DNA from: Deltaproteobacteria bacterium
GTDB taxonomy: Bacteria > Desulfobacterota > RBG-13-43-22
Length of the DNA: 40,321 bases
Reading direction: 5' to 3'
NCBI GenBank assembly: GCA_016219065.1
Contig: JACRCK010000137.1
Span: forward strand, 1 to 40,321
Shown here: positions 1 through 40,321 of the stretch, piece by piece
Layout: every line of letters begins with the position of its first letter
How positions within the stretch are numbered: position 1 is the first letter of the stretch
Program-made: the position numbers and the translations under genes
The notes under the pieces: generated by a model
Database searches by the model: none
What the model was told of the DNA's origin: nothing
Seen by the model: only the letters and a program-made list of their open reading frames with translations

Positions 1-30
1 AAATTGTTCCCCTGATTTCCAGCAGGTTTT

Positions 31-114
31 TTGTAGGGAGGGGTTTTATCCCCCTCCGTCTGGGCGAACACGGGTCAATCAAGTCAAGGGTGGGGATAAA
101 CCCCTCCCCTACAA
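31..114. repeat. Imperfect inverted repeat, about 23-bp arms
   Basis: Arms at 31-53 and 92-114 are reverse complements apart from a one-base shift in two homopolymer runs. They start TTGTAGGGAGGGG and end CCCCTCCCCTACAA, with a 38-nt spacer. The arms are G/C-run rich and there is no T-tract, so it is not a simple terminator. It resembles the short palindromic repeats scattered between genes in many environmental genomes (recollection, not searched). No gene is visible in 1-292. Confidence 0.6.
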
Positions 115-248
115 CAGACTTCAATTCCTGGGCTGTTTAAAAAAGTGACCACCGCCACGCTCGCAGTGAGCACCTCCGAAGAATGAAAGTTCTGGCCAGT
201 TTGGGTTTTCGTAGATTCGATGTCCCGCCTCCTGCCCTACGTTTTAAA

Positions 249-288
249 TTCGATGTTGGACGTTGGATGTTCGATGTTGGACGTTCGT
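249..288. repeat. Tandem 16-mer repeat downstream of pckA
   Basis: The 16-mer TTCGATGTTGGACGTT occurs exactly twice, at 249-264 and 270-285, with a 21-bp period. The 23 nt at 266-288 recur exactly as the reverse complement at 2733-2755. Read in the direction of pckA, the repeat starts 4 nt after its stop codon. Nothing here looks protein coding. Function unknown; it behaves like a dispersed element that sits at gene 3' ends. Confidence 0.7.
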
Positions 289-292
289 TTTT

Positions 293-1897
293 TTAGCCTT
301 CCTTCGGGCCGGCCTTCTTAACCCCGGCGGAGACTTTGGAGGCGTACTGCTTAAAATTTTCCCGGAAACGAGCGGCCAGTTCCCGGGCCTTGCGGTCGTA
401 TTCCTTCTTGTCTTTCCAGGTGGACCGGGTGTCCAACATCTCTTGGGGAACCCCGTCACAGGCCGTGGGAACCTGCAGGTTGAAGATCGGATCCAACGCC
501 ACCGGGGCATCCTGCAGTTTTCCTTCCAGGGCCTGGCGGATCATGGCCCGGGTGTAGGCGATTTTCAGGCGTTTGCCCTTGCCGAAGGGACCGCCGGTCA
601 GGCCGGTGTTGACCAGCCAGCAGTGGACCTTGTGTCCCTGGATGCGTTCGCCCAACAGGCCGGCATAGACGGTGGGCGGCAGGGCCATGAACGGCGCCCC
701 GAAGCAGGTGCTGAACGTAGCCTGCGGTTCCTTCCCCAGACCTTTTTCGGTGCCGGCGACCTTGGCCGTGTACCCGGTCAGGAACTGGTACATGGCCTGC
801 TCGGGAGTAAGCTTGGCGATGGGCGGCAGGACCCCGAAGGCGTCATAGGTCAGCATGATGACGTTCAGCGGGTGGCCGCCAATCCCGGAACGGAGGGCCT
901 TGGGGATATGGCTGATGGGATAGGCCGCCCGGGTGTTTTCGGTCAGCGAGGCGTCGTTCAGATCGATCCGGCGGGTGATGGGATCGATGGCCACGTTTTC
1001 CAGAATGGTGCCGAATTTTCGGGTGCACTCATAGATATCCGGTTCGGCCTCTTTGGATAAACGGATGACCTTGGCATAGCAGCCCCCTTCAAAATTGAAA
1101 ACGCCGTGGTCGCTCCAGCCGTGTTCATCGTCCCCGATCAAATAGCGGTCCGGGTCGGCGGAAAGGGTCGTTTTTCCCGTTCCGGAGAGCCCGAAGAAAA
1201 TGGCCACGTCCCCTTTTTCCCCTACGTTGGCCGAACAGTGCATGGACAGCACCCGCTTTTGAGGATAGAGATAGTTCAACACGGTAAAAACCGATTTTTT
1301 TATTTCTCCGGCGTAGCTGGTTCCCCCGATAATGATCAGCTTTTTCCCGAAATTGACGATAATGAAGGCCTCCGAGTTGGTGCCGTCCCTTTCGGGATTG
1401 GCATGAAAACGCGGAACATTGATAATGGTGAACTTGGGGACGTGGGTAACGTATTCCTCCAGATTTTTGATCCGGATGAACATGTTCCGGGAAAAGAGAT
1501 TGTGCCAGGCACTTTCGGTGATGATCCGGATCGGCACCCGATATTTGAGGTCCGCCCCTACGTGGCAATCCTGCACGTACATTTCTTTCCCCTGCAGGTA
1601 GGCCAGCAGCTTATGGTAAAGGCCTTCAAATTTTTCCGCCGCCATGGGCATGTTCACCGGACTCCACCAGACTTTATCCTGGCTGGAGGCCTCCTTGACG
1701 ATCCGCTTGTCATTCGGCGATCGGCCGGTATGGTGGCCGGTCCGCACCACCAGGGGGCCCAGATGGGCCATTTCCGCTTCCCGCCGGCGAATGACTTGTT
1801 CGTATAGTTCCGGCGTGGAAAGATTCCAATAAATGGTCCCTGGATTTTTAATCCCGTGGTGTTCCAGGCCGTAACGGGGTTCTCTGGGATGATTCAT
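293..1897 (-). CDS. pckA: Phosphoenolpyruvate carboxykinase (ATP)
   Basis: Cytosolic ATP-dependent PEP carboxykinase, converting oxaloacetate and ATP to phosphoenolpyruvate, ADP and CO2; gluconeogenic, or anaplerotic in reverse. The 534-residue product has the usual family length. It shows the substrate motif RTGHHTGRSPNDK near residues 52-64, HCSANVGEKGD near 220-230, the P-loop GLSGTGKTTLS at about 236-246 and the metal/nucleotide motif LIGDDEHGW at about 253-261. The frame is open upstream to 1954, but ATG 1897 is preceded by a strong AAGGAGG 6 nt away, and the encoded MNHPREPRYGLE fits a short N-terminal arm, so I chose it. It is divergent from the tetR gene. A dispersed repeat follows the stop codon directly. 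The identification is secure. Confidence 0.97.
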   Translation of the reverse strand: MNHPREPRYGLEHHGIKNPGTIYWNLSTPELYEQVIRRREAEMAHLGPLVVRTGHHTGRSPNDKRIVKEASSQDKVWWSPVNMPMAAEKFEGLYHKLLAYLQGKEMYVQDCHVGADLKYRVPIRIITESAWHNLFSRNMFIRIKNLEEYVTHVPKFTIINVPRFHANPERDGTNSEAFIIVNFGKKLIIIGGTSYAGEIKKSVFTVLNYLYPQKRVLSMHCSANVGEKGDVAIFFGLSGTGKTTLSADPDRYLIGDDEHGWSDHGVFNFEGGCYAKVIRLSKEAEPDIYECTRKFGTILENVAIDPITRRIDLNDASLTENTRAAYPISHIPKALRSGIGGHPLNVIMLTYDAFGVLPPIAKLTPEQAMYQFLTGYTAKVAGTEKGLGKEPQATFSTCFGAPFMALPPTVYAGLLGERIQGHKVHCWLVNTGLTGGPFGKGKRLKIAYTRAMIRQALEGKLQDAPVALDPIFNLQVPTACDGVPQEMLDTRSTWKDKKEYDRKARELAARFRENFKQYASKVSAGVKKAGPKEG

Positions 1898-1980
1898 CCT
1901 TTTCCTCCTTTGATGGCGGCCCCCGTGCTCCCATTGCTTCACGCCAAGAGCCATCCTTAGATTTTTTATCCTAGGGTTAA

Positions 1981-2009
1981 ATTTTAACTCGGGCCGTCAC
2001 GGGGAGCAA
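1981..2009 (-). promoter_or_regulatory. Candidate sigma-70 promoter for pckA
   Basis: On the minus strand TTGCTC (2004-2009) and TAAAAT (1981-1986) are separated by exactly 17 nt. This would give a leader of roughly 75 nt before the pckA start at 1897. Consensus match only. Confidence 0.5.
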
Positions 2010-2056
2010 TTGTTTTTTCAGGAAAAAAGATCCCGGACGGCTGAAAAATAAATTGC

Positions 2057-2096
2057 TTGACCTGCGGGGGCCAAGGGTTTAAAGTGAACATGTTCA
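2057..2096 (+). promoter_or_regulatory. tetR promoter with palindromic operator
   Basis: TTGACC at 2057-2062 and TAAAGT at 2080-2085 are spaced by 17 nt, a good sigma-70 match. The 12-bp perfect palindrome TGAACATGTTCA (2085-2096) touches the -10 element and covers the expected transcription start. A palindrome in this place upstream of a TetR gene is the standard layout for autorepression (inference). Confidence 0.6.
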
Positions 2097-2128
2097 TTAA
2101 GAGAACGTGATCATTGAAAGACCGGACC

Positions 2129-2731
2129 ATGAAACCACCAATTTCCCGCCGTCAGCTTCAAAAGGAAGATACCCGCCGGATCATCCGGGAGGCCGCTTAC
2201 CGCCTGTTTGCCGAAGAGGGGTATGAGCAAACGACCATGCGCGCCCTGGCCCAAAAAGCCGGGGTCGGACTGGGGACCATTTTCAAGCATTTCCCGGACA
2301 AGCCGTCCCTGCTGGTGGCCGCCTTCCAGGAAGACCTGGGCCGGGTCGTGCAGGAGGCCTTCCGGACCAGGCCCAAAAAGGGGCTCGGGCGGCAGCTCCT
2401 TCATCTAACCGAAAAAATTTATGATTTTTATGGGAACCATCCCCGCTTTTCCCGCACCCTGGTCAAGGAAGGGTTATTCCTGGAAGGCGGTTACGGTCAA
2501 ATCCTTGATACGCAGTTGCTGACCTTTCTTCAGGACGTCGCGGAGTTGATCCGGCAGGCGGTGGAAAACGGGGAGCTGTCTGCGGAAACCAACCCCGTCG
2601 AAGGGGCCCTGGTTTTCGGATCGTTTTATTTCTCGGGGCTGGTCATGGGACTCAAGCAGCCGGTCTTCGATGTCCGGGCGCAGGTGAAATTGGTCGGGAC
2701 CCTGCTGGATGGGTACTTAATACGAAAATAA
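2129..2731 (+). CDS. TetR/AcrR family transcriptional regulator
   Basis: DNA-binding repressor of about 200 residues. The N-terminal helix-turn-helix spans residues 8-57 with classic family patterns: TRRIIREAAYRLFAEEGYE, then TTMRALAQKAGVGLGTIFKHF. The remaining all-helical domain would bind an inducer or dimerise; its ligand cannot be read from the sequence. I chose ATG 2129; an in-frame TTG at 2114 is possible and neither has a strong Shine-Dalgarno. It is divergent from pckA, and the methyltransferase at 2874 follows on the same strand after 142 nt of repeat sequence, so it may regulate itself, that methyltransferase, or both. Family assignment is firm; target is unknown. Confidence 0.93.
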   Translation: MKPPISRRQLQKEDTRRIIREAAYRLFAEEGYEQTTMRALAQKAGVGLGTIFKHFPDKPSLLVAAFQEDLGRVVQEAFRTRPKKGLGRQLLHLTEKIYDFYGNHPRFSRTLVKEGLFLEGGYGQILDTQLLTFLQDVAELIRQAVENGELSAETNPVEGALVFGSFYFSGLVMGLKQPVFDVRAQVKLVGTLLDGYLIRK

Positions 2732-2732
2732 G

Positions 2733-2755
2733 ACGAACGTCCAACATCGAACATC
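2733..2755 (+). repeat. Second copy of the 23-nt gene-end repeat
   Basis: Exact reverse complement of 266-288. It begins one base after the TAA stop (2729-2731) of tetR, the same relation to a 3' gene end as the copy behind pckA. Confidence 0.7.
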
Positions 2756-2761
2756 GAAGGG

Positions 2762-2797
2762 TGTAGCACAGCCGCCCTCGGCTGTGTCCCTACGGTT
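2762..2797. repeat. Hairpin repeat with CACAGCCG/CGGCTGTG stem
   Basis: A perfect 8-bp stem CACAGCCG (2767-2774) and CGGCTGTG (2779-2786) encloses CCCT. Outer GTAG and CTAC bases can extend the pairing across small bulges. No T-run follows. Likely a dispersed palindromic repeat; it may also help end the tetR transcript. Confidence 0.5.
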
Positions 2798-2873
2798 GCT
2801 ATTTTCATGCTTCGCTGGTGGCCGCAGGCTAGCCGGCGGAAAAAAACTTCCGGCCTGAAAGGATGGCGAAAAA

Positions 2874-3890
2874 ATGAGGCTCAAATATGTGCTTTCCCTG
2901 TTGCGGATCATGAAAATCCCTGGCTTTTTCCCGCTGATGAAGGATTGGCAGGCGTTGGTGCGGCTCCATTTCATCTATGCGGCCTTGGAAGCCGGCCTGC
3001 TGGAAGCCCTGAGCACTCCGCTCTCCCGGGATGATTGTATCCGCCAGTTGAAAATTTCCCGGCCGGAGCTCCTCGATGCGCTGCTGGACGTGGGGCTGGC
3101 TTCCGGAGAGCTGGCCCGCAGAGACGGAAAATTCAGCCTCCGGGGGAAGAGATCGCAGGCGATGACCGGCAGGGCCGGCGATATGCTGTCGGCCATGGTC
3201 CAGGCGAACATCACCTATTACCATGCGGCCTATTTCCACGCTGCCGAACGCCTGCAAGGCGCCCCTTTGGGTGACGATCTCGAAAAAATCGGGGACCTGG
3301 TGGCCCGGTTCTCCAAAATCGGTGAGCCCGTCATCAAACAATTTCTAACCGGCCTGGCGACCGGGAAAAAACCGATGCGGGTCCTCGATGTGGGCTGCGG
3401 TTCCGGAATTCATCTGAAAACGATTGCGGAGGTCAATCCGGAGGCCACCGGGATCGGCGTCGACGTCGATCCCCAGGTGGTCGAACAGGGGCGGTCGAAT
3501 ATGAAAGCGTGGGTTTTAGGAGAGCGGTTTCAGATTGTGGCTGGGGATATCCGTCTTGCTCCCGGCGAAGCGGGAGGTCCTTTTGATCTGGTTACCCTCT
3601 TGAATATTCTCTATTACTTTCCCCCGCCGGAACGTCTGGGGTTGTTACGTCAGCTGCGCTCCCTGCTGTCCGAGCAGGGCAGGCTCGCCCTGGCCATGAA
3701 TTTCCATGGCCGGGGAAAGGACCTGGCCTCGGCCCATCTGAACCTGGTCAATTGCTCCCTGAAAGGGTTGGAGCCCCTGCCGGACCTCGATGAAACAGCG
3801 TTACTCCTGAAAGACGCGGGGTTTAGCCGGGTCGAAATCCAGAACCTGATACCGGGGAGTTCCTATTACGGGATGGCCGCCGAACCGTAA
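2874..3890 (+). CDS. SAM-dependent methyltransferase with N-terminal winged-helix-like domain
   Basis: Probable cytosolic class I methyltransferase of 338 residues. Residues 25-95 look like the helical/winged-helix dimerisation region of small-molecule O-methyltransferases (WQALVRLHFIYAALEAGLLE, then a helix rich in R/L). The SAM-binding motif I VLDVGCGSG is at about 170-178 and an acidic GVDVD follows at about 195. The C-terminal half continues the Rossmann fold (FDLVTLLNILYYF as the post-motif strand). ATG 2874 has AAGGATGG about 9 nt upstream. Substrate cannot be inferred. It follows a TetR gene and may be part of its regulon. Confidence 0.85.
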   Translation: MRLKYVLSLLRIMKIPGFFPLMKDWQALVRLHFIYAALEAGLLEALSTPLSRDDCIRQLKISRPELLDALLDVGLASGELARRDGKFSLRGKRSQAMTGRAGDMLSAMVQANITYYHAAYFHAAERLQGAPLGDDLEKIGDLVARFSKIGEPVIKQFLTGLATGKKPMRVLDVGCGSGIHLKTIAEVNPEATGIGVDVDPQVVEQGRSNMKAWVLGERFQIVAGDIRLAPGEAGGPFDLVTLLNILYYFPPPERLGLLRQLRSLLSEQGRLALAMNFHGRGKDLASAHLNLVNCSLKGLEPLPDLDETALLLKDAGFSRVEIQNLIPGSSYYGMAAEP

Positions 3891-3908
3891 AAGAAACCGG
3901 CCGGAAGA

Positions 3909-3944
3909 GGAACATGATTCGTTGTGAATCGTTTCCTGGTTTTT
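3909..3944 (+). terminator. Candidate intrinsic terminator after the methyltransferase gene
   Basis: GGAACATGATTC (3909-3920) pairs, with a bulge, to GAATCGTTTCC (3926-3936), and a TTTTT run follows at 3940-3944. It overlaps the last codon of the convergent lipoprotein gene, so it may serve only the plus strand. Confidence 0.45.
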
Positions 3945-4467
3945 AATCCTGGGTACTGATACTGATGCCGCCGCTTTTTTCTTTTTCATTGAACATGGCC
4001 ATAATCAGCAGTTTGCCTTTGGTGGCCTGAATCATACCCCCCTCGGCGGTGGATATGGTGGACAGGGATTTCCAGCCCGCGGCCTCCAGTTTTTTGCCAT
4101 AATTTTGCAGGGACCCGGTCTCGATCGCTTCCAGAACCACGTTCCACGATTGTTTGCCCCCCTGGGTGGAGCGGGTGACTCCTTTGATTTTTCCCTGGGC
4201 AAAGGCCGGCACATCGGCCGGGAGGTCCTTGGGCCAACTGCCTTCCTGGCCGAAAGAGATCTCGCTTTGCCCATCGCCGGTTTTCACCGTGACCTTCCCC
4301 TGTTGGAGGTCCACATCGGCCTTGTGCCCGGTGGCCTTTTCCAGGGCCTTTTCGGCGATTTGTTCCTGGGCGCTTTTCCCGGAACAGGCGGCCAGGGTCA
4401 GCATGATAGCCGCTCCCAGGGTCAGGATCAGCCGGCCGGATCGCCATAACAGTTGGGTCTTCTTCAT
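3943..4467 (-). CDS. Small lipoprotein of unknown function
   Basis: 174-residue precursor with a Lys/Arg-containing N-terminus, a hydrophobic stretch and a lipobox LAAC with Cys near residue 28, so a lipid-anchored periplasmic protein is expected. The mature part has a helix (AQEQIAEKALEKATG) and a beta-rich segment with the pattern VDLQQGKVTVKTGDGQ. That pattern is often seen in small lipoproteins that begin with an amphipathic helix followed by a short beta hairpin. The rest (SWPKDLPADVPAFAQGKI) resembles the P-x-D-x-P linker seen in the same kind of protein. GGAGGA 7 nt before ATG 4467 supports the start. It is convergent with the methyltransferase and downstream of the DUF362 gene. I do not recognise a function. 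Confidence 0.8.
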   Translation of the reverse strand: MKKTQLLWRSGRLILTLGAAIMLTLAACSGKSAQEQIAEKALEKATGHKADVDLQQGKVTVKTGDGQSEISFGQEGSWPKDLPADVPAFAQGKIKGVTRSTQGGKQSWNVVLEAIETGSLQNYGKKLEAAGWKSLSTISTAEGGMIQATKGKLLIMAMFNEKEKSGGISISTQD

Positions 4468-4492
4468 TGTAGGCTCCTCCGATAAATAACTA

Positions 4493-4506
4493 TGATATTC
4501 ATATCA
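4493..4506. promoter_or_regulatory. Palindrome TGATAT-tc-ATATCA upstream of the lipoprotein gene
   Basis: Perfect 6-bp arms with a 2-nt centre, 26 nt upstream of the lipoprotein start. The sequence is more AT-rich than its surroundings. Candidate operator or part of a promoter for 3943-4467; no regulator is assigned. Confidence 0.35.
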
Positions 4507-4608
4507 ACGATGGGTGATGAAGTTTTTGACTTTTCCCGGCGCGCTCATAAAAGATCGTTTGTTCATCCGTTCGTAGCAGACGGCGGTGATCCGCTGTTCG
4601 GCAAGGGT

Positions 4609-5499
4609 TTAGACCAGGGCATCCTCCTGCCAGCCCAGCCGGATGATCTCGATCCGGTTCAGGTCGCTGGGACCGAGGCGGTATTTCTTGTCGGCGGCGG
4701 CGATGTGGATCGGCTGGACGTCCAGTTCCCGGTCTTCCCCGAAAAAGGCGATTCGTTTCTTGCGGAGCAGCTCTGCCCCCACGGCATCGACCGACACCGG
4801 GTTGGTGCCTACGATCAAGCCTTGATAAGGCCAGAAATAGCGCCGATCAACCGAATGGGGTCCGCGGCCGTAGAACTGGGGGGTGAGGGCCACGAGGATG
4901 TTCAGCCGGGTCTTGCCCTTGATCTCGGGCCGGGTCCAGATCTTGCCCAGGTCGGAGCAGGCCTCCCCGTGGTACATCCAGGGGAAGCGGACGAACATGA
5001 TGTAGTTTTTCAGGCAACTGCCCATTCCCGACCAGTGATGGACGCGCACGGGGCGGACATTGACCAGGGCGGTGGCCTTCAGGAAAACCGGGTTGTCGCG
5101 TACGCCGCGGTCATCGACGGCCAGGGCCGCTTCCGGAATGCCCATTGCGAGCAGCCGGCGGCGGATGGCCTCCTCCATCTCCTTCGGGGTGGACAGGTGG
5201 GTCCAGACATTGGTCTTGATGCCCACCACATCCTTTTTGTTGAAGAAACGCTGCCAGGCCGGACCGCTGCTTTGCTCGCCCGCCAGGGTGCGGACAGCCT
5301 CGTCGAGCATATTCTGGAGGATGGTTTCATTCACCCGCCCGTCGGGGGCGAGTACCTGGGAATCCCGGATCAGGACCACCCGGGCCCGTTCCTCGGCCCC
5401 CGTATCCGGGGGAAGGGACGCGCCCAGGCCCAAGGTCATCGCCAGGCCGGCGGTCCCCCTTAAGAAGTCGCGGCGCGTCACTGCGGATTTTTTCTTCAT
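4609..5499 (-). CDS. Tat-exported DUF362 domain protein
   Basis: 296 residues. The N-terminus MKKKSAVTRRDFLRG carries a twin-arginine motif (R9-R10) followed by a hydrophobic segment, so folded export by the Tat system is expected. The body matches the DUF362 pattern: VGIKTNVW, the VDDRGVRDNP segment, a central MGSCLKNYIMF stretch and C-terminal TNPVSVDAVGAELL. The family function is undefined; members are often iron-sulfur linked, but no cysteine-rich ferredoxin motif is present here. ATG 5499 overlaps the stop of the upstream gene (ATGA), and AAAGGAAA precedes it, so the two are translationally coupled. A more upstream start (5535) would bury the Tat motif and is less likely. Confidence 0.85.
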   Translation of the reverse strand: MKKKSAVTRRDFLRGTAGLAMTLGLGASLPPDTGAEERARVVLIRDSQVLAPDGRVNETILQNMLDEAVRTLAGEQSSGPAWQRFFNKKDVVGIKTNVWTHLSTPKEMEEAIRRRLLAMGIPEAALAVDDRGVRDNPVFLKATALVNVRPVRVHHWSGMGSCLKNYIMFVRFPWMYHGEACSDLGKIWTRPEIKGKTRLNILVALTPQFYGRGPHSVDRRYFWPYQGLIVGTNPVSVDAVGAELLRKKRIAFFGEDRELDVQPIHIAAADKKYRLGPSDLNRIEIIRLGWQEDALV

Positions 5500-6389
5500 C
5501 GTTTTTCCTTTTTGAATTTTTCCAGTGTACCGCACAACAGCCGCTCGGCCTCGGCCGGTTCCCCGGCCCCGAAAACGACCACCACAAAATTTTGATACCG
5601 GTCCGCCTTGGTCCAGGCGCCGTCCTCCGTCCGAACGGCCAGGCCGGCGGGGCCGCTCTCCGGCAGATAAGCGGACTGGAAGCCGGCTAGGGCCGATCGG
5701 GCCCTAGCGGCGGTGGGATAGCGCAGCAACAGGAGGCGGAGCCGGTTTTTCTCGCCGGGATACTGGGCGAGCAGGGCCTGGACGTCCGGTCCCAGCCGGA
5801 GAAGGTTCTGATGGGAAATAAAAAAACACCGATTTAACAACACGTGGCTGCGGACGAAGCAGACCCGGTTCGGCGGGGGCAGCGGGTCTTGATCCGGAAG
5901 CAGGCCCAGTAATCGGGGCGGCAGGCCGGTCGCTTTAATCCCCTTGGCCAGTTCCCGCCCCAGAGTAAGCACGGCCTCCTCCAGCTCCCGGCCGGTTCCG
6001 TTTCCCAGAACGGTCACGAAATAAGGACCTTTCCAGAAACGCAGCAGGCTGCCGCCGAACTCCGATCCCTGGCCGATGCCGACTTCCGGGTCCTGACGCT
6101 CCAGAGAGAAAACGCCGTAAGCGTCCGCGGCGGAACCCAGGAGGTACACCTCGGCCAGGATATCCGGATGGCCGGGGCGAATATAACGACAGGCCTTTAC
6201 CTCTTGGAAGCCATAGGCCAGGTAGACCTCCGCCGCCCCGTCAATATGTTCGTAAAGGGCTTTCCCGGCAAAGCGTCCCTCCGCGCCGTCCCACTTCCAG
6301 TTGGCGGCCTCGGGCGGCCATATAAATTTCATGGTCACTTTTCCTTTTTCGGCGGGGTGCCCGGACAGAGGCAGCAACAACGAGGCCAT
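5496..6389 (-). CDS. Exported DUF6599-like protein
   Basis: Probable periplasmic protein of about 297 residues from ATG 6389. The hydrophobic N-terminus (LLSLFFMASLLLPLSGHPA) looks like a signal peptide. The body has the features I associate with DUF6599: GKALYEHIDGAAEVYLAYGF, then CRYIRPGHPD, then a strand-rich tail with YQNFVVVVFG. The frame is open to 6578, but that would leave only 27 nt to the divergent antitoxin region and add an atypical Arg/Gly-rich extension. The true start could also be a nearby TTG just after GGAGAG. The gene overlaps the DUF362 gene by 4 nt, and the pair probably act together. Biochemical role is unknown. Confidence 0.72.
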   Translation of the reverse strand: MASLLLPLSGHPAEKGKVTMKFIWPPEAANWKWDGAEGRFAGKALYEHIDGAAEVYLAYGFQEVKACRYIRPGHPDILAEVYLLGSAADAYGVFSLERQDPEVGIGQGSEFGGSLLRFWKGPYFVTVLGNGTGRELEEAVLTLGRELAKGIKATGLPPRLLGLLPDQDPLPPPNRVCFVRSHVLLNRCFFISHQNLLRLGPDVQALLAQYPGEKNRLRLLLLRYPTAARARSALAGFQSAYLPESGPAGLAVRTEDGAWTKADRYQNFVVVVFGAGEPAEAERLLCGTLEKFKKEKR

Positions 6390-6544
6390 AAAAAATAAAG
6401 ACAAAAGCTCTCCGGGCCGCCAGGATCGTTTGGCCCCGGTTCCCCCGGTTCGTCCACGACCGGCCGCTGAAGGATCATTTTTCAGGATCAGACGAAAGAC
6501 CCGGAAATTCCCGTTCAATAATTTCTTCCCTTCTCCGAACAACC

Positions 6545-6571
6545 GTGCTACATTTTTAAATAATGTGCCAC
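6545..6571. promoter_or_regulatory. Imperfect inverted repeat upstream of the antitoxin gene
   Basis: GTGCTACATT (6545-6554) and AATGTGCCAC (6562-6571) match at 8 of 10 positions as inverted arms around an AT-rich 7-nt centre, 52 nt before the antitoxin start. Phd-type antitoxins repress their own promoters through such palindromes, so this is a candidate operator (inference). Confidence 0.45.
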
Positions 6572-6622
6572 ATCCCACTGTCCGGATCTTTATTTTAATG
6601 GGAAATGAACAGGAATGCCATC

Positions 6623-6850
6623 ATGAAACAGCTTAATATCCGAGAGGCCCGCCAATCCCTTTCCAGCCTGGAACGGATACTGGCCGAAGAAGGCGAGATC
6701 ACCATAACCCGGCGGGGGGAACCGATCGCCAGGGTGGTTCCGGTGGCCCCCACCGGAAAGATCCCCTCCCACCAGAGCCTGCGACAAAAAATGACCCGCT
6801 TGGAAAAGGGCAGCGAAGCACTGATTCGCGCCGAACGGGACCTGCGATGA
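6623..6850 (+). CDS. Phd/YefM-family antitoxin
   Basis: 75-residue antitoxin whose N-terminal domain binds DNA and whose C-terminal tail would wrap the cognate toxin. The start MKQLNIREARQSLSSL and the segment ITITRRGEPIARVVPV are the standard Phd/YefM pattern, and the tail is charged and helical. I chose ATG 6623, preceded by AGGA at an 8-nt spacing; an ATG at 6605 would add six residues with no ribosome site. The stop overlaps the toxin start by 4 nt. With a PIN toxin this forms a mixed Phd-VapC type II module. Confidence 0.9.
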   Translation: MKQLNIREARQSLSSLERILAEEGEITITRRGEPIARVVPVAPTGKIPSHQSLRQKMTRLEKGSEALIRAERDLR

Positions 6851-7284
6851 GTCGAACGGCCTATTTCGATACCAGCGCCCTGGCCAAGTGGTATATTAAC
6901 GAAAAGGGCTCCGAGGCAGTTGAAAAATATATACTGGAGCAGGGTCCCGTGGCCATCAGCGATCTGACCATTGTTGAAATGAGGTCCCTCTTGGCCCGAC
7001 GGCGCCGGGAAAAACATTTTGATTCCGCCCTGGAAATGGAAATATTTTCGACCTTTCAGGAAGACCTTCGAAAAAAGAACATCGTTTGCCATTCTTTACC
7101 GTACGGGTTGGCGGCCGCGGCCGTCCATCTCCTGAATCGGTTTCCTCAGTTTTCCCTGGCCACCCTGGACGCACTGCATTTGGCCCTGGTGGGGGAGGTC
7201 GGTCTGGAAACGTTGGCCACCGCGGACCGGGTTATGTCCAAAGCGGCCGAGGCCATGGGCTTAAAGGTTATCCGGTTCCATTGA
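6847..7284 (+). CDS. PIN-domain toxin (VapC-like ribonuclease)
   Basis: 145-residue PIN domain, predicted Mg-dependent endoribonuclease. The acidic centre is visible: Asp in YFDTSAL (residue 8), Glu in TIVEMRS (about residue 45), Asp in ATLDALHLA and Asp in ATADRVM. ATG 6847 overlaps the antitoxin stop (ATGA), giving translational coupling. The glycerol kinase gene starts 5 nt after its stop with no ribosome site of its own. The RNA target cannot be predicted. Confidence 0.92.
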
Positions 7285-7288
7285 AACC

Positions 7289-8758
7289 ATGAAATACATC
7301 GCCGCCATCGACCAGGGTACGACCAGCACCCGCTGCCTCCTTTTTAACCGGGCGGGACAGGCCCTGGCCCAGGCCCAGCAGGAACACCGCCAGATCTATC
7401 CGCAACCGGGTTGGGTGGAGCACGACCCCGTGGAGATCCGGGCCCGGACCCTGGGGGTTCTGGCCGAAGCGCTGGGCTTTATCCAAGGCGAACCGGGCGA
7501 CCTGGCCGCCATCGGGGTGACCAACCAGCGGGAGACGACCGTGATCTGGGAGAAAGCCACCGGCCGGCCGATCCACAACGCCCTGGTCTGGCAGGATACC
7601 CGCACGGCCGGCATCTGCGCCCGGCTGGCCGCCGAGGGCGGACAGGACCGTTTCCGTCCAAAGACCGGCCTGCCGCTGGCCACCTATTTTGCGGGCCCGA
7701 AGATCGTCTGGCTGCTGGACCACCTCCCCGGAGCCCGGCGGCGGGCCGAACGGGGCGAACTGCTCTTTGGGACCATCGATACCTGGCTGGTCTGGAACCT
7801 GACCGGGGCCCATGTCACCGACGTCACCAACGCCAGCCGGACGCTGCTGATGAATCTGGACACCCTGGACTGGGACGAAGACCTCCTCCGGGCGATCGGC
7901 GTGCCCCGCCCCCTTTTGCCCCGCATCGTTCCCTCCAGCGGGGTCTGCGGCGCCACCCGCGAAGGCATTCCGGTGGCGGGCATCCTCGGGGATCAACAAG
8001 CCGCCCTCTTCGGACAGACCTGTTTTTCTCCCGGGGAAGCCAAGAACACCTACGGCACCGGTTGCTTCATGCTGCTTAACACCGGTGAGCAGGCGGTGCC
8101 GTCCCGCAACGGCCTGCTCACCACCTTGGGCTTTCAGCTCCAGGGACAAAAGCCGGTTTACGCCCTGGAGGGCTCGATTGCCGTAACCGGGGCCCTGGTG
8201 CAATGGCTGCGGGACAACCTGGGCCTGCTGGAAAAGTCCGCGGATGTGGAGGGGCTGGCCGGATCGGTGGACGACAACGGCGGCATTTATTTTGTGCCGG
8301 CCTTCAGCGGCCTGTACGCGCCGCACTGGAAGGACAACGCCCGGGGGGTCATCGTCGGGCTGACCCGCTATGTCAACAAGGGCCATATCGCCCGGGCCGT
8401 TCTGGAGGCCACCGCCTTTCAGACCCGGGAGGTGCTGGAGGCCATGAACCGGGACAGCGGCGTTCCGCTGCAGGCCCTGAAAGTGGACGGCGGTATGGTC
8501 CGGAACGAACTATTGATGCAGTTTCAGGCTGACGTCCTTGATGTCCCGGTCACCCGCTCCAGGATAAGCGAAACCACCGCCCTCGGCGCGGCCTACGCTG
8601 CCGGCCTGGCGGTGGGCTTCTGGTCGGACCTGGAGGAATTGCGCCGAAACTGGCAGGCCGACAAGTCTTGGCAGCCCCGTATGGACGCGGACCGGCGCGA
8701 GCGGTTGTACCGGGGCTGGCAAAAGGCCGTTACCCGGACCTTCGACTGGATCGAATAA
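7289..8758 (+). CDS. glpK: Glycerol kinase
   Basis: Cytosolic FGGY-family kinase that phosphorylates glycerol to sn-glycerol 3-phosphate with ATP. It is 489 residues, close to the usual 500. The N-terminal phosphate loop [13 protein letters not shown] is at residues 5-17, followed by [31 protein letters not shown], and C-terminal [20 protein letters not shown], all characteristic of GlpK. No glpF, glpD or other glycerol gene is adjacent. The start lies 4 nt beyond the PIN toxin stop and has no clear Shine-Dalgarno, so expression probably depends on reinitiation from the toxin-antitoxin transcript, an unusual arrangement. Confidence 0.97.
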
Positions 8759-8836
8759 AGGACCAAAAAATTGGACCGCCATCCTTCTATCCCGGGTCGA
8801 ACGAAAAAAATATTAGGCGCAGGACAGGAGGAAACC

Positions 8837-9340
8837 GTGAGCAAAAAACTCCTGCTGGCGGCTATGCTGGCGGTCCTGCTTTTTCAGGGAATTACCGCCC
8901 TGGAAGTCCAGGGGGCGGACTGGGCCTTGTACGCCGTCAGCCTGGACGGCAACATCGAGGAATATTACGACCGGGAAACCCTGGGTTTTCCCTCCTCGGG
9001 GGTCGTCACCGTGACGACCAGAAGCGTTAAATACACCTGCGAAGAGCGGAAGGGCAAAAGAAAAGGCCATGGGGGAAACGCCGATTTGGGGGAAGCGCTT
9101 TCGGGCTGCGCCTACACGATTACCCAACACCGGATCGACTGCCGGAATCGGGTCGATATCTTGATGAGCAGCGCCGATTATGAAGGGGACGGACGCCTGA
9201 TTCATCAGTCCCGGGAACCCTACGCGATCCCCCACCCGCCCCAGCGGCGGCCCCCCCAGGAAATCTATCCGGAATCCGTTTCCGAGAACCTGATCAACCT
9301 GGTCTGTACGCAGCTGCCTTTTCGGAAAGCCGGAGAATGA
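8837..9340 (+). CDS. Exported surface-adhesin-E-like protein
   Basis: 167-residue exported protein starting at GTG 8837, which has AGGAGG 6 nt upstream; an upstream in-frame ATG at 8771 has no ribosome site and would disrupt the signal peptide. The signal peptide (SKKLLLAAMLAVLLF...) ends near EVQGADW. The mature start WALYAVSLDGNIEEYYDRETL resembles the N-terminal pattern of surface-adhesin protein E domains, in which W..Y..D.....YYD opens a small beta fold, with RIDCRNR matching the later conserved Cys segment. The tail is Pro/Arg rich and ends with ENLINLVCTQLPF. Adhesion itself is not implied; the family is broadly found in Proteobacteria. It overlaps the next gene by 4 nt. Confidence 0.68.
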   Translation: MSKKLLLAAMLAVLLFQGITALEVQGADWALYAVSLDGNIEEYYDRETLGFPSSGVVTVTTRSVKYTCEERKGKRKGHGGNADLGEALSGCAYTITQHRIDCRNRVDILMSSADYEGDGRLIHQSREPYAIPHPPQRRPPQEIYPESVSENLINLVCTQLPFRKAGE

Positions 9341-9978
9341 AAGAATTGCCAGCCAAAATCAAGATCACCGACCGGGAAAAATTCGTCCGGAACGTATATG
9401 CTTCCCTGGACGAAGCGATTGCCGACGGATTGGACCGGCTCCGGGTCGAAGAGGGCCTCCAGCCGACCTGCAGCGCGGGGTGCGCCCATTGCTGCCGATT
9501 TCATATCGTGATCAACCTGGCCGAGGCCCGGACGCTGGCTCAATATATCAGACAGGAGTGGCCTCCGGACCAGATCGCGGCGCTGAAGCTGCGGACCCGG
9601 CAATGGCACGCCTGGGACCATTCTCGGCCGGGCCGGCCCGGTTCAAACCCGATCGAAAAAGAAATCGATTTATCCCAGTATGAGGATTGCTGCCCCCTGC
9701 TGGTGAACAACCGCTGCAGCGTTTATGCGGTTCGGCCGATCATTTGCAGAACTCATTTTGTTTCCACCCCGCCCGGATCCTGCCAGGCCGCCAATCATCC
9801 GGCAGCCACCGGGGCGGCTCCGATAACCCTGGCGGCCTTGACGGCGGCGGCGGATCCCTTTGGCCAAATGATCAGGCGGCACCTGGAAGAAGCCGGTTGG
9901 GACTACGACCGGACCCTCATGCTGCTACCTCATTCGCTGGCGATTGCCATGGGCTGGGATTTCGGCATAGCGCTGTGA
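9337..9978 (+). CDS. YkgJ-family cysteine cluster protein
   Basis: 213 residues with the CxxxCxxCC signature (C45, C49, C52, C53 in CSAGCAHCC) plus CCPLL (118-119), C127, C137 and C149. This is the YkgJ-type putative zinc- or iron-chelating domain; in several members the cluster is linked to metal-dependent modification or regulation, but the reaction is not established here. The linker between clusters is Pro/Arg rich. It starts inside the stop of the exported protein gene (ATGA), so the two are co-translated, although one is exported and this one has no signal peptide. Confidence 0.85.
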   Translation: MKELPAKIKITDREKFVRNVYASLDEAIADGLDRLRVEEGLQPTCSAGCAHCCRFHIVINLAEARTLAQYIRQEWPPDQIAALKLRTRQWHAWDHSRPGRPGSNPIEKEIDLSQYEDCCPLLVNNRCSVYAVRPIICRTHFVSTPPGSCQAANHPAATGAAPITLAALTAAADPFGQMIRRHLEEAGWDYDRTLMLLPHSLAIAMGWDFGIAL

Positions 9979-10003
9979 ACCCTCGCCGGGCCGGGAATCG
10001 TCA

Positions 10004-10026
10004 CCCCCGCCAGGCCGGCGGTGGGG
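10004..10026. other. GC-rich hairpin between ykgJ-like and SEC-C genes
   Basis: CCCCCGCC (10004-10011) pairs with GGCGGTGGGG (10017-10026) across a 5-nt loop with one bulged T. There is no U-tract, so a Rho-independent terminator is not supported; it may only stabilise the 3' end. Confidence 0.3.
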
Positions 10027-10078
10027 ACGGCCACCCGGCGACAAACTACTCTGAAAAGTTAGGATAAAAGGTAAAATA

Positions 10079-10423
10079 ATGGCAAAAATAAATTATGGCG
10101 GGAAAAAAACAAAAAAATCCTTTTCCGGAGGACCATGGGAAAAGACCTCGGAAGAACAGCGGCGCGCCAAGTTGGGAACGGAAAAGAACCCGGCCCGCCT
10201 CCGGGTCCAGACGGAAGAAAGGCTCCAGGAAATGGCCGCCCTGCTAAAAGAAAAGGGTTGGGCGTATACCCTGGAACTGGAACCCGGCCAACCGGAAGAA
10301 ACGGCTGACTTGGAAAGATTGCTTCATCCGCCGCAACCCGTGACGGTGGAGAAGAAGGTTGGGCGCAACGAACCCTGCCCGTGCGGCAGCGGGAAAAAAT
10401 ATAAAAATTGTTGCGACCGGTGA
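10079..10423 (+). CDS. SEC-C motif protein, PBPRA1643-like
   Basis: 114-residue cytosolic protein with a SEC-C zinc-binding tail: [17 protein letters not shown] places cysteines at 100, 102, 111 and 112. The N-terminus [20 protein letters not shown] and overall length resemble the SWIM/SEC-C PBPRA1643 family, for which no reaction is known; the motif also occurs on SecA where it contacts SecB and the ribosome. ATG 10079 has AAAAGG a few bases upstream. It stands alone between a hairpin and a MITE-like element. Confidence 0.82.
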
Positions 10424-10439
10424 AGCGATACCCTCTTAA

Positions 10440-10697
10440 TATGCTTACTGACTTGACTCGTAAAAAAGACCACTAGTCTCCCCCTCCCTCGATCCCGCGC
10501 TGCCGCGGGACAGGCTCCGGGGGTTGGGGGGTGGGTGAATTCCCAAATCTTCGATGCATTCGGCTTCACCCCCACCCTAACCCTCTCACGCCTGGGGCGT
10601 GATCAAGGGGGAGGGAACCCTAAGCTTGACCCTATTCCCTACTGGTTTCTACCTCAGGGACCAGGCAAAATTATTATGAGCTAAGTCAATAAGCATA
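10440..10697. mobile_element. MITE-like non-autonomous element with 24-bp terminal inverted repeats
   Basis: Terminal arms at 10440-10463 (starting TATGCTTACTGACTT) and 10674-10697 are inverted with 20 of 24 matching bases. The 210-nt interior has no supported ORF. It holds a CCGCGC/GCGCGG-type palindrome, a run of C-rich and G-rich tracts (CCCCCTCCCT near 10480; GGGGGAGGG near 10607) and the CACCCCCACCCTAACC tract. TA at both outer ends could be a TA target duplication, as for IS630/mariner-type MITEs (inference). This stretch has no gene and explains the whole 10,424-10,722 gap. Confidence 0.55.
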
Positions 10698-10722
10698 ATT
10701 ATTACTTACCAGCGGAGGCCCT

Positions 10723-11808
10723 ATGGAGAGCGGGAATTCTTTAAAATCGCTGTTGATCGATCTTCTGGATGTCCCGGGGGTCTGCGGCCATGAGGAGCCG
10801 ATCCGCCTGAAAATCGAAGAATGGATCCGGCCTTGGGTCGATCGCCTGGAAACGGATGCCCTGGGGAACCTCATCGCCACCCAGGAGGGCCAAGGAGTGC
10901 GGCGGGTGGCCCTCTTTGCCCACATGGACGAGCTGGGGCTGGTGGTTGCCAATATTACGGCTGAGGGCTTTTTACGGTTCACGACCCTTGGCGGACTGGA
11001 CGACCGGGTTCTCCCGGCCACCCATTTGCGGGTATTGCCTCCGGGCTACCCGGAAGTTCCCGGCGTGGTGGCCTGGGTTCCACCACACCTGGCGGACCCG
11101 GCGGCCAAGGAAACCCCGAAGACCATTCCGGCTTCCGAGTTGGTCGTCGATGTAGGTGCAGCCCGGGCGGAGGAAGTGGCGGCGCTGGGGATTCAAGTGG
11201 GAACCCCGATGGTCTTTCGGAAACAGGTCTCGGCCCTGGCCAATGACAACCTGGCCTCCCGGGGTATGGACAACCGGGCCGGCTGTGCGGTCCAGATCAA
11301 GGTGCTGGAAGCCATGGCCGGGATCAGGGCAAGGCCGACCATCCATTATGTCTTTACCGTCCAGGAGGAATACGGTCTGCGCGGCGCCGTCACCACCGCA
11401 TACGGCCTGCAGCCCGACCTGGCGCTGGTGGTGGACACGGCCAGCGCCCCGGATTTTCCGGGGGTCCCGGCCGTGTACCAGGGGCAGTATCGACTGGGGC
11501 AGGGCCCGGTCCTGCGGCTGGTGGACAACCGGATGATTACCAGTCCAAAATTAAGCCAATGGGCCTGGGATCTGGCCCAAAATAAAAAGATCCCGCTCCA
11601 GAAAGGGGTGACGGGCGGATCGACCGATGCGGCGGCCGTCCAGTTGGCCCGCCGGGGACTGGCGGTGCTCCCGGTCTGCTTTCCCTGCCGCTACACCCAT
11701 TCCCTGGTGGAGACGGTATCGCTCCGGGACCTGGAGGCCGCGGTGGACTTGATTCGGGAAATGCTGGGTAATCTTCCTTTCCCCGCCGCCCGGGAGATGG
11801 GCGGATGA
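10723..11808 (+). CDS. M42 family metallopeptidase (FrvX-like glutamyl/general aminopeptidase)
   Basis: 361-residue dinuclear-metal aminopeptidase of the M42 family, a cytosolic TET-type peptidase in known members. Metal ligands and catalytic residues are visible: AHMDE (H67, D69), MDNRAG (D183), VQEEYG (E215/E216), VVDTA (D238) and YTHSLVE (H326). The start ATG 10723 has GGAGG 6 nt upstream. It overlaps the DUF488 gene by 4 nt. Its 5' flank is the MITE-like element, so the promoter may lie within or be supplied by that element. Substrate preference cannot be read from the sequence. Confidence 0.93.
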
Positions 11809-12161
11809 TAAAAGTCAAACGCGTCTACGAGGCCCCGGCACCGCAAGACGGGTTGCGGATTTTGGTCGACCGGCTCTGGCCCCGGGGGCTGTCCAAGGAA
11901 AGCGCCCGGATCGACCTGTGGCTCAAAGACATCGCGCCTTCCAACGAATTGCGAAAATGGTATGGCCATGATCCGGGAAAATGGACGGAATTCCGGAAAA
12001 GGTATTTCCAGGAACTGGGGACCGTTCCGGAGGCTGTGGAGACCATTCTGGAACTGGCCCAAAGGGGGCCGGTGACGTTGCTGTTCAGTTCAAAGGAACT
12101 TAAGATCAATAATGCCCAGGCCTTGAAGGAGTACGTGGCCTCCCGATTAGACGCCGAATAA
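11805..12161 (+). CDS. DUF488 family protein (YeaO-like)
   Basis: 118 residues with the family hallmarks: MIKVKRVYE at the start, then [37 protein letters not shown] and a YFQEL helix. No biochemical function is established for the family. The usual terminal D-x-x-H-N-x-A segment is replaced by [16 protein letters not shown], so the second conserved acidic/His site is altered. The start overlaps the M42 stop (ATGA), suggesting one transcription unit with the peptidase. Confidence 0.88.
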
Positions 12162-12179
12162 AGGGCGGGGATCAACAAC

Positions 12180-12545
12180 TTATCGGCTGTATTCGATACA
12201 AATTACTCCGAGAATGATCAGGGCAATTCCCAGCAGACGGGGGAGGGTGATGTGCTCTTGAAACAGGAAATACGATCCGGCCAGGACTACGATATACCCC
12301 AGGCTGGAGATCGGATAGGCATAGCTGACCTCTTCTTTAGCCAGGACCGCCAGCCACAGCAGGGCCCCGGATCCAAAAAACAGGAAACCCAGCAGCACGT
12401 AACCGTTGAACAACCCATAACCGATCAACTGCCAGAGGCCGGCCTGGGGTTGGATCCGATCGACGGTCGCCATGCCCTGCCTGAACATCAACTGGCCCAA
12501 GGCCGTCAACAGAACCGACACCAAAATTAAAAAGATATGGAGCAT
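12180..12545 (-). CDS. Small four-helix membrane transporter, SMR/EamA-like
   Basis: 121 residues from ATG 12545, with four hydrophobic segments. It opens with LHIFLILVSVLLTALGQLMFRQGM, the pattern of EmrE/ArnE-type proteins, including the GQxxFKxG-like turn, and ends with LPRLLGIALIILGVICIEYSR, typical of EamA/DMT half-transporters. Partners of this size in glycan clusters flip lipid-linked sugars (ArnE/F analogues) or pump cations. A TTG at 12551 overlapping the upstream stop is an alternative start. The 3'-adjacent gene on the other strand is separate. Role in lipid-linked sugar movement is inferred from context. Confidence 0.82.
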   Translation of the reverse strand: MLHIFLILVSVLLTALGQLMFRQGMATVDRIQPQAGLWQLIGYGLFNGYVLLGFLFFGSGALLWLAVLAKEEVSYAYPISSLGYIVVLAGSYFLFQEHITLPRLLGIALIILGVICIEYSR

Positions 12546-12547
12546 GG

Positions 12548-13291
12548 TCAACGTTTCCTGCCCAGGATCATCAGGGAAGAGCCGCAGGGAATATTCACCC
12601 GCTCGATCAGCCGGGCTTCCCAGGAAAGGACCCGGCGCACCAGGGCGTTAAGCCGGGGACCGGTTTCCTTGAGGTCCGAGCGGACCTCGAGGGGACCACG
12701 GCCCAAGCGGAGTTTATCCCATAACCGGGAAGCCGCCACCAGGGGAAAAGTCAGCCCGTAGAGATACGTTTTCTTCAGGATTTCGAAGCGGTGTTTTTCC
12801 ATTTTTCCGGCCAGTTCCCCGACCGTGTACCGATGGCGGGTCATAACGGCTAGATCATGACGGCTTTTCAAAAAATCCCAGGCCGAATCGGTGACCAGAA
12901 AATATCCCCCGTCGGCCAGTAATTCATGGACCTGACCAATGACCTGTTCATCGTCCAGGATTCCCTGGTGATAGAGCAGATCAAAGGCGCTTACCAGTTC
13001 AAAAGACCCGGGTTTAAAGGGCAGCCGGTTGGCATCCCCCCGAACGATCCGGGGGCCGGTTCTACGGCAGGAAAAACGGCAGGCCCGGTCATGGTAATCC
13101 ACCCCGAACACCCGACCATACGTTTTCAGCAACGCCAGCATCCGTCCGGTCCCGCAACCCAGATCCAGGATTCGGCCCTTATCCCGGCCGATATAGATAT
13201 CCAGGATCCTCCGGACATAGTTCCTTTTGGCTTGGAACCACCAGTGGTTGTCTTCCAAGCGGTACATGGTATCATATTCAGTTTCCTGCAT
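12548..13291 (-). CDS. Class I SAM methyltransferase with YDxMYxLEDxHWWF start
   Basis: 248 residues. The segment YDTMYRLEDNHWWFQAKR is the typical beginning of a methyltransferase family found in polysaccharide clusters, which is why I placed the start at ATG 13291 instead of 13411. Motif I ILDLGCGTGRML is near residues 41-52, an acidic SAM contact follows (FGVDYHD), and FELVSAFDLLYHQ is the post-motif region. It precedes the small transporter directly (stop at 12548, start at 12545), so they form one operon, and it faces the divergent sugar genes. Target molecule unknown; a sugar or lipid-linked sugar is likely. Confidence 0.82.
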   Translation of the reverse strand: MQETEYDTMYRLEDNHWWFQAKRNYVRRILDIYIGRDKGRILDLGCGTGRMLALLKTYGRVFGVDYHDRACRFSCRRTGPRIVRGDANRLPFKPGSFELVSAFDLLYHQGILDDEQVIGQVHELLADGGYFLVTDSAWDFLKSRHDLAVMTRHRYTVGELAGKMEKHRFEILKKTYLYGLTFPLVAASRLWDKLRLGRGPLEVRSDLKETGPRLNALVRRVLSWEARLIERVNIPCGSSLMILGRKR

Positions 13292-13475
13292 GGCTTTTAA
13301 AAATCGCTGTTCCTCGGTTCCGGTCGGCAGGCTATCACGACCCCCAAGGGTCTGTCCAGTTTTTGGGAAAGTATTATACTTTTTGGCCGGTTCAAAAGAA
13401 ATCGAAATCAACCAGGCCTTCGATTTAAAAGGAATTATTGAAATCCTCCCGGTCTGACAAAATCAAGATAAACGC

Positions 13476-13504
13476 TTTCAATTAAATCCCGAATAGGCTA
13501 TATA
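13476..13504 (+). promoter_or_regulatory. Weak candidate promoter for the glycan operon
   Basis: TTTCAA (13476-13481) and TATATA (13499-13504) at 17-nt spacing, in an AT-rich 298-nt divergent region between the methyltransferase (start 13291) and the glycosyltransferase (13590). The match is modest; no other better pair was seen. Confidence 0.3.
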
Positions 13505-13589
13505 GAAGGCTGGACGCTCTTTTTTTGTATTTAAACCGAAAGAGTCAAAAATTGACCCCGTCTCCAGATCTCGAGGTTTTTTTTTCCTG

Positions 13590-14294
13590 ATGTGCCGCGT
13601 CTCGGTTATCCTGCCAACCTACAATGAATCCGGAAATATTGGATCTCTGATCGAAGAAATCCTTTCCTATCTTCCCGAAGATAGTGAAATCATCGTGGTA
13701 GACGACGATTCCCCGGATCGAACCTGGGAGGTGGCCGCCGCCTGGGCTCAACAGGATCCCCGGGTCCTTTTAATCAGGAGAATAGGACGGAGGGGGCTGA
13801 CCACCGCCATCCAGGAAGGTTTTGAGCGTTCCCGGGGAGAGGTTATTTTTTGGATGGATTGTGATTTTTCCCACCCCCCCGACAAGATCCCGGAAATGAT
13901 CGAAAAGCTCAGCCGATATGATGTGGTCGTAGCCTCCCGCTATATTCCGGGGGGGGCAGAGCGGGGTCATTCCCGGTTGGGCTCCTTCTTGAGCCGCGTC
14001 ATCTGCGGCCTGTCCTCCCTGATCTTGAGCCCGGCGATCAAGGATTATACCAGCGGCTATGTGGGGCTCCGGAGGCCGGTATTGGAAGCGATCCCCTTGC
14101 GGGGAGATTACGGCGAGTATTGTATCGACCTGCTTTATCGGGCCCATACCCGGGGCTACCGCATCGTAGAAATACCCTATCGCTGCCTCCCGCGGCGGAG
14201 CGGGGAATCCAAAACGGCCACCCGCTTTTCAGGGTACCTCAAGCGGGGCTATAAGTATATTTTCACCCTGGTGCGATTGCGTTTTGGAGCATGA
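13590..14294 (+). CDS. Family 2 glycosyltransferase, polyprenol/dolichol-phosphate mannosyltransferase-like
   Basis: 234 residues, cytosolic face of the membrane. VSVILPTYNESGNI at the start, the nucleotide-binding VVDDDSPD (residues 37-43), the metal-binding DCDFSHPP (about 90-97), VASRYIPGG and the C-terminal basic RYRC-like segment match DPM1-type transferases that move mannose or another hexose from GDP/UDP to polyprenyl phosphate. It lacks the C-terminal membrane GtrA-like domain, as DPM1 from archaea and some bacteria does. The first gene of a five-gene plus-strand operon. The donor is not certain; with a GDP-perosamine-type aminotransferase nearby, a GDP-sugar is plausible (inference). 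Confidence 0.88.
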   Translation: MCRVSVILPTYNESGNIGSLIEEILSYLPEDSEIIVVDDDSPDRTWEVAAAWAQQDPRVLLIRRIGRRGLTTAIQEGFERSRGEVIFWMDCDFSHPPDKIPEMIEKLSRYDVVVASRYIPGGAERGHSRLGSFLSRVICGLSSLILSPAIKDYTSGYVGLRRPVLEAIPLRGDYGEYCIDLLYRAHTRGYRIVEIPYRCLPRRSGESKTATRFSGYLKRGYKYIFTLVRLRFGA

Positions 14295-14339
14295 TTCAGG
14301 GATAAAAATCCAGTAACCGGTGGAGGTGGGGGAACCGAT

Positions 14340-14750
14340 ATGAAATCCAGCGAATATGTCGAACGGGTGCACGCCGGGCAAAAGCTGATCGCCATCATCA
14401 TTCGAGGTGCCTTTGAGGACAGCGGCGTCAGCTTTTTCAGTCCCTTTGAATTTTCTCAGCAGGTGGGCATTTTGGTCCATCCTTCCGGATTTGAAGTGAA
14501 GCCTCATGTGCATAAGCTGATCAGCCGGGATGTCCGGGTGACCCAGGAAGTCCTCCACCTGATCCGGGGAAAAGTGGAAATCGTGCTGTATGACGAAAAC
14601 CACCAGCTCATCCAAACCTGCATCCTCCAGGGGGGTGATACCATTCTACTGGCTTCCGGGGGACATGGCCTGCGGGTCCTGGAACCGGCCAAGATCATCG
14701 AGATCAAGCAGGGTCCCTACGCCGGAATGGACGATAAGGAGTATTTTTAA
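14340..14750 (+). CDS. Cupin-like protein of glycan cluster
   Basis: 136 residues. Central PHVHKLISRDVRVTQEVLHLIRGKVEIVLYD has the His pair (H-x-H) and Gly that make a cupin metal site, and the end LLASGGHGLRVLEPAKIIEIKQGPY closes the second cupin motif. Such small cupins occur in O-antigen and exopolysaccharide loci; reaction unknown, possibly a sugar epimerase/isomerase or regulatory binding protein. GGAGGTGGGG precedes ATG 14340. It lies between the glycosyltransferase and aminotransferase with 2 nt to the latter, so it is translated with it. Confidence 0.75.
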   Translation: MKSSEYVERVHAGQKLIAIIIRGAFEDSGVSFFSPFEFSQQVGILVHPSGFEVKPHVHKLISRDVRVTQEVLHLIRGKVEIVLYDENHQLIQTCILQGGDTILLASGGHGLRVLEPAKIIEIKQGPYAGMDDKEYF

Positions 14751-14752
14751 GC

Positions 14753-15925
14753 ATGATCCCCGTCAACGAGCCCTCGATCGGTCGGGAAGAGCTGGCCCGG
14801 GTAACGGCCTGCGTAAAAAGCAACTGGATTTCCTCCCAGGGAAAGTTTTTGAAGGAACTGGAGGACGAGTTCGCCCGGTATTGCGGCGTCCGGTTCGGCA
14901 TCAGCACGACCAACGGCACGGCGGCTCTGCATCTGGCCCTGGCGGCCCTGTCCATCGGACCGGGGGATGAGGTCCTGGTCCCGACCTTCACCATGGCCGC
15001 CACCGCTTTTGCGGTCTGCTACTGCGGGGCCCGCCCCGTTTTCATCGATGCGGAACCCGAAACTTTCTCCCTGGACGTCAACCGGGTGGCGGACTACCTC
15101 CGGCGCCAGGAAAAAAAAGGGACCCTCCGGGTTAAAGCCGTCATCCCCGTGCACCTGTACGGCCATCCCATGGACCTGGACCCCCTCCTGGAGCTGGCCC
15201 GGCGCTATTCTCTGGCCGTCGTGGAAGATGCCGCCGAAGCCCACGGCGCCGAATACAAGGGGAAAAAATGCGGCGGGCTGGGCGATCTGGGGTGTTTCAG
15301 CTTCTATGCCAACAAGATCATCACCACAGGGGAAGGTGGCATGGTGGTTACCGACAATCCCCGGCTGGCCGACCGGGCCAGGAGTCTGAAAGACCTGGCC
15401 CATGATCCCGGGAAAAGATTCCGGCATATCGAACTGGGTTTTAATTATCGGATGACCAACCTGCAGGCGGCGGTAGGGATCGCCCAACTGAAAAAGATCG
15501 ACCGGCATATCCAACAGAAGCGTTGGATGGCCGGGGAGTACACCCGGCGGCTGGAAAGTCTCCCCGGACTTACCCTGCCTCAAGAAAAATCCTGGGCTAA
15601 AAATGTTTATTGGATGTATGGGCTGCTGGTGGAGCCGGAGTTCGGTCTAACCCGGGACCAACTCATGGCCTACCTGAAGGAAAAAGGGGTGGATACCCGG
15701 TCTTTTTTTATTCCCATGCACCTCCAGCCGGTGTTCACCCAGGGGCGGTATAAGGCCAAAAGGAACGGCCCTTTCCCCGTGGCCGAAGAAATTGCCCAAA
15801 AAGGGCTGTACCTGCCTTCGGGATTGACTTTGACCGAATCCCAAATTCAGTATGTCTGCCGGCAGATGAAGAAGGCTTCCCTGGCCGGGCGGGGGCAGAT
15901 CGAGGCGGAATTGTCCCGGCGATGA
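14753..15925 (+). CDS. DegT/DnrJ/EryC1/StrS aminotransferase (perosamine-synthase-like)
   Basis: 390-residue PLP enzyme that aminates a nucleotide 4-keto-6-deoxy sugar with glutamate as donor. STTNGTAALHLAL (51-63) binds phosphate, EDAAEAHG (158-165) holds the PLP Asp, and GCFSFYANKIITTGEGGM includes the Schiff-base lysine K188. The KIITTGEGG form is closest to GDP-perosamine synthase and related transaminases. The product would be a 4-amino-sugar nucleotide for surface glycan. ATG 14753 lies 2 nt after the cupin stop; the stop overlaps the next start (ATGA). No GDP-mannose dehydratase gene is in the window. Confidence 0.92.
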   Translation: MIPVNEPSIGREELARVTACVKSNWISSQGKFLKELEDEFARYCGVRFGISTTNGTAALHLALAALSIGPGDEVLVPTFTMAATAFAVCYCGARPVFIDAEPETFSLDVNRVADYLRRQEKKGTLRVKAVIPVHLYGHPMDLDPLLELARRYSLAVVEDAAEAHGAEYKGKKCGGLGDLGCFSFYANKIITTGEGGMVVTDNPRLADRARSLKDLAHDPGKRFRHIELGFNYRMTNLQAAVGIAQLKKIDRHIQQKRWMAGEYTRRLESLPGLTLPQEKSWAKNVYWMYGLLVEPEFGLTRDQLMAYLKEKGVDTRSFFIPMHLQPVFTQGRYKAKRNGPFPVAEEIAQKGLYLPSGLTLTESQIQYVCRQMKKASLAGRGQIEAELSRR

Positions 15926-18021
15926 GCACCCGCTGGTCCCGGCCGTGCCGGCATGCCGTCTGGATAGTCCTGCTGTTTCTGCTGGCCCCCATTCATTTCC
16001 TTCAACTGCTGCCCCATTTCTCCACCCACCTGGTCGGTGATGTGCTGGATACCGCCGAGTACCCCTGGAACGTCTGGTGGACGGCCCATGCCCTGCTGGA
16101 CCATCAAAGCAACCCTTTTCACAGTAACCACATGTTCTATCCCCTGGGGATGAATCTGGTCCAGCACACCTATACCTTTCTGGACGGGCTTTGGTATACC
16201 CTGGTCAGGCCGTGGGTGCCCCTGCTGGCTTTTCATAATCTCCTAACCTGGATGTCCATTTTTCTCAATTCCCTGGCGGCCTATGTCCTGGTTTTCCGGC
16301 TCACCGGGTTGAGCGGGATGGCCTTCATCGGCGCCCTGGCCTTCGGGCATTCTCCGATCCTGACCAGTTATCTGGGGACCCAAAGTCTGATCGAGCCTTA
16401 TCTGTTCGTTTTTTTTGTTTGGGCCTCTTACCATCTGTTTGAAGTCCGCCGCTACGGTTGGGGGGTCTTGGCCGGTATCCTCCTGGGGCTTGCGGTTTAC
16501 AACTATCCTTATTTTTTTGTTTTCGGTCTGGTCTGGCTCACGGTACTGGTTAGCTACCGGCTTTTTCCCTGGTCCGTGAAGCCGAGCGGGGTCTCCGGGG
16601 AACCCGGAAGGGCCCGGATCGGAACCGTGCTGCCCTGGTTGATTTTCGGTCTGCTCTTTGCCCTGACCTTGCTTTCCAGGGAAGCCTGGGAGATGTTGAA
16701 AATCAGCGCCTTTTTCAACACCCTCAACGGTCTGGGATTCCTGACGGGAATTTATTTCCTGCTAAAAGCAGAGGATATTTTTACGGCGAAGAGAAAAGCG
16801 GGACGGGAGGCCGATCCTGCTCCTTCGGGTTGGGTAAAACGGCTGGGGCCCCGGTCGCTGGAATGGCGGCCCCCGGGGGGGAAAGAAACGGTCCGGATCT
16901 TGACCCTGTCCGCGTTGGTCCTGGCAGCGGCCCTCCTGACGACCTTTCCTTATACGCAATCCTACCTGACCGACCCGGGAACCCGGTCGGCCGTAAAAAG
17001 CCTGCCGATCGACTTTGAAACCTTCAGCGTGGATCTGGCCAGTTTCTTTGCCCCCATGCATCCTTGGCTGTCAGGCTTATCCCAAAAAATCGCCGCGGAC
17101 TGGAAGCTGGGACGACCCCTGCTGGGGACCCACGGGTTCTTCGGATATTTGTGGATGATTCTCCTGGTCGCAGGGATCAGCTTTTTTTTTAAAAGGCCGG
17201 CGTTACGGGTGTGGATCATGGCCTGGCTGGTTTTTTTCTTTTTTTGTCTAGGACCTTATTTAAAGTTTCACGGCATTACCTATACCGGTCTCGTCCTCCC
17301 GGGAACCTTACTCCCGAAGCTGCCCTTATTGGGCAGCACCCGGACCCTTTCCCGGTTTGTGGTCCCTTTGACCCTCTGCACGGTGGTGATCGGCTGCCTG
17401 ATCCTGAAAGATTTTTTTCAAAAATGTTCGCCCGGCTCCAGGGTTTTCGGTTATGCGGGACTGGGGCTGGTCACCGCCTTCGAAACGGCCTTGTTCCCCT
17501 ACCCGCTCCAACTCCCCATAACCGATTATCGGGTTCCCGCCGTTTATCAGTCCCTGGCCGCAAGGGCTCAGGCACGGGAAGGGGTCTTGCTGGACCTGCC
17601 GCTGCAAACCAAGAGCGGGGAGCATTGGAAAGGGAAGCGGGAAACCCGGACCTTTTTTTATCAAACGGTTCACGGGCAGTACAACGTAGGGGGGGTCTCC
17701 TCGAAACTGGATGACAGCGTTTTCGCTTTTTTTCAAAAGCTCCCCGGGGTGGTGGCCTTTTGGGAGCAACGACCGATCACCCGGGAAGAGTTGGCGGCCT
17801 TCCTGTCGGTCCTGCGGGTGGACTGGATCGTTTTGGAGAAATCCAGGTATGATCCGAAAACCCTGGAGACCTACCTGACGGCCTTGGCCCAAACCCCGGG
17901 CCTGAAGAAATTCTTTGAAGATGCGGATTTTGTGGGCTTTCAGGTACTCCAGAAGCCCGTACCGACTTCCACTACCGGCGCGGCCCTGCCCATCCGCCAC
18001 GGCCCGGCTTGGATAGGCTGA
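15922..18021 (+). CDS. Multi-pass membrane glycosyltransferase-like protein (GT-C fold candidate)
   Basis: 699 residues, about ten transmembrane helices predicted from hydrophobic stretches between residues 10 and 510, followed by a soluble C-terminal domain. The first periplasmic loop contains GDVLDTAEYPWNVWW, with acidic residues where GT-C enzymes keep their catalytic Asp/Glu, and YPLGMNLVQHTY, as seen in bacterial polyprenyl-phosphate-sugar transferases (YfhO/DUF6541-like). It would use the polyprenyl-linked sugar from the upstream DPM1-like enzyme on the periplasmic side (inference). The start overlaps the aminotransferase stop by 4 nt. Family assignment by topology and context. Confidence 0.72.
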   Translation: MSTRWSRPCRHAVWIVLLFLLAPIHFLQLLPHFSTHLVGDVLDTAEYPWNVWWTAHALLDHQSNPFHSNHMFYPLGMNLVQHTYTFLDGLWYTLVRPWVPLLAFHNLLTWMSIFLNSLAAYVLVFRLTGLSGMAFIGALAFGHSPILTSYLGTQSLIEPYLFVFFVWASYHLFEVRRYGWGVLAGILLGLAVYNYPYFFVFGLVWLTVLVSYRLFPWSVKPSGVSGEPGRARIGTVLPWLIFGLLFALTLLSREAWEMLKISAFFNTLNGLGFLTGIYFLLKAEDIFTAKRKAGREADPAPSGWVKRLGPRSLEWRPPGGKETVRILTLSALVLAAALLTTFPYTQSYLTDPGTRSAVKSLPIDFETFSVDLASFFAPMHPWLSGLSQKIAADWKLGRPLLGTHGFFGYLWMILLVAGISFFFKRPALRVWIMAWLVFFFFCLGPYLKFHGITYTGLVLPGTLLPKLPLLGSTRTLSRFVVPLTLCTVVIGCLILKDFFQKCSPGSRVFGYAGLGLVTAFETALFPYPLQLPITDYRVPAVYQSLAARAQAREGVLLDLPLQTKSGEHWKGKRETRTFFYQTVHGQYNVGGVSSKLDDSVFAFFQKLPGVVAFWEQRPITREELAAFLSVLRVDWIVLEKSRYDPKTLETYLTALAQTPGLKKFFEDADFVGFQVLQKPVPTSTTGAALPIRHGPAWIG

Positions 18022-18022
18022 A

Positions 18023-19519
18023 ATGAACCCGCCAGCTAGACCAGCCGTAGCGGGCCGCCGCCATTGGGCCTGGACCGCCGCCGGTATCGCCGTCGCCGTC
18101 GTCCTGCTGGGATCGGCTTATTACCTTAAAAAACGGCCTAGCGGCACCCCGCCGGCCAAGCTTCCCGTCATCCAGTCCGATCGTTACCTGGTGGGCGCCC
18201 ATTATTACCACTGGTATCCGAGGAATTTCCGGCACGGCTATTTGCGCGAACACCTCCGGCCCCGGCAGACCTTTCCCGGTGGCGAGTACCAGTCAACCGA
18301 CATCGAGGTGATCGCCCGCCACATCGCCTGGTGCTCCGAATACGGGATCGATTTCCTGTCCATCGGCTGGTGGTCGCACGAGCCGGAACGGACCGAGTCG
18401 TTTTTAGACCACCTGTACCGGACACCGAATATCGCCGACATCAAGTTCTGTGTCTTCTACGAAACCCAGTCGCTAGGTTTCGACCCCAAGCTCGGAACAA
18501 CCAGCTTCGACGAGGCCAAAACGGCCCGGATGATCGCCGACTTTGAAAAGATCGCGGCGCGCTGTTTCAGCCATCCGTCCTATCTGCGCCTCCGCGGGCG
18601 GCCGGTCGTCTTTCTCTACCTGTCCAGAACCTTCAGCGGCGCCTTTGCTCCGGCCGTTGCTCGCCTGCGCTCGGCCATGCGAACGCGGGGGTACGACCTG
18701 TTCCTGATCGGGGACGAGATATTCTGGAGGGTGTCCCCCGTGGTCCCGTCCGGCCGGATTCCCTTCCCGTTGGTCAAGACCCCACAGCCGGCCCGGTTCT
18801 GCCTGTTCGATGCCATCACCTCATACAACATGTACGAAAGCGGCGCCGCCTCCCAGAAGGGCTATGCCGCCCAAAGCACCTACGTCTCCGATGTGGCCGC
18901 CAAATACGCCGAGTACATCTCGGCCGCAGCCGGCAGGGTCTACTTCGTCCCGCAGATCATTCCGGGTTACAACGACCGCGGGGTCCGGAGAAGGGAGAAT
19001 CATTACGCGATCCCGCGGGAATGGAGCGAGGGCTCAGGTGAAGCCAGCCTGTTTGCCAGTCTGTTTGATCGCACGGCCTTGCGATTCCTGGATCCCCGGC
19101 TGAACATGATCCTGATCACCAGTTTTAACGAATGGAACGAGGATACGGCTATCGAACCGCTAGAGCCTTCCGGTCCGACCCGGACCGATGACAGCGCCTC
19201 GGGGAACGAGTACACCCAGGGCTACTCCTACAGCGGGCACGGGCTGCGCTACCTGGAGACGCTACGGAACAAGGTCCTGGCCCTCTGCGGGACGGTGCGT
19301 CGGGGGTCGGGTGCCGTGCCGGGCGCGGTCGTCCGGGCTTACAAAGGCCAGCAGCTCATGGCCGAGACCCGCACCGACTCTGCCGGACGGTTCCGCTTTT
19401 CCAGGCTGGCATTGCCGGCGGATCAATACACCATCCGCGCTGCGGACCAGCCGGACTCCGCCTACCCGGTTACGGTCCGCCCCGGAACCTGCAGCACCGG
19501 CATCCACCTCAAACGCTAA
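18023..19519 (+). CDS. Membrane-anchored GH99-like protein with carboxypeptidase-regulatory-like tail
   Basis: 498 residues. An N-terminal helix (WTAAGIAVAVVLLGSAYYL) anchors it, with the body outside. VGAHYYHWYP, YGIDFLSIGWW and TSFNEWNEDTAIEP match the GH99 / GH99-like (endo-mannosidase) pattern. In GH99 the two catalytic glutamates lie in an E-W-H-E motif; here E370 and E373 in NEWNED keep both. The C-terminal domain (about 425-498), LCGTVRRGSGAVPGAVV to QYTIRAADQ, is a beta-sandwich CarboxypepD_reg-like domain. It starts 1 nt after the GT-C-like gene, so it belongs to the same operon: the hydrolase or transferase could trim or transfer the glycan built upstream. Some GH99-like proteins in glycan loci are not hydrolases. 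Confidence 0.82.
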   Translation: MNPPARPAVAGRRHWAWTAAGIAVAVVLLGSAYYLKKRPSGTPPAKLPVIQSDRYLVGAHYYHWYPRNFRHGYLREHLRPRQTFPGGEYQSTDIEVIARHIAWCSEYGIDFLSIGWWSHEPERTESFLDHLYRTPNIADIKFCVFYETQSLGFDPKLGTTSFDEAKTARMIADFEKIAARCFSHPSYLRLRGRPVVFLYLSRTFSGAFAPAVARLRSAMRTRGYDLFLIGDEIFWRVSPVVPSGRIPFPLVKTPQPARFCLFDAITSYNMYESGAASQKGYAAQSTYVSDVAAKYAEYISAAAGRVYFVPQIIPGYNDRGVRRRENHYAIPREWSEGSGEASLFASLFDRTALRFLDPRLNMILITSFNEWNEDTAIEPLEPSGPTRTDDSASGNEYTQGYSYSGHGLRYLETLRNKVLALCGTVRRGSGAVPGAVVRAYKGQQLMAETRTDSAGRFRFSRLALPADQYTIRAADQPDSAYPVTVRPGTCSTGIHLKR

Positions 19520-19524
19520 CGGAA

Positions 19525-20154
19525 CTATTTGGCTGCGGCCGGGGCCGGCAGGGCCTGGATGGCCTGGACGATCTCCCGGCCCAGGCGCTCCACCGCCCGG
19601 CTTTGGGCGGCCACCAGGGATTGGTAGTCGGATCCGGGGGCCGGCTCGGTGATCCGGGACTTGCGAACGACCCCGTCCTTTTTATCCGGACCTTCAAGGA
19701 TGGCCCACGTGGCTTCCAGAAGGGCTTGATCCCCGGGAGTCCCCTCGAAACGGTTCAAATTCATGCCAATTCTGAAATCAATGGGAATGGCCCCGATATA
19801 CGGATAAAGAACGATTTTGTCGGTTTCCAGCAAAATGGAGATATTTTCCGCCAAGACCCGGAGAAAGTCATCCTTGAGGGAACCGGCCCAGAGGTCGAAC
19901 TCGGCAATCTCGATGGTATTCCCGCTGCGGCGGGTCACGATCCCGGGACGATCGAGGTAATCCGGGAAACGGATGGGCCCCAGCCCGATGGTCAGACCCT
20001 TACCCAGCGGTTGCCCGGTCTGGTCCTTAAGGGGGGCGGACAAAGAACTGAGGGTATAAAACCGGGCCTGCGGGCTGGAGGCGCAGCCCCAGCAAAAAAG
20101 CAGGCCCAGGCTGAAACAGATCAGGATGGAACGGAAAAATACGCTCTGGCTCAT
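19525..20154 (-). CDS. ABC-type transport auxiliary lipoprotein, PqiC-like
   Basis: 209-residue lipoprotein; lipobox FCWGCASSP gives the lipidated Cys near residue 24. RFYTLSSL, then GLTIGLGPIRFPDYLDRPGIVTR and EFDLWAGSLKDDFLRVLAENIS are the standard pattern of PqiC/DUF330 (ABC-type transport auxiliary component). It caps or anchors an MCE-protein bridge at the outer membrane. ATG 20154 follows GGAGGG by 7 nt, which decides the start over an ATG at 20169. It is the last gene of the minus-strand operon, 1 nt after the MlaD stop. It is convergent with the GH99 gene, 5 nt apart; no terminator is visible. Confidence 0.92.
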   Translation of the reverse strand: MSQSVFFRSILICFSLGLLFCWGCASSPQARFYTLSSLSAPLKDQTGQPLGKGLTIGLGPIRFPDYLDRPGIVTRRSGNTIEIAEFDLWAGSLKDDFLRVLAENISILLETDKIVLYPYIGAIPIDFRIGMNLNRFEGTPGDQALLEATWAILEGPDKKDGVVRKSRITEPAPGSDYQSLVAAQSRAVERLGREIVQAIQALPAPAAAK

Positions 20155-20155
20155 G

Positions 20156-21154
20156 TTAATGCCCTCCATCGGGACTCTTCCCCCGCAGCAGGGACTCGGG
20201 GTGGCGTTTTAAAAAGTCCGCGAGCAATTGGATCGAACGCATGGTCTTACTGATTTCCTCCATGGTGCCGATGAACTCCGCGGAAAGAACGGATTCGTCG
20301 GAAAGAATATCGGAGGCCTTCTTCAGGGCCTGACGGGTCTCCACCAAAACCCCTTCGGTTTGATCCAGTGTCTTTTTCAAGCCGGCCGCCAGAGGAATTA
20401 TTTCTTTGTCCGCGTTCTTCAGCAGGTTGCGGGCCTCCCCCAGGGCGCCTTTGGTTTCGGCGGCCAGGGGATTGATCTGGGCGTCCAGATTCCGGGCCAG
20501 GGAGCGGATATCGCCGGACACTTGCCGCAGCTCCTTCAGGGTGGCGTTCAGATTCTTGGCCAGTTCACCGGTCTCCGGGGAATTGATCACCCTTTCGATC
20601 CCTTCCAAAGCCAGCGTGGCCTTCTGAGCGATTTCATGGACCGGGATTTGTGCTAAGGCTTTTATAATCTGCTCGGTCCCCGAGGGAATGGTGGGTATTT
20701 CCGGGTAGCGGGTCTCGGCCTTCACCAGGCGCAGGGGTTTGCCGGGAAAATAATCGACATAGATCATCAATTGCCCGGTGAGCAGGCTCTGCATTTTGAT
20801 CTGGGCCCGCAGGCCCTTTTCAATCTGGGTTTTGAAGGTGAAATCCGGCTGGCCGTGATCGCCCTGCTCCTTGAACCGTTTCGGATCGATTTCGACATAG
20901 ACCGGTATGAGGACCTTGTTTTCCTGGGGATAGTTCCAGAGTTCCACCGCCACCACCGAGCCGATGGTAACCCCGCGAAAAACCACCGGGGCGCCCAGGT
21001 TCAGCCCGCTGATCGACTCTTCGAAGAAGAGGACCAGTTTGACCTTCTTGGAGAAAAATTCTCCCGAGCCGAAGATCAAAACGGCCACGAGCAGCAGGGC
21101 CACGGCCCCGACTACGAACCCCCCGATCAATGTCTTGCTGGCGCCTTTGCTCAT
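20156..21154 (-). CDS. MCE-domain lipid transport protein, MlaD/PqiB-type
   Basis: 332 residues: one N-terminal transmembrane helix (LIGGFVVGAVALLLVAVLIFG) and a single MCE domain with LGAPVVFRGVTIGSVVAVEL at about 53-72, then long helices rich in heptads (ELAKNLNATLKELRQVSGDIRSLARNLD). This is longer than E. coli MlaD (about 180) and resembles the MCE proteins whose helical tails form a tunnel across the periplasm. It would pass phospholipids between MlaEF in the inner membrane and the outer membrane. GAGGTG lies 8 nt upstream of ATG 21154. Confidence 0.93.
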   Translation of the reverse strand: MSKGASKTLIGGFVVGAVALLLVAVLIFGSGEFFSKKVKLVLFFEESISGLNLGAPVVFRGVTIGSVVAVELWNYPQENKVLIPVYVEIDPKRFKEQGDHGQPDFTFKTQIEKGLRAQIKMQSLLTGQLMIYVDYFPGKPLRLVKAETRYPEIPTIPSGTEQIIKALAQIPVHEIAQKATLALEGIERVINSPETGELAKNLNATLKELRQVSGDIRSLARNLDAQINPLAAETKGALGEARNLLKNADKEIIPLAAGLKKTLDQTEGVLVETRQALKKASDILSDESVLSAEFIGTMEEISKTMRSIQLLADFLKRHPESLLRGKSPDGGH

Positions 21155-21213
21155 TGGTTCAACACCTCAATGCGAAATTTGGCATTCCCTGCCCTTTCAT
21201 TAATAATTAACCA

Positions 21214-21978
21214 TCAGTTTTTCTCCCCCCGCGTCAGAAACTTCACCACTTTCGGATCTTCCGCCGCTACCAGCAGTCTTTTGGGGTCTCCCTGGGAGGT
21301 CATGGTCCGCGTCTCCACATCCAGGTAAATGGAATTGGTGCCTATGGAGAAAATGCTGGCCAGTTCATGAGTGACCACGATAAAAGTGGTGCCCAGGCTT
21401 TCCCGAAGTTCCAGGATCAGATCGTCCAGCAGGCGGGAACTCACCGGATCCAGCCCGGCCGAAGGCTCGTCCAGGAAGAGGAATTCCGGGTCCAGGGCCA
21501 TGGCCCGGGCCAGTCCGGCCCGTTTGCGCATGCCGCCGCTGATCTCCGCGGGGTAATAGTCCTCGAAGCCGGCCAGCCCGACCAGGGCCAGCTTCAGGGA
21601 GGCGAGTTCCCGGATCTGTTTCGCCGTAAGGCTGGTGTATTCCCCCAGGGGCAGGGCCACGTTTTCCGCCAGGGTCATGGAGCTCCACAGGGCGCCCTGC
21701 TGGTAAAGGATGCCGACCCGGCGCATCAATTGGTCCCGGACCCCGGGAGCGGCCTCCCAGAAGTCGGCCCCTTTATAAAGGATCTTTCCGTGGCTCGGCT
21801 CCTTGAGCCCGATCATGGTCCGCAGGAGCGTGCTCTTGCCGCAGCCGCTGCCGCCCATGATAATGAAGACGTCTCCCCGATTGACCGTAAAGTTGATGTC
21901 GTGCATCAGGACGAAACTGCCGAAGGCAATGGCGAGGTCCTGCACCACGATGGGGTTGTCGTTGGGTCGATCTTCCAC
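21214..21978 (-). CDS. ABC transporter ATPase, MlaF-type
   Basis: 254 residues from GTG 21978. Walker A GGSGCGKST, signature ISGGMRKRAGLARA, Walker B FLFLDEPSAGLDP and the switch His in VTHE are all present. The signature SGGM(R/K)KRA is the form seen in MlaF. It powers lipid transport with the adjacent MlaE permease. The frame is open to 22047, but those codons lie inside a palindromic repeat (21994-22073); GTG 21978 is the first plausible start after it, with only a weak ribosome site, so the exact start is uncertain. The 59-nt gap to MlaD is without features. Confidence 0.92.
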   Translation of the reverse strand: MEDRPNDNPIVVQDLAIAFGSFVLMHDINFTVNRGDVFIIMGGSGCGKSTLLRTMIGLKEPSHGKILYKGADFWEAAPGVRDQLMRRVGILYQQGALWSSMTLAENVALPLGEYTSLTAKQIRELASLKLALVGLAGFEDYYPAEISGGMRKRAGLARAMALDPEFLFLDEPSAGLDPVSSRLLDDLILELRESLGTTFIVVTHELASIFSIGTNSIYLDVETRTMTSQGDPKRLLVAAEDPKVVKFLTRGEKN

Positions 21979-21993
21979 TAAACTTTCATTCCC

Positions 21994-22073
21994 GGAGTAA
22001 TGGAGTATTGGAGTAATGGAGTGATGGTCATTAAAGCAATACTCCAATACTCCACCACTCCATTACTCCAATC
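21994..22073. repeat. Palindromic micro-repeat between mlaE and mlaF
   Basis: Units of GGAGTAAT/GGAGTATT at 8-9 bp spacing on one arm (21994-22028) and their complements (ACTCCAATACTCCA-type) on the other (22038-22073), with a 9-nt loop. This is an imperfect long hairpin filling almost the whole gap between two co-transcribed genes. Such ATTACTCC repeats are common dispersed elements in environmental genomes (recollection). It could alter translation of mlaF or stabilise the mRNA. It is not a CRISPR: units are too short and there are no spacers. Confidence 0.6.
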
Positions 22074-22074
22074 T

Positions 22075-23220
22075 CTATATTCCAATGAAATTGCAGACCA
22101 CCGTTATAATCGCCGTGGCTACGATGATGCTGATAATCCCGCTGACCACCGCTTCCGTGGTCACCTGGCCGACGGCCATGGCGCTGCGGCCGCATTGGAT
22201 CCCTTTCAGACATCCGGTCAAGCCGACTAGGATCCCGAAGACCGCGCTGTGAACCAGACCGATCCAGAAATAGGTCAGGGTCACCGAATAAACGGTCTGG
22301 TTATAATACTGCATGAAACTGATGTCCAGCATGAAGACGCCTACGATCAGTCCGCCGAGCATGCCCATAAAATCGGAGTAGATGCCCAGCAGGGGCATCA
22401 TCAGGGTCAGGCCCAGGATCCGGGGCAGGACCAGGAATTCGATCGGGGAGATCCCCAGCGTCTGCAGGGCGTCGATCTCCTCGTTGACCTGCATGGTCCC
22501 CAGTTCGGCCGCAAAGGCCGCACCGGTCCGTCCGGCCATGATGATGCCGGTCATGATGGCCCCCATGACCCGCAGCATGGCTATGGCCACCAGGCTGGCC
22601 ACGTAGATCTGGGCTCCGAAGAGGGTGAGCTGGACGGCCCCGACAAAGGCCAGGATCAGACCCACCAGGACGCTGATCAGGGAGACGATGGGCAGGGCAT
22701 CCGCCCCGGTGCGCTGAATAATCTGCAGCAGATCCGATCGGCGGAACTGGGCCCGGCCCCGCAGCAGCCTTAGAAAGGCCAGGAAAATTTCCCCCACAAA
22801 ACCCAGCATAACCCGGACGAAGCCCATGCCGTCCAGGAAGCGGGAACCGATCCGCCCCAAAAAAGAATCCCGGTCTGTATCCCGCCGGGCGCCGGTTCTT
22901 TCGGGAACGGCGGCAGCCAGGGCCAGGAGACGGCGCACCCCGGGGGGCAACCCGTCATCTTCAACCGCGATTTTATGCTGTTCACAATAGGCTTTGATTC
23001 GGCTCAGAAAAGTCAGGAGGACGCTGTCCCAGTTTTTGAGCCGGGACGTATCCAGGACCAGGATTTTTATCCGGGTATCGGACGTCAGGTGCTGTTGCCA
23101 TTCCTCCGGATCGGGAACCGGCTGCCCCATGGTCCAATTCCCGCTCATACCAAGAACCAGATACCCGGTCCCCTCTGCGGTTACGGCCAGTTGGGGCGGT
23201 TCGGATTGGACTTTTCCCAT
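22075..23220 (-). CDS. MlaE-type lipid ABC permease with fused N-terminal STAS-like domain
   Basis: 381 residues. Residues 1-95 (PQLAVTAEGTGYLVLGMSGNW, then RIKILVLDTSRLKNWDSVLLTFL) match a STAS/MlaB-type domain with the DTS and D-S-x-L pattern. Residues 130-381 are the permease: EIDALQTLGISPIEFLVLPRI is the MlaE hallmark near 250, with about five hydrophobic helices. In E. coli MlaB is a separate STAS protein, so this is a fusion. It is the second gene of the operon, 23 nt after the lipoprotein; the ribosome site is weak (AGGAG too far away). A 5' extension is not supported. Confidence 0.93.
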   Translation of the reverse strand: MGKVQSEPPQLAVTAEGTGYLVLGMSGNWTMGQPVPDPEEWQQHLTSDTRIKILVLDTSRLKNWDSVLLTFLSRIKAYCEQHKIAVEDDGLPPGVRRLLALAAAVPERTGARRDTDRDSFLGRIGSRFLDGMGFVRVMLGFVGEIFLAFLRLLRGRAQFRRSDLLQIIQRTGADALPIVSLISVLVGLILAFVGAVQLTLFGAQIYVASLVAIAMLRVMGAIMTGIIMAGRTGAAFAAELGTMQVNEEIDALQTLGISPIEFLVLPRILGLTLMMPLLGIYSDFMGMLGGLIVGVFMLDISFMQYYNQTVYSVTLTYFWIGLVHSAVFGILVGLTGCLKGIQCGRSAMAVGQVTTEAVVSGIISIIVATAIITVVCNFIGI

Positions 23221-23243
23221 GGCGGCGCTGATCGCTCCTGGAT

Positions 23244-23924
23244 TTATTCCTTCGGTAAGGATTTAAGCCACTGGTCTAAGGGGACGGCCGGTTTATCCGT
23301 CTCCCCGGTCATTTCCCGGGCCATGGTCCCGACCAGGGAGGCGATGGCGTCGGCAACCATACCGGCGATCTGCTCCCCGGTCCAGGGATTGGCCAAAATC
23401 CGCTGCGCGGGGATGGCAACGTGGTAGGTTTTTTGCCAGTCAGGCTGGCCCTTCCAGGTCAGACGAAGTTTGGCCTCCAGAGAGCCCCCCACATCCAGTA
23501 AATTATTATGGGGGGGCCTGGCGTCGGAAGGAAAGTAGACCATATCCAGGAAAATATTTTCAAAGCTCGGTTCGATAAGCAGCGGATAGGTGCCGGCGAC
23601 CGGAAGATTGTCGACCACCGTAACCGTCTGAAAAACTTCAGAGAAAGCCTGCAAAGCGGCACTCGCGAAAAGCTGCCCCACCGGGATTTCGAAAGGCCGG
23701 ATGATGCCGTAAGTGGGCCTGATGATCCAGGGGATATAGTCGGGACTTTGATAGCTGAAATTTTTTGTTTTTTCGGAAACATAATAGACCGCCCGCAGGG
23801 GGAGCGGTCTTTGAAGGCTCGGCGGCGCCGGCGGAGGGGCCGGTGTGATCAGTTGCCGTTGATTGCTGCAGGCCGGAGAAAAAGCCATCGCCAGCAGGAT
23901 TAGGATAAAAAAAGTCGCTTTCAT
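23244..23924 (-). CDS. Lipoprotein, first gene of the Mla-like operon
   Basis: 226 residues with a signal peptide and lipobox SPAC (Cys about residue 19), then a Pro-rich linker (PAPPPAPPSLQRPLP). The core contains RAVYYVSEKTKNFSYQSP and a conserved-looking GQLFASAALQAFSEVFQTV segment, which recalls lipoproteins with a LPS-assembly-like or outer-membrane beta-barrel partner fold, but I cannot name a family. Operon position directly ahead of MlaE suggests an outer-membrane partner of lipid transport (inference). ATG 23924 has AAAAGGGT upstream. Confidence 0.75.
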   Translation of the reverse strand: MKATFFILILLAMAFSPACSNQRQLITPAPPPAPPSLQRPLPLRAVYYVSEKTKNFSYQSPDYIPWIIRPTYGIIRPFEIPVGQLFASAALQAFSEVFQTVTVVDNLPVAGTYPLLIEPSFENIFLDMVYFPSDARPPHNNLLDVGGSLEAKLRLTWKGQPDWQKTYHVAIPAQRILANPWTGEQIAGMVADAIASLVGTMAREMTGETDKPAVPLDQWLKSLPKE

Positions 23925-23985
23925 CGTAGACCCTTTTCTCTGAAAAAAACCGCTTAGAAAAAACCCAAGCGAACGTATTTTTTAT

Positions 23986-24045
23986 ATAGATTTTTATGGG
24001 CATTGTTTAAGAAGAAATCTCAGAACAATGGCCATAAAAATCTAT
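23986..24045. repeat. Strong inverted repeat overlapping the mltF stop codon
   Basis: Arms 23986-24008 and 24023-24045 match at 21 of 23 positions (centre ATAGATTTTTATGG / CCATAAAAATCTAT), with a 14-nt loop. The mltF stop codon (24042-24044) lies inside the arm. On the minus transcript it would form a very stable hairpin at the end of mltF, ahead of the lipoprotein operon promoter region. No classic U-tract follows, so it may be a terminator, an mRNA stabiliser or a small element remnant. Confidence 0.55.
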
Positions 24046-25526
24046 TTGGCTTCTTTCTTCATTTGCTTCATAGCCTTGGCGCGTTCCTGGTCTTCCTCCA
24101 CGATGAGCTGGTAAGCCAGGTAATATTTGTAGATGTTGGACACGTAGGTCACCGTTTCCCTCCCGATCTTCTCCGCCGCGATCAGTTCCACGTTGTTGAA
24201 CCAGACGTTGGGGTCGAGATTGCGCTGGGCCGCCAGCTTCCGGAACTGGGCGATCCGGGCCGGGCCGGCGTTGTAGGCGGCAAAGGCGAAGAGCCCCTTG
24301 TTGAGCGTGTCCATGGGCTCATTTTTATAGTATTGATCCACCATGAAACGGATGTATTTCACCCCGGCGTTGATGTTGGGTTCCACCTGGCGGATATCGC
24401 CCACCTTCATGTCCTTGCCGGTGGCCGGCATGACCTGCATGATCCCCACGGCTCCCGCCTTGCTTTTGGCGCTGTGGTCCAGACGGGACTCCTGGTACCC
24501 CTGGGCCATCATCAGCAGGTAGTCCATTTCATATTGCCCGCTGTATTTCCGGAAGAAATCGATCGTTTTCTCGAACTTGGCCATCTCCGCCTGGGAGGTG
24601 GCATCCTTGACGTACTTGGCGCTCTTCAGGTATTTCTGCAGCAGCATATTGCGCGTCTTGGACCCTTCCGGGTAGCGGGCCAGAAATTGGTTGACGGCCG
24701 CCTGGAGTTGCGGGCTGTTCTTGCGGAACATCCACCCGAACTCCCCCCCGGTCCGTAGGGCCGCTCCATAGTTGAGCACGACCTTGGGGAAAACCTGCTT
24801 CCAGAATTCCGCCAGAGGGGAATCGACGATGGTGGCCTTGACCAGCCCGGCATTGACCATCTCCAGCAGGTCTTCCACTTCCAGATTTTCCGGCGCCAGG
24901 CGGATCCGCACCGGCGGCCTTTTCTGGCGGGCCAATTCGGCGTTCAGTTGTTCCAGGCTTTCGTAAAAACTCGAGGATTGGCGCACATAGACTTCCTGGC
25001 CGGAAAGGGCCTCTTTATTGGCTAGCGGCTTGGAGGCCGGACCGGTGACCACGATTTCCGAGACATTCTTGGTGGTGGGAATGGAAAAATCCACTTCTTT
25101 GAGGCGCTGCGGGGTGATGGTCAGGTTGGCCACGGCGAGATCCCCTTTGCCCTCCCGCAGGTAGGGGATGATTTTGTCCCGGGTCACCGGCAGAAAGACC
25201 ATGTGGATCCGGACATGTTTCTTTTTGAGTGTTTTATTGAGATCATCCTCGGCCAGCCGGAGGACCTCATAAGCCAATCCCCGCTGGGTTCCGCGGTCGA
25301 TGAAATAAAAGGTTTTGGACATGGGTACCAGGGCCCGAATATACCGGCGCTTGATCATCCCGTCGAGATCGCCTGTAAATTTTTTGCTGACCACACTGGG
25401 CAGTTTGGTGGTGGCAGGGGAGGTCTTGGTCGGTTGGGAGGGGGGCTGTTTCGCTCCGAAAATTGGTCCGGTAAGAGAAATGGATAAGATCAAAGCGGTG
25501 AAAAAGGTGAACCATCTGTACTTCAT
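24042..25526 (-). CDS. mltF: MltF-like membrane-bound lytic murein transglycosylase
   Basis: 494 residues, periplasmic. A signal peptide (FTALILSISLTGPIFG) is followed by a Pro/Thr linker, a solute-binding (SBP_bac_3) domain at about 60-270 (YFIDRGTQRGLAYEVL, DLAVANLTITPQRLKEVDFS) and a C-terminal SLT domain at about 330-480. The catalytic Glu is E346 in AQGYQESRLD, and SKAGAVGIMQVMP follows, as in family 1 transglycosylases. It cleaves glycan strands to 1,6-anhydromuropeptides; the SBP domain senses cell-wall products and controls the active site in MltF. AAGGAGC precedes ATG 25526. It stands alone, divergent from the GDPD gene. Confidence 0.95.
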   Translation of the reverse strand: MKYRWFTFFTALILSISLTGPIFGAKQPPSQPTKTSPATTKLPSVVSKKFTGDLDGMIKRRYIRALVPMSKTFYFIDRGTQRGLAYEVLRLAEDDLNKTLKKKHVRIHMVFLPVTRDKIIPYLREGKGDLAVANLTITPQRLKEVDFSIPTTKNVSEIVVTGPASKPLANKEALSGQEVYVRQSSSFYESLEQLNAELARQKRPPVRIRLAPENLEVEDLLEMVNAGLVKATIVDSPLAEFWKQVFPKVVLNYGAALRTGGEFGWMFRKNSPQLQAAVNQFLARYPEGSKTRNMLLQKYLKSAKYVKDATSQAEMAKFEKTIDFFRKYSGQYEMDYLLMMAQGYQESRLDHSAKSKAGAVGIMQVMPATGKDMKVGDIRQVEPNINAGVKYIRFMVDQYYKNEPMDTLNKGLFAFAAYNAGPARIAQFRKLAAQRNLDPNVWFNNVELIAAEKIGRETVTYVSNIYKYYLAYQLIVEEDQERAKAMKQMKKEAK

Positions 25527-25638
25527 GCCGGCTCCTTCAGGTCGAATAACAATATTTCTCAGTATTGGGGTAGAATATACCTAAGTTCAGCAAAAATATC
25601 ATGGAAAAAATTGGTCCGGGAGGAGCTGGAATTAGCGG

Positions 25639-25666
25639 TTGCCAGATCATAACGATGTGTTATAAT
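25639..25666 (+). promoter_or_regulatory. Candidate promoter for the GDPD lipoprotein gene
   Basis: TTGCCA (25639-25644) and a perfect TATAAT (25661-25666), 16-nt spacing, in an AT-rich part of the 307-nt divergent region. It implies a 160-nt leader before 25834; no riboswitch or known RNA is recognised in it. Confidence 0.45.
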
Positions 25667-25833
25667 TTAAATTTAATTGAAATTCACATTTTATACAATG
25701 AGAAAATTCAGGGAATTGCGGGAGAGGCCCGTAGGCTTCAGGCCATAACAACCGAAGACCATTTAGAGGGCCAGGGCTGTTGCCGACCCAGCCGGAATCG
25801 GCATCGTCCGTTTTTTGAGCCAGGAGGCCGATC

Positions 25834-26793
25834 ATGAAAAAGTACCTGATAGGAAGCATCCTCATGGCCGCTGTTTTCGGATTGGCGGCCTGCCACCTTT
25901 CGAGCATCGGCCCCGAAGCACCGCCGCTTCAAAATTCGGCCTTGGTCATCGCTCATCGCGCGGGCGGCGGCCAATGGCCGCAGAATTCCCGCACGGCCGT
26001 GCTCAACTGCATCGACCGGGCCCAGGCGGGAATTCCCGAAAAGCGTATCGACGGGATGGAGATGGATATTGTTCTGACCAGGGACGGCATCCCGGTTTTA
26101 TCCCACGACCCCTGGGTTCATACCACCCTGTGCACGACGGCCTCCGGTGAACCGATCCGCGAGCGCGTCCTCATCCGTGACAAGACCTGGGGAGAGCTGC
26201 AATCGCAATACCTTTGCGGAGGAGTTCGGGATCCGCACTTCCCGCGGGTGGAACCGAAGGCCGAAACGATCATGAGCCTGGGGGAAGTACTGCAGGCTTT
26301 GAAAAAGGCGCCGCAGATGATGCTGTATTTGGACGTCAAAATCGACGGGGACCTGACGGCCGGCGCTGAAGACTACGCCAACGCCATATCCCGGCTCTGG
26401 GAGGCCGCCGGATTACCCAACCGTCTTTATATCGAGGGGCCTTCGGCCGAAAGCCTGGCGGCCTATCGAGCGGCGATCAAGACGGATTTTGTGCCCGTGT
26501 TGTCCTATCCGGCCTTCAGCGTCATGGAAAATTCCGCCCGGACGGCGCTCAGAGCCCGCTGGTTGACCAGACTGCGATTATACAGCCCCTGGACCGAGGC
26601 TCGTAACGCCCAAGCCGGGGCCGTCGTCGGTCCCACGCAGGTTGTCTTCCGCTTTGCCGCTACGGAAGCCCGGGGGAACGGAGTGCAGGTGGTGTTGTTT
26701 ACCATCAACACCCGAGAAGATCTCGAAAGTTATTGCCGTTGGCCGGTGGATGTGTTGATCACCGATTATCCGGACCTGGGGCACTGCCCTTGA
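25834..26793 (+). CDS. GDPD-family phosphodiesterase lipoprotein
   Basis: 319 residues, lipid-anchored (lipobox GLAACH, Cys20). GDPD motifs: HRAGGG with H41/R42, GMEMDIVLTRDGIPVLSHD with E76, D78, H91 and D92, LDVKID at about 175, and TINTREDL near the end, so a TIM-barrel phosphodiesterase cleaving glycerophosphodiesters is expected. The usual Pro-Glu-Asn-Thr after HRG is PQNS here: the glutamate that binds the metal is a glutamine (Q50). The family also includes SMase D-like and other variants with changed ligands, so activity on glycerophosphodiesters is uncertain. AGGAGG precedes ATG 25834. Confidence 0.85.
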   Translation: MKKYLIGSILMAAVFGLAACHLSSIGPEAPPLQNSALVIAHRAGGGQWPQNSRTAVLNCIDRAQAGIPEKRIDGMEMDIVLTRDGIPVLSHDPWVHTTLCTTASGEPIRERVLIRDKTWGELQSQYLCGGVRDPHFPRVEPKAETIMSLGEVLQALKKAPQMMLYLDVKIDGDLTAGAEDYANAISRLWEAAGLPNRLYIEGPSAESLAAYRAAIKTDFVPVLSYPAFSVMENSARTALRARWLTRLRLYSPWTEARNAQAGAVVGPTQVVFRFAATEARGNGVQVVLFTINTREDLESYCRWPVDVLITDYPDLGHCP

Positions 26794-26871
26794 GACTAGG
26801 AATTGACACCGATATACACAAACCAAAGGCACTGCCTCAAACAACAATTGATCTTCACTCCGTTTTTCCTG

Positions 26872-26908
26872 TTGACGGATATATACAAATTAAATAATAT
26901 GTATATAT
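26872..26908 (+). promoter_or_regulatory. vapBC promoter with palindromic operator
   Basis: TTGACG (26872-26877), 17-nt spacer, TAATAT (26895-26900): strong sigma-70 match. ATATATAC (26879-26886) and GTATATAT (26901-26908) are perfect inverted arms bracketing the -10 element. This is the layout of autorepression by a VapB-type antitoxin (inference). Confidence 0.65.
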
Positions 26909-26931
26909 AGATGAAAATGGAGGTGAGGAAA

Positions 26932-27120
26932 ATGGCCACGGCAATGACCTCCATCCGCCTGGACATTCATTTGGCGGACGAGGCGGCCCGGGTTTTGGGC
27001 GTAAAAAGCAGGACCGAGGCGGTTCATGTGGCCCTGCGCGAAATTGTCGCCATGAAGAAGTTCAAGAAACTCATGGCGAAAAACGCCGGCAAGCTTAAGT
27101 TTGAGGCGCTGGGTGAGTAG
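26932..27120 (+). CDS. VapB-type antitoxin (ribbon-helix-helix)
   Basis: 62 residues. SIRLDIHLADEAARVLGVKSRTEAVHVALREIV has the strand-helix-helix pattern of a VapB/DUF2191-type RHH DNA-binding domain; the KKFKKLMAKNAGKLKF tail would bind the toxin. ATG 26932 follows GGAGGTGAGG, which decides it against ATG 26911. It overlaps the toxin start. Confidence 0.88.
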   Translation: MATAMTSIRLDIHLADEAARVLGVKSRTEAVHVALREIVAMKKFKKLMAKNAGKLKFEALGE

Positions 27121-27520
27121 CCTGATCATCTTCGACACCTCTATTTTTGTTGACCATCTCCGATCAGGGCGTCACCGGGAAAGGCTGGACTCGGTAACCG
27201 GCCTGATCCGGACATCCGCGGTCGTTCTATCCGAGCTCTGGCGAGGTGCTGCCCGGCCGGCGGAGAAAATTTTTTTAAAGAATTTGGAGAAAAATCATCC
27301 CATTTATACCCCCACAGAAAAAAACTGGCTGGAAGCGGGACAATTGCTTGGTCGAATGCAGGCGGATCGGGGGTTTTCAACCGAAAAACTTCGGGATTTA
27401 CACTTGGAGGTGTTGATAGCCTTGACCGCCGGAACCCAGGGCGCGTTTTTAATTACTTCCAATCGGGCCGATTTTGAATTAATCCGGGGGTATCGCGAAT
27501 TCAAGCTGGAAATATGGTGA
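27113..27520 (+). CDS. VapC-type PIN toxin
   Basis: 135 residues from GTG 27113, GAGG 6 nt upstream; TTG 27101 is the alternative. PIN acidic residues: IFDTSIFVDHL near the start, SELWRGA (Glu), then the region LHLEVLIALTA and SNRADFELI with Asp. The usual catalytic Asp in the third motif (xxDxLIA) is Glu here (HLEVLIA), still acidic. Predicted tRNA or mRNA endonuclease. It overlaps the antitoxin by 8 nt. Second toxin-antitoxin module of the window, with a different antitoxin fold. Confidence 0.88.
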   Translation: MSSLIIFDTSIFVDHLRSGRHRERLDSVTGLIRTSAVVLSELWRGAARPAEKIFLKNLEKNHPIYTPTEKNWLEAGQLLGRMQADRGFSTEKLRDLHLEVLIALTAGTQGAFLITSNRADFELIRGYREFKLEIW

Positions 27521-27561
27521 TGGGCGGGAGCTTCATTCGCTCGGCGGCCTTTGGTCGCTGT

Positions 27562-27591
27562 TTGAAGAAAACAAAAGCTTTGGGGTAAAAT
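27562..27591 (+). promoter_or_regulatory. Candidate promoter for the small exported protein
   Basis: TTGAAG (27562-27567), 18-nt spacer, TAAAAT (27586-27591), ending 35 nt before ATG 27627, which has AAAGGAGG in front. Confidence 0.45.
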
Positions 27592-27626
27592 AGGATCTAA
27601 AAACCATTATTAAAGGAGGAAGTGCG

Positions 27627-28067
27627 ATGAAACGTTTTACGACGATGGTACTGGTCTTGGCTATGGTTCTGGTGTGGTCCGGAATGACGTTGGCCGAGGA
27701 GAAGAAACCCGATGCCACCCTCAAGTTCTCGGAGGGGTCGGTGGCCGTGGGCATCGGCTGGAGCTGGGGTAAGGGCGTCCTGAACTATAAAGGGAAGGAC
27801 CAGGCCTTCAAAGTCAAGGGGCTTTCCGTGGGCGAGGTAGGCATCACGAAGGCCGAGGCGACGGGAAAGGTCTTCAACCTGAAGAAGCTCGAGGACTTTG
27901 ACGGTTTGTATGCGGCCGCCGGTGCGGAAGGCACCGTCGCCCTGGGGGCCGGGGAGACGGCGCTGAAGAACAAAAAGGGCGTGGTGATTTATATCAGCCC
28001 CCTGACCAAGGGGGTCAACTTCAAGCTGGCGGTGGAAGGCGTGAATTTCACCCTGGAAAAGAAATAA
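27627..28067 (+). CDS. Small exported protein of unknown family
   Basis: 146 residues: signal peptide (FTTMVLVLAMVLVWSGMTLA) then a beta-rich mature domain of about 122 residues with WSWGKGVLNYKGK, KVKGLSVGEVGITKAEATGKV and a final GVNFKLAVEGVNF repeat-like pair. I have a memory of similar small exported proteins with a Gly-rich start in Desulfobacterota, but no function. It has its own promoter, strong ribosome site (AAAGGAGG) and perfect terminator, suggesting a well expressed single-gene unit. Confidence 0.8.
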   Translation: MKRFTTMVLVLAMVLVWSGMTLAEEKKPDATLKFSEGSVAVGIGWSWGKGVLNYKGKDQAFKVKGLSVGEVGITKAEATGKVFNLKKLEDFDGLYAAAGAEGTVALGAGETALKNKKGVVIYISPLTKGVNFKLAVEGVNFTLEKK

Positions 28068-28072
28068 GAGCA

Positions 28073-28106
28073 GAGGGGCCGGGAGCAGACCCGGCCCCTC
28101 GTTTTT
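28073..28106 (+). terminator. Rho-independent terminator
   Basis: Perfect 11-bp stem GAGGGGCCGGG (28073-28083) and CCCGGCCCCTC (28090-28100), 6-nt loop, then GTTTTT. Starts 5 nt after the stop codon at 28067. Confidence 0.92.
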
Positions 28107-28236
28107 CAAATTATTTGAATTCGTGGCCTGATAAAGTCGAATGCACTCCCGCTGCCGTCCGGCAGATAAAAACTCCCCGCTGCCAGCCCAAAAAGGATTA
28201 TCAATCGTCTTGAAAAATTAAAAACCGATTCTGGAC

Positions 28237-28260
28237 CGGCCGGTGCCAAAAAACCGGCCG
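28237..28260. other. Hairpin in the leader of the large exported protein
   Basis: CGGCCGGT (28237-28244) and ACCGGCCG (28253-28260) with loop GCCAAAAA, 54 nt before ATG 28314. No known riboswitch is recognised. It may affect translation or be a transposed remnant. Confidence 0.4.
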
Positions 28261-28313
28261 ACGAAGAAAATTTATACCGCCGGAGGGAAACCGCGCACAC
28301 AAAGGAGTAAGCA

Positions 28314-30734
28314 ATGACGACCTGGAACCGGAAATATAAAAAGGCCTTGGGGGCCATTTTAACCTTAGGACTGGTTTGTTTTCTCCTGGTTCTCTGCGGA
28401 CCCGTCCCGGCCTTCTCCCAGAAAGGCCAACCGGCGGCGGTCCCGGCCGGCCCGGACCCCTGGCCCAAGTCGGCCGACATGAACGGGACGAAGTACACCA
28501 TCTATCAGCCCCAGTTGGACACCTGGGACGGCTACCGCTTCGAGGCCCATTCGGCCGTCTCGGTCCTGCCCCCGGGCTATTCCGAACCGATTTTCGGGGT
28601 GATCAACGTTACGGCCGCCACCCAGGTAGACCGGTTGGCGCGAACGGTCCGGTTCAGCGACCTGCAGGTCTTAAAAGCCACCTTTCCTTCAGACCCCGGC
28701 AGCGAGACCAGCTATCAACGGGGTTTCCAGAGCCTGATGGCCAAGCGCGTTACCAGTATCCCCCTCGACCGTCTGGAGGCGGCCCTGGCCATAGAAAAGG
28801 CGGAAAAGCGGGGCCGGTCAGTTCCGGTGAAAAATGAGCCGCCGCAGTTCGTGTTTTCCCAGACGGCCGCGGTTTTGGTGGCCATCGACGGGGAACCGGT
28901 CTGGCGCCCGGTGGAGAATACCGGCTTGCTGCGGGTCATCAATACCCGGGCCCTGCTCCTGAAGGATCCGGCCGGGGGGATCTACCTGCACCTCTTTGAC
29001 GGCTTCCTGGGGGCCCCGTCCCTGTCCGGGCCCTGGACGGTGGTCAAAAAGCCGCCGGCCGCAGTCGGAAAGGCCGCCGACAATCTCGCCCAGGCCCAGG
29101 TGGTGGATATGATGGAGGGACCGCCGGATGAGAAGACCGGCAAGAAACCTTCTCTCGGCCCAGTCGTCCCCCAAATCATCACGGTCACCCGGCCCACCGA
29201 ACTGATCGTGACCGACGGCCAACCGGATTGGGTTCCCCTTCAGACCACGAAGCTCTTGTACCTGAAGAATACCACGGGCAATGTCTTCAAGAACCTGGGC
29301 GACCAGCAGACCTATGTCCTGGTAACCGGACGCTGGTTCCGGGCCCCTGATTTCAAGGGACCGTGGCAGTACGTGGCCGGGACGGACCTGCCGGCGGACT
29401 TTGCGGGCATCCCGGACGACAGCCCCAAGGAGAACGTCAAGGCCTCGGTACCGGGCACACACCAGGCGCGGGAAGCCCTCATCGCCAACGATATCCCGCA
29501 GACCGCCCAGGTCGACCGGACCCAGGCCCGGTTTCATTCGCAGATCAGCGGGGAACCCGAGATGAAGCCGATCCCGGAGACCGATCTCAGCTATATCGCC
29601 AATTCCCCCACGCCGATCATCATGGTTTCGCCGACCGCCTGGTATGCCGTGCAGAGCGGCGTCTGGTTCACCGCCTCTTCGGTCCAGGGACCGTGGGTGG
29701 TGGCTACCTCGGTTCCGGCGGCCGTCTATGCCATCCCGCCGAGTTCTCCGGTCCACTATGTCACTTACGTGAAGATCTATAATGTGACGCCCCAATTCGT
29801 AACGGTCGGCTATACCTACGGCTACATGGGGACCGTGGTCACCACGGACGGCGTAGTGGTATACGGGACCGGTTACTATTATGCTCCTTACCTCGGTCCG
29901 ACCGTCTGGGTTCCCTATCCGGTCACCTACGGCTATGCCGCCAACCCCACCTGGACGCCCTGGACCGGCTGGGTCGTGGGCTTCGGGGTCGGCTGGGCCT
30001 ACGGGGCCGCCGTGGTGGGGTCCACGGCCTGCTGGGGCTATGCCCCCGCACCCTACTGGGGGGCCATGCCGTATGCCTATCGCGGAGCGGCCTACGGGCC
30101 GTACGGCGGCGCGGCGGCCTGGGGTCCGGGGGGCTGGGCGGCTACTACCGGCAACGTCTACAAACAGTGGGGGCCGACCACGGCCGTTTCCCGGTCTTCG
30201 GCCGGATACAACGCCTGGACCGGCAATGCCTGGAGCAGCAAGGTGGGCACCTCCTACAATTCCGTGACCGGACGGGTCTCGGCCGGACAGCGGGCTTCCG
30301 TCTCCAACGTCTATACCGGCGGCTATGCTGCCGGGCAGCGCGGGGCCACCTATAACCCGAACACCGGCGTTGCCGCCCGGGGTGGCTCGGCTGTGGTCGG
30401 TAATGCCAATACCGGCTCGCAAACCACGGCCCGTTGGGGGCAGGCCTCCGGGCCCGGGGGCCAGAGCGTTTCGGCGGCCAGGGTCGGCGATAACGTCTAC
30501 GCCGGCCATGACGGCAATGTCTACAAAAACACGGGCAGCGGTTGGGAGCAGAAAACCGGCAGCGGCTGGGGCAGCGTGCAAAACAGTGGACAGGTGCAAT
30601 CACTCCAGTCCCAGCAGCAGGCCCGTCAAACCGGGGAACAGCGTTCCGCGGCCTCCTCGTCGCGGGGCGCCTGGGGAGGCGGGGGCTACAGCGGTTCACG
30701 GCCCGCCGGCGGCGGGGGCGGGCGGCGACGTTGA
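28314..30734 (+). CDS. Large exported Gly/Tyr-rich protein with three GPW repeats
   Basis: 806 residues. A signal peptide (GAILTLGLVCFLLVLCGPVPAFSQ) opens it. An N-terminal domain (45-175: GTKYTIYQPQLDTWDGYRFEAHSAVSVL) is followed by three related units near 195-245, 300-350 and 425-465, each holding a W-x-P or similar start, NT-L, an aromatic strand and GPW. The 485-600 stretch is rich in Gly/Tyr/Trp (YGYMGTVVTTDGVVVYGTGYYY). The end is low-complexity Gly/Ser/Asn with repeated NVYTG/NVYKN units. I recall similar proteins annotated as carbohydrate-binding family V/XII, without a demonstrated function. ATG 28314 has AAAGGAG 6 nt upstream. It may be a secreted or cell-surface structural protein; the cytochrome gene follows 66 nt later. 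Confidence 0.78.
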   Translation: MTTWNRKYKKALGAILTLGLVCFLLVLCGPVPAFSQKGQPAAVPAGPDPWPKSADMNGTKYTIYQPQLDTWDGYRFEAHSAVSVLPPGYSEPIFGVINVTAATQVDRLARTVRFSDLQVLKATFPSDPGSETSYQRGFQSLMAKRVTSIPLDRLEAALAIEKAEKRGRSVPVKNEPPQFVFSQTAAVLVAIDGEPVWRPVENTGLLRVINTRALLLKDPAGGIYLHLFDGFLGAPSLSGPWTVVKKPPAAVGKAADNLAQAQVVDMMEGPPDEKTGKKPSLGPVVPQIITVTRPTELIVTDGQPDWVPLQTTKLLYLKNTTGNVFKNLGDQQTYVLVTGRWFRAPDFKGPWQYVAGTDLPADFAGIPDDSPKENVKASVPGTHQAREALIANDIPQTAQVDRTQARFHSQISGEPEMKPIPETDLSYIANSPTPIIMVSPTAWYAVQSGVWFTASSVQGPWVVATSVPAAVYAIPPSSPVHYVTYVKIYNVTPQFVTVGYTYGYMGTVVTTDGVVVYGTGYYYAPYLGPTVWVPYPVTYGYAANPTWTPWTGWVVGFGVGWAYGAAVVGSTACWGYAPAPYWGAMPYAYRGAAYGPYGGAAAWGPGGWAATTGNVYKQWGPTTAVSRSSAGYNAWTGNAWSSKVGTSYNSVTGRVSAGQRASVSNVYTGGYAAGQRGATYNPNTGVAARGGSAVVGNANTGSQTTARWGQASGPGGQSVSAARVGDNVYAGHDGNVYKNTGSGWEQKTGSGWGSVQNSGQVQSLQSQQQARQTGEQRSAASSSRGAWGGGGYSGSRPAGGGGGRRR

Positions 30735-30800
30735 ACCTTTTAGAGAGGGGGGTCTTTCGCCCACTTCGCGCGAACTAGCGGAGGTGGTAGACTTATAGAA

Positions 30801-33098
30801 ATGGCTATAAAAAACCCTATTAAAGGATTCCGGATTTCGCTGGTTCTGGCATTGGTTGGTTCCGCCCTTGGTCTCTTCCTGTGGGTCCATCCCGGATTCA
30901 GCTCCCCCTTCGGATCCATCGGCAAGACTAGCCCGAAGCAGCAGGGTTTTACCGGCTCCGGCAGTTGCCGCGAGTGCCATGAAAAGTTCTACCAATTATG
31001 GGCCCCGTCTCACCACGGGCTGGCCATGCAGCCCTATACCGCCGAATTCGCCCGGAAGGAACTGCTGCCGCAAACAGAGCCGATCGTCGTCGGGAAAGTC
31101 GGGTACCGGGCTGTCATCGATCCCGGGAAAGGCTATGTACTGGAGCAGGGACCGAAGGGAAAAAGGACTTATAAAATCGCCCATGTCCTGGGCGGCAAGA
31201 ACGTCTATTATTTCCTCACCCCCCTCGATCGCGGCCGGCTGCAGACCCTGCCGGTGGCCTATGATGTTCGGAAAAAAGAGTGGTTCGACACCGCTGCCAG
31301 CGGAGTCCGTCACTTCCCCGGGAGGCAACCGGATGCGCCCGTAAACTGGAAGGACTGGCAGTACACCTTCAACACGGCCTGCTACAGTTGCCACGTGAGC
31401 CAGCTTTCGACCAACTACCACTTGAAGAGCGACACCTACAGGACCACCTGGGCCGAACCGGGCATCAACTGTGAGACCTGCCACGGGCCGGCCGATGAAC
31501 ATATCCGGGTCTGCCGGGAGGCCCCCAAGGGCACCGTTCCCAAGGATTTGAAGATGATCCGTGGGGGAAGTTCTTTTACTGTGGATCAGAACAATGCCGC
31601 CTGCTCCTCCTGCCACGCCAAATCGACTCCGCTGACCAAGACCTACGTCCTGGGGGAGCGCTTCTTCGATCACTACGACCTGGCGACGCTGGAGAACCCG
31701 GATTACTATCCCGACGGGCGCGACCTGGGCGAAAACTACACCTATACCTCCTGGATCATGAGCCCCTGTGTCAAATCCGGGAAATTGAGCTGCCTCCATT
31801 GCCACACCTCCAGCGGCCGTTTCCGCCAGAAAAAGGAGCCCAACACCGCCTGCCTGCCCTGTCACCAGGCCCGGGTGGAAAAGGCCGCCGAACACTCCCA
31901 TCATCCTGAGGGCAGCCCCGGCAGCCGGTGTATCGCCTGCCATATGCCGCTGACCGAATTTGCCCGTATGCCGCGCAGCGACCACTCCATGTTGCCGCCT
32001 GCGCCGGCCGCCACGCTGGCCTACCAATCGCCCAATGCCTGCAATGGCTGTCATCAAGACCAAGACGCCGCCTGGGCCGACCGGACCGTCCGCCAGTGGC
32101 GACCCCGGGATTACCAGAAGCCGATCCTTCTGCGGGCCGGCCTGGTGGAGGCCGCCCGGAAGCGGGATTGGCGCCGTTTACCGGAGATGCTGTCCTACCT
32201 TACCGCTCCGGACCGTGACGAGGTCTTCGCCGCCTCGCTCGTCCGTCTGCTGGCGATGACCGGGGATGCCCGGGTCGTCCCGGCCTTGCTTCCGGCCGTC
32301 CAGGACCCTTCGCCATTGGTGCGCTCGGCCGCCGTCGAGACCCTGGGCTTGAACCTCACGCCCCGGACCGTGCTCGTCCTCCTGGCGGCCGCGGGGGATG
32401 AAATCCGCCTGGTCCGCGTCAAAGCGGCGGCGGCCTTGGTCGGCTATCCCCGGGAGCGGCTCCAGGGCGAGGAGGCCAAACGGCTGGAAAAGGCCAACGG
32501 GGAGTACCTGGCCTTCATCCAGGCTCGTCCGGACCAATGGACCGCACACTATAATATGGGTAACTATTATTTGAACACGGGGCAGTTCAAGCCGGCCATC
32601 GCCTCCTATCAGACGGCGCTCCAAAAGGAACCCCAGGCCGTGCTGGCCCTGGTGAACTCCTCCCTGGCCTATTCACGGACGGGCGATAACCGCCAAGCCG
32701 AGGAAGCCCTGCGGAAGGCGATAAAGATCGCGCCGGAGAGCGGGGCCGCCCACTTCAATCTGGGACTCCTGAAAGCCGAGCAGAAGAACTATAAACAGGC
32801 GGAGCGTTCCCTCCGGGCCGCGCTGAAGGCTGACCCACAGCTGGCCCCGGCGGCCTACAACCTGTGTGTCCTGCTTTCCGCGGACCGCCCGATGGAAGCG
32901 ATCGACTTCTGCCGAAAGGCCAGTGAACTCCGTCCTGATGACCCCCGGTATTCCTTTACCCTGGCTTTTTACCTTTATAAGAAAGGAGAGGGTCGGCAGG
33001 CCGTAAAGGTCCTGGATGCTTTATTGGAGAAGCACCCCGATTACCGGGACGCCCAGATGCTGAAGCGGGAGATATCGGGCTCGAAGACTGGGCCCTGA
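30801..33098 (+). CDS. Octahaem cytochrome c with HEAT-like and TPR repeats
   Basis: 765 residues. An uncleaved or cleaved N-terminal helix (GFRISLVLALVGSALGLFLWV) exports it. Eight CxxCH haem sites lie in about residues 54-415 (CRECH, CYSCH, CETCH, CSSCH, CLHCH, CLPCH, CIACH, CNGCH), in the pattern of cytochrome c554/multihaem domains. Residues 460-545 look like HEAT-type helices (VVPALLPAVQDPSPLVRSAAVETLG). Residues 570-760 are TPR units (AHYNMGNYYLNTGQFKPAIASY, AHFNLGLLKAEQKNYKQAE). This is a periplasmic redox protein; TPRs would bind partners. It likely shares a transcript with the large exported protein. It is convergent with LysR (8 nt gap). Electron partner unknown. Confidence 0.93.
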   Translation: MAIKNPIKGFRISLVLALVGSALGLFLWVHPGFSSPFGSIGKTSPKQQGFTGSGSCRECHEKFYQLWAPSHHGLAMQPYTAEFARKELLPQTEPIVVGKVGYRAVIDPGKGYVLEQGPKGKRTYKIAHVLGGKNVYYFLTPLDRGRLQTLPVAYDVRKKEWFDTAASGVRHFPGRQPDAPVNWKDWQYTFNTACYSCHVSQLSTNYHLKSDTYRTTWAEPGINCETCHGPADEHIRVCREAPKGTVPKDLKMIRGGSSFTVDQNNAACSSCHAKSTPLTKTYVLGERFFDHYDLATLENPDYYPDGRDLGENYTYTSWIMSPCVKSGKLSCLHCHTSSGRFRQKKEPNTACLPCHQARVEKAAEHSHHPEGSPGSRCIACHMPLTEFARMPRSDHSMLPPAPAATLAYQSPNACNGCHQDQDAAWADRTVRQWRPRDYQKPILLRAGLVEAARKRDWRRLPEMLSYLTAPDRDEVFAASLVRLLAMTGDARVVPALLPAVQDPSPLVRSAAVETLGLNLTPRTVLVLLAAAGDEIRLVRVKAAAALVGYPRERLQGEEAKRLEKANGEYLAFIQARPDQWTAHYNMGNYYLNTGQFKPAIASYQTALQKEPQAVLALVNSSLAYSRTGDNRQAEEALRKAIKIAPESGAAHFNLGLLKAEQKNYKQAERSLRAALKADPQLAPAAYNLCVLLSADRPMEAIDFCRKASELRPDDPRYSFTLAFYLYKKGEGRQAVKVLDALLEKHPDYRDAQMLKREISGSKTGP

Positions 33099-33105
33099 GG
33101 AGCTT

Positions 33106-34056
33106 TCAATTCTTGTTGAAATACTTTTTGGCCAGATCCTTTTCCTTTCTTTTAATATCCTCGTCGACCTCCAAGGCCAGGCGGATAAAGGTTTCCTCAT
33201 CGGGCGACCCGTTGTGCCGCTTCAGGGTGATCAGACCGTACTGGGAATGAAGCCAGGGTGCGGTATAGGGTATCACCACCAACTTCCCCTTTTCCAGTTC
33301 GGTCTCCACCTGGGACAGCGTAAATAGGCCGAGGATATCGGTCCCGGAGACAACTTCCCGGATGACGTCCAGATTATCGGTGATGACGGCGACCTGGGGT
33401 CTTAGGGAAGACTCCGGCAATCCTTGTAACATGGGCCCCATAATTCGGGAGGGAAAGTGGGAAACGGCAGCGAGAGGAAACTGCAATACCCTCTGCAGGG
33501 ATGGTTCCTCCTCGCTCAGCAGCGGGTGCCCGGCCCGCCCCAGGAAATAGCCCTGGAGCGGGGTCAACGGACGGATTTCCAGGTCCGGTTCTCCGGTCAA
33601 TTCACTGAATTCCGCAAGCGCCAGGTCGATTTCTCCGGAACGCAATTGTCGGACCAGATTGAGCCAGTGATCGGTACTGACCCGGACGCGCAACCCTTGG
33701 GGGCCCGACAATAGCGTTTTTAAAGCCGGCTTTAGGATCAATTCCGCAGGGTAGGGGCCGGCCCCCATATTAAGCTGCCCGCCCCGAGATCCGTTCAGCA
33801 GGCTCACTTCCCGCTCCAGATCGTCTCCGCGGGCCAGCAGATCCCGGGCCCGGTTGACAAAAAGCAAGCCCGCTTCGGTCAACTGAATCTGCCGCCGGCT
33901 GCGGTCAAACAAACGCTGGCCGATCCGGGCTTCCAGTTGCAGAATGCTGCGGCTTAAGCCCGGCTGACTCAGATGAAGCATTTTAGCCGCCCTGGCGTAA
34001 CTGCGGGCTTCGGCTAAAATCACCACCTGTTGAAGGATACGCATCTCGATCATCAT
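33106..34056 (-). CDS. LysR-family transcriptional regulator
   Basis: 316 residues. The N-terminal HTH (RAAKMLHLSQPGLSRSILQLEARIGQRLFDRSRRQIQLTEAG, about 22-62) is standard LysR. A substrate-binding domain fills 90-300 (LNMGAGPYPAELILKPAL, then IDLALAEF). It ends with a charged Lys tail. ATG codons at 34056, 34053 and 34044 are all possible. It is divergent from the sulfatase at 34200 with a 143-nt gap holding an ATTG-N8-CAAT site, the usual geometry of LysR control, so it probably regulates the sulfatase island (inference). The ligand is unknown. Confidence 0.93.
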   Translation of the reverse strand: MMIEMRILQQVVILAEARSYARAAKMLHLSQPGLSRSILQLEARIGQRLFDRSRRQIQLTEAGLLFVNRARDLLARGDDLEREVSLLNGSRGGQLNMGAGPYPAELILKPALKTLLSGPQGLRVRVSTDHWLNLVRQLRSGEIDLALAEFSELTGEPDLEIRPLTPLQGYFLGRAGHPLLSEEEPSLQRVLQFPLAAVSHFPSRIMGPMLQGLPESSLRPQVAVITDNLDVIREVVSGTDILGLFTLSQVETELEKGKLVVIPYTAPWLHSQYGLITLKRHNGSPDEETFIRLALEVDEDIKRKEKDLAKKYFNKN

Positions 34057-34090
34057 GCATTCCAGTTATTGAATTGATGTTAATTTGGTA

Positions 34091-34120
34091 TTGGATATTA
34101 TCAATTTTCTTATGTAGAAT
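34091..34120 (+). promoter_or_regulatory. Candidate promoter of the first sulfatase, with LysR-like half sites
   Basis: TTGGAT (34091-34096) and TAGAAT (34115-34120), 18-nt spacing. AATTGAT at 34072-34078 and ATCAATT at 34100-34106 are inverted half sites with T and A placed as in LysR boxes, overlapping the -35 region. Regulator contact is inferred from position. Confidence 0.45.
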
Positions 34121-34199
34121 CAATAAAGTTTGGGTAACAGACAAGATTTATGACAAAACTTTATCCTGGTTATACTTTTCCATCTCGAAAGGAGCAGAT

Positions 34200-35807
34200 A
34201 TGAATCGATCTTTAAAAAATTTATTATTGTTCGCGGTGATGGTGCTGGCTCTGGCGCTCGCCGCCGGCCCGGCGCCGGCCCAGGATAAAAAACCCAACAT
34301 CGTCATCATCTGGGGGGACGATATCGGCCAATCCAATGTCAGCGCCTATTCACACGGTCTGATGGGCTACAAGACGCCCAACATCGACCGGGTTGCCAGG
34401 GAAGGCCTGATGTTCACCGATTACTATGCCGAGCAGAGCTGCACCGCCGGCCGGGCGTCGTTCATCACCGGCCAATCCGGCTTGCGCACGGGCCTGACCA
34501 AGGTTGGTTTGCCGGGCGCTACGGTAGGGTTGCAAAAAGAAGACCCGACGATCGCCGAGCTGCTGAAGGCCCAAGGCTATGCCACCGGCCAGTTCGGTAA
34601 GAACCATCTGGGCGACCGCAACGAGTACCTGCCCACCGTGCACGGCTTTGACGAGTTCTACGGCAACCTCTATCACCTCAACGCCGAGGAAGAGCCGGAA
34701 CTGCCGGACTACCCGAAAGATCCGGCGTTCCGCGCCAAGTTCGGACCGCGCGGTGTGTTGGACTGCCAGGCCTCGGACCAGGACGACCCGACCGTGGATC
34801 CGCGCTTCGGCAAGGTCGGCAAGCAGGTGTGCACGGACACCGGTCCCCTGACCAGGAAGCGGATGGAAACCATCGACGATGACGTCGCCAACCGCGCCGC
34901 GGACTTCATCCGGCGGCAAAACAAGGCCGGCAAGCCGATCTTTGTCTGGGTGAACTTCTCGCACATGCATTTCCGCACCCACACCAAGCCGGAGAGCATC
35001 GGCCAGGCGGGGCGTTTTCAGAGCCCGTATCACGACACCATGATCGATCACGACCAGAACGTCGGCACGGTACTCAAGGCGCTGGACGACCTGGGGATCG
35101 CGGGCAATACCTTTGTCATGTACAGCACCGACAACGGCCCGCACATGAATTCCTGGCCCGATGGAGCGATGACGCCGTTCCGCAACGAAAAAAACTCGAA
35201 CTGGGAAGGCGCCTACCGGGTGCCGGCCCTGGTCCGCTGGCCGGGCAAAATCAAGCCGGGCAGTGTGTCCAACGAGATGGTCGCTCACCACGACTGGCTG
35301 CCGACCCTGCTGGCCATGGCCGGCGACACGCAGGTGAAGGAAAAATTGCTCAAGGGCTACCGGGTGGGCCCCATGACCTACAAGGTCCACCTTGACGGCG
35401 ACAACCTCGTTCCCTACCTGACCGGGCAAGCCGCGAAGAGCCCGCGGGAATCGTTTTTGTATGTGAACGACGACCAGCAGTTGACCGCCCTGCGCTACGA
35501 CAACTGGAAGATCGTATTTATGGAACAACGAATTCCAGGGACGCTGCGCATCTGGGCGGAGCCGTTTGTCAGCTTGCGGGTCCCGAAGATCTTCAATCTG
35601 CGAACGGACCCGTACGAGCGGGCGGATATCACTTCGAACACCTACTACGACTGGCTATTGGATCACGCCTTCCAACTGGTTCCCGCCCAGGCCTTCGTGG
35701 GCCAGTTCCTGATGACTTTCAAGGACTACCCGCAGCGCCAGAAGGCGGCCAGCTTCAACCTGGATGAAGTGCTGGAGAAGCTGAAGGAAAACCCCGGATC
35801 GAAATAA
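34200..35807 (+). CDS. Exported type I sulfatase (CTAGR subgroup)
   Basis: 535 residues, periplasmic or surface. Signal peptide (LLLFAVMVLALALAAGPAPAQ). [13 protein letters not shown] (D40, D41) are the metal Asp pair; C81 in SCTAGRAS is the formylglycine residue in a CxAxR motif. The later VMYSTDNGPHMNSWPDG keeps the second metal DN pair. Pattern matches arylsulfatases; which sulfate ester is cleaved is not readable. The CxAxR form is accepted by radical-SAM anaerobic sulfatase-maturing enzymes, which are absent in this window. ATG 34200 has AAAGGAG 5 nt upstream; the frame is open to 34074 without signal. It is the closest paralogue of the truncated sulfatase at 39977. Confidence 0.95.
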   Translation: MNRSLKNLLLFAVMVLALALAAGPAPAQDKKPNIVIIWGDDIGQSNVSAYSHGLMGYKTPNIDRVAREGLMFTDYYAEQSCTAGRASFITGQSGLRTGLTKVGLPGATVGLQKEDPTIAELLKAQGYATGQFGKNHLGDRNEYLPTVHGFDEFYGNLYHLNAEEEPELPDYPKDPAFRAKFGPRGVLDCQASDQDDPTVDPRFGKVGKQVCTDTGPLTRKRMETIDDDVANRAADFIRRQNKAGKPIFVWVNFSHMHFRTHTKPESIGQAGRFQSPYHDTMIDHDQNVGTVLKALDDLGIAGNTFVMYSTDNGPHMNSWPDGAMTPFRNEKNSNWEGAYRVPALVRWPGKIKPGSVSNEMVAHHDWLPTLLAMAGDTQVKEKLLKGYRVGPMTYKVHLDGDNLVPYLTGQAAKSPRESFLYVNDDQQLTALRYDNWKIVFMEQRIPGTLRIWAEPFVSLRVPKIFNLRTDPYERADITSNTYYDWLLDHAFQLVPAQAFVGQFLMTFKDYPQRQKAASFNLDEVLEKLKENPGSK

Positions 35808-35874
35808 TACAGACGCGGAGGGGAACTGCGGTTTTAACGCTGCGAGACGACCCCTAACTTGACGCATCACTGCT

Positions 35875-35902
35875 GCGCCCGCCGTTGTAGGACGGCGGGT
35901 GC
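35875..35902. other. Hairpin after the first sulfatase
   Basis: CCCGCCGT (35878-35885) and ACGGCGGG (35892-35899), 6-nt loop, extendable outward by a G-T and two G-C pairs. No T-run follows, so it is a weak terminator candidate. Confidence 0.35.
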
Positions 35903-35936
35903 GCTCGTCTGGCCGCCTTGATCGCTGCGCGAAGCC

Positions 35937-36059
35937 GACGGGTCGCTGAAAATCCTCATCGCCAGCAAAACCAATGCGGCCGTGCCGGAGACCAACTGGC
36001 TGCCCGCACCGGAGGGCAAGACGCGCGGGGAGCGGTTTCCGCTGCTCCGGAGGCTGTAA
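35937..36059 (+). pseudogene. C-terminal remnant of a DUF1254/DUF1214 family gene
   Basis: In frame from an upstream stop at 35919, the sequence reads DGSLKILIASK, ETNWLPAPEGKT, then a Leu/Arg tail and a stop at 36057-36059. The phrase NWLPAP after a DGSL-I strand is the characteristic end of DUF1254/DUF1214 proteins. No start codon, ribosome site or upstream domain is present, so only the last 40 codons remain. This sits between the first sulfatase and the HAD gene and is a sign of deletion or rearrangement. Confidence 0.6.
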
Positions 36060-36115
36060 TAGGCCAGGGGCTGGCTCGAGAGAATGAAGTGATTGATCTA
36101 AGGAGAGAAAGAACG

Positions 36116-37120
36116 ATGAAAACAACCCACAGACCATACCTCATTGGGGCCGCGCTCGTTGGCGCGCTGGCTCTGGTCGTGACCGTCGCGCAGGCGGCTG
36201 ACCCGCTACCCTCGTGGAACGACGGCAAGACCAAGCAGTCCATCGTGGATTTCGTAACGCGGGTGACGAAACCCGGCTCGCCCGACTTTGTGCCGGTCGC
36301 TGAGCGCATCGCCACCTTTGATAACGACGGCACGCTGTGGGCGGAGCAGCCTCTATATTTTCAATTCTTCTTCGTGCTCGACCGCGTAAAGACCCTCGCG
36401 CCGCAGCATCCCGAGTGGAAAACCAAGGAGCCGTTCGCCGCGCTGCTCCGGGGCGATTTGAAAAACGCGCTCGCCGGCGGTGACAAGGGGCTCCTCGAAA
36501 TGGCCATGGCCACTCACGCGGGCATGACCACGGTGGAATTCGAACAGCTCATCAAGGATTGGATCGCCACCGCGAAGCATCCGCAGACCGGCAGGCTCTT
36601 CACCGCAATGGTTTATCAGCCCATGCTCGAAGTGCTTTCCTATTTGCGCGCGAATGGTTTCAAGACCTTCATCGTGTCCGGCGGCGGCATCGAGTTCATG
36701 CGGCCGTGGACGGAGCAGGTTTATGGCATCCCGCCGGAACAGGTCGTCGGCAGCAGCATCAAAACGAAGTTCGAGCTGCGTGACGGCCAGCCGGTGCTCG
36801 TGCGCTTGCCCGAGCTGAACTTCATCGATGACAACGTCGGCAAACCCGTCGGCATCCAGCAGCATATCGGCCGGCGCCCAATCGCCGCCTTCGGCAATTC
36901 CGACGGCGACCTGCAGATGTTGCAGTGGACCACCGCCGGTTCCGGTCCGCGCTTCGCGCTGCTCGTTCACCACACCGACGCCGAGCGTGAATGGGCCTAC
37001 GACCGCACGTCGTCGATCGGCAAGCTCGACCGGGCCTGGGACGAGGCCATGACGAAAAATTGGACGGTTGTGGACATGAAACAGGATTGGAAGATCATCT
37101 TCCCACTCCCGAACAAGTAA
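36116..37120 (+). CDS. Exported HAD-superfamily phosphatase
   Basis: 334 residues. Signal peptide MKTTHRPYLIGAALVGALAL ending near QAAD. HAD motif I is ATFDNDGTLW (D69 nucleophile, D71 acid/base); motif II is VSGGG around residue 185; motif III FGNSDGDLQM holds the metal acidic residue. So a secreted phosphatase or phosphohydrolase is expected; substrate unknown. ATG 36116 has AAGGAG 10 nt upstream. Arginine and alanine codons (CGC, GCG) differ from those in the 13-33 kb genes. The signal peptide is nearly the same as that of the sulfatase at 38134. Confidence 0.9.
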   Translation: MKTTHRPYLIGAALVGALALVVTVAQAADPLPSWNDGKTKQSIVDFVTRVTKPGSPDFVPVAERIATFDNDGTLWAEQPLYFQFFFVLDRVKTLAPQHPEWKTKEPFAALLRGDLKNALAGGDKGLLEMAMATHAGMTTVEFEQLIKDWIATAKHPQTGRLFTAMVYQPMLEVLSYLRANGFKTFIVSGGGIEFMRPWTEQVYGIPPEQVVGSSIKTKFELRDGQPVLVRLPELNFIDDNVGKPVGIQQHIGRRPIAAFGNSDGDLQMLQWTTAGSGPRFALLVHHTDAEREWAYDRTSSIGKLDRAWDEAMTKNWTVVDMKQDWKIIFPLPNK

Positions 37121-37340
37121 GCGTTGAGCAGTACCGAGCATCTTGACGCTTCGACGGCGTCTGATTCGATAGGCTCACCACCCGGAGCGCGGCCGAAGAG
37201 CAGGCCCCGCTTAGTCTCAATCCTGAGTAAACCCCGCCTGAAAGCGCGAAGTAGTCGAATGATTGATTGACTACCCACAGGAACTGAAGGCCAAGATAAG
37301 CGACGGAGGATTCAGCCTTTACCGACTACAGGAGGATTGT

Positions 37341-38063
37341 ATGCCTAGATACATGAAGATCTTGGCCGTGCTCGGCATGGTCTTCGGCTCGCTGCTCGGC
37401 GTTACCGGGACGTCGAGCGCCAAGCAGAACCCGGTCACGGCCATCGACATCTTGCTGAAGCCGGACGCCACAATGCTCCGGCAGGCCGAAGCCAACAACG
37501 CCCGCCTGCTCAAGGTTTACCCCCAGGGGTTCGCTCTTGATGCAGCGCACCATCCGCACATTACGTTGATCCAGCGCTTCGTCCGAACCGCGGACCTCGA
37601 CAAGATCTACGCCGCCGTCGGGAAGGTTCTCGCCGGCGCCCAGGTGACCGCCTTGAAGCTGGAGGCCTTCAAATACTACTACGCCCCGGGTAGGGCTGTG
37701 GGCGTTGCGGGCATTGTCGCCAAGCCAACCCCCCAATTGCTCAAGCTGCAAAAGGATCTGATCGCCGCCGTGGCCCCGTTCACGGTGGCGACCGGAACCA
37801 TGGCCGCATTCGTCTCTAAACACGACGACCCCGCCCTCGACGCGATCATGATCGAATACGTTTCGACGTTCGTTCCGAAATATTCCGGCGAGAATTTCAA
37901 TCCGCACGTCAGCACCGGCGTCGCTCCCAGGGAATACCTCGACAAGATGCTCGCCGAACCGTTTGAGCCGTTTACCTTTTCGCCCGCGGGCGCGGCCGTC
38001 TACCAGCTAGGCCCGTTCGGCACGGCCGCGAAGAAACTCAAAGTATGGCACTTCAAGCCCTGA
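37341..38063 (+). CDS. Exported 2H phosphoesterase-like protein
   Basis: 240 residues. Signal peptide (ILAVLGMVFGSLLGVTGTSSA). Two H-x-S/T motifs spaced as in the 2H superfamily: HIT (H73, T75) in HHPHITL and HVS (H189, S191) in NPHVSTG. Relatives include 2'-5' RNA ligase/cyclic phosphodiesterases that are usually cytosolic; here the protein is exported, pointing to extracellular phosphodiester hydrolysis (inference). AGGAGGA lies 4-5 nt upstream of ATG 37341. It lies between the HAD phosphatase and the second sulfatase. Confidence 0.82.
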   Translation: MPRYMKILAVLGMVFGSLLGVTGTSSAKQNPVTAIDILLKPDATMLRQAEANNARLLKVYPQGFALDAAHHPHITLIQRFVRTADLDKIYAAVGKVLAGAQVTALKLEAFKYYYAPGRAVGVAGIVAKPTPQLLKLQKDLIAAVAPFTVATGTMAAFVSKHDDPALDAIMIEYVSTFVPKYSGENFNPHVSTGVAPREYLDKMLAEPFEPFTFSPAGAAVYQLGPFGTAAKKLKVWHFKP

Positions 38064-38133
38064 GGAGGCTGAGCGGGTTGAGACGGAGGAGAAAACAAAC
38101 CAGTTGCCGATCGAACCCCTACCGGATGCAACC

Positions 38134-39555
38134 ATGAAGACCACGAGCAGACAAAACTTTCTCGCCGCCGCGCTCGTCGGAGCGCTGACACTCCTTACGG
38201 CCATCGTGGTGCAGGCCGCGGACGGGAAACCCAACATTGTCTTCATCCTGACGGACAATCTCGGCTATGGTGAAATCGGCTGTTACGGCGGCGGCCTCAC
38301 CCGCGGGGCGGCCACGCCGCGCATCGACTCGCTCGCCAGGGAGGGTCTGCGTTTCCTGAACATGAACATGGAGACGCAATGCACGCCGAGCCGCTCCAGC
38401 CTCATGACCGGACGCTGGGCGATTCGTTCGGGTACGCATTCGGTGCCGTTTGGCGGCGTAGCCGATGGGCTTACCCAGTGGGAAGTGACCATCGGCGAAG
38501 CGCTGGCGGACGCCGGCTATGCGACCGGCTACTACGGCAAGTGGCATCTCGGCAGCCAGGACGGACGGCTGCCCAACGACCAGGGCTTCGACGAGTGGTT
38601 CGGCATTCCGCGCACCACCGACGAAGCGCTTTGGCCGTCGGCGCCCGGATGGTCGCCCGGCATCATGCCGCCGGAAAAGATGATGGAAGGCCGGAAAGGC
38701 GAGCCGAGCCGCGAATTGCAAGTTTACGACGTGGCGCAGCGCCGGCTCATCGACGCGGAAATCACGCGACGCTCGGTGGCGTTCATCGAGCGGCAGGGGA
38801 AGGCCGGTAAGCCGTTCTTCGCCTACGTGGCGCTCACCCAACCGCACCTGCCCACGCTGCCGCATCCCACTTTTGCCGGTAAGACCGGCAACGGTGATTG
38901 GGCGGATATGCTCGCGGAGATGGACGTCAATGTCGGCCGGGTGCTCGACGCCGTTGATCGGGCCGGCGTTCGCGACCACACCATCGTCATCTTCACCAGT
39001 GACAACGGCGCTGAATTCCTCCGGCCCTGGGACGGCTGGGCCGGTCCGTGGCGGGGCCAGTATTTTACCGCCCTGGAAGGCGGCCTCCGCGTGCCGTTTC
39101 TGATCCGCTGGCCGGGTAAGATTGCCGCCGGGCGGATCAGCAACGAGATCGTGCATGGCGTGGACCTGTTCGCTACGCTCGCCCGATTTGGCCGCGCGAA
39201 AGTGCCCGACGACCGTCCGATCGACAGCCTGGACCAGTCGGACTTTTTTCTCGGCAAGACGGAGAAGTCGGCCCGCGAGGGTTTCCCGATCTTTTGCGCG
39301 GAGCGGATGCAGGCGGTGAAATGGCGCAACTGGAAGATGCACTTCCTGCGGCAGGAGAACATGTTCGACCCGCCGGTGAAAAACCCCGTGCCGACGATTT
39401 ACAACCTCTACACCGACCCGCGCGAGGAGCAGCCGACGGCGGACACCTGGGTGGTCGGTCCGATTTTGAAAATCGTGGGGGCCTTCGAGCAGAGCCTGAA
39501 GCAGCATCCGCTCATTCCGATGGGGACGCCCGACCCTTACCTGCCGAAACAGTAA
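38134..39555 (+). CDS. Exported type I sulfatase (CTPSR, TDNLG variant)
   Basis: 473 residues. Signal peptide MKTTSRQNFLAAALVGALTL ending near VVQAAD. KPNIVFILTDNLGYG has Asp41 but Asn42 where the second metal Asp usually lies; C83 in CTPSRSS is the formylglycine residue, CxPxR form. FTSDNGAEF supplies the later DN pair. A known sulfatase subgroup carries DNLGYGE, so this may be a natural variant. ATG 38134 has no good ribosome site; TTG 38104, which has GGAGGAG 11 nt upstream, would extend the leader by 10 residues. Composition is CGC/GCG rich as in the HAD gene. Confidence 0.93.
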   Translation: MKTTSRQNFLAAALVGALTLLTAIVVQAADGKPNIVFILTDNLGYGEIGCYGGGLTRGAATPRIDSLAREGLRFLNMNMETQCTPSRSSLMTGRWAIRSGTHSVPFGGVADGLTQWEVTIGEALADAGYATGYYGKWHLGSQDGRLPNDQGFDEWFGIPRTTDEALWPSAPGWSPGIMPPEKMMEGRKGEPSRELQVYDVAQRRLIDAEITRRSVAFIERQGKAGKPFFAYVALTQPHLPTLPHPTFAGKTGNGDWADMLAEMDVNVGRVLDAVDRAGVRDHTIVIFTSDNGAEFLRPWDGWAGPWRGQYFTALEGGLRVPFLIRWPGKIAAGRISNEIVHGVDLFATLARFGRAKVPDDRPIDSLDQSDFFLGKTEKSAREGFPIFCAERMQAVKWRNWKMHFLRQENMFDPPVKNPVPTIYNLYTDPREEQPTADTWVVGPILKIVGAFEQSLKQHPLIPMGTPDPYLPKQ

Positions 39556-39730
39556 AAAGGAAAAAAGCCTAAACACTGCTGCTGGAAGTCGGTCCGGCCG
39601 ATTAGAGCAATTGGCAGGCAACTGACGACTCCAGCCATAGCGCGCGCCATCCAGACGTGCCTGACCAAGTCCACGCCGTCAGCGGTCAACTCGGTTTGAC
39701 CTGCGTGCCTACACCGAAAGGAAGATTTTT

Positions 39731-39864
39731 ATGAAACATTGTGGTATATTAATTGGGTTGGATTAGGGATATCTTTGTCGGTCGGAGCGACAACGGGAGA
39801 AAAACCGGCCGCCCTAGCCGCCGGACGAGTGACGATGCCAGCGACCGTCGAAGCCAGAGAATAG
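39731..39864 (+). pseudogene. Possible decayed N-terminus of an exported protein
   Basis: ATG 39731 with AAAGGAAG upstream reads MKHCGILIGLD and stops at once. A shift of one base back near 39758 continues as LGISLSVGATTGEKPAALAAGRVTM to a stop at 39862-39864, which would make a typical signal peptide plus short mature start. A second start-like sequence with AGGAAA (ATG 39874, 10 codons) follows. The rest of the 39,556-39,976 gap holds no gene that I can support. Confidence 0.35.
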
Positions 39865-39976
39865 GAAAACCCGAATGAAACGAAGCTACCTGGGGATATT
39901 CGTTTAAGCATTCCGAAAGCTCAGCTTAACCTGTTTTTAAATGGTTTATATTTTTTTAATCACCAAAGGGGGATTT

Positions 39977-40321
39977 ATGCCTCGATTTCGAAAAAACTTC
40001 TTATGGCTGTCAGCGATGGTGCCGGCCCTGGTCTTGGCCGCCAGCCTGGTGGCGAGCCCGGCCTACGCTCAAACCAAGGCGGGGCCAGGCAAGAAACCTA
40101 ACATCCTCATCATCTGGGGCGACGACATCGGCTACTGGAATGTCAGCGCTTACAACCAGGGGATGATGGGCTACAAGACGCCGAACATTGACCACATCGC
40201 GAAGGAAGGCGCGCTGTTCACCGACTGGTACGGCCAGCAGAGCTGCACGGCCGGGCGCGCGGCGTTCATCACCGGGCAAACCGGCTTTCGCACCGGCCTG
40301 CTCAAGGTCGGTCTACCGGGC
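39977..40321 (+). CDS. Exported type I sulfatase, truncated by window end
   Basis: 115 residues visible, no stop. Signal peptide ([25 protein letters not shown]), then [13 protein letters not shown] (D49, D50) and C90 in SCTAGRAA (CxAxR). Over the visible part it is clearly homologous to the sulfatase at 34200 ([22 protein letters not shown]). A likely tandem paralogue; AAGGGGG lies 6 nt upstream of ATG 39977. The C-terminal two thirds are outside the window. Confidence 0.93.

Follow-up and report, generated by a model that had tools for sequence, protein, structure and literature searches.

We propose, with a probability of about 0.6, that the seven genes at positions 12180 to 19519 of the window (the whole 40,321-nucleotide stretch of DNA analysed here) form a three-component periplasmic glycosylation locus, which would resemble the Arn pathway in its working while relying on different enzymes, and in which a GH99-family enzyme would act on the same acceptor. 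The proposed order of events is the following: (i) the DegT aminotransferase and its cupin partner would make a nucleotide-linked 4-amino-6-deoxy sugar, most likely of the GDP-perosamine type and derived from GDP-4-keto-6-deoxymannose, which the methyltransferase may modify; (ii) the DPM1-type GT2 would load this sugar onto polyprenyl phosphate; (iii) the SMR protein would flip the lipid-linked sugar to the periplasmic side; (iv) the GT-C protein would move the single sugar onto an envelope acceptor; and (v) the membrane-anchored GH99 enzyme would cut or transfer a manno-configured glycan on that acceptor. We infer here the identity of the substrate and donor, the direction of each step, the flipping, the acceptor and the GH99 reaction. 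The short decoration envisaged as the product in the initial annotation fits such a three-component system. If the model holds, three-component envelope glycosylation would also cover an amino sugar, probably of the manno type, in poorly studied bacteria from two phyla.

Gene layout and flanks

The model starts from what the analysis shows: the folds and families of the proteins, the order of their genes and the partial conservation of the set. The seven open reading frames of the locus were confirmed at the positions below, given with the divergent intergenic region and both flanks.

11805-12161: DUF488 gene; flank, looks unrelated to the locus
12180..12551, minus strand: SMR/DMT-type small membrane protein, 123 aa, ArnE/ArnF-like (NCBIfam ArnF/ArnE, PF00892)
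12548..13291 (ORF to 13411), minus strand: SAM-dependent methyltransferase (PF08241)
13292..13589: divergent intergenic region between methyltransferase and GT2 genes, 298 nt (set by the gene starts)
13590..14294, plus strand: predicted GT2, DPM1-type polyprenyl-phosphate sugar synthase (PDB 5mlz match, PF00535)
14340..14750, plus strand: WbuC-like cupin (TIGR04366)
14753..15925, plus strand: DegT-family sugar aminotransferase, perosamine-synthetase-like (PF01041, PDB 3bn1)
15922..18021, plus strand: predicted GT-C membrane glycosyltransferase, 699 aa (AlphaFold model and fold search)
18023..19519, plus strand: GH99-family enzyme with N-terminal membrane anchor (PF16317, PF13620, fold search)
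19525 onward, minus strand: lipid-transport operon; other flank, looks unrelated

The GT2, cupin, DegT, GT-C and GH99 genes follow one another on the plus strand with gaps of 45, 2, -4 and 1 nt, as expected from the five co-directional, tightly spaced genes first reported after inspection of the sequence. The close packing starts only after the cupin, GT2 standing 45 nt upstream of it, and the DegT and GT-C genes share a 4-nt ATGA overlap. The methyltransferase and the flippase-like protein, of SMR type, had been described as diverging from this run, and both indeed lie on the minus strand, methyltransferase then SMR, with a 4-nt overlap. Alignment with two relatives indicates that the methyltransferase likely starts at ATG 13291 (247 aa) rather than at TTG 13411, and this start leaves the 298-nt divergent region before GT2. 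In that region (13292..13589) promoter matches did not rise above chance; promoter and terminator scans returned matches at chance level only, and an Rfam scan gave no match.

No Wzx/Wzy-like polytopic protein was found among the window ORFs, and the surroundings of the locus showed neither a polymerase or Wzx-type flippase nor an exporter or ligase, so the earlier statement that Wzx/Wzy, an ABC exporter and a ligase are missing stands. The sole ABC parts nearby (19525-23220) read as a Mla-type lipid transporter, a reading for which the profile scan covered the auxiliary lipoprotein only (PF03886); a search of four genomes of the same family with the MlaD-like protein (window 20156-21154) gave nothing at E<=0.001.

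Proposed lipid-linked sugar synthesis, flipping and transfer

The 699-aa protein gave no credible sequence match in Pfam, NCBIfam or the PDB. Its AlphaFold model, built on a 20-sequence alignment, reached a pLDDT of 79.5 and a pTM of 0.82, and all 22 PDB fold matches at E<=0.001 were GT-C enzymes (AglB, STT3, PglB, DPY19 and AftD), the best being AglB at 1e-8; with TM-scores of about 0.45, these matches speak for membership in the GT-C fold and not for function. By this model, the protein has the GT-C fold that the initial annotation had anticipated, and a membrane-protein family without a profile model thereby gains a fold and a likely role. All 20 sequences of the alignment share Asp43, which lies in the first external loop; the catalytic Asp of GT-C enzymes stands after the first helix (PMC11127046), and D43 is a candidate for this residue. 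A single-sequence query found no match in the genome contigs, an alignment query being required. The protein was matched in 14 of the 395 genomes of the phylum sample, with close matches (45-48% identity) in only 3 of these 14, all from the window's own family and including the window itself. In a different genome of the phylum (L029), a distant homologue is grouped with a GT2 gene and two SMR genes.

Two relatives are worth recording in their own right. The window's own genome has a GT-C paralogue (L139:7706-9447) that is broken across two reading frames, through mutation or assembly error, and another GT-C relative (L050:203-3208) carries a C-terminal ILEI/FAM3-like domain (PF15711, 48.9 bits), a domain better known in animal secreted proteins.

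The GT2 protein matched PF00535, carries the motifs DCD at 90 and GESK at 205, and found its best PDB match in the dolichol-phosphate-mannose synthase 5mlz (122.6 bits, with ArnC at 56 bits). By homology, it is predicted to be a DPM1-type polyprenyl-phosphate sugar synthase, with orthologues 65-69% identical in three same-family genomes. The DegT aminotransferase (PF01041, 396 bits) had as its best PDB match the GDP-perosamine synthetase 3bn1 (RfbE/Per; 329 bits, 46% identity over 355 aligned residues, almost the whole chain) and keeps the PLP lysine, K188. Its score against the NCBIfam LegC model (361 bits, below the cut-off of 420) means that the substrate is not fixed and that a UDP-sugar is possible. 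Unlike GDP-perosamine synthetase, DegT is coupled in this lineage to a WbuC-like cupin: the two genes are beside or close to each other in 19 of 21 strong-match loci (L102-L121 and window 14340-15925), the exceptions being L114 and L118. The cupin itself barely clears the WbuC model TIGR04366 (42.1 bits, cut-off 42), a PDB sequence search with its profile returned nothing, and its 3-His/1-Glu metal motif (H56, H58, E70 and H109) is invariant in the alignment. By their genomic association, cupin and DegT appear to form a tight pair.

The context of this pair in related genomes bears on the donor sugar. In three genomes of the same family (G009, G083 and G047), an orthologous GT2-cupin-DegT block (65-72% identity) is preceded by DegT2, GT2b and a GMD-like dehydratase (about 397 bits versus a cut-off of 415) and followed by an LPG_synthase_TM protein. 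At the equivalent site of the window's genome (L140), DegT2, GT2b and the LPG_TM protein are present and the block is absent, suggesting that the block was probably relocated to its place beside the GT-C gene; elsewhere, the same genome has a true gmd (573 bits). A GDP-manno sugar is the guess that best agrees with the GMD-like gene or gmd, the perosamine-synthetase-like DegT and the DPM1-type GT2 taken together. The donor would thus probably be a manno-type 4-amino-6-deoxy sugar; GT2 and GT-C could instead use a plain mannose donor.

The methyltransferase matched Methyltransf_11 (PF08241, 55.9 bits) and is 43-46% identical to methyltransferase genes within Nitrospirota loci. The SMR protein scored 49 bits against NCBIfam ArnF and 40 bits against ArnE, each under the equivalog cut-off, and 29.4 bits against EamA (PF00892), above the cut-off. 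No acidic residue occurs in its first membrane helix, a feature of lipid-type SMRs (PMC9574504), and the protein's sequence points to a probable lipid-sugar flippase. The gene is the single copy found in the window's genome, where no partner, which a lone SMR may require, was found. Altogether, the searches support each of the DPM1-like, perosamine-type, flippase-like and GH99-like labels given at the outset.

The GH99 subfamily and its GT-C or GT-C-like neighbours

The last protein of the run scored 47.5 bits against PF16317 (cut-off 33) and bears a C-terminal CarboxypepD_reg-like domain (PF13620, above cut-off). The confidence of its model is modest (pLDDT 67.6), and a fold search with this model returned GH99 proteins as all of its top matches, the best at 2.4e-11. 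The presence of both catalytic glutamates was verified, E370 and E373 in FNEWNE (residues 368-373). In fold, PF16317 match and these two glutamates, the protein is like the GH99 endo-alpha-1,2-mannosidases/mannanases. It differs from them by its extra C-terminal beta domain and by its motif: all four aligned subfamily members reaching the motif have EWNE, with N as the third residue, whereas that of described GH99 proteins is EW[H/G]E (PMC11025385). The claim that the enzyme is exported agrees with its one N-terminal membrane anchor, though the lipobox-like cysteine carried by the four aligned relatives is missing in the window copy.

Six members of this subfamily were found (window, G047, G009, G171, G015 and G745), and in all six a GT-C or GT-C-like gene directly adjoins GH99, an association that is new here. 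In the window, the 699-aa GT-C gene lies 1 nt upstream of GH99; in G047 and G009, a GT-C-like gene of 381-388 aa is upstream, and in G171 a 31% homologue of this protein is encoded 23 nt upstream. The order in G015 is GT-C-like (592 aa), DPM1-like GT2 and GH99, with 4-nt overlaps, and in G745 GH99 is followed by a 45% homologue of the 592-aa protein. The 381-400-aa and 592-aa proteins are named GT-C-like by topology and sequence character, and G047 and G009 belong to one lineage, so that the six cases represent about four independent contexts.

This recurrent neighbourhood suggests that GH99 is likely a partner of lipid-sugar-dependent GT-C enzymes. In the literature searched, no precedent was found for GH99 in glycan biosynthesis clusters or for a GH99-GT-C pairing; described GH99 proteins differ from this subfamily, which has a membrane anchor or lipoprotein-like signal and adjoins GT-C genes, not degradation loci. 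We tentatively suggest, at somewhat less than even odds, that the anchored or lipoprotein subfamily, with its EWNE motif and C-terminal beta domain, could be a dedicated bacterial partner of polyprenyl-phosphate-sugar-dependent GT-C enzymes, editing or transglycosylating their glycan. If true, it would be tied to glycan building, not glycan eating, and would be the equivalent, in the periplasm, of the eukaryotic Golgi endomannosidase, which trims protein-bound glycan.

As a separate observation, the GH99 protein at L152:8022-9707 has an N-terminus similar to a segment of the GT-C-like protein family encoded next to it (38% over 71 aa).

Known systems, alternative readings and conservation

In the three-component systems compared (GtrA/GtrB/Gtr*, the pentofuranose system with GT136, and the Gram-positive GtcA systems), a polyprenyl-phosphate monosaccharide synthase, a small flippase and a GT-C enzyme add side chains outside the cytoplasm (PMC11127046). 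Likewise, the window has a predicted GT2-type polyprenyl-phosphate sugar synthase and a GT-C-fold enzyme, and its divergent SMR gene, of a kind also grouped with GT2 and GT-C in L029, may supply the small flippase. Unlike these systems, the locus encodes its own aminotransferase, cupin and methyltransferase, its SMR is of the ArnE/F and not the GtrA type, its GT-C has no family model, and a GH99 is added. With the Arn pathway (ArnB, ArnC, ArnT and ArnE/F) it would share a DegT-made 4-amino sugar, a GT2, a GT-C and an SMR flippase, whereas ArnA and ArnD were not found among the locus ORFs and the sequence of the GT-C does not identify it as ArnT. Strict membership in Arn was rejected, scores against cut-offs being 231/631 bits for ArnB, 64.6/529 for ArnC, 49/99 for ArnF and 40/92 for ArnE.

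The locus might instead feed a long polymer of the cell surface, an exopolysaccharide or O antigen, with polymerase and exporter encoded elsewhere in the genome, GH99 acting as a chain-length or clearing hydrolase. Such a product would agree with contig C318 of the same genome, where gmd lies beside an apparent capsule-type kinase fragment and glycosyltransferase genes, and with other cupin-DegT pairs of the phylum, which sit in longer gene runs resembling glycan clusters. We consider it unlikely, given that the polymerase, Wzx-type flippase, exporter and ligase of such clusters were not found near the locus or, for the first three, among the window ORFs, and that the product of a DPM1-type GT2 is a monosaccharide-phosphate lipid, the donor for GT-C side-chain enzymes and not for repeat-unit assembly (PMC11127046). 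Glycosylation of periplasmic proteins by the GT-C, in the manner of PMT, DPY19 and oligosaccharyltransferases, with GH99 trimming the protein-bound glycan, appears more doubtful still: the nearest folds are indeed AglB/STT3/PglB and DPY19, and eukaryotic GH99 trims N-glycans (PMC11025385), but a likeness limited to the fold (TM about 0.45) is uninformative on the acceptor, and no acceptor protein or sequon supports this reading.

The least probable alternative is that two modules with no relation to each other happen to be neighbours, a relocated GT2-cupin-DegT amino-sugar block and a GT-C/GH99 pair using another donor. The separate site of the block in same-family genomes and its absence from L140 agree with such a split, as does G047, which has a GT-C gene with GH99 nearby and without DegT or cupin. 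Against it stand the 4-nt DegT/GT-C overlap in the window and a Nitrospirota contig (L052) that unites GT2, cupin, DegT, methyltransferase and a GT-C of the window's family, in the order radical-SAM, GT2, GT87, cupin, DegT, methyltransferase and GT-C, the last running off the contig end. A second Nitrospirota locus (L053) holds GT87, cupin, DegT, methyltransferase and a GT-C remnant. With all five genes in L052 and part of them in L053, both from groundwater genomes, a GT2-cupin-DegT-methyltransferase-GT-C core is common to two phyla, which favours the single three-component locus that we propose. The expectation that the whole set would be conserved together was borne out for this core and for GT2-cupin-DegT in same-family genomes, and not for GH99 and SMR, which fall outside those loci, GH99 adjoining GT-C genes of several kinds. 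The SMR gene is absent from L052/L053 and from the same-family GT2-cupin-DegT loci, a search of three Nitrospirota genomes, made on incomplete assemblies and without a positive control, returned no GH99, and no single relative has all seven genes together.

One further detail concerns L053: its GT-C remnant (L053:4852-5274) is 140 aa long, while the neighbouring cupin, DegT and methyltransferase genes are intact.
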